Part shown: positions 1 to 64,000 of the stretch, piece by piece
How the letters are laid out: every line of letters starts with the position of its first letter
How positions within the stretch are numbered: the stretch's first letter is position 1
Origin: Aselliscus stoliczkanus
Taxonomy: Eukaryota; Chordata; Mammalia; Chiroptera; Hipposideridae
Length of the DNA stretch: 64,000 bases
Reading direction: 5' to 3'
Assembly (NCBI GenBank): GCA_033961575.1
Contig: CM066727.1
Span: 3,806,001-3,870,000, forward strand
The notes under the pieces: model-generated
The model's input: the letters and a program-made list of their open reading frames with translations, nothing else
The model's database searches: none
Told to the model about the DNA's origin: nothing
Program-made: the position numbers and the translations under genes

Positions 1-989
1 AGAAAAAAAAAGGAAGACATTTTATAAAAATCACAAATCCTTCAAGGCTTTTTGGAATCAAGTTGGTGCTAAAATCTGAAAATTTCAAAGAGTTTGTTTC
101 TGATATAACTGTACAAAAAAGAACTTAGAAGGCATTATAAAAAATGTGAAAAATCAAATTAAACCATTAGGAATATTGACAATATTGTTCAGTCGCTGTT
201 CAGATTTGAACAGATTTGTATTTATTCAGCCCATGTGTGAGAAATGACCCATTTAACCTTGTCAAGTGTTACAACAAGATTTGCTGAAGCACAGACAAAA
301 TGAGGGTAGTTCAAACCAAGTGGCACTGTCCGTGGGTTCCAGGAGAGAACAAAAAACTAAGGAATTCCTAAAATGAGTATTTGTAGAAGATAAACTTGTG
401 AGGAAAAATTACCTTCTAAATGAGAAAATAACATTTTGGCTGTCAAGCACCTGATGAATTTAAGAAATAGTAAATAATTTGTAATACCATTGATGATGGT
501 TTTGAAATACTGCTCCCAACCTGAGTGATATATCTGGAAATGGTTATGAGCGAATCTACCTGAAACATGGAAAGGTTATTGGCATTTCCTAAGTGCTGCC
601 TTTGAAGTGAGTTTCATGACACCTCCTATGTGAAATCCCATCAACTCAGGAAAGAATCCTGCTCTAATGGGCAACAGCTCTGTTAGCCAAAATGTTAAAA
701 ACTTAAACAAATAACTGATGGCTAAATGTGGTCGCGTGAAGTGTCCTGAGATGGAAAATCAAGGAACAATTTCACCTTTGACAATTCGGGAAATACGAAT
801 TTATTAGAAAAAAAAAGTGTGAATACTGACAACATGATTTGCAAACAATTAACTAAACATGGAGGTGCTAATGTACATGTTTATTCATCCAATGTTTACT
901 CATGCCAGAGATTTAAGGAAATTAAAAATGATCCCTGCCCAAAAGGAACACGTTGTCTAGTGAAACGACATATATCACAAAGCAATTAT
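1..989. other. Unassigned AT-rich DNA
   Basis: No repeat family, RNA gene or plausible exon recognised. Only short, unconserved-looking open frames are present. Confidence 0.4.
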
Positions 990-1345
990 AGAATGAAATT
1001 CTGACACTCGCTACAACATGGATGAACCTTGAAAGCATTATGCTCAGTGAAGCCAGACCCAAAAGGACAAGTATGGTATCTTCTTACACAAGGTGTATCT
1101 AGAATAGTCAGATTTGTAGACACAGAGAGTGGAATGGTGGTTTCCAGGAGCTGGAGGAGGCGGCAGTGGGGAGTTAGTGTTTAATGGGGACAGAGTTTCC
1201 GGTCCAGAGGGTGGAAAAGGCTGGAAATAAATGGTGGTGACAGCTGCACACACTGTGAATGGACTCAATGCCACAGAAGTGTACGCCTAAAAATAGTGAC
1301 ATATGTTTGACCACTGTAAAAAATACTGAAAAATATCATTAGCAA
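990..1345 (+). mobile_element. L1M-type LINE-1 3' end fragment
   Basis: The stretch follows the familiar 3' end of ancient L1M elements: the 'acaacatggatgaacc' block, then the 'agaatggtggtttccagg' block, then the closing 'tgaatggactcaatgccac' block. It is degraded and lacks a clear poly(A) tail or target duplication, as expected for an ancient insertion. The start is approximate. Confidence 0.85.
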
Positions 1346-2044
1346 TTATAACAGGTTGATATCTTAAACTAGAAATCTTTCCCTATAGAAGTAATTTTCA
1401 AAAACTAAAATGCTGATTTGAATAAAAACATCATTTTTCACTTACAAATTATCCTCCTTTCTCCTCTTTAATTATGACTAGAAAATCAACGAAGGAAAGA
1501 AATTAAGGAGAAATATTAAAAAATGTTTACCTTAAATGTATATATCTATTTGAAAGAAATGATATATACATAATTTATAATATATAAATCATATATGTAT
1601 TGTAGTAAATATATCAAGTAAATAACCTCTAGATTTTTTTAAACAAAACTAGAGGAAAGAAAACAAAGCAGAAAATATGACTCACACATTTTCCAGCATT
1701 CAGCTTTGGTACTTACCAGCTCGTGTCAGAACAGGAGACGCTGAGCAGGTCCCATAGTTAAGCTAACTCTTCAAGTGTGTATGTACCAGTCAAATGGCAG
1801 GTAACGTTGTCATTAGCAGAACCCAGTAAGTCATCATTGTTATTCTCTTGCGTGAGTTAGTTTAGACAAAAAAAAAAAAAAAAGGAAGGCAAGGACGGGG
1901 GAAGAACAAAGAAAAACAAATGTCATTGGTAATAGTAGAATAGTAAGAACCTCCAAAAATCATCTCCCTAAAATCCACTTTACCAGAACTCTGGAAACCA
2001 ACTAAAGGCTTGAAACAATGTTTCACAAGAAAATATCTACCACG
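1346..2044. other. Unassigned AT-rich DNA with a short A tract
   Basis: Contains an uninterrupted poly(A) run of about 15 bases near 1869-1883 followed by purine-rich sequence. No gene or repeat family was recognised. Confidence 0.4.
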
Positions 2045-2672
2045 TTATTAGTTATGGAGGAAATGTGAACCCAAGCCACAGTGACACACCACTTCATGCC
2101 GGAATGGTACAGTCACTTTGGAAAACTGTTTGGCAATTACTCAGAAATGTACACATGGAGTTACCGAATGACCTAGCAATTCCACTCGGACATATGGACC
2201 CAAGAGAACTAAAAACATATGTTCTCCCATGCACTTCTACACCAATATTCATAGGAGCATTATTCGTACATAATAGCCAACAAGTAGAAACTACCCAAAT
2301 GCCATGATAAAGGGATAAACAGAAAAGCATATGCATAATGGAATATCATTCGGCGGTAAAAAAAAATGCTACCCTGTGGACGAACCTCGAAAACCATAAG
2401 TGTGATAAGCATGATGCAAATGGCCATAAATTACATTATTCCATAAAGACAGATGGTAGGTTAGTAGTTGGGGGGCGGGGGCGCAGTAGGAGTGCGCAAT
2501 GACCACTAATGAGTGTAAGATTTCCTCTTTCTTTTAAGGTGATGAAAATGCTTTCGAATTAGATCATGGTGATCATTGCAAAATATTGTGAATATACTAA
2601 AAAAAATTATGTTGCATACTTTAAATGGGTGAAGTTTATGGTATGTGAATTTCATCACAATCAAAATAAAAG
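2045..2672 (+). mobile_element. L1M-type LINE-1, end of ORF2 and 3' UTR
   Basis: Sequence runs from the ORF2 C-terminal region (around 2100-2190, 'actttggaaaactgtttggc' and 'gacctagcaattccac') into the 3' UTR ending with 'tttcatcacaatcaaaataaa' near 2650-2670. The reading frame is broken by stops, so only a fossil remains. The 80-residue frames on both strands here are fragments of this L1. Confidence 0.85.
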
Positions 2673-3050
2673 CTTCAGCTGGTATAAATAAACATGACAG
2701 CTATTACTTTACAATTGCTTTTTTGGATTTGTTTGTTTTTTTAAGAAACACTGAGGTGAGAGGATGGAAGGATGCTGTAATAAAAGAATACCAGCAGAAA
2801 TAAAAAAATACTAGCATGTTGTCAATAAAGAAAGAGGGCTTAAATTCAAATATCAATACATGTGTTAAACAATAACAGACAAATTCCTATGAAAATGGAA
2901 ATTTCACTTACTGATTCTGGAGTGATTGCAGGAGTGTATACATATATTTAAATATCACTGAGCTGTTATGTCTAATACTTATGCATTTTACTGTATATAA
3001 AATATACCTGATCAAAACAACTAAGGATACATTTTGCATTACGACTTAGT
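2673..3050. other. Unassigned AT-rich DNA
   Basis: No recognisable gene or repeat. Confidence 0.35.
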
Positions 3051-3107
3051 CACACATGTATGTACACACATGCGTGCGCGCGTGCGCGCGCGCACACACA
3101 CACACAC
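3051..3107. repeat. 57-bp alternating pyrimidine-purine tract (CA/TG/CG), Z-DNA-prone
   Basis: Every step from 3051 to 3107 alternates pyrimidine and purine with no interruption. The centre (about 3072-3093) is rich in CG steps and the flanks are CA/TG. CG-rich alternating tracts are the classical left-handed DNA formers. The tract lies in otherwise AT-rich DNA. Confidence 0.95.
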
Positions 3108-4729
3108 TCATAGACCTGAATAAACTTCCAGAAACACAGCTGCTCTTATATCTTAGGATATATTCCAATCTATTTTAATTGTGTCTATTGATACAAAGTA
3201 AACAAGAAAACAGTAGTAGTGAATATTTTAATTCATCTGAAAAACATTTCTCTAGAGTCATTCTCTTCTCCATGAGTCAGGGTTTTATATATCCCTATAA
3301 ATTATATGATATCTATATCTCCTATAAATTATAACATGTTACTCTTTCCCCTGAACAAATTGTATATTTCACTTTTAATATGGTATTCTCTTAATATTCT
3401 TACCTCCCCACATCCCATCATGAATCACCATGATTAACAAAAGAAAGTCAAGAAAGTTCTTCTCCAAAAAACAAATTTTCCAACACTGTCTTTTAGTGTA
3501 GTTATTGTCTTCTGAAATAACCACCATGGCTTCCAAGAGTTTCTCCTTGGGAGTTATAACCATCAATCATTTTTATTGCTTAAGGCAAAATGATGCTTTT
3601 CAGTGCTTTTTGCACAAAATAGAGTTTTTATCCTCAGCGATCTAGACTCAGGGTTAAAATAAAGAGCCATTCAGTAGTGATTCACGACTGGCACAACCCT
3701 GTTTAGGGTCAAGTTCAGTGAAACGGTTCACACTATTTGATGAGCTGAAATAAACAGGGAGAGAGCACAAGAGTGAGTACAGGTGCCCTGGTTATAGGCT
3801 GGAGTCACAGGGCGACCTAACTTGCCTTGTTCTCACACCAGACTGCCCTCTTTCCAAGCAGACCCTGGGTTAGCCTGCTGGAGTTCCCAGGAAAAGCCCC
3901 ACCTGTACATTCCCCAGTCTCTTCTCCTGCATCTCACCAATGGGCTTTGATATCCTCATAGCTTAGAACTTCAGCCAACACCCACCCTGCCCCCCCACCC
4001 CCTGCCGGCTGTCCATCATCCGGCAACTTGCTTCTAAATCCAGGTTGCAGAACTGCATTTCTTACTGTAAAACGCCATCTTGTGAAGTGGACTCAGTGTT
4101 CTTGCTTGTGTACAAGCAAGATTTGGGATTCTAAATCTGTCAATATTTCTCCCTCGTGGTATCACACCCCCTAGTGTATCTACTAAGTGCAGCACCTGCT
4201 AAGCAGAGGGACCCGCTCCTGATCCCAGGGCCCAGCAAGCCCCCCTGGGCCTCCACTCGGCCTGCCGGCTGTCACTGCAACATCCCTATATTAGCTGTAA
4301 CCTGGTGCATGGCCATTCGTCATTGTTGGTCCTGTCCCAGGGACAGATGCCTACAGCTACTGGGGCAATGAGGCCAGGTCTACATTTTAAAATAATCTGT
4401 GATAGTGAACTAGTTAAAAAATACAGAAAGTACATCCCGTAATTTAATAAAACTCATCTACTCCCACTCATATTTAACAAAATGTCTTATTTGCTTAGAA
4501 GGTTTTTAGAGTAATAAAATGTATTAATGCCATGAATATCCCCTTTTTTGATTTCCCTGATCCCACTCTCTGTCCTAACTTCCTAGAAGTGAAGAAAGGA
4601 AAGTATCTTACAATTAGCATTTGTGTGTACGTGCGTTTCCTTACCGTTTCATAGCGCGTGCATGTGTGCGGTACACAGGCACATATCTGTATCCCCAAGA
4701 ATACAGAGGATCCCATGTATCCCCATAGG
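3108..4729. other. Unassigned intergenic DNA
   Basis: AT-rich to about 3700, then more GC-rich (3760-4370). No exon-like frame, RNA gene or confident repeat assignment. The small frames at 3375-3566 and 4156-4371 have no recognisable domain. Confidence 0.35.
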
Positions 4730-5030
4730 GCATGGCCTTTTACAACGAACGCCTTTCACATCACTTTACATTTGCTAGCGAGTCCTCGTCATTTATACAT
4801 GTAGCTTTAGTTCATGTGTACTCATTGCTTAAGGGACTCAGTTTTATGAATATGCCACAAATTATCTACCCAGTCTCCTGTCAATGTTTTTTGTTTGTTT
4901 GTTTTCCTATTGTTTGTTTTTATTTCTATATATTTTATTGTTTTGTTTTGCTTCTGTTTGCATATGTAATTGTTTTCACTTTTATGAACATACTGCTGTG
5001 CACAATCTTAGAGCTGTCTCATGAACCTGA
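4730..5030 (-). mobile_element. L1M-type LINE-1 ORF2 3' region, antisense
   Basis: Reading the plus strand gives the reverse complement of L1M ORF2 near its 3' end: a 'ttatgaatatgccaca' block near 4843, a 'tctcctgtcaatg' block near 4875 and the 'tgctgtgcacaatcttag' block near 4993. It accounts for the first half of a 177-residue open frame (4732-5265, plus strand), which is therefore not a gene. Confidence 0.65.
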
Positions 5031-5319
5031 GACTTTCTCTAGATCACCTAAGGGCAGAACTGGTGACTATGAAGCTTGTGCTCATAGACTGTTAAATGGT
5101 GAATACTACACTTCTATACTTTCCCTACGGCAGCTCTTCCTACCGGGCCCAGACCTGGACCGCTTCCTGAAGAGCCATGAAATGGGCCCTCCCCTGTCTA
5201 CTCACCATGTTTCATCACGGCCAGAGGTCAGCCAAGCCCGTCCAAAGGAAGTTTCCCTAGACTGATCCACCACACTCAGAGCTCAGTTCCACCCACCAGG
5301 AAGCCCAAAAAGGTGGGTT

Positions 5320-6430
5320 GTACAAAGTCCGTAAAAATGCAAAGGATCTGGAGTAGCCAAGAAAATCTTGAAGTAGAAGTACAGTATCAAAAACTATGCA
5401 CTACTAGCTTTAATTTACTAGAAAACTACCTTAAAGACAGTGAAATTGGTATAAAGGGGGATCAAAGGAACAAAAAGTATAGAAATAAACACATTTATAT
5501 ATTGTCACTTGATTTATAGCAAGAGCACAAAATTCAGTGGGGGAAAGAATGATGTATTCAATAAACGGTGCTCAAGAAATTGGATAGTCTCTAGAAGAAA
5601 TGAAAATAAATCTTGATCCCCACCTCATGAATATGCAGAAATTAATTTGAGGTGGATCATTAATCTAAATGTGAGGTTAAAATGTTCCTGCTTCTAGAAG
5701 AAAGCTTTGGAGAATACCTTCATGAACTTAGGGTAGGGTAAATTTTCTTAAAAGACAAAAATGTATTAACCATAATGGAAAGAAACAAGCTAAATCAGAG
5801 TCTCATTCACATTAAGAATTTCTGGTCATCAAAAGATACCGTTTTGATAGAAAGTAGGCATATTGGTAGAGAAAATATTCACAATTCTTTAATTTGAGAA
5901 AGAACACATCCAGAGTAGATAGGTAAACACCACCTACCAACAAAGAAGAAAAGGAATACAAGTTTTTAAATCGCCAAAAGACTTGAACATGTGCTACATA
6001 GCAGGATACACACAAGTAACCAATTCACACATAAAAGTTCTCATCAGGTAAACGTAAACATGAAAACATGGTGAGATGCTAATACAAACATGACACAACA
6101 ACTTAAACACCAAAAATTTAAAGCGCTGGTAAATATATTGAGTAACGGGAGTTGTCGCACATTGCTGGCAGGAGTGTGCATTGATACAGACTTTGGAAAA
6201 CTGCTTGGCAGCATCTGCCAAGACTGACGGCATGGCAGCTGGTGAGCCAGCACTCGTGCTCCCAGGACAGCACAACCCAGAAAAGCGAGTATTCGGGGAC
6301 ACAGAGAGGTGTCTACAGGAGTGCGCCTGGTGGTTTACTGATCAGCTGAACACAATTTACACAGTCCCACGTATATGCAGTCCAGGACAGGCAGAACTAG
6401 TCTGTGGCGACAGAAATAAGCAGAGTGTTT
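5320..6430 (+). mobile_element. L1M-type LINE-1 fragment (ORF2 C-terminal part to 3' region)
   Basis: From 'gagtagccaagaaaatcttg' (about 5350) through 'gggggaaagaatgatgtatt' (about 5540) to 'gtgtgcattgatacagactt' (about 6175), the order of blocks is that of L1 ORF2 in sense orientation. Many stops and small deletions show that it is long dead. No target duplication was found. Confidence 0.8.
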
Positions 6431-6519
6431 AACATGAGCAGGCTGGATAAGGAACGGGGAGACACCAGGAGCCTTCCAGGGTTACGGACGTGCTCTCTGT
6501 GCTGACCTGGGCGCTGATC

Positions 6520-6622
6520 ACATGTGCACGTGTGCGTGTGTGTGCATGTGTGTGAGTGCGTGTGAATGTGAGTGTGTAGTGGGTGTGTAAATGTGAGTGT
6601 GTGAGTGTGTGTCTGTGTGAGA
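6520..6622. repeat. Imperfect (TG)n microsatellite
   Basis: About 100 bp of TG repeats interrupted by AG, CA and AA steps. Confidence 0.9.
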
Positions 6623-8333
6623 ATTCACAGCTCTATACACCTAATATTTGTATATATTTTGTATTTAAATTAAATCTTAATCTTAAAATAAGAAACAAAG
6701 TACCACCTCCATCAACATAGTTCTAAAATCTTCAGTTCTTTTTGTGTATTCCATGCCCTGGACTCAAGCTTGAACTCATCTGAAGTCTTACGTAACAAAC
6801 ACACTTTCTGTCCTAATTAACAGTTCCTACAGATTACTGGGGTAGTCTTTTCATTGTTACTGTTTCTTTTATTTGAGGGTTTTTTTTCCCCCCATTATCC
6901 TACTCAATTTTTCCCATGCCCTTTGGTTTGCAGTTGGGGTCATATTTATTTACCCTCTATTTTCAGTTTTAAAACCTTTGCATTAGATATACATCTCTCT
7001 TCAACCTTACTCATTACAGTTTTCCTAAGCTCAAACTCAGACCATGATCTGCACCCCAACTCACAAAACAAGTCTCAATTTCCGCCATTTCCTAGAGTTT
7101 GGATAGTAGGAACTGCACTTTTAGACACCAGACAGAGGTTACCAAACCCAAAAACATGAGAAAATGGAGGTGGTTGCACAAATAATCGGAAATAAAAAAG
7201 ACTGGAGGAAACACCGCTTAACCTCTTCTACGTGGATATGCTCCGTTAAATGGATATAGTGTCTGACGCCCTGGAGGACAGGGCCTCGGCTGGGACAGGC
7301 AAAGCACGTGTCACGAGTATCTCCATCTCCACTCTCTCATGCACACCATGTACGCTGTCTAAAATACAAACATGTTACAACGATTATCTGAAATTCTTGC
7401 CTTCCAAGATTTCAGGAGTGTACACGTGAAGTAAAATAACCTAGAAACGGATTTCTCAGCCTGACTCAGAAACAAACACTCAACCATTCTTTTCCAGTCC
7501 TCCGAAACCGTGGCTGGAAGCCAACCCTCTCACTGAGCCTAATGCTACAAAAATCTATAAGCCATTAACTCCGGCCATATTAAACACATAAAAATCAATT
7601 CTAATGCCAGATCTTCTTCCAAAGTCCCAACCCGCAGGCGGAAACGCACAAGAAAATCCTACCTGCTCCCCAACGTCCTTCAGATGTTTGTCACGTTTAT
7701 TCTGGAAATGTCAGTCGTGCCCCCCGTGTCACATGAACTAGGGAGCGGTCAGCCAGTCTGGTGGGCTTTGGCATGTTCACTGTCAGGCTCTGATCCAGGG
7801 GCCGAGCCCAGCTCCCAGGCGGCCATGCCAGGTGTGCAGAGCCCAGCTCTGGGGCCCTGGGGAAACCACCTGCGCCCAGTCCATCCTCCACTCGTTCAGT
7901 AACAGGCTCTGGCTGTGCAGTGCTGGGTGCCCGCTCACACTCTGTGGAAGCAAGATGCCCGCGAGATCCGCGACTGCGACCTCCTCCCCTCCTCTTTAAT
8001 GGGCATATTCTCGTAGTTCATGGACTTTTGATTCCAGTATTGAGATCCCAGTGCCTCCTCAAATGAGGACTTTTGCTTCTAGGCCTTTGTTCCGGATGTT
8101 TCCAGCCCTGCTTATGAAACCTGGGATCCACAATCTCTGCTTCCTCAGTCTCCTTTTCTATCATGAACATTTTCACATTTAAATTTCCAATAAAATGCCA
8201 TCGTAGCTGCTGCTTGTAAAAGTGTGATATGAACATATTTCCTTATGATTCAGTGGTGACCGCATTTTAATTACTGTATGTCCCCTTATTTCCCCCATAA
8301 CTGAATGAGAAGTGGGGACCTTTTGTTTCTGTG
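6623..8333. other. Unassigned intergenic DNA
   Basis: About 1.7 kb without a confident repeat, RNA gene or exon. The frames at 6854-7159, 7684-7902 and 8018-8236 lack recognisable domains or splice context. Confidence 0.35.
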
Positions 8334-8431
8334 TGCATCCAAAAAAGTGGGAGATTTGGGAGCCTGGAAGTTATTTCTATAATGCATCCAAAAAAGTGGG
8401 AGATTTGGGAGCCTGGAAGTTATTTCTATAA
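8334..8431. repeat. Perfect 49-bp tandem duplication (2 copies)
   Basis: The unit starting 'tgcatccaaaaaagtgggag' occupies 8334-8382 and is repeated base for base at 8383-8431. Identity between copies implies a recent slippage or unequal-exchange event, or an assembly error. Confidence 0.95.
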
Positions 8432-8597
8432 TTGATTTTGGTTCCAGAACGTTGGTCTTTTAATATTGATTCCTGGAGTTTATTGGGTCTTCATTTTGGC
8501 TTAGTAGAAAATCAATCATTGTAGTGTTCCTTGCATTGCCAAATAATTGTGCTCGCAGTAATCATGGGGTGCAGGAATCTAAGATTTCCTGGGGCAA

Positions 8598-8755
8598 TAT
8601 AGTAAAATGGTGAAAACACAGGCTCTAAAGCTTAAAGTCCATATTTACAAGCTGTGTGATCTTGGATGAGTCACTTAACCTCTCTGGGCATCAATGCACA
8701 CATCTGACAAATGCCTAGCATATAGTACATGCCATGTGGGTTAGCTGCTAGAATA
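8598..8755 (+). mobile_element. MIR SINE
   Basis: Contains the MIR core ('gtgtgatcttggatgagtca' near 8655) followed by 'cttaacctctctgggc' and a degraded tail. Typical ancient mammalian MIR. Confidence 0.9.
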
Positions 8756-8989
8756 CAAACCTATGGTTGAATCATAAATATTATTTGTCCTTGTTATTTT
8801 CTTTTTGATTTACCAATTACTTAGGTATTTTAAAATCACTCCTCCTAGATCTTACCTTAGCCTTGTTTCTTCTTAAAAGCAAAACCCAGACGAGAAACTG
8901 AACACAAGTGGTTTATTTGGGAAGTGATCCCAGAGAGCATTCTGAGGAAAGGAATGGGGTACATGAGTGAATGAGTGTAGTACTGTGCA
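8756..8989. other. Possible old repeat, family not assigned
   Basis: A motif near 8908 ('gtggtttatttgggaagtga') also appears in variant form near 12243, suggesting a shared old dispersed repeat. No family name is supported. Confidence 0.3.
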
Positions 8990-9400
8990 GCTCAATCCCA
9001 CTGGGACTGAATAAAGACCTCCCACAAGATACCCACATCCTAATCTCTGGGACCTGTGAATGGTATCCTATATGGAAAAAAAGGAGGGGAGGGGTTTAGC
9101 AGATGCGGTAAATCACAGGTTTTTTGATGAGGAGACTATCCTGGATTGTCTAGTGGGTGGGCCCAATGCATTCCTATGAGGGACATTTGATATAAACAGG
9201 AGAGAAGGAGGCAAGGTGACCTTGAAGGCAGAGACTGGAGCGCTGTGGCCACAGCTAAGGAGAGCCAGCCGCCACCAGGAGCAGGAAGAGATAGGCGCTG
9301 ATCCTGCCCTGGCGCCTCTGGAGGGACACAGCCCAGGCGGCACCCTGGTTCCTGCCCATGAAACAGGCTTCAGCCTTCAGGCCTCCAGAGCTGTAAGAGA
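8990..9400 (+). mobile_element. MLT1-type (MaLR) solo LTR
   Basis: Recognised from ordered MaLR LTR blocks: 'catcctaatctctgggacct' near 9037, 'gactatcctggattgtcta' near 9133, 'gtgggcccaatgca' near 9155 and 'gcctccagagctgtaaga' near 9380. No internal MaLR sequence follows. The open frames on both strands here (including a 138-residue minus-strand frame) are shadows within this LTR and its flank. Confidence 0.75.
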
Positions 9401-10560
9401 GAAAGTTCCTCTTGTCGGAAGCTACCAAGTCTGCAGAGATTGGTTCCAGCAGCCACTGGAAACAAAGGCCAGCCCCATTTGAGAAAAGCCACGAAGCAGA
9501 ACTCAGAACCGACCCGGGAGAGACAAGGAACCTGGAGTGTCCCCCCCCCCCGACTCTCCTCCTTTGGTTAGGGCCAGTTCCTGGCACACGAACCCTCCTC
9601 GCTTGCAGCCTGAACCCCACCGCTCCCCCCTCGAAGCCAGAGCGGACCCTCCAGAGACGCACCAAGGACACTGTCTCTGGCAGGTAAGTGCAGGGAATGA
9701 GGACAGCGTACCAACAGCATTTGCTATGGATGCAACATTGTCAAGCTTCCTCAGGGTTCTAGTTCTGTGTGTTGAGGTTATGTTATGTTAGTTAGCTGCA
9801 TACAGGCTGTCAGTTAATAAATCTCCTTGGTAGGCCATTCTTTGTGTCGTTGGGTAATGTCACACATTATCCGCCACAATGCCCTTAGCCTTAAAAGGTA
9901 TGTTTGTTTTTCTGATATGATTTGATATACCAACAACTAATCTAGAATACCTAGATTCATCTAGAATATCTATTTCACATTTCTTTATTTTCAAATTTTC
10001 TGTCACTTCACTGAACATGTGTCTCTGGCAAATAGCATACACTAGATTTTCTTTTCTTAATCCAATCTAAGAATCTCTTCTTTTTTGTCATGTATATTAA
10101 TTCACTTCCATTAGTTTCATTTTATAGTAATTGTCATTTTATTTTCTACTTACTCCCATGATTTTCCTTAGTTCTTGATCCTTTATCTTTTCCCTCTTCC
10201 ATTGGATTTATCTAGGTTCCCTCTTTACTGGAATAGAAGTTATATACCCTAATTATATTTTTATGGTTACTCTTAAATTTTTAGCATATATAAGTACATA
10301 ACTTATACTCTAAGTCAATACCGTCATCCATCTTTTCTAAAAAATAAAATTAGAATGTTCAAATTCTAACCCTGCTTCTTCCCTTTTCCTTGTGATTGTT
10401 GTCTAAAATTTGTTGCACTTTGATGAAATCCAAAATTGGTAGTTTTTACTGTGAATCACTGCTACTTGCATTTCACTTCCCTTCTGGGGGGCAATATTTT
10501 TCTTCTTTTCATATTTCTTACAGTGAGAGACTTTGAGTGGGAATTCTCTCAGTCTTTAAA
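9401..10560. other. Unassigned DNA, GC-rich then AT-rich
   Basis: A C-run lies near 9541-9551. Sequence after 9800 is AT-rich. No gene recognised. Confidence 0.35.
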
Positions 10561-10996
10561 AATATACATGTGTCTGCATTCTTGAATAACATTTTAGCTG
10601 GTTATAGAATGCTAGATTGTTGTTTCAGAATTTTGAAAATATTATCATCTAAGCTCTGTACGATCTATTGATAAGAAGTATGTACTCAGCCTCATTTGTA
10701 TATAATGAGCTTTTTCCCTTTTTAAAGTCTTTTTGTTTGAAGTTCTACAGATTCATAACATGTTTAGAGGTGGGTTACATTTACTTATCTGACTAATAGC
10801 TGAGGATTTGAGCACTTCTATAATATAGGAAATGATGGGTAACGATCTCTCTTTATTACCTTTGTTCCATTCGCTCTACTGTCTAGTTGGGGAACTAGTT
10901 CCAAATGGATCTTCTTCGAACTAGTTTTCATTCTCATCCAAGCTTAACGTTACATTTCCTTCAAGGAAGATTTTTTCAAATATTCTCTATGATTTC
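10561..10996. mobile_element. Probable ancient L1 5'-region-type fragment
   Basis: Blocks around 10595 ('agctggttatagaatgctag'), 10625 and 10970 ('tttttcaaatattctcta') resemble a sequence common in the 5' parts of ancient mammalian L1s. Family and orientation are uncertain. It is the target into which the twin-primed L1 at 10997-11602 inserted. Confidence 0.4.
10987..10996. repeat. Target-site duplication, left copy, of the inverted L1
   Basis: 'ctatgatttc' here recurs at 11603-11612 on the far side of the L1, marking the insertion boundaries. Confidence 0.75.
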
Positions 10997-11602
10997 CTTT
11001 TTTTTTTCTTTTATTGTAAAATAAACATTTTTGTGTTTTTTTTAAAATTATATTCAGGTATACAATGCAGTGCAACAGTTATGCTTTTTACCCCTCAAAG
11101 TGACAACCCCCTCCCCCAATTCACCATCCCAGTCCTCCCCCCCATATCATACATCTCTATTACAATTCCTTTGACTCCGTTCCATAGTATAATCAACATC
11201 CTGTGACTGACTATCTATATATTGAATTACAATTGGCATACAATATTATACAACATCAGCTTCAGGTGTTACCCTGAGTAATATTTTTACTGATATATCC
11301 CCCCAGGCAAGGGAAATAAAAGAAAAAATCAACATATGGGATTATATCAAACTTAAAAGTTTTTTTCACAGCAAAGGAAATCATCAAATAAAACAAAAAG
11401 ACAGCCTACTGAATAAGAGAAAATATTTGCCAACGATATATCTGATAAGGGGTTAATATCCAAAATTTATAAAACACTCATGCAACTCAATACCAAAAAA
11501 ACAAACAACCCAATTAAAAAATGGGCAGAGAATATGAAGAGGCATTTCTCTAAAGAGGACACACAGATGGCCAACAGACAAATGAAAAAATGTTCAACCT
11601 CA
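10997..11602 (-). mobile_element. 5'-inverted (twin-primed) young L1
   Basis: About 10998-11045 is T-rich (the tail of a minus-strand element). About 11046-11267 is the reverse complement of the same L1 3' end seen in sense at 53105-53310. From about 11268 to 11602 the orientation flips: the plus strand reads ORF2 in sense ('ggcaagggaaataaaagaaa', then 'gcctactgaataagagaaaa', then 'aatgggcagagaatatg'). A 3' end in one orientation joined to an upstream ORF2 piece in the other, between short direct repeats, is the signature of twin priming. It is dead and 5' truncated. Confidence 0.85.
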
Positions 11603-11612
11603 CTATGATTTC
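11603..11612. repeat. Target-site duplication, right copy, of the inverted L1
   Basis: Second copy of 'ctatgatttc', matching 10987-10996. Confidence 0.75.
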
Positions 11613-11875
11613 TGGATGCTATTCTGTGACTGGGTGAAGTTACATAGAAAGGGCATCATTGGGGCCCCCTTCTCCTAGAGAGGTGTCAGACTTAGCTTCT
11701 GCCCTTTCTTCGGAGACCATGCTCTCTGTGTCTGAGCATGGGTGAAACCCCAGCCACCAGACTGTGGGGTCTATACCCTCTCCACACCTGGGATTCTGGG
11801 GTGTCAGGCAGGTGCTGTGCTCGTGGCTGGGATCTTCCTCTTTGCCTGGCAACTAGGTATTTCTATCTCCTAACC

Positions 11876-11933
11876 AGAGAGAGAGAGATAGAGAGATATA
11901 TAGAGAGAGGTAGAGAGAGATGTGGGGGGGGGG

Positions 11934-11991
<58 letters not shown>
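11876..11991. repeat. (GA)n microsatellite with an embedded G run
   Basis: Imperfect GA/GATA units, then a G run at about 11925-11934, then an almost pure (AG)n of about 25 units ending at 11991. Homopurine tracts of this kind can form triplexes. The plus-strand frame with a long Arg-Glu run (11738-12052) is simply its translation. Confidence 0.95.
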
Positions 11992-11995
<4 letters not shown>

Positions 11996-12699
11996 ATTTT
12001 ACTGTTGGTATTTAACAATTTGTTTAGAGCTGGAGAGATTATCCTAGATTAATATGCCATATTTTCAGAGTCGCACCTCAATCAGGAAACCAAGTTAGCT
12101 TTTGCCACCTCCATAATTTATTATTCCCTCTGATAAAAGGAAACATTTTATCATTGCTGCAAGTCACTAAAGCTATCACGTTAGTGCCTGAGCCCAAGTT
12201 CCCCAGAAAACAGAGCGGGAGAGAAAAGAAATGACATGTTAGCGGTTTATTTGGGTATAGGGGAAAGATGGAGATTGAGGCAGAGACAAATGGAAAACAG
12301 ATATACGAAAGGATATTGCTGGGCTGGCAAGAGCTTTTGGACAAGCTGAGACATTTTCAGAGGCCGTATAAAGCTGCTGTGTTTCTGCACTAACCATCTG
12401 AGGAAAGGATGTGAAAAGTCATTATGCCCTGTCACCCATAAGTCACAGTCCGGTCCAGGAGGTACCACTTCCCTGGCATTTGTTCACTGAACACGTGTGG
12501 CCTTGGTATCATAGAAAGATATGTGCTCTGTGTTCCCAGCTCCTGGCACAGAGCCCCAAAACCCCTTGGAAATTCCTGCACGTAGAGGTGATAGGAGTAT
12601 CTTTTGTTCTAACGAGGTGGCTCTTGGAGGGCCCCTAGATAACTTCAGGATGGAGGCTGCCTGCCAGGATTCACAAGTTTTCATTAGAAACTTGGGAAT
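11992..12699. other. Unassigned intergenic DNA
   Basis: A block near 12243 ('cggtttatttgggtatag') echoes the one at 8908. Otherwise no gene or repeat is recognised. Confidence 0.3.
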
Positions 12700-13215
12700 T
12701 TGAGACCCACCCCCAAACCTCCAGGCAGGGAGGGGCTGGAGATTGAGTTAATCACCAAAGGCCTGGATTTCATCAGTGAGGCCTATGGGATGAGCCTCCA
12801 TAAAAATCCACCAACAAGGGAGTTTGGAGAGCTTCTGGGTTGGTGACACATTGAGGTGCTGGGAGGGTGATGGCTGAGAACGACATGGAAGGGCCATATC
12901 AGTCTCCCCCACATCTTGCTCTGTGCGTCTCTTCCACTGGCAAATCCTGAGTCGTGGTTTCTATAACTAACTGGTAACTATAAGGAAAGTATTTTCATGA
13001 GTACTGTAAGCTGGTCCAGCAAATTACTGAAAGGGTCGTGAGAACCCCCAATTTACAGTGAGAAGTGCAGGTGGCCCAGATCTTGCAACTGGCATCTGAA
13101 GTGAGGACAGTCTTGTGGGACTGAGCCCTTGAACTTGTGGGAAATGACACCAACTCCATGCACTTGGTGTCAGGACTGAATTGAATCGTAGGACGCCCCA
13201 GGACACACTGGAGAG
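12700..13215 (+). mobile_element. Old dispersed repeat, probably an ERV-type LTR
   Basis: The blocks 'ttcatcagtgaggcctatgg', 'gagcttctgggttggtgac', 'cttccactggcaaatcctga' and 'gacagtcttgtgggactgag' occur in an order I associate with a common ancient mammalian LTR-like repeat, but I cannot name the family. Strand is inferred from that order. Confidence 0.4.
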
Positions 13216-14229
13216 TTCAGTGGGAGCAGGCCCCCACCCAGGCCCCCCGAGCAGGTGTCAGGGAGTCTTCATCCTCAGCAGGAACAGGGGTCCCCACAGG
13301 GGGAGATGGGAGCTCATGGTGTGGGCATGGGCGAGGTGCCAGGGGGCAGGCCTGCAGGTGACCTGGGCAGCGAGCCCCACAGGGACCTGCCGCCAAACTA
13401 CAAGAACAGCCCGAGCGTGTGCTGCAGTGGCCTTACCAGAAGAGTGGGAATAGTCCCTGGGTTTCCAAAATCTGATGGCAGAGGTTAGGTCAGCAATCTC
13501 CTCCTAGGCCTTCCATGCTTGTGTCTCATGGAGACATGTGCTTTTCCACGTGTCTTCATCAAATACAACTTGATGGAGTTTCTTGGACATCTCAGGGGCT
13601 ATATCCCTTTGTCCAGTGAATAACAAGTTTATACATATCAAAAAAATCACCTTCATTTCAAACCAAAGTACTTTTATCATACTTTCAAAATTCCTGAGGC
13701 AAAAATGCCAAAGAGAAGTGAAGGTTTTGTTTGTTTGTTTGTTGAGAACTTGAAGTCCCAGGAAATAAATGGGGAAAATCATAACATGATTAAGAAAATT
13801 CTTGAGAGGAAACTAAAGTTTATATGCAAAATCAAATTGTTTGCATAGGGACAAACCCATACATCAGCTGGTAGATGGAACATTTCAAGAGCTGAATATA
13901 AAATACAATTCTGTACTTTAAAAATAGCTTAACAAAACAATGTAATATAGTTCATAATAATTTAATTCTAAGTACATAGCAAAACTCTTTTAATAGCTAT
14001 AGTCTCAAAGTATAAAATACTACTTTATAACTAGCTAAGAACTCAATATTTTTGTCTTTTTTTAACCAGATTTTTCCTAGGGGATTACAATGTAAAGACA
14101 AAAATCTTTTCTTAAATTCTTATTTGCATTAGGAACTACCCAATGATAAGTAAATGTTTTTCCACTAGACAAAATAATCATCAAATGAAGACATATATGT
14201 GAAAGCTGTAAGATATAAAATATAAGTGT
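13216..14229. other. Unassigned DNA
   Basis: GC-rich to about 13480, AT-rich after. A short (GTTT)n lies near 13726-13743. No gene recognised. Confidence 0.35.
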
Positions 14230-14432
14230 GAAATTAAACTACTTGGATTTGAACTTACCATTAAATAATTCTGTGATATTGAGTAAATTACATAAATTCA
14301 ATTACCCTCAGTCTCTTCATCAGTAAAATATAGATAATAATAATACACAATGCCTTGGATAACAGTGAGGATTCAACAAGGTAATAAATGTATAAAATTT
14401 AGCACGATTCCTGGCACACAGTTAATGCTAGC
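14230..14432 (+). mobile_element. MIR SINE
   Basis: MIR order is preserved: 'tggatttgaactta', 'ttctgtgatattgagtaaat', 'cagtctcttcatcagtaaaa', 'gataataataatac', 'gtgaggattcaaca', then 'cctggcacacagttaatgct'. Confidence 0.9.
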
Positions 14433-16529
14433 AAATGCATTCTATTTTATTCCATTTATTTTCTGTATTTAATAAGCCAATGGTCTCACAGAAAAGCAAG
14501 AGTTTAAGCAACTCTCAAGCAAAGCAGGAAGTGGCAAGAGCCATAAATCTATTATAGACAATTTGCAAGGGGAGCTGTGTGGACAATAGAATGTTCACAT
14601 CTTGATGAGAAAGGAGGAATCCTAGGAAGAGGACATGAAGAAGTGGCATTTGAAATGGGCATTGAAGGAGATGGGCCCTGAAGGACAAATAGGATCCAAA
14701 AAGCAAAAATCAACTTGAGCAAAGAGTGCATGCAGTGCATGCGGCTAGTCAGGAAGACCCATGTGGGCATGTATGTGATAATGACAGATCAAGTTGAGAA
14801 GGTCTGACCTGTAGACACTACAAAGCCTCCACAAAGGCCAGAGAGTGTGCTATTCAAATCGCTATTGCTAATATTATACATTTGGATAACCCTGGATACT
14901 TTTTTCTCTTATCGCCATGGATAAATTACCCATCTATTATTGACTGGCATCATAATAATTATTATCCATTGGTATATGAATAGCACATCAGTTGACTCTA
15001 TTAATATACATAGCAGCCCTGCCAGGCCATCTGGACAATTAGCATCATCCACCTCTAACACAAAGTCAGCGGAGGCTGAGCAAAGCCGCCCGAGCTGACA
15101 CCACCAGGATGACGGTGGCTAAGGCACCAGTCAACACTGTAGCTGCTTCTGGAAGTTGAGCTCTATTATCAATCAACCCAAAATTCCCCAGAAGAGTCAA
15201 ATGAGTAGCTTACATCTTGAGAAAGGGAGGACAAATATGATAGAATTCACTCCAAAGTGGCTGAAAATATTACATCTGAAACCATCAGTTCCCTCAAGGT
15301 CTCCATGAGCAGGGATGAGATTTGGGAATAATGAGTAGCTCTTGGCAGGGTTTGCACACAGATAACATCAACAAAGGAAACATTTAAAAGTTAAAGGATC
15401 ATTTTTACTTTCTACAAGAACCTTAGAATTAGCTTGCACTTCCGTTGTTCTAAGAACACAAAGTTTTATTTGTTCTAACTCAGATATACAGAAAGTTTAA
15501 TGAAATATCACAAATGAGTTCTAAGCCCTCACTCTCAGAGAATGTGGCTGTATCCAGTGCCATCAACCAAAGATGACTTTGCTAATTACAGTATTTAGAG
15601 GAGGACTAAGTAACCAGAGAATAAGCAGTCACAAAGATAAACTTTCTAAAAATCTACTAAACAGCCCATCCTACAGGCAAACTCACAGATCTCAAAGCCA
15701 AGCCACAAGAGCTCTAAACCAGCACCTTGGTCAGCATCAGTTGTTTTCCCCAGCCCACCCCAACCCCCATGAATATATATACAAAAATATATACAATAGG
15801 AATATTGGAGGCTCTGGGTATGACTATGATCCCTATTACTGGGGTGTAAATAGTCCTAGCTGATACTGAAGGATGAGTGCTCAGTTGCTTACCTGAGAAG
15901 GTACTACCCCCATCTTCATTAAGTCATGGATTTCTCTTGGATTCCTCATACTGACAAATGTTTGGCTTCAGCTAACCGTATCTCTAGCCTCACTGCCTAG
16001 TATGTGGAAGCCAGCTTTCCAGCTGTAGGCATGGAGTCAGTTAAAGGAAAACAGATTCCCCTGCTAGAAGCTAACTCACTCATTCGGGGAGCTCTACTCC
16101 ATTAGCCCTGTGATTTAGCCAATGGAAGAGGCTGCCTCAGACCATATGTTCACAGACCGCAAACACAACGGAAAGAAATTGCAGGAACTTCTCTGCTCTC
16201 CTGTATTGCAGTCAGTCTGGGTTTACTTAAACTGCTCCAGAATTGGGTTCCTAGCAAATATTCAAATAGGTCAGGAAAAGAAGTTTGCCAGGTCTCTTTC
16301 TGACAGGTCATGAAAGTATGTTCTGTGTGTGTCCACATCCACACCTCTCTTCCCATTTGAAGTCCAGGAAAGATACTTAGGGCTATCACAAAAATGAAGA
16401 GCAAAACAAACAGTTTGCCATGGGAGAAGCTAGAAGGAGACCTTGCCATATTCTCTCTGAGCCACGCGTCAGCTTGTCCTGCTCCTCTCCCTTCTGCCCA
16501 CGTGGGACTGAGGCAGAGACAGGGCAGAC
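14433..16529. other. Unassigned DNA, about 2.1 kb
   Basis: No confident repeat, exon or RNA gene. The frames at 14515-14770, 15573-15863 and 16122-16449 show no domain. Confidence 0.35.
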
Positions 16530-16680
16530 ATTGATTGTGTCAGGTGCTGTGCTGGATGCCTAAATGCTGTGTTTCTCTTATCTTCATTGTCAGTGAAGTA
16601 TGCATGGTTACCCCTATTTTCCCAATGAGAAAACAGTCTCAGAATACTGTCAAAAGCCACACAATAAGTTTGAGGGACGA
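16530..16680 (-). mobile_element. MIR SINE, antisense
   Basis: The plus strand shows the MIR reverse complement: 'caggtgctgtgctggatgcc', a 'cccctattttcccaatgaga' block, then 'aaaagccacac'. Confidence 0.7.
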
Positions 16681-17799
16681 TATTTGAAAGTAGTTATTTT
16701 TAAGTTCATGGGAACGATAGAACTGAAAACAGAAAATTCAATGAGAGGCTTTTAGGGTCCTATCAGGACAGCATATTGGATGTAGTCACTAAGGTCACAT
16801 ATCTCCGGACTTCTGGGAACCCGGGTGGGTCAAAGAGGAGGCTGAGTATAAAACTTTCCTCTGGCACTAAACTCTAAAATTTAGTAATATGAGTTAAAGA
16901 CCTTTAGCATTTTAACTAGATTCTCCTGCTTAGTTTATCAGAGCAGAAGATTAGGCATGATTATCAAAGATTAGGTATGGTAGAGATCAAAAAGCTTGTG
17001 TTTGACAGGATATTCTCCATATTGTATCTCTCAGAAAATTGAATGAGAAAGAGAGGAAGAGAGGGAGGGAGGGAAAGAAAGAGAGAGCATGCAAACATTC
17101 AACAAAGTCTTACTTTGACCTAAAACCTTCCCAATCCATGGAAACTCCATTTCCAATCATATAGGATAATGTACAGCAAGTGAAAGACCCATCGTAGGAC
17201 AAGTAGAAGGGTTGGGTGAGTTACAAAGGGAAACAGGTATTAAAGGTACTAGAGTATTTCAAAATACATGAGACTAAAGGGACACAGTGTCCAGAGAGGG
17301 CGCATGTGTTCAAAGGAAGCTGAGTATCTGCAGAGGCCATTCCCTGGGAACGTTTGCCAAACCACTGAGAATTCAGGTTTGGCTCAGGCAGAAGCCACCG
17401 CTGGAGGCAGAGAAAAAAAAGTGAACATTTTGATGTTCCCAACAGCTTGGAATATCAAATTTGCAGACCTGTGTGGTATCAACATAACCAGTCTCTATTC
17501 TAGATGTTGCCAACTGCTGGAGCAAGGCAAAGCAAGGGGCTAAGAAATGAAGAGAGAGAGAGAGAAAAAAAAGAGAACTATAAAGTAGTAAAAGAAAACT
17601 TCCTCTTTGTTTTGAGGAGACAAAGACACACCAGGCTCTCAATAGAAATGCCATCAAGTTTTACGCCCCAGGTACAAGGATGAGTCTTAGGAAGGATGAA
17701 TATCAGCAAAGCTGCCACCAGCTCTGTTTCTAATTGGATTATGGGAATCAACCTCCAACTCCCTCTGCCTAAATGAAGAGAGGGGATAAAATCACTTAT
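16681..17799. other. Unassigned DNA with a GA-rich patch
   Basis: Purine-rich simple sequence at about 17038-17087. No gene recognised. Confidence 0.35.
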
Positions 17800-19290
17800 C
17801 CTCCACTGTTCTATTATACATGATGTATAACATTAAAAATAAAAAATCTGTACTGGTGAATGCACAGAACCATATAGATAATAATCAAGAGAAAAAAGTA
17901 GAAAACAGCAGTAGATCCATTAGGATACAAATATTGAAAATAGTAGACAAGGGCTTTGAAATATCTATGATTCACATATTCAAAAACAGAGAAAAATAAA
18001 GATGAAAAATTTTAGGAAATTGTAATCTATGAGATAAAGAATCAGTACACATTCTACAACTGAAAAATACAACATTTAAAACTACAAATTCCATTGATGG
18101 GCAGATAGAATACAAAAGAGGACAGAATTAATACCAGAAGACATAAAAGGGGTGGGGGGAGAAAAACAACAAAGCAAACAGCAAGCATTGGAAATAAGAG
18201 AAAAACAGGAAATTATGTTAAGAAAATAAGAGCTTAAGAAACAAACAAACAAAAAAAAACCAGAGAAAATGGAGGCTGTGAAAATTATCTAAAACTAACA
18301 TACAAAAGGAAGATCCCAAACTAAATGATAGGACTTTCTAAATTGAAATTTCCACCAAATGACCAGCACAAGTTATAAGAAAAAAGCACATACAATAAGA
18401 CACATCATTATATAGTTTTAAAATATAAGGTTAAAAAATAATGAGTAGTAAAAGTTTCCAGAGAAAAAAAACAAGACCACAAAAAAGGAAGGATCAAAAT
18501 TCTCAATAGCCACAAAAGAAGCAAGAAGACAATGAGGAAATACCTTGCAAGATTAAAATCCTATACCCAGCCAGACTGCCCATCAAGAGTAAGTGCATAA
18601 TTTTGAAAACATTGACATGCAATTTTACCTCCCTTGTATCTTTCCTTAAGAAGTTACAAGAGCAAGAATGGATCCAACAGGAGGGGGAAAGAGGAACCAA
18701 GGATGAGAGCTGAATGACAGCCTTGGAGAGCCCGTGGCCCACGCTGCAACAGAAAAATCTATAGGAAAGAGGTTTTCTGGGGGGAAATAATAGAACATCT
18801 GGTATATTTGATCAGTTTGAAAGTATTATTGACAGACATTTAGCAGATTTGTTAAGGTATTTCAAATAATATTGATGAGGACATAGAAAACTATACCCAA
18901 ATTAAGGCAAATGTTAACTTTAGGAAAAATAGAAAGGTACATGAACCCATGACTTTGTTCAACCATAAACACCAATAAGATACTGGCTGTTACTTCAAAA
19001 AATATAATGCAGGCATATTAAAAGCATGGAAAGACAAAACCTGTGATTGGGGAGGATGCATAAGAGAGCTAAATCTTCACCCATCATAGAAGGAAACCAA
19101 TAAACAATATCTAAAATGGATGTTTTTGAAGCAGCATTTAAAAGTAAAGATCTGATTAATCACGGAGCAGAAATAATTGAAATCTAGTGTCCAGGCAGGG
19201 TTGAAGGAGGCATAGTGTGAGTGACTGCTAGTTTTCACTATAAGTCTTTTAATACTAATATCTTTTAAACTAAGTCTATTTAATAAAAAA
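17800..19290 (+). mobile_element. Degraded L1M-like sequence (5' and ORF1-adjacent type)
   Basis: A-rich sequence whose blocks ('atattgaaaatagtagacaa', 'cagaattaataccagaagac', 'cttgcaagattaaaatccta', 'acccagccagactgcccatc') resemble the 5' part of ancient L1M elements. It is very degraded, so boundaries are rough and more than one fragment may be present. Confidence 0.5.
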
Positions 19291-19339
19291 TAACAGCTGA
19301 CATTTTTTTCACTTATGAAATAATGCTTTTATCTTTATT

Positions 19340-19556
19340 ACATTTATTCAGGTGACAATGGTTAGTAAAATATATGTTTCAAGTGTACAGTTCTGTAATA
19401 CATCATCTATGTATCACATTGTGTGTTCACCACCCAGAGTCAGTTCTCCTTCCATCACCACATATTTAACATCCTCTTCTACCACCCCTCGTCCCTCTTA
19501 CCCTCTGGTAACCACTAAAGTGCTGTCTGTGTCTGTAAGTGTTTGTTTGTTTAAAA
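19340..19556 (-). mobile_element. L1 3' UTR fragment, antisense
   Basis: The plus strand carries 'tcaggtgacaatggttagta', 'tgtgtgttcaccacccagag', 'tctccttccatcacca' and 'ctctggtaaccacta', the reverse complement of an L1 3' UTR type common in laurasiatherian mammals. Confidence 0.6.
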
Positions 19557-19867
19557 TAATTTTATAAAGATTTTGATTAAAAAGTATCAAAGTAAATTTT
19601 CATTGCCAAAGAAGTAAATGTCCATTCTGTGAAAACTTTCATCATGTAGAGTTAAAAGGCATTTTAACATATGTGGTGTAAATATGTCCATTCACATAGC
19701 ATCTGAGATTTGAAAAAATTCTAATTTTTTAGAATAATTCTTTGCAAAACCAACAAACAACAGACACAAATTATGTCTAACAAATCCCGGCTTTTTAAAT
19801 TGTTCCAAATAATCACTGTGTATTGAAGTCTTTAGTGTAATAATACAATTATCTTTCCATGAACCTT

Positions 19868-20000
19868 CACACATCCATTCAACGAATACCCACTGAGCAC
19901 CTACAAATTGCCAAGAACTCGCTGAAAACCTAACTAGAGTACACAGATAAAGTTCGAAATAGGCCTTGGCTTAAGGAAGCCCATACAAGCTCACACAGTT
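19868..20000 (-). mobile_element. L2 LINE 3' end, antisense
   Basis: 'tccattcaacgaatacccac' followed by 'tgagcacctacaaattgcca' is the reverse complement of the L2 3' end. Confidence 0.6.
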
Positions 20001-21062
20001 TCACCATCTCAAAGAACAAAGACTCTAAATCTCGACATACTGGATTAACTCACAGTTTAATCCAAAACCAAATCAACGTCAATATCTATGTCCTTAACCG
20101 TAAACCTCTTTAGAGACTCTTGGATGGTGATTCTAACAGTATCCGCATAATTCCCAACAACTCTAAGCACACTTAGAATTCCTAAGGTGCTAGAGCATGG
20201 AGTCAACTGATAAATCAGAGCCACGTTGCTTTGTTAAATGGAAAACATTTGCATGGGTTGCTCCAGCTAAAATAGAAAATATCAGTCTTCATAGTAACTA
20301 TAAAAACACTCTCGAAATATTTGTAAATAAGACCATTCTCTTTTCCTTGAGGACCAAGGGATCAACAGCGACTTAAATAATTTATTGGTTATTGTATATG
20401 CCACAACAGTTAATGTACATGCAATTTTGAAGCAATAAGACTATTTTCCATAGGCCACATGTGGAAATCAGTGGAATACCTCATGGTTATACACACATTT
20501 GAGATTGTGTTTTATTTTTTTAAAAAGAAAACTAAGAAGGTCCATAAGTGAAAAGAAATGAGCTCCCTTCAAGTAGGGCTGTGTGTAATACTGTTTTCAG
20601 GGGTCCTTTTTCCATCTTGATAGAGAAGACCATAGGAAAGAAAACCATAAAACCCTGTCATCTCATTCAAGGTAATTCTAACTTTAACTGTTTTTCTGCA
20701 CAAGGATGAATAATAAGAATGCAATGGGGCATTGGTTACAATTCATTTTAGTATTTGCTAAGAAAGGGAAAGCTGGGTCAATGAAATTCCATTTGAGCCA
20801 GTCTTTCTCTTTTTTTCTTTAGAAACATAAACCTGAATTTTTTATTCAATATTAGATTGACCTTTGAACTTAGAAAGAGAAACCACCAAATAAAGCATCA
20901 CTCATATACTACCAAGAGTTTATAGAAAACACACAGTGATGCCCCAAGGCAATCTATAATGAAAGAGGATCGATCGGTATCAGGGCCCCTTGATTTCATT
21001 CTCAAGCACGTGAGATGCCAAAATGGTGAGTCCCTCCAGTAGAAAGGCATCAGTTTGCCTGG
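20001..21062. other. Unassigned AT-rich DNA
   Basis: No confident feature. Confidence 0.35.
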
Positions 21063-21070
21063 AGAACGCC

Positions 21071-21115
<45 letters not shown>

Positions 21116-21260
21116 GCTGAGCCATCCTGCCACCTGTTGGCAGCTCAACGGCAACTCAGCTCGGGCTGGCCTTGAACAGCTGTTGCTCAGAGCTCAGCTT
21201 GCACTCTTGAGCGAGCTCTTAACCAACTGAGCCACTCGGCCGGCCCCAAAGAACACCTCA
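21063..21260 (-). mobile_element. Rhin-1-like tRNA-derived SINE with flanking duplication
   Basis: On the minus strand the element starts GGCCGGCCGAGTGGCTCAG, which contains a pol III A-box-like segment, then a degenerate B-box region, and ends in a (AAAT)n tail seen as the ATTT repeat at about 21072-21113. 'agaacgcctta' (21063-21073) and 'agaacacctca' (21250-21260) are a slightly decayed target duplication. The body shares its 3' half ('ccacctgttggcagctca' on plus) with the SINE at 50798-50941. The subfamily is close to what I recall of Rhin-1 of rhinolophoid bats. Confidence 0.8.
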
Positions 21261-21289
21261 TTTTTGATATCAGTTTACAATTTATTCAT

Positions 21290-21490
21290 GTTAAGAGACT
21301 ATATTGCAAAGTGGTTAGGAGCTTTTGATATTGCCTGCAATTTGATTCCTGATTTTGCTGCTTTGTCACCTGAGGTAGGCCACTTACCCTCTCTAAGGTT
21401 TAACTAAAAAGAAATAAGAACAGCAAGTCTTGTAGAGCTGTACTGAGAATTATATGACAATATATAGGGTAGTGCCAGTAATTATTATCA
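21290..21490 (+). mobile_element. MIR SINE
   Basis: 'gcaaagtggttaggagct', then 'aggtaggccacttaccctct', then a 'tgagaattatatgacaatat' block and 'agtgccagtaattattatca' follow the MIR order. Confidence 0.85.
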
Positions 21491-21559
21491 TCATTGTATT
21501 AGAAAAATTGTCCATAATATGTTCTTAAGATATTCTAAATCTCCAAATCTGTAGTTAGA

Positions 21560-21835
21560 TTTTCTTTGCATTTGTAATATTGTGCATTTTCTCTTTTTTT
21601 TTTGAAGACTTGAAAAAGACCATTCATCTATTGTGTTGGTCTTTTCAAGGTGTAAGTTTACTTTTTGTTTTGTTCCATTTTATCAAGTCTAATATTTTAT
21701 TATCTAATTCACTAATTTTGGTTTCTGTATTTATTGATTCCTCCTACTTAATTCTTTGTTTAGTGTTGTTTTCCTCCAATGGTTTTTACCTGAATGTTTA
21801 ATTCATTTATAGAACTGCCACATTAATAAACACTT
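21560..21835 (-). mobile_element. L1M ORF2 fragment, antisense
   Basis: T-rich sequence with 'ttatctaattcactaatttt' and 'attgattcctcctacttaat' resembles reverse-complemented L1 ORF2. It is old and short. Confidence 0.5.
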
Positions 21836-21919
21836 TCCTTATGTTTTCAGAGTAGATCTGTGGGTTTCTGCATGTTGCTTTGTTTTCACTCAGCTTGTGT
21901 TAACAAGTGTAGCTGTACA

Positions 21920-21975
21920 CCTGCAACTAATATAAACTAGCATTGACCGTCAACTGTCATTGAAAAACAAAACTA
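21920..21975 (+). mobile_element. L1 3' terminal scrap
   Basis: 'gctgtacacctgcaactaat' with 'accgtcaactgtcattgaa' matches the end of an L1 3' UTR. Confidence 0.5.
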
Positions 21976-22044
21976 CCAAAAATACAAGTACAGTTCTATT
22001 GCACTCATTGTCTCTACCACAACACGTGGACACGCTGCCACCAT

Positions 22045-23220
22045 TCACCCATTTTGCTGTTGATGAACTTTCCTTCCACTTTTCTGCAATTACAATGTTG
22101 TGCTGAACATTCTCGTACCTGTCTCTTTACCTAGGACTTGAATTACTGTGAGTGGTATATTCACATATTCAGCTGTACCAGCTGAAAAATAAGCTAGTAG
22201 CTGCATGCTCCCAGGAGCTAAATCTAAGTGTTCCTGTCCTGCCTACATTGGGTATGATTATTTCAAATATTGGATTTATGATTACTTTAAGTGTTTATGA
22301 TGATGATTACTTAAAATATTTGGCATGATTACTTTAAAAAGTTTCCTGGGTGAAACTGTGTCTCTGTATTACCCGTGAGCTTGACAATCTTTTCATGTCT
22401 AGTAATCATTTCACTTCCCACTCCTGTGAATTTCCTAGTTATGTATTTTTGCCCACTTTTATTGAAATAATCTTTCTCAATTAATTCATAGAAGTTTTTT
22501 ATTCTGGTTACTAGTATTTGTCAGATACGTGCATTACAAACATCCCCTTTTCTGGCTGGCACCTCTATTTTTACTTTTTCCTTTATTTTTTTTTAATGTA
22601 GTTGGGTATGTCAATATTTTTCCCTCATAGTTTGTGGGGTTTTTTGTTTCTTATTTAAGAAATATAGATGGAAAATTTTATTCTTCAATATTTTCTTCTA
22701 AAATTGGTTTGGAAGTCCTAAATCTACTTAAAATTGATTTGGGATAAGGCTTCCAGTTTCTTCATGTGGCTATTAAATTCTCCCAGCCCATTTCCCAGCA
22801 ATGACACCTCCATTTACATAAAGGTCTGTAGTGGGTTCTCCATCCTGTTCCACTGTCCTAGTTGCATATCTCTGTACCTATTAATATCTGGTGCTGCCTT
22901 AATTCCTGCATTGTTACAGTAAGTTTTGTAATTGGAAAAAGCCAGTCTCCCTAATTTTCTTTTTTCCTTCTAAACTGTCTTGGCTATTCCTGGCCTTTTG
23001 GTCTTCCATTTAAAATCCTGTTGTCAAGTTACATTTAAAAGCTTGTCAGAATAATTTGGATTGACATTGCATTTAATGTATGGAATAATTAGAGGAGAAA
23101 TGACACGGTCATTATATAGAGACTTTCTATTCATGAGATGTTACATGTCTTCATCAGATTAGCTTTTCAAGATTTTTTTTTAAGTTTTGTAATTTCTCCA
23201 CATATGGCATATTTGATTTT
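22045..23220 (-). mobile_element. L1M ORF2, antisense
   Basis: The plus strand runs through reverse-complemented ORF2 landmarks: 'caattacaatgttgtgctga' (22088), 'acgtgcattacaaacatccc' (22530), 'cataaaggtctgtagtgggt' (22818), 'gtcttggctattcctggcc' (22977) and 'atgacacggtcattatatag' (23100). Many stops. Frames in this stretch are not genes. Confidence 0.75.
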
Positions 23221-24169
23221 ATACATTTTCTAAATGTAATGAAAAAATTGAAATGTAATTGATAATTTTAAAATCTTATATCTAGCAACCTTGCTTAATC
23301 ACAGACAATAAAATGTCCATGTCATTTCTGGGAAAATTAATTTCTAATTTCTCTATTTGAAGGGAAAGGGGGCTGGGAGATGACTCTGTGTCACTGTTTC
23401 CCCTTCACTCTCTGGCTGGCTTCTGGTGGCCCTGCAGCTGCCTCCTGTGCCCTGGGGGTTATTCTGTGCTTCCTCTGAGAAAGTTCACAGATGGGGATGG
23501 CCTCTCATTTCCCACAGGTATTGTGAGTTACTCAGTGGGTGGGGCTTGGTTTCAGTTTCTTCCCCTCTGCTTTATACATTCTGGATTCTGATCCACTTAT
23601 AAGCACTGTAATTCATATTGTTTATGTCCAAAATATTAAAAATTTAGGGAAGCAAAAGACATATATATTTCTGTTGAGTCAGCCATATTGTACCACAATT
23701 CCAATACTTCTTACAAAAGTTCTTTTAAGTGTTAAAATAAGATACTAAGATATTTAAACCTAAATTCATAATCCAGAATTCCATCAAAATGCTTTCCACA
23801 ACCACTAACAGCTTCTCTTTTTCAAAATTATGTCTGTGTACTCCCGTTTACACTGTCAGAGCTAATGCTTCCCGCATTCCAGATAAAGCAAAGGAGCTTT
23901 GTCCACTCTATCACCTTCCCTTCCTTGTCTGCTCTATCACCTTTCCTTACCACTGGACAAATAACAAAGAACAGAAACAAACCTGTTACATTAAGATGTT
24001 GTCAAACTTTCCATCTAATCACTAGTTTCCCTGCAAGGTAACTTCTAAGGCTTCTTCTCTGTCCTCTTCTTTTAGGGGGATGGGGAAGCTAGTGGATTAT
24101 TGAGTAACTTTTTGTCAATCTATTTGTTGAACAGCAATATTAAGGAGAGCTACAAATAAAATTACTGAG
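23221..24169. other. Unassigned DNA
   Basis: 23221-23350 may be residual L1. 23370-23560 is more GC-rich. No exon recognised. Confidence 0.35.
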
Positions 24170-24840
24170 TAAGATGAGTATCATTATAACCTTGGTATAA
24201 GTAAAGATTTTTCAACATTATACAAAAAGTACTCACCATATTGGATCAATTGGACCATATTAAAATTAAGAAATTCTGTTTATCAAAAGATACGTTCAAC
24301 AACAATGAAATACCATCCAACACCTATTAGAATGGCGATCTTCAAACAGAGAAGAGGTAACAAGTGTTGGCAAGGATGGTGGGGAAAGGGAACAGTCATA
24401 CACTCATAGTGGGAATGTGAATTGGTGCAGCCACTATGGAAATCAGTATGGAGGTTCCTCAAAAAATTAAAGATGGAACTGCCTTATGACCCAGCAATTC
24501 CACTTCCGGGCATGTATCCAAAGGAAGCTAAAACAGGATATCAAAAAGGTGTTTGCACTTCTGTGTTGATTATAGCATTATCCACGATAGCAAAGATATA
24601 AAAACAACTTAAGTGTCCATTGATGAATGAATTAATGAAGATGTGTTACACACACACACACACACACACAGACAAAATAGAATATTACTTATCCATGAGA
24701 AAGGTGAAAATCCTACTTCTTACAAAAACATAATTAATGCCTTATAGGCATTGTGCTAAGAGGAATAAGCCAGACAGAGACACATAAATACTGCATGGTA
24801 TCATTTATACATGGATTCTAAAAATAAAAAGCCATATCTT
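24170..24840 (+). mobile_element. L1 ORF2 C-terminal region and start of 3' UTR
   Basis: Sense L1 blocks in order: 'tggaccatattaaaattaag' (24250), 'caagtgttggcaaggatgg' (24361), 'ggtgcagccactatggaaat' (24424), 'gacccagcaattccacttcc' (24488) and 'tatagcattatccacgatag' (24570). A (CA)n of about 20 bp sits inside at 24649-24670. Frame broken. Confidence 0.85.
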
Positions 24841-24849
24841 TTCAAATAA

Positions 24850-26021
24850 TTGTTCTGAATTTCTTCAGATAAATACCCAGAAATGGAATTGCTGGGTCAT
24901 AAGGTAGTTCTATTTTTAATTTTTTGAGGAAACTCCGTACTGACTTCCACAGTGGCTGCAGCCATTTGCAGTCCCACCAACAGTGCAGCAGGGTCCCCTT
25001 CTCTCCATAGCCTCACCAGCACTTGTTGTTTATTTTTTGATGATAGCCATTCTAACAGGTAGGAGTTAATATCTGATTGTGGTTTTAATTTGTATTTCTC
25101 TAATGATTAATGATTTTGAGCATCTTTTCACATGCCTACTGGCCATCTGAATGTCCTCTTTTGAGAAATTTCTCTTCATATTCTCTGCCCATTTCAAAAT
25201 TTGATTGTTAGGTTTTTTGCTGCTAAGTTATCCCAGTTTTTAGTAAATTTTGGATATTAACCACTTATTGGATATATCATTGGTGAATATCTTCTCACAT
25301 TCAATAAGTTGTCTTTCTGTTTTGTTTCCTTTGCTGTGAAAAAAAATATTTTAGTTTGATGTAGTCCCATTTATTTATGTTTTCTTTTGTTTTCCTTGCC
25401 CAACGCAACATATCAGAAAAAATATTACTAAAAACAATGTTAGAGTTCACTGCCTATAATTTCTTTAGGAATTTCATGGTTTCAGGTCTTACATTTGTCT
25501 TTAATCTATTTTGAGTTTATTCTTGTATAAGTTGTAAGAAGGTGGTCTAGCTTCATTTTTTTTTTTGCACGTATCTATCCAGTTTCCCCAACACCATTTA
25601 TTGAATATACCCCATTGCATATTTTTGTCTACTTTGTCATAGATTAATTGACCATATAGGTGTGGGTTTATTTCTGGGTTCTATATTCTGTACCACTGTT
25701 CTATTGGGTTGTTGGAAAAGTTGTGACGCATTTTTGCAATGAAAAAGAAAAAATACATCATGACTTTTACGACAACCCAATAGGTGTCTGTTTTTCTGCC
25801 AGTACCATGCTATTTTGATTCTATAGCCTTGTAGTATACTTTTATACCAAGTAGTGTGATACCTCCAACTTTATTCTTTCTCAAGATTGCCAGGGTTATT
25901 TGGGGTCTCTTACAATCCCACATAAATTTTAGGGTTATTTGTTCTAGTTCTGTGAAAAATGCCATTGGTATTTAGATAGGGATTGCACTGAATCTATAGA
26001 TTGCTTTGAATAGTATGGACA
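24850..26021 (-). mobile_element. Inverted 5' segment of a twin-primed L1
   Basis: Reverse-complemented ORF2 from 'gaaatggaattgctgggtca' (24880) to 'gcactgaatctatagattgc' (25984). The adjoining segment at 26022 starts in the opposite orientation at the same ORF2 position ('agcaattcaattctaggtat') where this segment ends on its left side. That geometry indicates one insertion with an inverted 5' part. A mariner MITE (25704-25780) later inserted here. Confidence 0.75.
25704..25780. mobile_element. Mariner MITE (copy 1), 77 bp near-palindrome
   Basis: Terminal inverted repeats TTGGGTTGTTGGAAAAGT and its partner ending CGACAACCCAA are flanked by TA on both sides (25702-25703 and 25781-25782), the Tc1/mariner target duplication. 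No transposase is present. Two related copies lie at 34204-34281 and 39180-39262. The two arms can pair over most of their length. Confidence 0.85.
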
Positions 26022-26480
26022 GCAATTCAATTCTAGGTATTTATCCAAAGAAATCCAAAACACACAGTTGAAAAGACATATGAACCCCTATGTTCACTGC
26101 AGCATTATTTACAATAGCCAAGATATGGAAGCCATCTAAGTGTCCATCAACAGACAACTTAATAGAGAAAATGTGGTACATTCATACAATGGACTATCAC
26201 TCAGCCACAAAAAAAGAATGAAATTTTACAATTTATAACAACCTGGATGGACCTGGAAGATATTATGATAAGTGAAATAAATCAGACAAAGAAAGACAAA
26301 TACCATATGAACTCACTTATATGTGGAATCTAAAGAACAAGATAAATGAACAAAAAAATAATAAATAAATTTATACAACAACAATAAAAGTCAAACTCAC
26401 AGACCCAGAGTAGCAAAGTGGTTGCCAAAAGCTGGAAGGTGGCAGGAATAAGGAGAGGTTGGTAAAAGGGTATACACCCT
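26022..26480 (+). mobile_element. Sense 3' segment of the twin-primed L1
   Basis: Sense ORF2 end: 'cactgcagcattatttacaa' (26095), 'gtggtacattcatacaatgg' (26172), 'taacaacctggatggacctg' (26237) and 'gaactcacttatatgtggaa' (26308), then 3' UTR-type 'gtagcaaagtggttgcca'. It continues from the inverted piece at 24850-26021. The right boundary is uncertain. Confidence 0.75.
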
Positions 26481-26574
26481 TCTATAAGGTGAGTGAGATC
26501 TGAGACTGTGATATATTACTGGGTGCTGAAGTCAATATCACTGACTGTAAACTGAAGGGAAAGAAAAGATACCT

Positions 26575-27430
26575 TCAAAAAATGAAAAGGAAAACCACAG
26601 GTTGGAAGGATATATTTGTGATATATGTACTTGACAAAAGATATGCTTCCAAAGTGTATAAAGAGCTCCTAAAAATTAAGCAAAAGCAAACAATGAACAA
26701 GTTCTAGAGATTTAATGCACAGCATGTTGATGAGCATTAATAGTACTATATTATATATTTTAAAGTGGCTAAGGAAATAAATACTAAATGTTCTCACCAC
26801 ACACAAAAAAAATCTTAATTATGTGATGTGATGGAGGTGTTAGCTAATGTTATGCAATACATAAATGCAAAAAATCAACATGTTATACACCTTAAGCCTA
26901 CACAATGTTATATGTTGATTATATTTTAATAAATTTGAGTGGTAAAAAGAGTAAACAATCCAATAGAAAATGAGCAAAATATTTGAATAGGTACTTCACA
27001 AAATACAAATGTCAAAAAAAATGTAAGAAAAGATGCTTAATTTTATTAGTTATCAGAAAAATGCAAATTGAAAGCAAAAATGTGACACCACTATATACCC
27101 AACTAAATGACTAAAAAGATGGGCAATACCAAATGTTGTGAAGATAAAAATCAAATGAAAACCTCGCTTGGAAAGAATATAGGGAATTTGGTACATCATT
27201 TGGTAATGTCAGTGAAAGCTGCACATTTGCATGTCCTATAAGCCAGCACTTATATTCTTAGGTTCATAGAAATGTATATACTCATATATGCATGAACTGA
27301 TTCAAGTGGACAGAATATGTATATAAGTCCCCTACACTGTAGCTCAGAACTAGAAACAGCCCATTGTCCATCAAGAATAGGATGGACAAATAAATGGTGG
27401 AATGTTATCAGTGGGGTGTTACACAGCAAA
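26575..27430 (+). mobile_element. Older L1 ORF2, interrupted by a second L1 3' end
   Basis: Sense ORF2 blocks at 26575-26690 resume at about 26950 ('gtaaacaatccaatagaaaa') and continue to about 27430 with 'gtccatcaagaataggatgg' near 27366. Between them, about 26695-26945 is a separate L1 3' UTR ('acaagttctagagatttaat' to 'ttaataaatttgag'), probably a later insertion. Confidence 0.65.
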
Positions 27431-27635
27431 ATTCAGCAAACTATGGCCCGTGGGCCAAAATCTGCCTGTTGCCTAGTTTGTAAAGAAAGGTTTATAGAAA
27501 CCACTCACATCCATTTGTTTACATACTGTCTATGGCTGATTCCACATTACAATAGCAGAGCTAAGTAGTTAAGACAACCATCTTCTGGCTCACAAAGCTA
27601 AAAATATTTACAATCTTATGATTTACAGAAGAAAA
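27420..27635 (+). mobile_element. hAT-Charlie type nonautonomous DNA transposon
   Basis: 'agcaaactatggcccgtggg' (27435), 'catccatttgtttacatact' (27508) and 'atagcagagctaagtagtta' (27552) belong to a well-known hAT-Charlie nonautonomous element of mammals. The exact MER name is not claimed. Strand follows the usual consensus orientation. Confidence 0.7.
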
Positions 27636-27689
27636 AAATATAGCCAATCCCTGTTATATCCTAACGAGTAAGAGCAAATGCAATGTTTG

Positions 27690-27785
27690 GACTATTCTCC
27701 CAATATACTGATGAGCAAGAAAAGTCAGACACATACTTGAGTTACTGATCAATGTGAAGTTTAAATACAGGCCTAGCTAACCTAT
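27690..27785 (-). mobile_element. Probable MIR, antisense
   Basis: 'ccaatatactgatgagcaag' to 'ttaaatacaggcctagct' follows the reverse MIR order loosely. Confidence 0.5.
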
Positions 27786-28154
27786 GATGTTGGAATTCAG
27801 GACAGAACTTGCCTGAATGGCAGTGATGTGACCAGAAGGGGACATGAGATGAGTTTCATAGGCACTAGTAATGTTCCAATTCTAGATCTGAACACTGGTT
27901 ACATCAACCAGTGTGTTCACTCTGTAAATTTGGTCAAATTATACATTTATGATTTGTACACTTTTCCATATGTGTGTCTACCCAGTTCTTCAATAATAAG
28001 TATTTATTAACCATGTTCAAACAAAATTCTGTCATGTTGTTATCGTGTTGTTACAAAAAGATAAAGTAGTATAATAATAAACAAAATAGCATCGAAGTCT
28101 TGGAAAGTAAAAACCAGATAATAGCATAAAGAACATTAACTTATGATCTTTTTT
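27786..28154. other. Unassigned DNA
   Basis: No feature recognised. Confidence 0.3.
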
Positions 28155-28260
28155 TCCCCTACAGCTAAAGAAAATAAGGCCAATAGAAGTTATTTGATTT
28201 TCCCAAATTAATACATTGTATAATGGTAAATTAGAACCAACCTTCTGGCTAAAAAATTCA
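28155..28260 (-). mobile_element. Probable MIR, antisense
   Basis: 'acagctaaagaaaataaggc' followed by 'tagaagttatttgattttcc' resembles reverse-complement MIR. Confidence 0.45.
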
Positions 28261-28689
28261 TCCCTTCACTACCACACAACATGTTACTATTCTCCTCACC
28301 AAAATATTAAAAATCAAATAACCTACAAGTCCTGTGACTTATTACCAGTTATCATTTCCGTGAAATAAGAGTATCATGACTGGCCATCTACTTTTCAAAG
28401 CATCAACTATTTCAAAGAATCATTTGGTTACCCATGTCCTTCTTCAAATGAAACCATAGAATCAAAGATATAAAAATTATGATTAAAGAGCAGACAATAA
28501 CAAGCTAGAAAACAGAATTCATTGCCTCTCCGAGCCATGAGATAGCTTCTATTGCCATGCTGTGATAAACATAAAAATTCCATTTTAATTTGTAAACATT
28601 TAATCATCAAATATTTTAAACATGCAGAAAATATGAATGTAACAGCTACCATCTTAGAGTCTCAGACTTAGATTCACTACTCATTAACA

Positions 28690-28960
28690 ATTTTGATCTG
28701 TATGTTTTTGATACTTTTACTATTTATTTAAAAAAAATGAAGATGGAGCCAATTACTCCCGCGTGCCTAGCCCACTGCATTCCTCACTCCCCAGGAGTAA
28801 CCACTAACCCCCACTTGGTATTTAGGCATGCCTTCATGTATTATTTCACATATCCTCTATGAACTTATAGCACTATAAAATGCTGTTTTATATATCTTAA
28901 GTTATGTAAATAAATTTCTGAATGTATCTTTACTTTAGTTGGAAAACTGTAAATGGCTTG
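28690..28960 (-). mobile_element. Probable old L1 3' UTR, antisense
   Basis: 'ccccaggagtaaccactaac' with 'ggcatgccttcatgtattat' and the T/A-rich continuation resemble reverse-complemented L1MC/ME-type 3' UTR. Confidence 0.45.
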
Positions 28961-30770
28961 CTTCAGAATAATTTTTGACACTCTCTAAGACAGAACTCAC
29001 TTGACTTCCATCCTCAATGTACTTTGAGAGGTAAATTATAATTGTAATGTCCTATTCTGCCTGTCATATTTTATTTCTGAAGCTGCCTAATGTAAGTTCA
29101 ATCGGGTAACTATGTTTATTATTAATTAGATCTCAAAATAGAAATGTCAGCAGAGAATAGAATTTTGTTGTTGAAAGCATCAGAATTGTCTGGGGTTTCT
29201 CAATATTTCTTACAGTCAATTCAATCTTTTCCTACTTCCATGAAATCTCAATAATAAAAAACCTGTTTTCTATTTCCCGACTTCAACAAGAAGGTCATTA
29301 TTCTTTTACTGGGTAGCTTTGCAATAAATAGCTTTCATTCATAAAGCTTTGATTATTCAGCTCCATTTTAACTGCTCCATTGTCAGAGAGGTGCATTTCT
29401 TCTCTGAGTCATCGCTGACACCTCCCCCCAGGCCTCCATGTCCCCAGGAGCCTCAGGGAATCCAATAGCTTTGTCCACCTCCGGCTCTAGCCAAGCCACC
29501 GCCAGGACAGGCCCATCCTGCCACGGAATCGAACCAAGTCGGCTGTTGGGCCCCTGAGTCTGGACTCATCACAGCTGCCCCAGGGGAGAAACAGAAACCT
29601 CGGGACGTTGTTCTTTGAAGCCCTGCGACATCTGCCGCCTCAGTCGGAGCTGGCTTTCTCTCCAGGTCCGCCCTTGAGCCAGGAGGTGCTCTGTCGGTGG
29701 CTGGGATGCCCCGTGCCTCTCCCTCCCAAGGCCTTGGCTGCACCACGCCCTTTGTCCGCTCTGTCCCCGACTCCACACACCCCTTTCCTAAGGTATCTGC
29801 CAGTTTGTTGATGAAAAATGAGGTGAAATATATAAAGGCAGCACAAACATTCCCGACTGGAGAACCAGCAGGAGCTCACGAATGGCTGGCTCCCTGCAGG
29901 GCCCCCTCTCAGACCCTCCAGTGAGCACACCCAGTGCAGCCCCACGCGTTAGCTGCCCAGGGGAGCTGACGGAGCCCTACACGCAGGGCCGTGGGGGCTG
30001 ACGGGCACCTGCGAGCCCTAATCAGAGGGGGAAGCAGGCCGACTGGATGCTCGGGCGTGAGAGCTTAGGAGGCAGGGATGGGGAGGGCGGTACACGGACA
30101 TGCAATGGGGGGACACTGAGTCGCTTTTATCTGGGCTCTGGCTGCTCACACTTCCGGTGGGAATGGAAGGCGCGAGGACATCTACAAAGTGAAAGCTGTG
30201 AGCTGTGCAGCGTTTTTACAGCTCTCCACCGTGCTGCCTCCTGTGCACTGATACCTGTCATCACCCTCCAAACTACACTTCCAACCTCCCCTGGGCTTAG
30301 AATCCCAGGTGTTGCACATTTAAGTATCTTAAATCCTACAGAAACAAAAATCTACTCTTAAAGAAACCGGTTTTCTTTATATGTTTTTACATTCAAGAGA
30401 AATAAATTAGAATCATATTTGTATTTAAATGATTTATACCCATGAATGCCTATGACTGCATCCATAATCGTGTCTATCTCAAGACATGGCACAATGACCT
30501 CATTCGCCCTTGGTCTGTGCTCCACTTACTATTAAGGAATCTAAGAAGCAGGAACCCCTAAACTGTATAAAAACATTGTATTCCTAGGGTTTTAAGACAT
30601 TCTGTCTACACTTAAAGGTAATATGAAAAAAATTTTTAGGGACAAATAGACAAATGGAACCAGAGTCAAAAATTAACTTAACACATATAAAAAGCTTGGT
30701 ATACAATAGAGTTGCCATTATAATTCAGTGAGCTTATTTTAAAAAAAGTTGCAGAATATTTGGCTATCAT
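28961..30770. other. Unassigned DNA including a GC-rich block
   Basis: 29400-30300 is clearly more GC- and CpG-rich than its surroundings and carries overlapping short frames on both strands, none with a recognisable domain. It does not reach the density of a classical CpG island by eye. No exon is supported. Confidence 0.35.
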
Positions 30771-31140
30771 TATGGAAAAAGTTTTCACTAGACCTGGGGT
30801 AGTTTATAGAACTCTTCTTTCTTTCTTTTCACCTCTTCTTGGGCACACAGCTAAAGGACCTTTTTCAGCCTCCTTTGCATTTAGATGTGACCATGTGCCT
30901 TAATTCTGGCCAATGAAAGATGGGCAGAGTCAATGTGCTCACTTCCACACCTGATCCCAAAGACTCCTGCACAACTACCGTGGCTGCCCCACTCCCCTGG
31001 CCTCCTTGAAGCCAGTCTTAGAGGAGGGCACCTGCCAGTCAGAAACACCCACCCATCTTGGACTTACTCGACAGAGGTCCATTTTTATTGGGCTAGCCCA
31101 CTGAGATTTGGGGGCTTATTAAAGCAGCTAATATTACCTT
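30771..31140. mobile_element. Old dispersed repeat, family not assigned
   Basis: 'tgtgccttaattctggccaa' then 'tgaaagatgggcagagtc' and the downstream 'catcttggacttactcga' match a pattern common in ancient mammalian repeats. No family name is asserted. Confidence 0.35.
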
Positions 31141-31279
31141 TCTAATACAGACATCCTCTTCATACCATACACAGTATGTCATTAAAGATGTAAAGGTGAA
31201 AACCTTTGACAACCGCTATAGGAGAATGCATTTATGACAGCAAGGTAGGAATGGAACGCTTACATAAGACACAAAAGCA

Positions 31280-31797
31280 AAACAGCAAATTATAAAGAAA
31301 AAAATTCAGCTACATTAAAATTAAAAAGAAATGCGTATTATAAAATATATTCAAAGCCTCATAAGCAAAACAATGTGAAGCAAATAAGGAGAAGATATTT
31401 ATAATGCATATTACTGAACAAAGTTTAGTACAAAGAAAATTAAAATTCCTATAAATATTTTTAAACACAGGATGCAATAGAAAAGATGAGCAAAGGATAC
31501 AAATAGGCAAATCACAAAAGACTGAAATCTGAATAGCCAATGTATATGAAAGTGTGGTCACATTACTACCAAATTATGAGTAATTAAGGAAATGCAAATT
31601 AAACCACAGCAAAAAGTTTGACAGACATTTCAAGGCTGAATAATTCTAAGTGCTGACAGGGATGAGGGGCTCCGGCAGCACTCGCACACAGTCTGCAGGG
31701 CTGGAGATGGGGCAGCCTCTTTAAAGAGTAGGTGGAAACATCCAGTAAACCCACTGCCATGAGCCAATCCCACTCCCAGGCATGTAGCCCCGTGAAG

Positions 31798-31844
<47 letters not shown>

Positions 31845-32095
31845 AAAATTTATCATATATGCATTTACAGCTTTAGAAACTTGGGAATAACTTTCAGAAG
31901 TCCATCAATAAATAATACATAAATAAATTGTGAAACCGTCTCAAAATTGAATAGTATGTAATAGTAAACATCAATAAACTAGATACAAAAGTTTTAACCC
32001 ATCTAATGATGAGAGAGAAAATCCAAATTGAAGAATGGTAACTACAGTAAGATAAACATTTATAAATTTTCAAAACAGAAAATAAATTATTTTGC
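31280..32095 (+). mobile_element. Old L1 ORF2 fragment with (CA)n
   Basis: 'gctacattaaaattaaaaag' (31310), 'gcaaaggatacaaataggca' (31490), 'aaggaaatgcaaattaaacc' (31588) and 'ccaatcccactcccaggcat' (31764) are sense ORF2 landmarks. A pure (CA)n lies inside. Heavily mutated. Confidence 0.7.
31799..31842. repeat. (CA)n microsatellite, about 22 units
   Basis: Uninterrupted CA dinucleotides. The cysteine-valine frame on the minus strand is its translation. Confidence 0.98.
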
Positions 32096-32714
32096 TCCTA
32101 GACACATGCATTTCTTACTCAGTTCAAAGCCTCGCATAGGAAGGACACAGGATCACCTTGGTGGAGAGCGAGCAGGAAAACAGAGGGCAGGAAAGAGCTA
32201 TGGATCTGTGACGTAGGCTGTCACTGCGATATTTTGCATCTTTCAAAATAAGTATCTAATGTAAATATACTCAAAAATTTTGTTGAAATCCAGATCAGAT
32301 GTCTGTTATATTAAATTTCTATACATGTAGAATGTTACACTTAAAAATGAATTAGAAGTGAAGTAAATTACTAAATGTGATAACCAAGTTGCCAGAATAA
32401 TTTAGCCTGTAATCTTTGAATCAATGTCTCCTTATGAGGACACAGAAGCCTTCATACACACTACCCACAAAAATAAATGAAAGAGAAAGAAGGAGAGATG
32501 GAAAGAAGGACTAAAAGAAAGGGGAAAAGGGAAAGAAATCGTTGTAGAAAGACGTGCTCTTTATCCAAATGAAAAGATGACCATCTACTGAGAAGAAAAC
32601 ATTTGCTCGGAAAGTAAAATTTTCATATGTGAACATGCTAAGGAGAACTTCACTGTTCAGCGCTGTTGCCTTTGGCAGAGGTGTCTCGCTTCTTGATAGA
32701 TCAAACATTTAAGA
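32096..32714. other. Unassigned DNA with a purine-rich stretch
   Basis: AG-rich simple sequence at about 32470-32540. No gene recognised. Confidence 0.35.
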
Positions 32715-32870
32715 TGCTTTGATCTTATTAATCGCCATAAATTATTTAATCTTTGTAACAAGCCTATGAGGTAGTAAAATTGATTTAAAGGACGAAGTTG
32801 CTACTGGTTAAATAGATTTTATGGGGCAGGGTCTGAGTATGAACCCACATCTGAATGGAACACATATCTT
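32715..32870 (-). mobile_element. MIR SINE, antisense
   Basis: 'tttaatctttgtaacaagcc' followed by 'tatgaggtagtaaaattgat' and 'gggtctgagtatgaacccac' is the reverse MIR order. Confidence 0.8.
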
Positions 32871-33037
32871 GTTCCACTGACTATGGCTGAATAGAGAAAC
32901 AGTGCAGAACCAGGAAGAAATGGCACAGGCTAATTTCCATACCTACGTGTAACTGACATAACTCAAATCACCTCTTCAGAGGAATAGCTCAACCTTTAAA
33001 CTTCAAATTTCTCCACAAGAAATAAAAAACTCGCACC

Positions 33038-33401
33038 TGGTAAAAACAAGACAAGAGACCCCAAATAGAGTTGCTTATGCCAAGTCTATGTCACCAAACA
33101 GAGACGTTTCATTCCAGTGTCCGCTCTCCAAGAAATAGATTCCTAACCAATCGGGAATACCCTGACCAGTACTAGTCAGGCCATCTGCATGGCAGACCCT
33201 TCACCCGCTGAAGGAAAGGGACCTTGCAATAACCACCTGCTTTTGGCCAGTATAACTCCCTTCTGTCTGCAAAAGTCTTCCCGTTTGTAGGGCTCCTCGG
33301 AGCTCCATCCTATTTGCTTGATTGGATGCTGCCCATCCAAATGGATTTTTGCTCAAATAAATTCTCAAAATGTTTAACATGCCTCAGTGTAACTTGTAAC
33401 A
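33038..33401 (+). repeat. 5' LTR of the class I ERV
   Basis: Begins TG, ends CA. Has a CCAAT-type block ('ctaaccaatcgggaat'), a 'ccagtataactccc' promoter-like block and a polyadenylation signal AATAAA at 33356-33361. It aligns block for block with 35543-36032 ('ccatctgcatggcagaccct' versus 'tcatctgcatgatagatccc'). Confidence 0.75.
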
Positions 33402-33443
33402 GTTCTGATGCTGGAAAAAGACCCCTCCACACCCCCACTGCCC

Positions 33444-33491
33444 TCCCTACCACAAGGCGGAGGGAGGGGGTCCCTACCACAAGGCGGAGGG
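33444..33491. repeat. 27-bp tandem repeat in the ERV leader
   Basis: 'tccctaccacaaggcggagg' occurs at 33444 and again at 33471, each followed by a G-rich run. It lies just inside the 5' LTR. Confidence 0.9.
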
Positions 33492-34203
33492 TGGGGGGAC
33501 AGCGACCACACAACCAGAGAGGTACCTGGGAGCCCCTGGGTGAGCTGCTTCCTGGCCACCTCTGTGTCGGCAGTAAATCCCTCGCGGATTCTAGTCCTCA
33601 GCTTTTGTGCTCTCAGAAACCCACAGAGCCTAACAGGGTCAACTTAGGAACAGGGCCAGGGCCGGGGGTCAGACTGGGTGTGACTTGGAAACCAGGCCCC
33701 ATCGGGCACCACTCTGGGCCTGACTTAAGCTGAACTGGGTCCGCTGTGAAGCCTTGGGTGAGTAAAATTGAGTTTTAAGGCTGAACAAGCAGGTTAACTT
33801 TACCTAAGATAACCTCGAATTACAGTGGCCATGTGGAGAACTATTAACCTAGATGAGCGTATCCATTTAGGGGGTACCCTATAAAAAAAGGGGTCTCAGC
33901 CAGGTAGTCACCATAGAAGGTAGAGGGAAAATTATGCTTCCTCCTACAGTTGCTGATGACTAGGCTGAGGCTGGCAGGGAAACGCCATTTCCTCCGGAGG
34001 CTGCAGACTAGATCCTGGGCAAACTGGGAGAAGCCCTTAGGGTGAGAATTCGTACCTAAGTCAGCTCTCTCTCAGGTCTCCATGTGTGGGCCTAGTCAAG
34101 AGGGGAACGTAACATTTCACAATGTCCCTGCCTTTCCAAATTCAGATTGACAGGCAAAAAACATTTGTAACAATTAGATCTTTGAATTGTGGGTAGTGAA
34201 TTA

Positions 34204-34281
34204 TTGGGTCATTGGGAAAGTCATGATGTATTTTTCTATGTTTTTCAATGCAAAAATACATTATGACTTTCCCGACAACCA
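34204..34281. mobile_element. Mariner MITE (copy 2) inside the class I ERV
   Basis: TTGGGTCATTGGGAAAGTCA at the left end pairs with 'tgactttcccgacaacca' at the right end. It is flanked by TA on both sides and has the same architecture as copies 1 and 3. It interrupts ERV internal sequence, so it is younger than the ERV. Confidence 0.8.
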
Positions 34282-34918
34282 TATCTATTGCTTGTCAATC
34301 CTTCTTCTCCTATGGATAGCTATTTACCTTGTTTGTCTTGTTTTGTGTCCTGAGAACTTGGCTTGGCATCCATCACATTGGGCCCCCCAAATATGGACAG
34401 GCAGAAATGTGAAGTGTACCCCACTTGTGGCTCAGGTTCTGCTGACTGCTGCCAGCTCTCAGGGGAGTTGTCTGAGCCTCTCTTTCTCTGGGTTATCTTT
34501 GGGGGTGGCTCTGGATAGGTTGCATCCCTTTGGGAGCTGGTGAGCCTATAGTTCACAAACATCTCCCTGAGTCTCAGTGCCTCAGTTTCTCTAAACAAAG
34601 TCAGCCCTCTATCTGTCATGTCAGGCTCCTAACCCTGGAGCTCCATTTCTTTGCTAATAGCCCCAGATCAGGAGAACCTTGCATCCACATTCTTACAAAG
34701 AAGGGGACACAAGGCAAGATATAAGTACCTGAATGGTCTACAGATGCTTAAATACTACCAGCCTCCACTGCTGTCACCTTTCTAGTCTGGAGCCACAGAA
34801 GCCAATGGGAATCGCCATGAGGCATTCAGGATTCACAATGAGCTCCCTCTGGCATATCCCTACTGCCCTGGCTGGGAGTGAGTGCAAATGAGGCTGTAAT
34901 CGGGAACCTCTCCTTACC

Positions 34919-35176
34919 TTGTCAGATATTGCAGAATCTGATGCTAAAGCAAGAGCTGCCCAACAGAAACCCCTAGATTCTCTGGCCAAGCTTGTTCTTG
35001 ATAGTAGGACAGCCCTTGATTGTCTTTTACCTGAGCAAGGGCGTGTCTATGCTGTGGTCAACATCACATGCTGTGCCTGGATTGACACTTCTGGGGAAGT
35101 TGAGACTCAGCTACATAAGGTCACTGAACAAGCCAGTGGCTTAAGAGGTGATTCCTTCAACAGGGTCTTACTTTGA
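34919..35176 (+). pseudogene. Env transmembrane-subunit relic of the class I ERV
   Basis: An 85-codon open remnant resembles the ectodomain of a class I retroviral envelope transmembrane subunit. Residues about 21-41 are the heptad and immunosuppressive-type region (contains LDSRTALDCLLPEQG). Residues 51-52 are the CC of the CX6CC motif, but the position expected to hold the first cysteine (44) is tyrosine, so the motif is broken. The remnant ends in a stop after residue 85, before any membrane span. There is no fusion peptide or surface subunit in frame upstream. It lies 366 bp before the 3' LTR, the right place for env. It is a fossil. A protein-level role is not suggested. Confidence 0.7.
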
Positions 35177-35529
35177 CTTATTTGATTCTGGTTGGTTTGG
35201 GTCTTGGGGGCTAGGCCTCCACGTGCACTCCAGACATTGGGAATTAACTTGTTTATAATAATCATAATAATACCCTCATGGGCTGTATTCTCTCAAAAGC
35301 TTTAAATCCATGTTCACAGCCTCTATCCATGAAGCAAATACTCTCCCAAAGACCAGAAAGTCAGGAAAGGAATGAAAAGAATGACCGACTTCAAGAATGT
35401 GAACCCAAAATAGTGAGCTGTGAATACCATACAGAGGATCGCTGAAACTACGAAAGCTTCAGTGCGGCAGCTAGGAGTAGTGTGAATGTCTTAAATTTTG
35501 ATGACAGCTTTCAGGCTGAAAGTCTGATC

Positions 35530-35540
35530 AAAAAGGGGGA
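35530..35540 (+). other. Polypurine tract of the class I ERV
   Basis: 'aaaaaggggga' lies directly upstream of the TG that starts the 3' LTR at 35543, where plus-strand DNA synthesis is primed in retroviruses. Confidence 0.7.
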
Positions 35541-35542
35541 AT

Positions 35543-36032
35543 TGTTAAAACCAAGACAATAGGCCCAAAATAGAGTCATTTGTGCTAAGCCCACATCACC
35601 CAACTGAGACTTAATTACAGGTCTAACTGTAATGGAATCTTAAACCAATCAGTCAGGAATTGCCTGATCAGCCTAGGTAGGTCATCTGCATGATAGATCC
35701 CTGCCATCCCCTGAAGGAAAGTGACTACAATAACCGTTCCGCCTTTTGCCACTATAACTTCCTGTTCTCTTTCCCTTCTGCCTATGTGTCTTTGATTTTG
35801 TATGGCTCTTTGGAGCTCTTTTCTATCTGCTGGATTGGAGGCTGCCTAATTCAAATCAATCACTGTTTAATTACAGTTGTAGAATTTTAAATATGCCTCA
35901 GTTTATCTTTTTTTTTTTTTGAGGGCAGTGTCACTGGCCCTCATATGTGAGACCCAAACCGGGGCTGCTGGTGTCCCAAGCCAGCGCTTAACCACCGCGC
36001 CACTCCGCCGGCCCTCAGTTTATCTTTTAACA
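35543..36032 (+). repeat. 3' LTR of the class I ERV, interrupted by a SINE
   Basis: Related to 33038-33401. Removing the SINE and one copy of its target duplication (117 bp in all) leaves 373 bp, close to the 364 bp of the other LTR. It ends 'ttaaca'. Confidence 0.75.
35911..36012 (-). mobile_element. Short GGCCGGC-type tRNA-derived SINE with exact 15-bp duplication
   Basis: On the minus strand it starts GCCGGCGGAGTGGCGCGGTG, continues into 'ggttaagcgctggcttgg' and a B-box-like 'ggtttgggtct', and ends in an A tail (T run 35911-35920 on plus). 'cctcagtttatcttt' occurs at 35896-35910 and 36013-36027. It is a different subfamily from the SINEs at 21074 and 50798: the 'ccaacaggtggcag' module is absent. 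Confidence 0.85.
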
Positions 36033-38675
36033 CAACTAATCTGTTAGGGCATTTCATGAATCCTTTGCATTCAATATTTTCTGGTTTAGAAGAAGCAAAC
36101 GCAGAGTAAATAGTTGGACGCCATACAAGATAGAGATAGAATAAAATAACCACCCCCCAAAATGGCTGGAACAGCCAAAATTCAACTCGAAAAACTGCAG
36201 GCATCACTTTTGGGCAGGTGTTCCCTTTCAATTAGCTTAACACTTGCTAATTCTGTGTGAAAACTGAATGATGGTTATGATTCCAACCATCAGATGGGCA
36301 TGTGGCTGTGTGCTGTAAACAGGGCCCAAAGCTACCTAAAAGAGGTTTAATGGCTTGGAACAAACTGGGCAGCATGAGGTGGCCTGTCAGCCAGGCCTGT
36401 AACTTGCAGCCTGCCCAACCCTCTCAATCAATTTCATGCATTCCAATGACAAAGTCTCACAAAGCTGCACAACTCAGTTTGCACAACTGTACAATGAATG
36501 CTCTCTCAGGCCTCTTTGAACCTAGAAACTTGACAGTGTCTTTGCCAGCAAGCGGTCGCCACCAAACAAGAACGGTGGCCTTAGTGCCACCAACTCCACT
36601 CAATGAACTGAAATGTCATTTATTTTGTGAACAACTTGTTTTAGACCCAATTATCCCAAACCAAATGCACATCGGAACTCAGTTATGATTCACGCCTACT
36701 GGCACACACGCGCCCATTTTCTCCCACTGCTGCATGGAATGTGGGGGTGCAGCTATCCCAGTTCCCCTGCAGTCTTCTCTCTGGCTCGTTGGAAGGCAAC
36801 CAGAAATCTGTGCTTCTGAGTTTCCAAGTCTTCCATATAACTGGCAGTGTGTGCGCTAACACGCCCAATGAATGCATGAGAAGCACCTTCCCGGGTGTTA
36901 GCTGTCACCTCCTGAGATCCTCTTCTATTTTTATCAGCTTATTATGCCTCTCCTGACATTGGCCACCATCCAGGCCTGTAGGAATTGCCTCGCAAAGAGC
37001 CCTCTGGAGCAGGCATTCAGCTGTATACGATGCACCTGTCACACAGGTTTATGCAGATCCAGCAGCTGGCAAGGACCATTTTTTAAATCAAAGAAACAAA
37101 TGAGAACTTCTTTTTAAGGTACAAGGAAGACAATGCAAATTCAGAAGAAGAAACTAGTAGGATGAGAGGAGTGTGGGCTCCTCAATTCAAAATTTTGAAA
37201 AGAGTCCTCTCCTGTTTGCAAGTCTGAACCTCAAAAAGGCTCAGAAAACGTGGCCGAAGTCCCAAGGAAAGTGACCCAGTAGCTGTAAAATTCTCATTAA
37301 CTTAGAGTCTCCCATTGGAAGGTTACTATGGGGCATCAAGGCCTGGCCTCTGCTTCTGTTTCTGTTGGAGTCCGAGGAAGGAAATTTTAGGAGAAGCTGG
37401 AGACAGTACAGTTGGTAACTGTACTGTGATTTATCAGGTAGGAAGCCTGACACTGGTGTGCAGATTCATGACTACAGAAAGAAAACCCTCCTGCCCTCTT
37501 CCTTTTATGTAAAAAGGTGTTATTTACTGAGTGTAGCAGGAGTCCCTAATTACCCCAATTACTGCCTCCTTAAGAGATGTGTGTTAGGAGAAGCCAGCTT
37601 TTCTACTATCATATACCAAAGGGCAGATGGAATGAGCGGAGACTGGAGAAAAAGTTAAGGACAAGAAAGACTTTACATTAAGAGGGAAGAGCTGATTCAT
37701 ACATAATAATAACAACAAATAAAATGTGTTAGGAGTTGCTCTTTCAGTTCTGAGGTTTTCCTTTGAATAATTATAACATGTACTTGTTTGTTTCACAGAA
37801 AGCATTAGCCCACTATCATGTTTCCATCAAGCCCAGGAAATTCTATGGATTTTCTCAAGGACATAAATTTCTTCTGCAGCTTTTATTTCTCTATATGTAT
37901 ATATTACTGAAGAATTATTTAACACTTGGTAAGCACTTTCCTAGTTAAAAATTCTGGCCACCACATTTCAAAATTTATATCCCATGTCAAACTCAGTTAC
38001 TATATCTTCACCTTTTCCAGGGAAAGCATTCTATCTTTGGTCCTATTAGGTTTGTGGAGAAATGCCATAATTGTTGTAACAGCTATGAATCTCAGAACTC
38101 GACTCTCACTCCCAAAGAGTTTATCACTCTTAGCCCAGAAGCTCCCCTGCACATAAGATACCAGGTAGCCCATCCTGATTGCCCAAGCCCTGTGGTAGGC
38201 ATGAAACCTGTGTCTCAGCTGTCACCTTCCAGTCCTGGAAAGGTACCAGGGATCTGGAGTCCATATTTGCCCCCCCGAGGCAGGGTTTTTCCAGTGAGGG
38301 AGTAGTGAGAGCTGGCTCTAGTTTGTGGGTGGTGACCAAGCTTGCAACTAGAAGCCTTTGAAGGGTGGAAGAGATCTAGATAGGGCAGGGGGCAGAAAGG
38401 GCATCGGGCTGACGGCAGAATCAAAGCAGAAAGGAGGGAGAAGGCATGGCCTGGGGGAGGGGCGTGTTTGCAATGGGGGACTCCATGGTGAATGAGAATC
38501 AAATTGACAAATGGTAAAACATACATTAGATGGATAGTGTAGGACTGGATCGCTGAGCATGAAAATATGGTGAAGCAACTATTTATTGGATGGGCTGTAA
38601 CCCAGAAAAGGAAGTAATAATGGGGTCTACAGCAGGAATGTGACAAGTTGTAAAAACACTAGTCCAGCAAAATTG
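36033..38675. other. Unassigned, repeat-poor DNA
   Basis: 2.6 kb with no confident repeat. It contains a 128-residue plus-strand frame (36302-36688) and a 143-residue minus-strand frame (38215-38646). Neither has a recognisable domain, and splice or promoter context is not evident. Could include conserved noncoding or lncRNA sequence. Confidence 0.35.
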
Positions 38676-39030
38676 CTCTAGACTTAATCTTTTGTGCCCC
38701 CCCAAATTCATAGATTGAACTTAATCCCCAATATGATGACATTAGGAGGGGAGCCTTTGGAGGTGATCAGGTTGTGAGGGTGGGGCCCTCATGATGGGAT
38801 TCGTGCCCTTACAAAGAGGCCCCACAGCACTCCCTCACCCTTCCTCCAGGTGAGGGCACGTTAAGAAGATGCAGTCAGTGAATCCGGAAGTGGGTCCTCA
38901 CCAGACACCAAATCTGCTGGCACCCTGACCTTGGGCTTCCTGCCTCCAGAACCATGAGAAATAAATGTTTGCTGTTGATAAGCCACCTAGTCTATGGTAG
39001 TTTGTTATAGAAGCTCAAACTAAGACAAGA
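38676..39030 (+). mobile_element. MLT1A-type (MaLR) solo LTR
   Basis: 'gtgcccccccaaattcatag', 'ggtggggccctcatgatggg', 'cctccagaaccatgagaaat' and 'ccacctagtctatggtagtt' are MLT1A blocks in sense order. AATAAA-type signal near 38961. Confidence 0.9.
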
Positions 39031-39179
39031 ATCATCTAAAATATGGTGAAAGTGGAAGAATTTTCAGTAGGCCATTAAAATAGTACAAACTTCAAGAAAA
39101 GCACAGCTTGAATGGTGAAAGCTAGTGTAGAGAGAAGAGGATAAATCTAAGAAAAAATGTTAAAGACCTTTTCCTACTA

Positions 39180-39262
39180 CTGGGTTGTCAGGAAAGTCAT
39201 GATGTATTTTTTTTCTATGTTTTTCATTGCAAAAATGAGTCATGACTTTTCCGACAATCCAA
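39180..39262. mobile_element. Mariner MITE (copy 3)
   Basis: Ends CTGGGTTGTCAGGAAAGTCA and 'tgacttttccgacaatccaa' are flanked by TA at 39178-39179 and 39263-39264. 83 bp, near-palindromic, no coding capacity. Confidence 0.85.
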
Positions 39263-39264
39263 TA

Positions 39265-39978
39265 ATTTGTACTGAGATAAGTATGAGATATAAAATACTA
39301 TCATCATTTAAGCTTGGTGGAAATTGCAAGGAACAGTTTTATATTCATTATACCATTCATGGGAGAAAGTACTATATTCATAGGTTGTGGTTTTTCAGTT
39401 TTGTTTGGTTTTGGTTGTTTTTGATTGGCCGGATGTGAGACCAAGGCTATTACTAAAGCTCTTAGTATTGCCTATGGTTTAACCTTCCTGGCATTTTGCA
39501 TATTGCATCAGAAAGTCTCCAAGTTCCCTAGAAAAACAGGTTTATTTTTCTCCAACTTAACTAACAACAAGGAGCGTATTGTATTTATATCTTCACTTGT
39601 GATTCATTTTCAAGAGGTTGCCCCTAAGCATCCATGACTATTCAATCAACACAGGCTGGTGGGTGGGAAATTTAATGTCATTTCCTGATAAAGTTGAGAA
39701 CAGTACTCTCCCCCTTACAATCTGAATAAACAGCAGACAAGGACAGCCAGCCCTGGCTTTACATTCAAATTATAAGCCTGCTGTAGTGTGGATATTATAA
39801 AAGAATACATCCTATTCTTCAAAGATAGCTTAGGTTATTTGCTTTCTTTATTTCATTCTTCCAATTTACATAATCACAATAGCCTTTGTATGACAACTTA
39901 GTAGAATCTTCAATTCCAAAGTCTACAGAAATGATCATATAAAATATATCTGGCTGTAAATATTGCTCTAAAAGAGTC
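39265..39978. other. Unassigned DNA
   Basis: No feature recognised up to the ERV target duplication. Confidence 0.35.
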
Positions 39979-39984
39979 TATGGT
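39979..39984. repeat. 6-bp target-site duplication, left copy (TATGGT)
   Basis: TATGGT directly precedes the LTR at 39985 and recurs directly after the other LTR at 42403-42408. Six bases is the usual duplication size for betaretroviral integrases. Confidence 0.95.
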
Positions 39985-40092
39985 TGCCCCGACCGGCGGG
40001 GCATTCAACAGGGGCCGAGGGGCAGCCTTCTGAAAGGAGAAAATAGGAGGCGCGAAGAAATGGAGGCAAGACAGGGTTCTGATCAAGCCTCG

Positions 40093-40098
40093 TTTATT
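40093..40098 (-). terminator. Polyadenylation signal in the 3' LTR
   Basis: AATAAA on the minus strand, about 18 bases downstream of the TATA box. The close spacing implies a short R region, as in other betaretroviruses. Confidence 0.8.
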
Positions 40099-40115
40099 GA
40101 AGAACAGGAGGGGGC

Positions 40116-40122
40116 TTATATA
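40116..40122 (-). promoter_or_regulatory. TATA box in the 3' LTR
   Basis: TATATAA on the minus strand. The identical box in the 5' LTR (about 42088-42094) would drive proviral transcription. Confidence 0.8.
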
Positions 40123-40154
40123 GTCAAGGAACTGGGAGGGGAGGGAAGGAATGT

Positions 40155-40239
40155 AAAGGCGGGAGTTGCCAATAGCAATGGGACTAGAAGGGGAGGAGGA
40201 ATACGCAAAGGCGGGAGTTGCCAATAGCAACGGGACTAG
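40155..40239 (-). promoter_or_regulatory. Duplicated promoter-proximal CCAAT/GC-box unit
   Basis: Two 33-bp units (40155-40187 and 40207-40239) start 'aaaggcgggagttgccaata' on the plus strand. On the minus strand each gives an ATTGG (inverted CCAAT, NF-Y type) next to CCCGCC (Sp1-like), 33-117 bp upstream of the TATA box. The same pair is in the 5' LTR. Factor binding is inferred from motif only. Confidence 0.65.
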
Positions 40240-40337
40240 TGGGGGAGGTAAAAAGAAAAAAGAAAATGGAAGTACCGAAAGGAGGAAGCACTATGGCTGC
40301 AGGGGGTAACCTTATAGGGCTCTGCTGATCAGAATGT

Positions 40338-40383
40338 GTTTGTTTAGACTCTGAGCCAAGGTTTGTTTAGACTCTGAGCCAAT
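40338..40383 (-). repeat. 23-bp direct repeat in LTR U3
   Basis: 'gtttgtttagactctgagcc' occurs at 40338 and 40361 back to back. Tandem U3 repeats of this kind are commonly enhancers in retroviruses. Confidence 0.85.
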
Positions 40384-40430
40384 TACCTGTATGCAGTTGG
40401 GGGAAGGTTCCTCATGCTCAGGCCCCAGCA

Positions 40431-40442
40431 TCTCCTCCCTCT
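40431..40442 (-). other. Polypurine tract of the betaretroviral provirus
   Basis: On the minus strand AGAGGGAGGAGA abuts the first base of the 3' LTR. Confidence 0.85.
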
Positions 40443-40723
40443 GTGTTTTAGAGGGTGGGCCTTAACCGAGTGGGAAAACAGTGGCCTGATTCCTCCCCAG
40501 GGTCCCGGCAGGGCCGAAAACCTTTTGATGCCCTTGGTACCTTTGTGGGAGGAAAGGCAGGGCAGAGAATATGAAAGGGTACCAACCTTTATGCAAAATC
40601 AGGCATGTAATCAGGGAGATCGGAAGTTGGGTCTGTAAGGACCCTCCCTTGCAGTACTCAATAGCTGCAGCCAACTCGGTGCCCAGGGCTCGGAGGCCGG
40701 CATGTCTTCAGCCCACATGCCAT
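40443..40723 (-). promoter_or_regulatory. 3' noncoding segment between env stop and polypurine tract (possible RNA export element)
   Basis: About 280 nt without a significant open frame. In type D retroviruses the constitutive transport element sits in exactly this interval. I see GC-rich pairing potential but have not verified the diagnostic paired internal loops, so the function is inferred from position only. Confidence 0.35.
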
Positions 40724-41055
40724 TTAGATATCAATATATCGGGGGCCTGGCTTGGGAGGTCCTTGTTCCTCGGCGTCTGCCATAGCCAACCGATGGTAAT
40801 GAACATGAATGGGTTTGGCCAGAATGTTATCAATCTGCTGTTTGATAAAATTTGTCAGCGTTTTCCATGCCCAAGGCCCGAAGGAAAGAATTAGGAGCAG
40901 TCCTAAAAGGGGGCTGAGAATAGGGAGGAGGTAAGGCAAGAGACCGTGAAACCCGGTCAGGAAGGGGTTTTCAAGGAGTTGTTTCTTGCGTTGGAGCAGG
41001 TCGTCCTGGAGCTTCTTGACCTTATCTCGGACTATGCCGGACTGGGGGCAGTAGG
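40724..41055 (-). pseudogene. Env transmembrane C-terminal fragment of the betaretroviral provirus
   Basis: An env-frame open stretch of about 110 codons, of which the last 71 follow a methionine at 40939. It starts inside the ectodomain just after where CX6CC would be (QSGIVRDK near 41043-41020), continues through a charged heptad helix, a hydrophobic span (residues 1-20 of the 71-codon part) and a cytoplasmic tail with YHRL (48-51) and C-terminal YIDI, both Tyr-X-X-hydrophobic sorting-type motifs. Surface subunit, cleavage site and fusion peptide are absent, so no entry function is possible. The frame differs from that of gag upstream and overlaps its end, so it would need its own start. 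It shows no stop or frameshift within the retained part, consistent with youth. Confidence 0.85.
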
Positions 41056-41457
41056 GGGCTTATTTTCTTGAGAAGGAATATCTATGCAAACCGACCCACA
41101 GGCAGACGGAGGACGAGAGGATTTCTTTAATAGGTTTTCCCCTGTTTTGAGTATCTCTTTAACATCTGGGTCGTGGGAATGTACTTGGAGGATATCATTA
41201 ATGAGACTCCAATAAGTAAAGGCAGAAACGGGGACCTTTTCGGGCCCGAATGACTTATAAAAATCCTGGAGAGCGTTACCGACACGCTTCCAATAGCACA
41301 CGTCTATCGTTCCCTCCTGGGGGAACCAGGGACAGATATTTGTCAGAAGACCGAAGAATTGGCGGAGATCCTTTTTTCTAGCCTTAATTCCCCGCACCTT
41401 GAGGGATGACTTTAAACCCGAGAGGAAAAGTTCGTGTGAACTTGTTGTTTGGCCCAT
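41032..41457 (-). pseudogene. Truncated Gag (matrix region) of the betaretroviral provirus
   Basis: 141 codons, ATG at 41457 in a good initiation context (A at -3, G at +4). Residues 2-6 (GQTTS) fit an N-myristoylation signal. Residues 16-32 are rich in Lys/Arg, as expected for the membrane-binding face of matrix. Residues 42-51 (CPWFPQEGTI) and 71-77 (GPEKVPV) are typical of type D matrix. Full-length Gag of the group is several hundred residues. Here the frame stops (TAG at 41034-41032) at the gag-env deletion joint, leaving matrix plus a short linker and no capsid or nucleocapsid. Residues 135-138 read PTAP, a Tsg101-binding late-domain motif. Whether this PTAP is original or made by out-of-frame env sequence at the joint cannot be decided here. 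Otherwise undamaged and potentially translatable. Confidence 0.9.
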
Positions 41458-41935
41458 TGTTTTCTCCTCGGCCCTTCAAACACTCGAAAAAAAACACTCA
41501 GATGCCCGTCTGGCCGTGCCCCTCGCGGGACTAAATCTGTCTTGGCAAAAGCTCTGCGGTATAAGCCCTCGCACTGGTGGACTGGGGCGACTCCGGGAGT
41601 TCCGGAGTCGGCCACCACAGCCCAGTCGCCGTTTAACCTTACGACAGAAACGGAACCGCAGATTAGGCCCAATCAGATTCCGCGACCCGAAGTCTTGGAA
41701 CCTCCACGCACTCACACAGACATACGACCGAGGAGACTATCACACCAATTTGTCATCCCAGAAACGTCTATTTTCTGTCAGTCTGCTCACCTTACTCAGA
41801 TCAGGCTCACGGACAGGCTTTGTCCGTGTAGATCAGAAACGAGTCAGACTCGCGGGTCAATACCACGCGGCAACTCAGCGGTGTGTCCGGCCGGACTTGA
41901 AGCAGACAGTCTTCCGGAGGGCATGCAGTCCTCTG
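41458..41935 (-). promoter_or_regulatory. Proviral leader (primer site to gag start) with major splice donor
   Basis: 478 nt between primer site and gag ATG, the usual location of dimerisation and packaging signals. On the minus strand AAG|GTGAGC (41793 down to 41785, exon end at 41791) fits the vertebrate splice-donor consensus closely and is in the right place for the env mRNA donor. Packaging function is inferred from position. Confidence 0.65.
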
Positions 41936-41952
41936 GCCCCACGTTGGCGCCA
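41936..41952 (-). other. Primer binding site, lysine-tRNA type
   Basis: Minus-strand TGGCGCCAACGTGGGGC lies 4 bases inside the 5' LTR. It matches the site used by type D betaretroviruses (tRNA-Lys1,2) except for one missing C in the CCC run, a small change that would shorten the run of pairing. Confidence 0.85.
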
Positions 41953-41956
41953 GAAA

Positions 41957-42402
41957 TGCCCCGACCGGCGGGGCATTCAACAGGGGCCGAGGGGCAGCCT
42001 TCTGAAAGGAGAAAATAGGAGGCGCGAAGAAATGGAGGCAAGACAGGGTTCTGATCAAGCCTCGTTTATTGAAGAACAGGAGGGGGCTTATATAGTCAAG
42101 GAACTGGGAGGGGAGGGAAGGAATGTAAAGGCGGGAGTTGCCAATAGCAACGGGACTAGAAGGGGAGGAGGAATACGCAAAGGCGGGAGTTGCCAATAGC
42201 AACGGGACTAGTGGGGGAGGTAAAAAGAAAAAAGAAAATGGAAGTACCGAAAGGAGGAAGCACTATGGCTGCAGGGGGTAACCTTATAGGGCTCTGCTGA
42301 TCAGAATGTGTTTGTTTAGACTCTGAGCCAAGGTTTGTTTAGACTCTGAGCCAATTACCTGTATGCAGTTGGGGGAAGGTTCCTCATGCTCAGGCCCCAG
42401 CA
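41957..42402 (-). repeat. 5' LTR of the betaretroviral provirus
   Basis: 446 bp, TG...CA ends, identical to 39985-40430 by eye except C at 42151. The TATA box is at about 42094-42088 and AATAAA at about 42070-42065 on the minus strand. Confidence 0.95.
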
Positions 42403-42408
42403 TATGGT
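42403..42408. repeat. 6-bp target-site duplication, right copy (TATGGT)
   Basis: Matches 39979-39984 exactly. Confidence 0.95.
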
Positions 42409-42614
42409 TACATTTGCACCTGGCCAAACACTCAATTGAGAACTTGAGCACCATGGTATTTTACTGCTAAAAAGCTTAGTATAATTTCTAGATGTGTGCA
42501 ATTAATCACCGGAAAACATTTACTTTGTAACTCTGAGGTTCAAACAATATACTAACAAGTAAATTTGATTCCATCCCTGATAATGTCATGTAAAACAAAT
42601 GATAATAATGGAAG

Positions 42615-43735
42615 AACAATTTATGTATTGATTTATTTTCCAGCTTCATTGAGATATAATTGACATATAATATCATGTAAGTTTAAGATGTACAACTTAA
42701 TCATTTGATGCATATATAAAGTAAAACCTTGGCTTGAGAGTAACGTGGTTTGCGAGTGTTCCTCAAGATGAGCAAACATTTCTAATACATTTTAACGTGG
42801 TAAATGAGCGATGTCTTGCAATACGAGTAGTTTGTTTCCAGAATGAATTATGCTCGCAAACCAAGATATTACTGTATATTGCAGTTATAACCACATTAGG
42901 ATTAGCTAATACCTCCATCACCTCACATAATTACCATTCCTTTTTTGTGGGGAAAACATTTAAGATCTACTCTCAGCAACTTTCAAGTATGTAACACAAC
43001 ATTATTAACTATAGTCATGGTGATGCACATCAGATCTCTAGAATGTATGCATCTTACCACTGGAAGTTTGTGCCCTTTGACTATCACACTCCCCCATTTT
43101 CCCTCACTCAGCCATGGAAACCACCACTCTACTCCCATTTCCATTTGTTTGCCTTTTTTAGGTTCCATATATAAGTGATATTACAGTTTGCCTTTCTCTG
43201 TCTGAATTATTTCACTTAGCACAATGCCCTCAAGGTCCATCCATATTGAAACAAATGGCAGGATTTCTGTCTTTCTTGGGCTGACCCATATTCTATTGAA
43301 TGTATATACCACATCTTGATCCATTCATCCATAGAAGGGCACTCAGGTTCTTTCAATGTTCTCATGATTGTGAATAATGCTGCAATACATATGGGAGTAC
43401 AGCTATCTCTCCAAGACAGTGATTGTATATCCTTCAGATATACATACCCAGAAGTGGGATTGCTGGATCATAAGGTAGTTCTATTAGTACATTGTTGAGG
43501 AACCTCCATGCTGTTTTCCATAGTGTCTGCACCATTTTACATTCCCACCAACAGTGCACCAAGGTCTCCTTGTCCCACTCCTCACCAGTCTTGTATCACT
43601 TGTCTCTCTGATGATGGTCATTCTGACAGGTGGGAGGTGACATCTCACTGTGGTTTTGATTTGCATTTCCCTGGTGATGAGTGACGCTGGGCACCTTTGC
43701 ACGTACCTGTTGGCCATCTGTGCCTTCTCAGACTG
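42615..43735 (-). mobile_element. L1MA-type LINE-1 3' UTR and ORF2 end, antisense
   Basis: The plus strand shows, in reverse order, 'cattgagatataattgacat' (42648), 'actatagtcatggtgatgca' (43009), 'tgaataatgctgcaatacat' (43371), 'gggattgctggatcataagg' (43457) and 'tttgatttgcatttccctgg' (43655). It is old and carries a MITE at 42719-42874. Confidence 0.9.
42719..42874 (-). mobile_element. Tigger-like 155-bp MITE (copy A)
   Basis: Its reverse complement matches 57718-57868 along the whole length. The right end on plus is 'cgcaaaccaagatattactg' followed by TA. It splits the antisense L1MA at a TATA sequence. No coding capacity. Confidence 0.8.
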
Positions 43736-44599
43736 ACTGTGAATATGCCTGCTCCCTGCGTCTTGCTTCCTCCTGTGGCAGAATTCTGAAGCTTGTATGC
43801 CTTCTCTGGATCCTGTAACACACCAGACTGGTGGCTGACAGCCTCCCTTGGTTTTCCTAAGAGTGGCACTCAAGTTCACGTTTGTGGTGTCTCCTTAGCT
43901 GGCAGATTGGAACCTGAGTATCTGTGCATGCACACCGGCCATCTGCCAAGGGGCATTCTCACTGCCGCCATCAGGAAAGCGCCCAAGGACTGGCCACAGG
44001 TTGGGGTTGGGGAGGTGAGGTGCACAGCATGTTGAAGGTGCCTGTGGGCCAGTTGGCGGTCCACACCAAGGTGTCCCCAGAGGCTTGTGGGAGGGTTACT
44101 CAATGGAGCCTGCGACATCCTTTGTAGGATCCTATCGGCTGCTCTCCCAGCCTCTTCCCACCCGCAGTCACGCAGCTCATGGCCCAGGGCTCCGGACCCG
44201 TGAGAGCCTCCACCATAACCCGCTCAGTAGCTTCCTGCACAGCTCAGGAAGCGGCCGCTCACTCACGTGCTCTCACTTCCTCCTAAGGGAGAGACCGCAG
44301 TGGGAAGGTCTGGGAGCTGTGTCCACTCCGGGGAAGGCTGTCCTCGTCCCCTCTGCCATGCGTCCTGAAAGCCTGCCCTGGAGATTTTCCCATTCCAAAC
44401 AGATTGTGGCATTATCATATGGTGGGCCCTGTATTCCGAATTTTAGCTACTTGCACACGTGCCTGCAAATCTTCAAGAGCTTGAAAACAAGCCACACATG
44501 GTGCTTGACTCACCCTTAGCATGTGCTCGAGCAACATTTGTTGAATTTAATTCTCTCCGATGTTAAACTTCACACTTTTATTTTGGATAGTTTCTGGAC
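43736..44599. other. Unassigned GC-richer DNA
   Basis: Overlapping frames of up to 144 codons (44085-44519, plus) have no recognisable domain. May be a further old repeat. Confidence 0.35.
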
Positions 44600-44740
44600 T
44601 TCGTTGGCCATTTATACTTCCCTAGTCAATGAGAATAGAATCTTCGAGACAAAGTCCATCTATTGTCTTCTTGGCAGCTATGTCCCCAGCTCATCTGTGC
44701 CTGACACCACAGACAGCTTGAGTAACATCTGGTAGCCGCA
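44600..44740 (+). mobile_element. Probable L2 LINE 3' end
   Basis: 'gacaaagtccatctattgtc', 'gctatgtccccagctcatct' and 'gtgcctgacaccacagacag' follow the L2 3' order loosely. Confidence 0.5.
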
Positions 44741-47267
44741 GATACTAATGAGACTCTACACCCACCTATCCATCAGCTACAGTAAGGTGATAAAACTATT
44801 TTAATACGCTCCATTCTCTGTCCAAAGGCCCAATAACACGAACCCAAAGACACACTACACCCTCAGTTAATTTCTTTCAGTTACTCTGAAACTTGGAAAG
44901 TTTCCAATTTCCTCATAACCCTAAGCAAGCTAAGCTACACAGGAGATGACTAGTGATATATTTATTTCACCATGACCCAAAATACTCATTTAGTTTTGAT
45001 CTGTATGCAGCCTTACAAATCTATATACCTTGGCTACCATTGTTTCTTCTGTTCTAAGGACTTATCATTTCTCTGCCTCAGGGAAGAATAATTTATTTCA
45101 ATAATCTGAGATTATTTAATTCTGCAATTCCCAAGAGAAGGATTTCATCTTGATTATATTTTAGAAGAATTTACTTTAATGTTTGACTTTTATCTATAGT
45201 CTAAACTACCACCCCATGTTGTTTTCGTTCAAATGTTTACTTGGACTTATTTTTCATATGTCATGAGAGAAGAACACTTTTGGAGAAAACTTTATTTTAT
45301 AATATAGTTTGATTACCTAAAAAGGAATTCTCCACACTAGCAGTATTCTTATTGATAGATGGGATAATACTGAAGCAAGCAGCATATTGCAGCTATCGAT
45401 ATGTGAAATGGAAATCTAAACACTGGTCTAATATCTGAGATTGGAGATTATTTGATGACTTCATACATATATGTATAACTTCAGAATAAGGAATTTTTAG
45501 TAGGTGGATTCTTCTTTCATTTGATGATCTTTATAAAGCAACTCAAGCAAAAATATGAGTGGTGATTTCATGAACTTTAATCAGTTTTAATGGTTTTCAT
45601 TGTCATATAAGTGTTGTGCTGTCTACTTTGAAGATATACAGAATTTAATGAAGATATAGTATAGTAAGCAAAATTCAGCTGGAGAGTAATAGAGTATAAA
45701 ATAACCCAAATTCAGAATAGAAGATTAGCCTCTATTAAATGAATGAGCCATGTACAAAGGCCATTCAAAGTCATTTAATATTAAAGCAACAATTAACTGA
45801 ATGAGTGGAAATTAGATGTATTTAGAAAGGTCTAGATGTCTATCCATGCTAAAGTATTAGAAAATGACAAATAATTTATACATGCTTCTTAAGCCCTGAT
45901 AACTTCACCATTTCCACAAATTCAAAACATCAAACTTATTGAAATACATCAAAATCAAAACTAGATATCATAATATCCTGCCAAAAATTAGATTCAAAAA
46001 ACTTTGTTAAATATAATTGTATTTAATTATTCCATTGGGAAATAATAGGAGAATATAATTTTTCCCCAGACAGTCAGTCAATGATGTATCACTTGTAAGC
46101 AAGAAATATGGCTGGCAGCTGTGTCCACCAATGGACATTTTCACCAGTGGCACACTCTACTTGTTAATAAAAGCATGTGTTATCATCCTTTATGATTACC
46201 ATGCCAAAGGTCCTCCATGGAAGGTTTAAATTATCTATAAGTTCATTTGAAATTCTCATTAAAAACTAAAACCATATTTCATAAGACTTAAAACTATGTC
46301 CCAAGGAAACAGGAGTCAGATTGGGTAGACTGAATTCATGTATTATAATATATAAGAATTTCAATCTAAAAGTTGAGAATATTTGAAAGGAAATTGACAC
46401 ATAACCAACTATAAGTTATATATTGTATAACAATATAAGTGCCTTAAGCACCATTTCCATGCTGCTCATTGCCAATATATATGGACTCTACCTGTCCACT
46501 TAGAGCTCTCCAAATATACCTACATTTAAAAAATTTGCTATCATTTCTCCTTATATTGTCAGCCATAGAGTCATAAAAATATAATGATTCTCTTTCGTCA
46601 GCCTGCACGTTTATTTTATAACCTCTCCAGGACTATCATGTTAGACTAAGGGACCATGGTGGAATTTAAAGTTTTAAAGAATTTGCTGTGACAAGGTGGC
46701 TCCTTCATTGTCTACTATACCTCATTTTAAGTAAGAGACACTGGCTCCTTGAAGGTATTTAATCCTTGTCTGCCCCACTTTTTTGTTTGTTTGTTTGTTT
46801 GTTTGTTTGTATTTTCAATACTTTTTTTTTCTTAACAGAGTGCTAAAAGAACTCCAAAAGTATGTTGCTCCTATGTCTTTGTGAAACTCATCAAGGAAAT
46901 CCTCTATGATAATTTAATTCCACAGGTTTCTGTGGGTCGTACAGTCCTTTTGGTTAAAGAAAACTAAAATTAGAACAGAATATTGTATCAAGGGATATGG
47001 AACCAGCAAGCTAACATGGTGTCAGAAAAAAAAAAAAGGATATAACACTTAAAGCAAAAATGTACATAGGAGACCATCTAGTGAGTAATACAACAAATGC
47101 CCCATTTTGCAAACAAACAAAAAAAATCTGACTATAAAAACTATTATAGGAAGGTCTTTAACTTATCTAAATCTGTGATCTCTTATCTGGAAAATACATG
47201 ATTAGAGTCAGGAAGTAAGCTAGTTGTAAGATTTCACATATAAAGCAGTCAATATGTTAGATCCTAG
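44741..47267. other. Repeat-poor AT-rich island
   Basis: 2.5 kb with no recognised transposon except a (GTTT)n at 46782-46810 and short A runs. No exon-like frame above 60 codons. Candidate for ancient unique, possibly regulatory, sequence. Confidence 0.4.
46782..46810. repeat. (GTTT)n simple repeat
   Basis: About seven GTTT units. Confidence 0.95.
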
Positions 47268-47760
47268 TGTATTAGTTTCCTATGGCCCCTGTAACAAATG
47301 ACCATAAGTGTGGTGACTTAAAACAACAGTCCTGGAGGCTGAAGTCCTAGGTCCATGTCACTGCATCACCACCAAAGTGTAAATGAGCTGCTCTCCCTCC
47401 AGATCTCTAGGACACAGTCCACCCCTTGCTCTCCCAGCCTCTGGGGGCTGCCATATTCTCTGGCTGTGGCCATATTGCTTCAGTCTTCAAGGTCAGCATG
47501 CCCTTCAAGTCCATCTTTACATGGTCTTCTCCTCTGTATATGTCCAGTCTCTTCTGCCTCCCTCTTACAACGACACTTGTGGTGGCACTTAGGGACCAGC
47601 TGGATCATCCAGGAAAATCTCTCCATCTTAAAATCTTAATTTAATCACATCTTCAAAACCACTTTTTCCACATAATGTAATATTTACAGCTTGAAGGATT
47701 TAGGACTTGATACTTTGGAGGGGTGGTGGTGGTATTATTCTGTTGGCTGCTAATTAAGTA
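47268..47760 (-). mobile_element. MLT1-type (MaLR) LTR, antisense
   Basis: Starts 'tgtattagtttcctatggcc' and continues 'gtcctggaggctgaagtcct', 'ggggctgccatattctctgg' and 'tcatccaggaaaatctctcc', a reverse-complemented MLT1 LTR. Frames of 70-94 codons inside are not genes. Confidence 0.8.
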
Positions 47761-49398
47761 AATTAGATATTTAGCCATTTGTAAAAACAAGTCAATTGGA
47801 TATTGACTTGTCCTCATTTTATCCTGACATCATATGACAAATCTAAAATGCTTTGAAATGTGCTAAGAGAACCATAGCAAATAGTTATTGTTTTTGCCAG
47901 TCCGACGTCCATTTACCTTTTGTTATGTGAAAGCAAAAGGGAGTTACCCAAAAGCAGTCTGTCTCCTTTGCATTGTCCTACACACCAAAATATGCGATGT
48001 CGTTTCCACAGCCTTGGTAGGGCCACTGTCCTTGCAACAAGAGACAAGACCTCTATTAAAGAGTCTCGTCAATGCACATAAAAGCATAACATGGTCACAG
48101 CCCCCTTTGAAGAGTGCTGTAAGTCAGAGTTTAAAACAACAACCAAAAATAATCCACGTACGTTGATTTCTCCTGTAATTGCCTTTTCAAAAATTCTCAA
48201 TATGAGTGATACCCCCACACTCATCAGCATGGTGGAGATGGCATTACTTTGATTGTACAAATGGGGTCTCAGACACAAAATCAGTGAGGTTGTTTTAAGT
48301 GATATCAATTTTATGCTGCTTCCCAATTCCAGGAAAAAAAAAAATTCCAAAGTGTTTTTAAGTAAGCTAAGAGATAAAGAAATGTTCTTTCACCGATAGC
48401 TATGTGAAATGGTTGTACTTCATCAATTTTAAAAGAACATAGATTTGTTTCCTTGAACACTTATTCTTTCTGTATCTCTTCTATTAGTAGCTATTATTTG
48501 TTTTCATATGTTTTTATACCTACTAGAAATTTTATCTCAAATTAACTTAAGCCAAAATTAAATAATATCACAGCCTCTATTTCTCCACAATCATTTGTAA
48601 ATAGTAAGTCATAATAGCATAGTGTCTTCAAACAGCAATAATTGTTTAGTAATTATTAATAATAAGTTACTTAGTACACAGGATAAGCAGAAATTCAAGG
48701 TAAATTCACCCCCTGAAAGTTTATTGCAATCAGTTCACATTAGATTAGATCAGCCATCTGCAGAGAGCAATTTAAAAGTCACTGTGTCTCCCAGGTCAGA
48801 AGCAGAAAGGGCAGGTGTAGTGATCAAACAAATGCTTGACAATGCACAGGAGTGCTCAGTACTTGTTGAATTACAGGGTCCTTTTTTTTGAGGAAAGACA
48901 ATGCTAATCATTAGGCCATAGTTAGCATGGAGTCCAGAAAAAGGATTAACTGAGAGAGAAATACTTGTCAGGCTGTTCGCAGTACCATTGAAAGGAAGGA
49001 CACTCCCCGCTGATCTGACTCCCACGGACTGCTCAGTCCCTGTGACTGCAGTGACACAAGTCTCCACAGTGTGCCTGGCTCTCCTTCCATCACCTGGGAG
49101 GGTCCTCCCAGTGTCCACTTGTCTTGTATGTTAACTGATATCTCATGAGGAACTCCATTGAGTGGGCTGACCTGTACATTCTGACCACATGGCAGTTGTC
49201 ATTTTATGATCAATTCAAAGGTTAGCATTCTGGCTTGGGCCATGAATTACTGAGTTACCACCTATCTGCTTCTTAGGGACCAAAAAAGCTGAAGATCAGA
49301 CCTTCGGATATGGTGGCCGCACCAAGGCTCTGCCGTCTCTGAATCCCCACCCGAGGCTAGCTGGTCCTCCAGGTCTCCATTCGTCTCCATCCAGTGAT
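47761..49398. other. Unassigned DNA
   Basis: Includes a 122-codon minus-strand frame (48750-49118) without a recognisable domain. No repeat is confidently named. Confidence 0.35.
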
Positions 49399-49530
49399 GC
49401 ATTCACTCATTCATTTATTCCAGGAGATGCACTGAGTACTACTCTGTCAGGTGCTGTGCTGGAAGGCATAGCAGTAAAAACGATTTTCCCAATCCTTGCC
49501 CTCATGGAGCTTACAGTCCAGTGAGGAAAG
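49399..49530 (-). mobile_element. L2 LINE 3' end, antisense
   Basis: 'cattcactcattcatttatt', 'gtcaggtgctgtgctggaag' and 'ccctcatggagcttacagtc' are the reverse complement of the L2 3' end. Confidence 0.8.
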
Positions 49531-50277
49531 CCACAGTTTTAAACACATACTGACTTTATTTATATTGTAAGAGCTTAAACAATAGGGTACTTTACAACCG
49601 TAGGCTGGTGAAGCCAGAAAACTCTCACCTGAGGCACTAACTTTGAAGCTGTTAAAAGATGAACATCAATTACAAGGAAAGTGAAGATAAAAGTTGACCA
49701 GGTGGAGAAAAGAATACAAATAAAGACTCTGCTAAGGAAAAAGGCCAGGAGCACTTAGGGAGAAGAAAGGAGTCTAGAGCTTAGTGAAGGACACGAAGAG
49801 TGGCCAGGGAAAGCCGCAGCGGTGGACGCGGGCCAGGAAGGGAGGCCTGGCTCACAGGCCTCTTTCTAGATTCAGGGAAGCCCTGGGGGCACTTAATCCT
49901 TGTAAATCACGTCAAGACACCATCTGACGGAATCTGCCGTCACCAAATCCTTGCCCATCTAGGTGCCATCGTACCAGGTTTGTAGCAGATAAACAGGAAA
50001 TACAGACAGGAAGGCAACCTTTCTTGCTTGCTCTCCAGGTTGGTCTCGGGCCCCAGCACTCCCTGTGGCCTGTGCACTGTCTCCCTCACCAAGTCCCTCA
50101 TCTGCCCGGCTGCTGAGGCCTTTGGGTCTGCAATCCACAGGCAAGTCATTCCCTGATACGAAGTCGATCTAATTTCCCTGGGAGGAAGCAAACTGAACAG
50201 GGGGTAAAAGAAGCAATGATGCACCTTCCTTGATGAAAATGCTTGAGCCTGTCCCCAGGAAATTTCATGGATGCACA

Positions 50278-50327
<50 letters not shown>

Positions 50328-50786
50328 CCTATACAATTTCAGAAGAGTACATATAACCTCTAAAAGCCATTTAAGAGACCAGTTAAGAAACTCCCGGAAC
50401 TAGCAAGGGAAGCAGCTGAAGATGAGATAGGAGGCACGGAACCAGGTGACAAATGGCGAGGGGCCAACCCAACAGGGATTTCCCTGTGGAAGGCACGAGG
50501 GGCATCAGCTGCAGCTGTGATGGGACCCTAGTGACAGGTGCCCGTGGCCTTCGGCAAGGCCACTTCTCCTTTATCCACAGCCCACCATTTCCCAAATCCC
50601 CGTTTAAAAATTGTAACAAAAGAGAACAGCCATGCAGTTGGTATTTGCCCTCACGAGGGCCGTCTAGGAAGCCGATGTACCCCGAAAATGTGTACATGGG
50701 CTCCTAGTTTCCGACTGTCAGATTTCATGTGCCCAGGGACAATGCAAAGATGTCCAGGTGGAGAGAAAGAACAGCTGCAAGTCTGA
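49531..50786. other. Unassigned DNA with a (CA)n
   Basis: Apart from the microsatellite at 50274-50324, no feature is recognised. Confidence 0.35.
50274..50324. repeat. (CA)n microsatellite
   Basis: About 25 CA units with one TA interruption near 50284. Confidence 0.97.
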
Positions 50787-50952
50787 CTGAAACATCGTTG
50801 TTGTTTTTTAGCTGAGCCATCCTGCCACCTGTTGGCAGCTCAGCGGCAGCTCAGCTCGGGCTGGGCATCGAACTGCTGTTCCTCCAAGCTCAGCTCGCAC
50901 TCTTGAGTGAGGGCTTAACCACCTGAGCCACTCGGCCGGCCCTGAAGCATCG
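50787..50952 (-). mobile_element. Rhin-1-like tRNA-derived SINE with 11-bp duplication
   Basis: The body (50798-50941) on minus starts GGCCGGCCGAGTGGCTCAGG, with a B-box-like 'cagttcgatgcc' and a 3' module 'ccaacaggtggcaggatgg', ending in a short A/C tail. Flanks 'ctgaaacatcg' (50787-50797) and 'ctgaagcatcg' (50942-50952) differ at one base. Same subfamily as 21074-21249. Confidence 0.85.
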
Positions 50953-52402
50953 CCCTTGTCCCCAAGCTGACGTCCATCCACTGTCAGCCATGCCTCGCCC
51001 ATGACTGAGGGCTTGACCTTCTCCAAACAAGTGGATTTCCTTTTTCCTCCTACTCTTCTTCATATCTCTAGTTCTCGTTTCTTGCAGAAGTAAAATGTAA
51101 GGAATTTCTGCAGCTTTCCAACAAACTCTAAATGAATTTGTAGCTGTCTTACTGATGCTGAAAATGTGAAAGTACAAGTGTTGGCTTTTCTCCAGTGGAA
51201 CAAGCACAAGCACAAGGATTCTCTGTGGAAAACCTCCTTTCCGGGGTTTCCAGCAATTGGGGGAAAGGTTTTACATACATATATATATTTACATATATAT
51301 AGATTTAATTCTAAATATATCTGTATATTAAATTATAAGTTTTAATTCTGTTCAAATCATGATAGTCCATCCCAAGTAAAAGACGTCATTCATCTCAGAA
51401 TACTGAAAGCGACACACGCATGAGTGCTGAAATTGGACAGTTAATCAGGCACGATTGACTCCACGCTGCCTAAGTTCTCTGGAACTTTAAATATCTTTAC
51501 TTCGTTATCACATTTTAACTCACAATGCTGACAGTGGATGAGACGCGATGCGACGCTGAGAGACACTGTGGTATATGACAGCTATAGTCCAAAGTACTCC
51601 AGCAAGAGAAAGGCAAAGAAGCCAAACTCAAAAGCCCAACAAAAGAGTCCCTTACAGACGGACGAGTCTGTCCAGGGCTACTGGGATTTTCTGTGGGCAG
51701 AAGAAAATTGAAATGGATCATTTGTCACTGGAGACTTCACTAGAGAAACACCTTTTCAGCAAAATGGTAAGTTTTCAGAAATGATTCCAAAGCAGCTTGG
51801 CACGAAGCACTAGAGCCAAGAGTATCTCACAGAGCAAACTGGGGAGTGAAGGATGGAAGGGAGAGTTCCGCAGAGACTCGGCCAAGGAAGGAGGCGGCCA
51901 CGCTGCCTCCGAGACACAGGACTCAGCAGAAAATGCACACAGAAAGTTGGAGGAGCCAGGAAACGTATTTTGGAAGTGGCTTTCCGTGGTGAAATCATTA
52001 GGAGAGCAGGGGAGGTGTATCAACGCTTGAGAGCACTGCGCGCACGGGAAATGCAGTCCACTGACTGCGGCACCGGTGGTCAGCCCCCAAGCCCTCGGTC
52101 CCTACAAAACAAAACAAATTAGGAATCATCCGTATACTTCGGTAAATACTGGGCATGACACTCAGACCTCGGTTCCCCCTTTCAAGGAAGTGGCTGTGGG
52201 TATGGAGAAAACAAAGACCCAGTGAGAGGAATTAGCTACAGCTCATCTATAGAGAACAGGGGGATATGAGATTAAAGTGACTGTACCCCCATTTTAGGAG
52301 CTCGGGGTGAATACAGCTCTGAAGTCTATAAAGAATGAACAGACGGCGGTGTTAGGAGAAACCGGGAGGATGTTCACAGACAAGAGACCTTATTTTGACA
52401 AT
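50953..52402. other. Unassigned DNA
   Basis: AT-rich patch at about 51275-51350. Short frames only. Confidence 0.35.
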
Positions 52403-52908
52403 TAAAGTTTCCTTTACAGGGGACCCTGCTGCACTGTTGGTGGGACTGCAGATTGGTGCAGCCACTATGGAAGTCAGTATGGAGGTATCTCAAAGAACTG
52501 GAAATAGAGCTACCGTTTGACCCAGCAATTCCACTCCTAGCTATTTATCCTGAAAAACCCAAGACACTAATTTGAAAAAATATATGCACCCCTGTGTTCA
52601 TTGCAGCGCTATTGACAATAGCCAAGACTTGGAAACTACCAAAATGCCCATCGGTAGATGACTGGATTAAGAAACTGTGGTACATTTATACAATGGAGTA
52701 TTACTCTGCTATAAAGAAGAATGAAATCGTACCATTTGCAATTATACGGATGGACCTAGAGACTATTATGCTAAGTGACATAAGTCAGTCAGAGAAAGAC
52801 AAATACCATATAATCTCACTCATATGTGGAATCTGAAAAACTGAATGAATGAGCAAAGTAAACAGAAACAGTCTCATAGATATAGAGGAAAAATCAGGGT
52901 TGCTAGTT

Positions 52909-52943
52909 GGGAGGGGGATGGGGATGAGGGAGAAGGGGAAGGG
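52909..52943 (+). other. G-quadruplex motif in the L1 3' UTR
   Basis: Six runs of three or more G separated by 1-4 bases, within a purine-only stretch interrupted by T. Meets the usual G4 pattern. Confidence 0.8.
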
Positions 52944-53232
52944 ATTAGACAGCAAAAATAGGCAACTACAATATTGCTACAGGGATATGAAAGACAGTTC
53001 AGGGAATATAATTAATAATGTTGTAAATATTTTGTGGGGTGACAGATGGTCACATGTCTTGTTAGGGAGACCATTTCATGGATGGAGAAGAGGCTTGACC
53101 ACTGCACTGTACACCTGAAGCTGATGTTGTATAATACTGTATACCAACTGTAACTGAATATATAGATAGTCACGGGATGTGGAGTATACTGTGGAGGGGA
53201 GTCAGAGGAAGTGTAATAGATATGTATGATAT

Positions 53233-53268
53233 GGGGGGGGGAGTGGGGTGGCAAATTGGGGGAGGGGG
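53233..53268 (+). other. Second G-quadruplex motif in the L1 3' UTR
   Basis: A run of nine G near 53233, then GGGG, GGGGG and GGGGG with short loops (one of about nine bases). Confidence 0.7.
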
Positions 53269-53367
53269 TTGTCACTTTGAGGGGCAAAAAGTATAACTAT
53301 TGCACTGTGTTGTACACCTGAAGCTAATTATAAATAAATAAATAATAAAATAAAGTTTCCTTTACAG

Positions 53368-55209
53368 AAATGATGAAGAAAGTCCTATCATGTGAGTGCA
53401 CTGGGGGATGTGACAGACAAGAGTAGCCCCTTTGAAGTCACTCCTCTGGTGTAGGAAACGCTGCTGGCCTCATATTGTGCCCATGTATAGCAGTTACAGA
53501 TACCAAGGCGACAGGTGCAAATGACACTGGCCTGCCACCATGTCTTCAGGTCACACCCTCTGGAGAGGCCCTGCTCGGGGCACAGCCAGCCTGTGACTCA
53601 GTCTCCCCATGCAGCGTCCAGCCCCTCCATGAAGCTCTCCTTTTCCTCCCACAGAGGACCGCTGTGTGCTGCTCGCTGAGGCTTACCCATGGTAGGCCAG
53701 TCCTGTAACAGGGTGTCCGGCCAGGGGGAGAAGGGGCCACATCCCTGCACGTAGTTCCTGCACAGGAGAGTTCTCATCCCTTCTAGCTGTTTCTTCTCAC
53801 GAATGCGCAAGCACTTTTATTCTGCTGAAAAGTCATCAAATACTAAAAAAATCGCTGTAGGAAAAGAACTGTGGCCACATACAACCCTAGCATTTTAAAT
53901 GACGAAATGCTGAGGTCACTGAGCCACGGGTGGGCCAGAAGCCACGGCCCCATCGTCTGCGTCTCTCACACCCCCCAGTATGACATCGCATCCACCCAAA
54001 GGAGTCAGGGTAACCTAAAACCAGGGACCAGGGATCATGGCAGAAGCACAGAATGTCAGCTATATCTGTATATGTATGTATCTACCTGTCCATGTAGGTA
54101 GATCCTTTAAATGCATGAACTTCGCCAGAAAGCATGATATGAACCCTCTAGGATGGCTTCCTTTTCACCCCCTGTTGAGGGAAACAGCTGAAACAATTCA
54201 GTTTTAGAGAAAGATTGAAGAAACATTTTTTTCGCCAAGGTCAAAACATAAGATGAGAAATAAAATGATATAATTTTGCCACTTAAAAAAGCCATAAAGG
54301 ACAGTAATGTATTTCTGAATGCTACCTGAAAATTTAGCATGAAACTTTAAATGACTGCGAAATCACAGTTGATAGTGGCTTTCTTGGCACTGGATGCAGG
54401 CGGTGCAGACCCCAAAATAGTAGGATGTTGAGGAACGAGACCCCATGCTGCAGTGTCACACCGGACTGCGAGCTGTTGCCTCGTCCCCTTCGCAGGGATG
54501 GGACCTCACCCTCCAGTTCTCAGGCAGCTGTTAGTGCAGCTTTCAAATGTTCATGGTGAAGAAGACCACTCTCACAATAAGAGCTCTTCGCTCTACTTTA
54601 AGGATTGGTTTTAAATTTTATTTAATGTATTTTCACAGCAAGTTTTCTGAGACGCTTTATCATGTGCCTTCACGTTCTCCTGGTCAGGTTTCAATAACTT
54701 GGTAAAGTCAAATGCACTATAAGCTCCAGCATCTATTCACCCTCCCCCTTGAACCTTCCTCACTGTTAACATGTTGAAGCCAAAGAAAAATGTCCTCCAC
54801 ATAAACCATATTTTATACTATAAAATAGCAAACAGCACAGTAGTGTGAGGATTTCAGTACCCAGTGGGTGAAATGGGTTTTGCTTTCATCAGGGCCCAAA
54901 AGGGATTCTGGTTCAAGACAGGTCCTGGCCCGAGAGGGCAAGCAGCCACAGGAGTCCGTGTTGGCCCAGACGCCTCTCTCGCCTCCCTCCTTGTTATGTC
55001 TTGTATCAGTCAGCAGCTCAGCAGGAAACAGATGGCAAACCCAAATCCCTATAAGACGAGGAAGGGTAATAAGCAGACTGCCCACAAGGGTGGGCAGAGC
55101 TCTCTCTTCCCCCCCGGACGCCCCCAGCCCAGAAACCATCCAATGAGGGAGCTTGGGGTGGGGGGTGACGAATTCCCTAATCTCAAGTTTCTTGCTCCCT
55201 TTGGTGTCA
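53368..55209. other. Unassigned DNA
   Basis: Mixed GC content, short frames only. No exon or repeat is confidently recognised. Confidence 0.35.
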
Positions 55210-55650
55210 GTCTAGTGTTGCTGCTGTAATAAATTACAATAAAACAAACCTAGTGGCTTGAACCAACACAAACACTTACTTCAAGTTCTGAAGGTCTGAA
55301 AGGAGTCCTACGGGGCTGAACTCAAGGCACTGGTAGGACCCGTTCCTTCTGAAGACTCAGCAGGGTCATTCCTGGCTGCCTCCAGCATCTGCAGGTGGCC
55401 TTTCTTCCTTGACTGCAATCTCTGGGCCCATCACTAATCACTTCTCTAGCTTTGATCCTCCTGGTCACTTCTTACAGGACCCTTGTAATTGCATGGGATT
55501 CACCTGGACAATCCAGGAGAATCTCCCCTTCTCGAAACCCTTAGCTTAGTCACCTTTGCAGAATCCCTCTCGCCACATTAGGTAACATATTTGCAGGTTG
55601 TGGAGATTAGGATATGGACAGCTTGGAGGGTGAGGGCAGTATTCAGCCTT
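55210..55650 (-). mobile_element. MLT1-type (MaLR) LTR, antisense
   Basis: 'tagtgttgctgctgtaataa', 'cttcaagttctgaaggtct', 'cctggacaatccaggagaat' and 'gtaacatatttgcaggttgt' are reverse-complemented MLT1 blocks. Confidence 0.75.
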
Positions 55651-56089
55651 ACTTTCTGAGATCTCTCACTGGGGCTCCCCACCATCCGAACCCACCCAAG
55701 GCCAGCAGTCATGGAGGTCCACCCCCCAGGGCTCAGACCAGGGTCAGAGGGGAGATGACCTCTAGCAGGGCAAACTGACGTCACCTCCCACGTCTCCTTC
55801 ACCCAGTGTCTTCAAAACTAAAGCTAGCGGTGTGTCTGACTGTGTAAATGCAACGTAGGAGGCTCAGTGAAGGATTAGGTGACCTCCTTCACAACCCTGC
55901 AGGGCTCTCCCCAACCCATGAGGAAGCACCGTCTCCTAAAGGTAAAGTGTGAGAAGGAAAAGGAAGCGCTGCAGTTTACAACGTGGACCCCATCAAGTGG
56001 CTTTCAATTCCTTTCTCAGAGGGGAGGCAATGAAAGCATTTTTGCATATATTTCAAAAATATCGAATGGTAGCATTAATTATACAACAG
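55651..56089. other. Unassigned DNA
   Basis: No feature recognised. Confidence 0.35.
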
Positions 56090-56741
56090 CTTCCGGCCAC
56101 CACAGTTTTACTTTCTATAGCTTCAGTTACAGGCAGTTAACTGTGGTCCAAAAATAATAAATGGAGAATTCCAGAAATAAACAGTTCATAAGTTTTAAAT
56201 TGTGTGCCATTCTGAGTAGCGGGACAAAACCTCGCGAGGTCCTGCTCTGTCCCGTCCAGGGCGTGAATCGCCCCTCTGTCCACCATCTCCCCATTGTACA
56301 CACAGCACAATAAGAGACTCTGAGAGGGAGAGATGTCACATTCATGTACCTTTTATTATTACAGTATATTGTTACTGTCATTCTATTTTATTATTCTTAT
56401 TGTTGTTGATCTGTGACTTGCCTAACTTATAAATTAAAATTTATGAAAGGTATGTATGTATAGGAAAAGCAGTACAGGCATACCTCGAAGATATCAAGGG
56501 CGCAGTTCCAGACCAATGCGATAAAGCCAATATTACAATAAAGCGAGTTGTAATCTTTTGGCTGGTGGAGGGTCTTGCCTTCAATTTGTAAAAAACACAG
56601 GATCTGGGAAGTAGAATAAAGCGAAATGTACAATAAAGCAAGATGTGCCTGTGTGGATATAGGATTTGGTGCTGTCTGTGGTTTTAGGTATCCGCTGGAA
56701 GTCTTGGAACATAACCCCTTTGGGTGGAGCTACTGTAGTTT
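56090..56741 (+). mobile_element. Tigger3/4-type pogo DNA transposon remnant
   Basis: The left part (56090-56474) contains 'gttaactgtggtccaaaaat', 'cagaaataaacagttcataa' and the right-terminal block 'ctaacttataaattaaaatt'. The right terminal part resumes after a nested element at about 56652 with 'gctgtctgtggttttaggta' and 'gctggaagtcttggaacata'. The internal transposase region is deleted. Confidence 0.8.
56475..56651 (-). mobile_element. Tigger1-derived MITE nested in the older Tigger
   Basis: Ends CAGGCATACCTCGAAGAT and 'agcaagatgtgcctg', with TA before it. Inside, 'aaagcgagttgtaatctttt' and 'ggctggtggagggtcttgcc' match the Tigger1 C-terminal coding region in reverse. It splits the Tigger3/4 remnant. 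Confidence 0.85.
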
Positions 56742-57041
56742 TCACAGAAATATCATTTCCTCTTAATAACTGTTATATCCCCAAAGGTCACACACATGCT
56801 CAGATTGAATCAGCTAAACTGTTATTGACAGCTCACAGCTCATCCTGTCCAAGGCACTTTCAGATCGGGTGAGCATCGTTTACCTTTGTCGGAGTTGAGG
56901 TTCCATTGTCAGTATTTGACTCTACACTATCCCCAATTTAAAAATAGATACATGATTCAACATTTCTCTATTGAAATAAAGTACAGAACAAATGGTAAGA
57001 ATGCTAAGCTGAATTCTAAAACTCAAAATAGGACACACATT

Positions 57042-57448
57042 GTTGTCTTAATCTGAGGGGCCACCATAACACAATGCCACAGACTGCGGGCTGAAGTAAC
57101 AGACATTTATTTTCTCACAGTTCTGGGGGCCAGACTCCAAGGTCAAGGAGCCGTCAGGGTTGGTTTCTGGCGAGACCTCTTTCCTGGGCATACAGATGGC
57201 CCCCTTCTCCCTGTGTCTGCACGTGGCCTGATCTGTCTGTGGACACAGAGAGACGGTCTCTGGTGTCTCTCCCTCTTCTTATAAGGCCACCAGCCCTATG
57301 AGATTAGGGCCCCACCCTTATGACCCCATTTAACCTTGATTGCCTCTTTAAAGGCCCCACTCCAACCACTATCACCTGGCAGGGATGGTTTAGGACTTCA
57401 TCATATGAATTTGGGGAAAGCGGGGTACAAGTCATCCATAACACTGGT
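57042..57448 (-). mobile_element. MLT1A-type (MaLR) LTR, antisense
   Basis: 'acagacatttattttctcac', 'agttctgggggccagactcc', 'cttcttataaggccaccagc', 'gattagggccccaccctta' and 'catatgaatttggggaaag' are reverse MLT1A blocks. Confidence 0.9.
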
Positions 57449-57717
57449 CAACAGCATGTCTGAGGGGCACAGAATTTGAAATTGTATGTGTTTGGACCAT
57501 TTCATCAGAAGTGTCATTTACTACAAACAGCTAAAAGAGAGAACGGGACAATAATAAAAAAAAAAAATCCAATCATGATTGTCCAAAAATTGGACTTGAA
57601 TGCTCCGAGGATCCATTTGCCCATTTTTCTCCCAGTGAATTAACAGGTACGAACTTTTTCTAAAGAGCAGCGTGACGCCACTGATGCTGAGCCCTCCTAT
57701 TATTTTCAAACAAAGTA

Positions 57718-57868
57718 CAGTAATACCTTGGTTTGCGAGCATAATTCGTTCCAGAAACAAACTACTCTCATATTGCAAGACATGGCTCAGTTATCACATT
57801 AAAATATATTAGAAACAGTCTTGTAGAACACTTGCAAACCACGTAACTTGCAATCAAAGCTTTTACAG
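57718..57868 (+). mobile_element. Tigger-like 151-bp MITE (copy B)
   Basis: Starts CAGTAATACCTTGGTTTGCG and ends 'tcaaagcttttacag', with TA on both sides. It is the reverse-oriented homologue of 42719-42874. Confidence 0.85.
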
Positions 57869-60158
57869 TATAGTAAACCCTCTGATAAAGCAGCCTTTTT
57901 TTTTTCAGGAATAAGTACAAAATAACGTCTTCCATCCAACACTAGTTTCCCATCTAAACAGTGACCTATATCTAAATGTGTTCATGGGATTAATAAGACA
58001 GAGGAAGTCACTGAGGACCCCAGCCATTTGTGGGGTACCCACTATGCTCCAGGGACTGGGATAGAGCTGTATGACTGACGAGACCTCGCGCTTGTGGGGC
58101 CTACACAATCTGGTGGAAAACACAAGAAACCAGCAAACAAGCAAGCGCATCACAGACTGCAATAAACCTACGAAGGGAATAAAGAGGGTGATGAAGCAGA
58201 GAGTGGCTGAGTGACGGCGCAACGGAAGTGGCCCGTCCATAACGGCAATTTTGGCGGGAGAACGGAAGATGAAAAAGAGCTAGTTCTGCAAAGAAATAGG
58301 AAGGAAGCCGGCACAAATGTCAGTGTGTGTGCAACCGAGGTGTGCAAGAGACAGAAAGGAGGCTGAGGGCTGGGGGGGAAGCTGGGAGGGCCGGGAGGCC
58401 CCGAGTGCGAGCCAGTCTGGAAGGACCTTTTGTGGTTTCTTTTCTCACTGGAACAAATACGATGACATATTATGGGGCATCTTCGGCAATCACATCCCAA
58501 GGCAGTAACTGAATATGGAAATAGGCTCAAATGCAGCCGTAGTGTGAGTTAGGATTCAGTCCTTGCCATCTCCATGCGGAAGCATGCAGTGAGCGTTGGG
58601 CACAAGAGTATATGCTCAGCCATTGAGTTCTCAGTTTTCTTGGGTTCGAAAATTCTCTGTTTAATAAAATATCCAAAACTGCGTCACAGAGTCACCAACA
58701 AGTGCGGCTGTTCCCGAGGGTTTTTCATTCCTGAGCCCCTGCAGTTATGGCTAAGAGTTTTTCATTCCATAGACATAAAAAGAAAGAAACGAAACTGGAT
58801 ATTTGTGGGGTCTCACCCACCCCTCAGACTCTCTGCCTGGGAGCTTGATAGCAGAGATGAAAGACAGCAATCATTATCACCCCTTTTAATCACATAAAGC
58901 AATTAGAAGTGTTATCACAGTTATTTCAAATTCTGTTTTTGTTATTTTAAAATGGCAATTTTTAAATGAATTTACTTTAGACCACTAAACCTGATAAATA
59001 TGAACATGATTTTCAATTAATTAGCAAATACCCTCATATCTATTTTTCCTGTCTCATACATACCAATGCGAACCCCTTGAAGTTTTGAGAAATTATGTCT
59101 CATGCCTTGTCTTTATCACCTGTCAAAGATCAAATAGTGGTAATAAGGGGCAGGCTGCACATCCCTGAAAGGAAAGCGGTGTGATATTTGGTGTCTGAGA
59201 TGTGTTATGTCCAAAAATAAAAGGTTGGAGAAAGAGGCCAAGCCCCTTTCAGGAGAGACTTGATGAGTGCTACATACAGATAACACCTTCCAAACCAAAC
59301 GCTTTCACGCTTACCCAAAGTTTCAAAAGAGAGACAGGGACAACCAGTGTTCGCAAAGACAGGAAAGCCCTTTCCAAAATTTCTGATGAACCAGAGGAGA
59401 GGAGGCATAAGAATATGAGGGCACCTGGCTTCTTACATGAAAGTAAGCAATTGAAGCTAACAGAAGCAGAAAGGGACCATTTGTTTTAAGGACTCACGGA
59501 TGTCTCAGAGAAGCCAATGGAAGAGATCCAGCCAGCACACAGGAAGGGGTAGGGAGGCGTAGGACCCAGCAGGACGGCTGTGTACAGTTGTGGAGGCTGT
59601 GCACTGCACAAATGCACCTGGCCAAGGGAGAGGCAGGGGAGGGGCATAGAAAACCAGCCCACTGCCTTCATAGCCAGTGCGCTCTTGCATACAGCTCCAT
59701 TCGCCAAAGGCAGGGGTTTTCCCTGGCAGAGCTTTTGCCTCCCGGGGGGATAGATGCACCATCTGAACCCATGTTTGACCATCGCAAAGGGTGGGCGCTG
59801 CTGCCATCTGGTGAGTATAGGCCAGGAATGCTGCTGAAAACACCCAGTACACTGGACCACCCCCCATGACAAAGCAGCATCAGCCCAAACGTCCACAGTG
59901 CTGAGGTTGGGAATGTCTGACCTAAAGAGAAGGACGTTTTCTAACTCATACCAAGGTACCGCCCAGGCGTCAAGTCACGTCCCCACCACAATGCATCGCC
60001 CCGGGAAAAGCTTACCCGGATTCGCACTAGAGCCTCATGAGCCGGCAGCAACCTGGGCCCAGGGCCCTGACTCCATGGCCTGGTGTTTCAGCCCTGCCTC
60101 CCCAGCCCCCGTCCCCTCTCTTTCCCCATCCCCCTCCTTCTTTCGGCCCCCTCTCCCT
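57869..60158. other. Unassigned DNA
   Basis: Short frames of up to 163 codons overlap on both strands from 59486 to 60389, with no recognisable domain. No exon is supported. Confidence 0.35.
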
Positions 60159-61271
60159 GTCTCCTGTGGGAAGCTGATAGCAACCCAGTGTCTGACAAGG
60201 CCACATTGCCCTGCTCAGCACTGGATATTAGGGATGCTGCCTTATGGTTGGTCATGTAATATCTCCTGCCTCTATGAACCCATGTACCTTTTCTTCTATA
60301 GGAGACAATATATTCACTACACTTGTGACATGTTCCTGTGGTGCCCCAATGAGCTAACTACGCAGCCAAGGACGGGTAAGATCTCCTAAAAGTGGGGAGA
60401 CAACCCAAGCCAGGCGGTAGTTCCGTGGGGAACCCCTGAACTGAGATATTGGGGACTCAAGCCCCTTGGAAACTGAGGCACAGACCTCTGACAAACTCAG
60501 GCCAGAAAACTCAGGCCTGTGAGAAGCTGATGCATTTGCCTAAGGGCCCTACTGTGAATAGTCTCCTGGAAGATTTAGTCTTCAGGCCATGAGAGTTCCG
60601 GGTAAGAGGCAGCTCTAAGACATCCGCTGACCATGGATTTGTTAATCAGCCTTGTGTGAATTCCTTTGCCCAGTGCCTTGTTGCAGCAACAGATACTGAA
60701 GCTTTAATTAAGAAACGGATGCAGCCCTCTGTAGGATAAGAGAGGTGTGAGATCCTTTTGATTGCTAGGTATTGTTATTTACAAACGAATAGATTTTAGA
60801 TGCTTTTACCTTAAACACAGCCACTCCTAGTCTTTTGGTATAGCTCAAGTATACTGTGAGTTTTATGATTGTGTTTAACTGCTAGGATTTAGGATGACTT
60901 CTAGATAGCCAAGATAGCTTTAGTAAACATTCTTTAGGTGACTTACAGAAACCAAGTCTGGGTTTCATAGCAATTATCATAATAAAGACAAGGTAATCCT
61001 TTAACGGAAGAGTAAGTCACAGTACACCCTGGAGAGAGCACTTTCAGGGGAGTAGAGGACTGTGTACATCCTGAGAACTACAAACCACCGTTAATGATTT
61101 GTTGCAGTTTGCATCCTTGATAATTCTCAATAAAAGCTATGCGCTGACAGTCGTCCTTGGCTGAGTCCCTTGGTCTCGCTCTTATCTTTCTTCTGTCTCT
61201 TGTTTTTCCTTAATCTGCGTCGCCCCTCTCGTGTCCCACTCGCCCTTGCCACGCAGGACGTGACAGTCTCC
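60159..61271 (+). mobile_element. Candidate 1.1-kb solo LTR with 6-bp target duplication
   Basis: GTCTCC at 60159-60164 is followed by TGTGGG..., and the element ends ...GTGACA at 61265, followed by GTCTCC (61266-61271). The LTR body (60165-61265) has a polyadenylation signal AATAAA at 61129-61134, followed by a T/C-rich U5-like segment ('ctttcttctgtctcttgttt'). TG/CA ends and a 6-bp duplication suggest a class II (betaretrovirus-like) element. No internal retroviral sequence adjoins it. The strand comes from the polyadenylation signal and U5. The 6-bp match was found by looking for it, so it has some chance risk. Confidence 0.65.
61129..61134 (+). terminator. Polyadenylation signal of the candidate solo LTR
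   Basis: AATAAA in 'ctcaataaaagctatgc', about 130 bp before the LTR end. Confidence 0.6.
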
Positions 61272-61525
61272 CTCTGCCTGCCCTCATTAACTGAGATTTC
61301 CAGAAGCAGTCAGGAGTCTGTCCTTAGTCCACGAGGCTGGAGCCACGTTTTACACAATGGCGTCTCGCCCTGGTGGCAGAGCAGACTTTTCTGAACCATC
61401 GTCTGAGCTGGGCAGATGAGCCATTATGTGCTCACTCTAACACCTTCATTCTTCATTTGTGGAAAAGTCACCACGCGCCTCTCACGGGTGTGCCCTGTGC
61501 CGTGAGAGGAGGGACTTACATCAGC

Positions 61526-61639
61526 TGGGGCAGCCTGGGGCATTTACAAGCATAAAGGCTGAGGGAAGTGGCCGGTCCCTGCTGGGGCAGCCTGGGGCAT
61601 TTACAAGCATAAAGGCTGAGGGAAGTGGCCGGTCCCTGC
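61526..61639. repeat. Perfect 57-bp tandem duplication (2 copies)
   Basis: The unit starting 'tggggcagcctggggcattt' spans 61526-61582 and is repeated exactly at 61583-61639. 57 is a multiple of three, so open frames through it simply repeat 19 residues. Confidence 0.95.
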
Positions 61640-61857
61640 AGGCTGGGTCTCCAGGGATGCAGACTGCTGCCTGTTGGCACCCAGTGCTTGTGGAGCAGAG
61701 GGAGGGAGGCTGCTGCACAGAGCCGAGGCCCAACTAGGGGTGGGCCTGGGGCAGCCTGGAGGGCCCCTGGGAGCCGTGCAGCTGGGTGGGACTGTTCAGT
61801 GGCCACTCTGCCTGCTGTCTCGGCCTTAGTGAGCGTGCGCTGCTATAAGGAGATCCA

Positions 61858-62095
61858 GCAGACATTATTGCTCTCGGTTCTAAGGCTGGACATCACCACC
61901 AAGACGGGACCGTCGCGGTGTCTGGCGAGGGCCTCGTCCTGGTTTGCAGATGGCGTCTGCCCGTGGTGGAGAGCAGCCAGAGAGGAAGCCCAGCGCCTGT
62001 CTCCCCGTAGGGACGCTGACCCCATCAGGACTGCGCCCTTGTGACCTAACCACCGCCCAGCAGCGCCACCATCACCCTGGGGGGTTAGGGGCCGC
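61858..62095 (-). mobile_element. MLT1/MST-type (MaLR) LTR fragment, antisense, CpG-rich
   Basis: 'ggttctaaggctggacatca', 'ctggcgagggcctcgtcctg', 'ggtttgcagatggcgtctgc', 'gtgacctaaccaccgcccag' and 'ccctggggggttagggg' follow the reverse MLT1A/MST order. Confidence 0.75.
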
Positions 62096-64000
62096 GTGGG
62101 GGAGGGACCCAGACAGGCGGCCAGTGACATCCACCTGCCCGGCCCGCACCCAGATGCTAAGGCCTCACGCTGAGGCCCGCAGCGTGCCCAATGTTCGGGC
62201 TTGCTCAGATGAAACTATCTGGCTGTCAAATCACGAGCTGAGTCAGTCAGCAGAGCGGAGGGGACCATGATTCACGGGAAGAGGCGAGACGAGAGGGGCA
62301 AACATGGCCTCTGGGCCTCGGCAGACCTGGGTCTTTACCACATATAAGCCATGCGGCCTAAACTGCTCTTCACTGAGTTTTCATTATAAAATGGATGCCC
62401 CCGACACGATTTGGGGGTGGGGGGCGTGCAGACCAGGGGACCCACCACCGAGGGCCACGTGGCCAGGGCCGCCCACGTCATCGTCACTGGCGCCCTCAGC
62501 TGCTGCTTGGCCACTGTCACCAGAACCCTGTGCCAGGCGGCACTCGGCACCTCTCCAGCTCGCACAGCTGTGAGTGTGCATCAGGGGCACAGCACCCTAG
62601 ATTATGGAACCTACAGGGCGGGTGTCCAATCGCTCGCCACGTTTCTGCACAATTAGAGACCCTGCTCCGTCCCGGAGGGACCTGGGACAGACTCGGGTGA
62701 ACACAGACCCAGGCGTAGCCGCGTCCTTGCCCCCGTCCCCAGCAGGAAATGGAGTCAGAGGGCAACACAACAGCCCAGCGAGGGGACCCCGTGCAGACAC
62801 AGGCCCGGCTTCAAATCGGGGTGTCCACGCTCACAAGCTCCAGAAGCGAGGGTTTCACAGAGCACGCTAGGGAGGAGGTGGCAAACCCTGAGAGATGTGC
62901 TCATTTAGATCCCCACTTTGAGAAATTGCAGATTCTGGCAAGTTTCTGCTCATTGTAGTAGTAAGTGCCTTGAACCCAAGAAACCCCATTCCAGCAGCAC
63001 AGAGCAGCGTGGGGACTACCGAGCTCCAAAACCCATGTGATGGATGCTATTCTGACTGCAAATCCCGTTCCTGTGTCTGTGCCAAAACCAAACTCTCTGA
63101 GCAAACAGCAGTCGCTCTGCAAACTGCTTTGCAAGTTCCTGTCTGAGAAAGGAAACAGTTAATAATACAACAAAGACCCAGAACACCTTGGAGAATTAAG
63201 CTGTTAAAGGAACAAACTGGTCCTCAAAAGAAGGTGACAGTTTTGCACCCTAACTCTGGCAATCGAGGTAAACGTTAATAATGTGAAGAATTTAGATGCA
63301 AGCATGGCATGTTGGTGTCAGGATGCTCAGCGTGAACACTCCTTTCAAAGGGACACAATTCATCATCCAGATTTCTTCACATATTGATCTGCCATGAGTT
63401 GCACACAATTTTAAAAGAACCGCACTTTAAAGTAAAATTTCCATTACAAAAGTCCAGGTTTTACTCTGCTTCAAATCCCAGCCTTCGAAGACACGCAGCT
63501 CATTAAGCATTTCAGTCATGTCCTATAGTCCCTTGAATCGTCTACTCTTCGGTACATCAATTTTTTTTCCCTCTAATTATATTGATTTTAGCAAATTGCC
63601 ATGTCCGTCTGAGCTGATTCTCAAATGTGAACAGCACAAACCTTCGATGAAAGGGAAAAAAACAAACGCATTGTGCTCTAGCAAAATGCACTGTCCCTGC
63701 ACTTTCTACAGGAGCAAAGCAGGCATCAGAAAAAAGCAAAAGCTGCCTGATGAGGTGATGGGTGTCTGAACTACAAACAGCCATTTCAATTCCAGGCAAT
63801 CATGGTTTTCTCCCCTCGGTGTTCATTACTATTCTTGCCCGAAAACAGGGTAAAAATCAAGGGAGGAATCTATATTTACAATTTCGAGTTTATGCCTCAG
63901 ATGGTGATCAGGTGACAAATCAATAACTGAGTGATGCATTAAAATCAAACTATTGAGTCCTTTCAGCAGCTATAGAGAAGGGCAGCCATGCTCTCAGCTA
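62096..64000. other. Unassigned DNA, GC-rich then AT-rich
   Basis: 62096-62900 is GC-rich with overlapping short frames. After 63150 it is AT-rich. No gene or repeat recognised. Confidence 0.35.

Follow-up and report, generated by a model that had tools for sequence, protein, structure and literature searches.

A one-off, internally deleted type D-like betaretroviral provirus in a bat genome that also holds a mobilised deletion-derivative subfamily

Introduction

A provirus that has kept its termini and lost most of its genes may be one copy of a nonautonomous family or the trace of a single deletion, and the question of which of these applies is raised by a short element on contig C1 of the Aselliscus stoliczkanus assembly. 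The window, that is, the whole stretch of 64,000 nucleotides that was analysed, corresponds to C1:3806001-3870000 of an assembly of 2,187,126,926 bases (2.19 Gb) in 146 contigs. The original prediction, which was made from the letters of the window, described a very young type D-like betaretroviral element that keeps all cis signals, and suggested that it may be one member of a nonautonomous family copied in trans in the manner of mouse ETn and MusD.

Structure of the element

The element, for which the prediction gave no orientation, reads on the minus strand from 42402 down to 39985 and comprises 2418 nt with an exact TATGGT on each side (Table 1). The two 446-bp LTRs and the exact duplication that had been predicted were both found in place, and the other features named with them, namely the primer site, splice donor, leader, start of gag, Env tail and polypurine tract, are likewise present. 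The LTRs align without gaps over 446 nt, and their sole difference (40179 T vs 42151 C, with G as the next base) is a CpG/TpG-type change. The proximity of TATATAAG and AATAAA in the LTR is the expectation for a short R. A target duplication of 6 nt is the length expected for an endogenous retrovirus (ERV) derived from a betaretrovirus, and this length is found in TATGGT and also at all 10 solo LTRs that were read.

Table 1. Features of the deleted provirus (positions in the window)
Feature	Position	Strand	Remarks
Target-site duplication, 5′ side of element	42403..42408	.	TATGGT, exact copy
5′ LTR	41957..42402	-	446 nt; TATATAAG at LTR nt 309, AATAAA at LTR nt 333
U5 arm of predicted U5-gag long-range helix	42020..42031	-	
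Primer-binding site	41936..41952	-	tRNA-Lys1,2 type minus one C; 4-nt spacer after LTR
12-nt palindrome	41885..41896	-	GTCCGGCCGGAC; predicted stem-loop, candidate dimer-start site
Splice-donor-like site	41785..41793	-	AAG/GTGAGC, at 41790
Truncated gag ORF	41032..41457	-	141 aa + stop; matrix domain followed by PTAP; final 'SPA' across joint
gag arm of predicted U5-gag long-range helix	41388..41399	-	
gag-env joint	41036..41043	-	8-nt repeat AGTCCGGC; repeat at both breakpoints in longer copies
Env transmembrane tail + stop	40724..41043	-	Frame differs from gag
Polypurine tract	40431..40442	-	AGAGGGAGGAGA, 12 nt; abuts 3′ LTR
3′ LTR	39985..40430	-	446 nt; single difference from 5′ LTR, LTR nt 252 G>A
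Target-site duplication, 3′ side of element	39979..39984	.	TATGGT, exact copy

The LTR starts are 1972 nt apart in the element and 8468-8481 nt apart in seven other pairs of the same genome, a comparison by which about 6.5 kb is absent from the element. Because the ends of gag and Env meet at the joint, the missing stretch should run from capsid to most of env, in agreement with the prediction. Pol and dUTPase, by which a betaretrovirus could also be recognised, are deleted with it.

The view that all cis signals are kept is slightly too strong, as the primer site is one base short. The best match of this site is the complement of tRNA-Lys1,2, in the letters that we take this tRNA to have, with one C absent in the element; of 25 other copies, 21 have this C in the regular position. 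The missing base could be a leftover assembly error. The deletion was rejected as a mark unique to the element, because the same C is absent in one other copy, L046. Four short ATGs occur upstream, from LTR nt 339 onward; that of gag, at 41457, is flanked by A at -3 and G at +4.

The truncated Gag begins with a betaretroviral matrix (Gag p10, PF02337, E 3.7e-25), of which the best solved relative is the M-PMV matrix (E 2.1e-35); among named relatives, one of the bat Pipistrellus nathusii comes nearest (65%). Its start is presumably a myristoylation-type motif. Tyr, not Arg, occupies the position aligned to matrix Arg55, which we take to be part of the M-PMV matrix retention signal, and P0001, P0002 and P0003 also have no Arg there. 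The PTAP motif is native gag sequence, because longer gag copies read the same up to AGTCCGGC. At the joint, gag and env are out of frame, and the 141-aa Gag is the only long frame from a gag start. The Env tail is of gammaretroviral type, matching Pfam TLV_coat (E 3.1e-20) and the solved Env core 4jf3 (E 3e-5), which is labelled 'Envelope glycoprotein' and is, we assume, that of M-PMV. In the protein collection the tail has 10 matches, eight at 57-79% identity; two, from the bat Molossus molossus, are 53 and 56% identical. The matches of matrix and Env tail support the type D-like betaretroviral origin proposed for the element.

RNA folding and packaging

Packaging of M-PMV RNA is described as relying on long-range pairing between U5 and gag, and a palindromic stem-loop as starting dimers (PMC7674771). 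In the element, the leader with the 5′ part of gag is predicted to fold better than its shuffles (z -3.19, with 0 of 20 as stable), and core pair probabilities in the predicted U5-gag helix are near 1; among 300 mononucleotide shuffles, 8 attain the 12-bp length of this helix. The 12-nt palindrome is weak when taken alone, as 236 of 2000 shuffled leaders hold one, and the Rfam M-PMV packaging model scores 18.2 bits on the element, below its threshold of 54 bits. Folding thus lends moderate support to the suggestion that the element RNA may be competent for packaging. In the region from env to the 3′ LTR, no match to Rfam, which may or may not include the constitutive transport element, was above threshold, and the fold of the region (z -1.49) gives no clear transport-element signal.

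The provirus family in the host genome

The LTR query of the host assembly returned 280 candidates, of which 40, including the two of the element itself, were scored, each with 99-100% identity over 446 nt. Apart from the 5′ LTR of the element, edges were read for 32 of the 40 (7 were unread). They comprise 12 5′ LTRs with a primer site (in usual form in 11), 10 3′ LTRs that follow a polypurine tract, one of them the element's own, and the 10 solo LTRs mentioned above. At seven of the 31 other LTR places read (L003, L004, L005, L006, L009, L012 and L013), the sequence is identical over 446 nt to the 5′ LTR of the element. The junction of 5′ LTR and primer site occurs 90 times in the assembly. 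Among the 40 LTR matches scored, of 280, seven pairs are spaced 8468-8481 nt start to start, and two more 3′ LTRs (C2:185248049 and C5:80121954) pair with 5′ junctions at 8.47 and 8.44 kb, which makes nine pairs in all, 8.44-8.48 kb apart. These pairs and the near-identical LTRs bear out the prediction of recent relatives, and the sequences support the assignment of the element to what appears to be a recently active type D-like betaretroviral family.

Among viral contigs, no relative of the element was confirmed; the only primer-site match, L001, was set aside as a chance match on its ORF layout alone. No published report of the family was found in searches that were not tied to the host and therefore carry little weight.

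The youth of the element, also predicted, is borne out by the single difference per 446 LTR sites and by the 99-100% identity of the 40 scored of 280 LTR matches. With generic mammalian rates, taken from general background, this difference corresponds to 0.25-0.51 My, and the Poisson range over three such rates is 0.006-2.8 My. Rates derived here from two rows of a table on bats (0.008 = 4.2 My; 0.011 = 13.8 My; PMC3621094) give about 1.2-2.8 My. The difference is doubtful as a clean clock, because A at LTR nt 252 recurs in both LTRs of the provirus at C3:21046466-21055384, so that repeat mutation or conversion is possible.

The gag-env joint of the element

The element switches from gag-type to env-type sequence inside AGTCCGGC. 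In all three copies that read on into gag (L003, L007 and L009), this repeat is followed by TGAG (...GCCCCCAGTCCGGCTGAG...), and in both copies with more env (L006 and L008) it is preceded by AACA (...AACAAGTCCGGCATAG...).

A 42-nt pattern spanning the joint, with at most 3 mismatches and no gaps, is found at 1 place in the 2.19-Gb assembly, the window's own, and the reversed pattern, used as a control, at 0 places. The same kind of search does detect repeats, as it returned the 90 junctions of 5′ LTR and primer site and 19 places with another joint (controls 0). In addition, 121-nt pieces at a fixed diagnostic offset were compared in 77 of the 90 junction loci, the other 13 being the element or loci already seen through pieces or pair spacing. 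At this offset 60 loci have gag, 14 have another joint and 3 (L115, L122 and L132) have other sequence; none of the 77 resembles the element. A family defined by the joint of the element was therefore rejected, and the suggestion that the element is one member of a nonautonomous family is unsupported for this joint: a genome search for it returns the window alone, and a unique joint is the outcome that the original prediction had named as counting against itself. The element is a one-off deleted provirus, with no other copy of its joint in the assembly.

A sister deletion at 19 places

The LTR pair at C7:46758090 and 46760701 bounds an element of 3057 nt with identical LTRs and the duplication GTTCAG, in which the joint leads from a later point in gag to an earlier point in env, over CCCCC. 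A second copy, C1:12813090-12816150, is flanked by the duplication GCTATT and agrees with the first across the CCCCC joint at 258 of 261 positions. A 40-nt pattern of this joint, with at most 3 mismatches, is found at 19 places in the assembly (control 0), 16 of which were already known from sequence pieces. Sequence beyond the joint was read at 11 of the 19 (those on C7 and C1 together with nine more), and in each of these the polypurine tract lies at the distance expected for the form of about 3 kb. Duplication of flanking DNA was ruled out, through both flanks, for the C7 and C1 copies only. The plain reading is that the CCCCC-joint subfamily spread by reverse transcription. The genome thus holds a mobilised deletion-derivative subfamily, and the element is not a member with the shared joint; the analogy to ETn and MusD in the original prediction suits the genome, through this other gag-env joint, and not the copy for which it was proposed.

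Origin of the element

Copy-choice deletion is the likeliest origin of the joint. The element is probably one internally deleted provirus that arose by a template jump between AGTCCGGC copies and was integrated once. On the RNA of the element or of a forerunner, the polymerase would have jumped between the AGTCCGGC copy of gag and that of env, with loss of everything from early gag to late env. Such a shortened RNA, in which the LTRs, the leader, the beginning of gag and the polypurine tract would have been kept, may have been packaged and copied with the proteins of a fuller relative; a single integration would then have duplicated TATGGT. We infer that the jump belongs to reverse transcription and not to a chromosomal event, and that help was given in trans. 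The explanation is weakened by the shortened primer site and by two states of the leader, A at 574 and T at 588. Because these two states are absent from all 25 other copies compared in the leader, the direct source of the element was not found among them. The leader of the element is also without single bases that are kept by 21 of 25 (566), 22 of 24 (735) and 21 of 24 (787) copies.

Alternatively, the element could descend from the shared-joint subfamily of about 3.06 kb by loss of a further stretch of about 640 nt between AGTCCGGC repeats, a variant that is compatible with a template jump and that we regard as possible, if rather doubtful. The C7 pieces cover both repeat sites (element nt 441-1373 and 1360-2418), the difference between 3057 and 2418 is 639, and element nt 1679 matches 3 of 10 subfamily copies vs 0 of 3 longer copies. 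For descent, the 5′ half of the element was aligned with ten subfamily and four longer copies, and the 3′ half with ten subfamily and three longer copies. The 3′-half tree puts the element beside two subfamily copies; however, its branches are near zero, the nearest copies in the 5′ half are one longer and one subfamily copy, at 4 substitutions each, and the element is without the G that 9 of 10 subfamily copies have at 834 and 6 of 10 at 1424. Neither half gave a firm placement of the element, which has 3 private substitutions in each and 5 (5′ half) and 3 (3′ half) private gap columns. Recombination between copies would blur this evidence. Direct repeats also promote deletion in chromosomes, and a fuller provirus at this site that lost its middle between the two repeats after integration would have the same LTRs and target duplication and would account for the single occurrence of the joint. 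Such a loss is nevertheless unlikely, given the little time left by a copy with one difference in 446 LTR sites and the presence at 19 places of another gag-env deletion, at CCCCC, that arose most simply by reverse transcription.

One assembly is one set of haplotypes, and the joint pattern permits substitutions and no gaps, so that other copies of a low-copy or segregating family with this joint might be absent from the present assembly. Its occurrence at 1 place genome-wide, its absence from the 77 further proviral loci, and the absence of the truncated Gag from the protein collection (7 matches at 50-66% identity, among candidates of similar length only) make such a family quite improbable. 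A misjoin inside a repeated provirus during assembly is more improbable still. Against 14 copies, the 5′ half of the element shows 131 gap events vs 95 substitutions (summed), or 76 vs 67 once its recurrent states at six sites are disregarded, and this excess hints at leftover long-read assembly errors in repeats; on the other hand, both LTRs are 446 nt long and gap-free, the duplication is exact, and the joint falls exactly on the shared 8-nt repeat. It is also conceivable, as a highly speculative reading, that the element acts as an interference locus, at which the matrix-PTAP ORF would hamper assembly or release of still active relatives and a packageable RNA would compete with theirs. This reading draws on the young, well-initiated ORF and on an LTR whose sequence recurs unchanged at seven other loci.

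Comparison with known systems

In macaques, SERV-K/MER11 (HML-2-like) proviruses include 32 with a common pro-pol deletion and 60 with a common pol-env deletion, and these derivatives are thought to spread by co-packaging (PMC11379458). The 19-place subfamily is similar in that a young betaretroviral family has shared deletion joints, whereas the element differs in its unshared joint and in an Env of M-PMV/gammaretroviral type. In the mouse, ETn, an LTR element described as having no coding capacity and about 240 copies, is nonautonomous and is mobilised by its coding relative MusD (PMC6466679). The present element, in contrast, still has a gag ORF and is the sole carrier of its joint in the assembly, and its mobilisation in trans is presumed. 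The 19-place group is a new case of the shared-deletion kind known from SERV-K/MER11 and ETn/MusD, and the element itself is an ordinary one-off deletion. Within one genome and one provirus family, a single deletion can be set beside a spread one (1 vs 19 places), both at short repeats, and their comparison asks what allows a defective retrovirus to go on being copied.

The deer mouse likewise has autonomous and nonautonomous ERVK sets, mys and mysTR, in one genome; there, as reported, homology between nonautonomous and autonomous forms is mostly confined to one 3′ region (PMC10089650), whereas those of the present genome are plain gag-env deletions. Among bats, MPMV-like ERVs have been described from megabats, and betaretrovirus group VIII (PvERV-betaJ/K) is M-PMV-like, of Lys1,2 type, with LTRs of 425-427 nt (PMC3621094). 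Compared by description only, the element resembles this group in LTR size class, Lys1,2-type primer site (one C short in the element) and gammaretroviral-type Env. It differs in that the post-env ORF of PvERV-betaJ was not seen: none of the ORFs of at least 40 aa has its end about 15 nt inside the 3′ LTR, the position reported for that group. The near-identical LTRs of the present family, spread over many sites, should serve population studies and dating in the host.

Other features of the window

Of the 42 window frames that reach 110 aa, 10 were scanned for host genes, and none of these gave a Pfam match above threshold. A tRNA-like SINE pair is present and, like the named protein relatives, suggests a bat host without proving it. 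Ten repeat consensuses were compared with the window, and seven had no match. Those of VES and CanSINE matched over 30-56 nt only, mostly in an AG repeat, and that of MIR was matched.

Deletion subfamily and divergent copies

A gag-env deletion subfamily of about 3 kb, with its own joint at CCCCC, occupies 19 places in the host assembly (C7:46758090-46761146 and 18 more) and is mobilised; no copy of it lies inside the window. In two of these 19 copies, at C10:62738669 and C1:22126863, the env letters next to the joint are nearer to those of L008, a longer copy. This pattern suggests that they either recombined with longer relatives or arose by a second deletion at that position.

The copy at C1:95963934, from which the pieces L023, L044 and L045 were read, retains a 5′ LTR and leader, and its match ends at about element nt 582. 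Beyond this point its sequence differs from the family pieces compared, perhaps because of another deletion or a nested insertion.

Among the leaders of the 14 copies compared, gap events between copies are at least as frequent as substitutions, which would be unusual if divergence were the sole cause. These gap events may reflect sequencing error or a copying error driven by a hairpin.

Sequence features of the element and the window

The 23-nt tandem repeat and the paired copies of GTTGCTATTGGCAAC in U3 are enhancer-like duplications. The sole difference between the LTRs of the element lies at the base with which the second copy of GTTGCTATTGGCAAC begins.

The CpG observed/expected ratio at window positions 41060-41956 is 0.96 for the leader and 0.83 for gag, and that of the env-to-3′ part (40431-41059) is 0.44; outside the element the median is 0.28 and the maximum 0.49 (115 blocks).

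Repeats in the LTRs and elsewhere in the window
Feature	Position	Remark
U3 tandem repeat, 23 nt	40338-40382; 42310-42354	perfect
GTTGCTATTGGCAAC, two copies, U3 of 5′ LTR	LTR nt 200-214; 252-266	
tRNA-like SINE pair	21110-21246; 50805-50942	90% identical
Old short repeat family, first	39177-39264; 34202-34280; 25702-25783	
Old short repeat family, second	42715-42876; 57716-57872	

We take the tRNA-like SINE pair to represent, possibly, a bat family. Copies within the two old short repeat families are about 78-82% alike.
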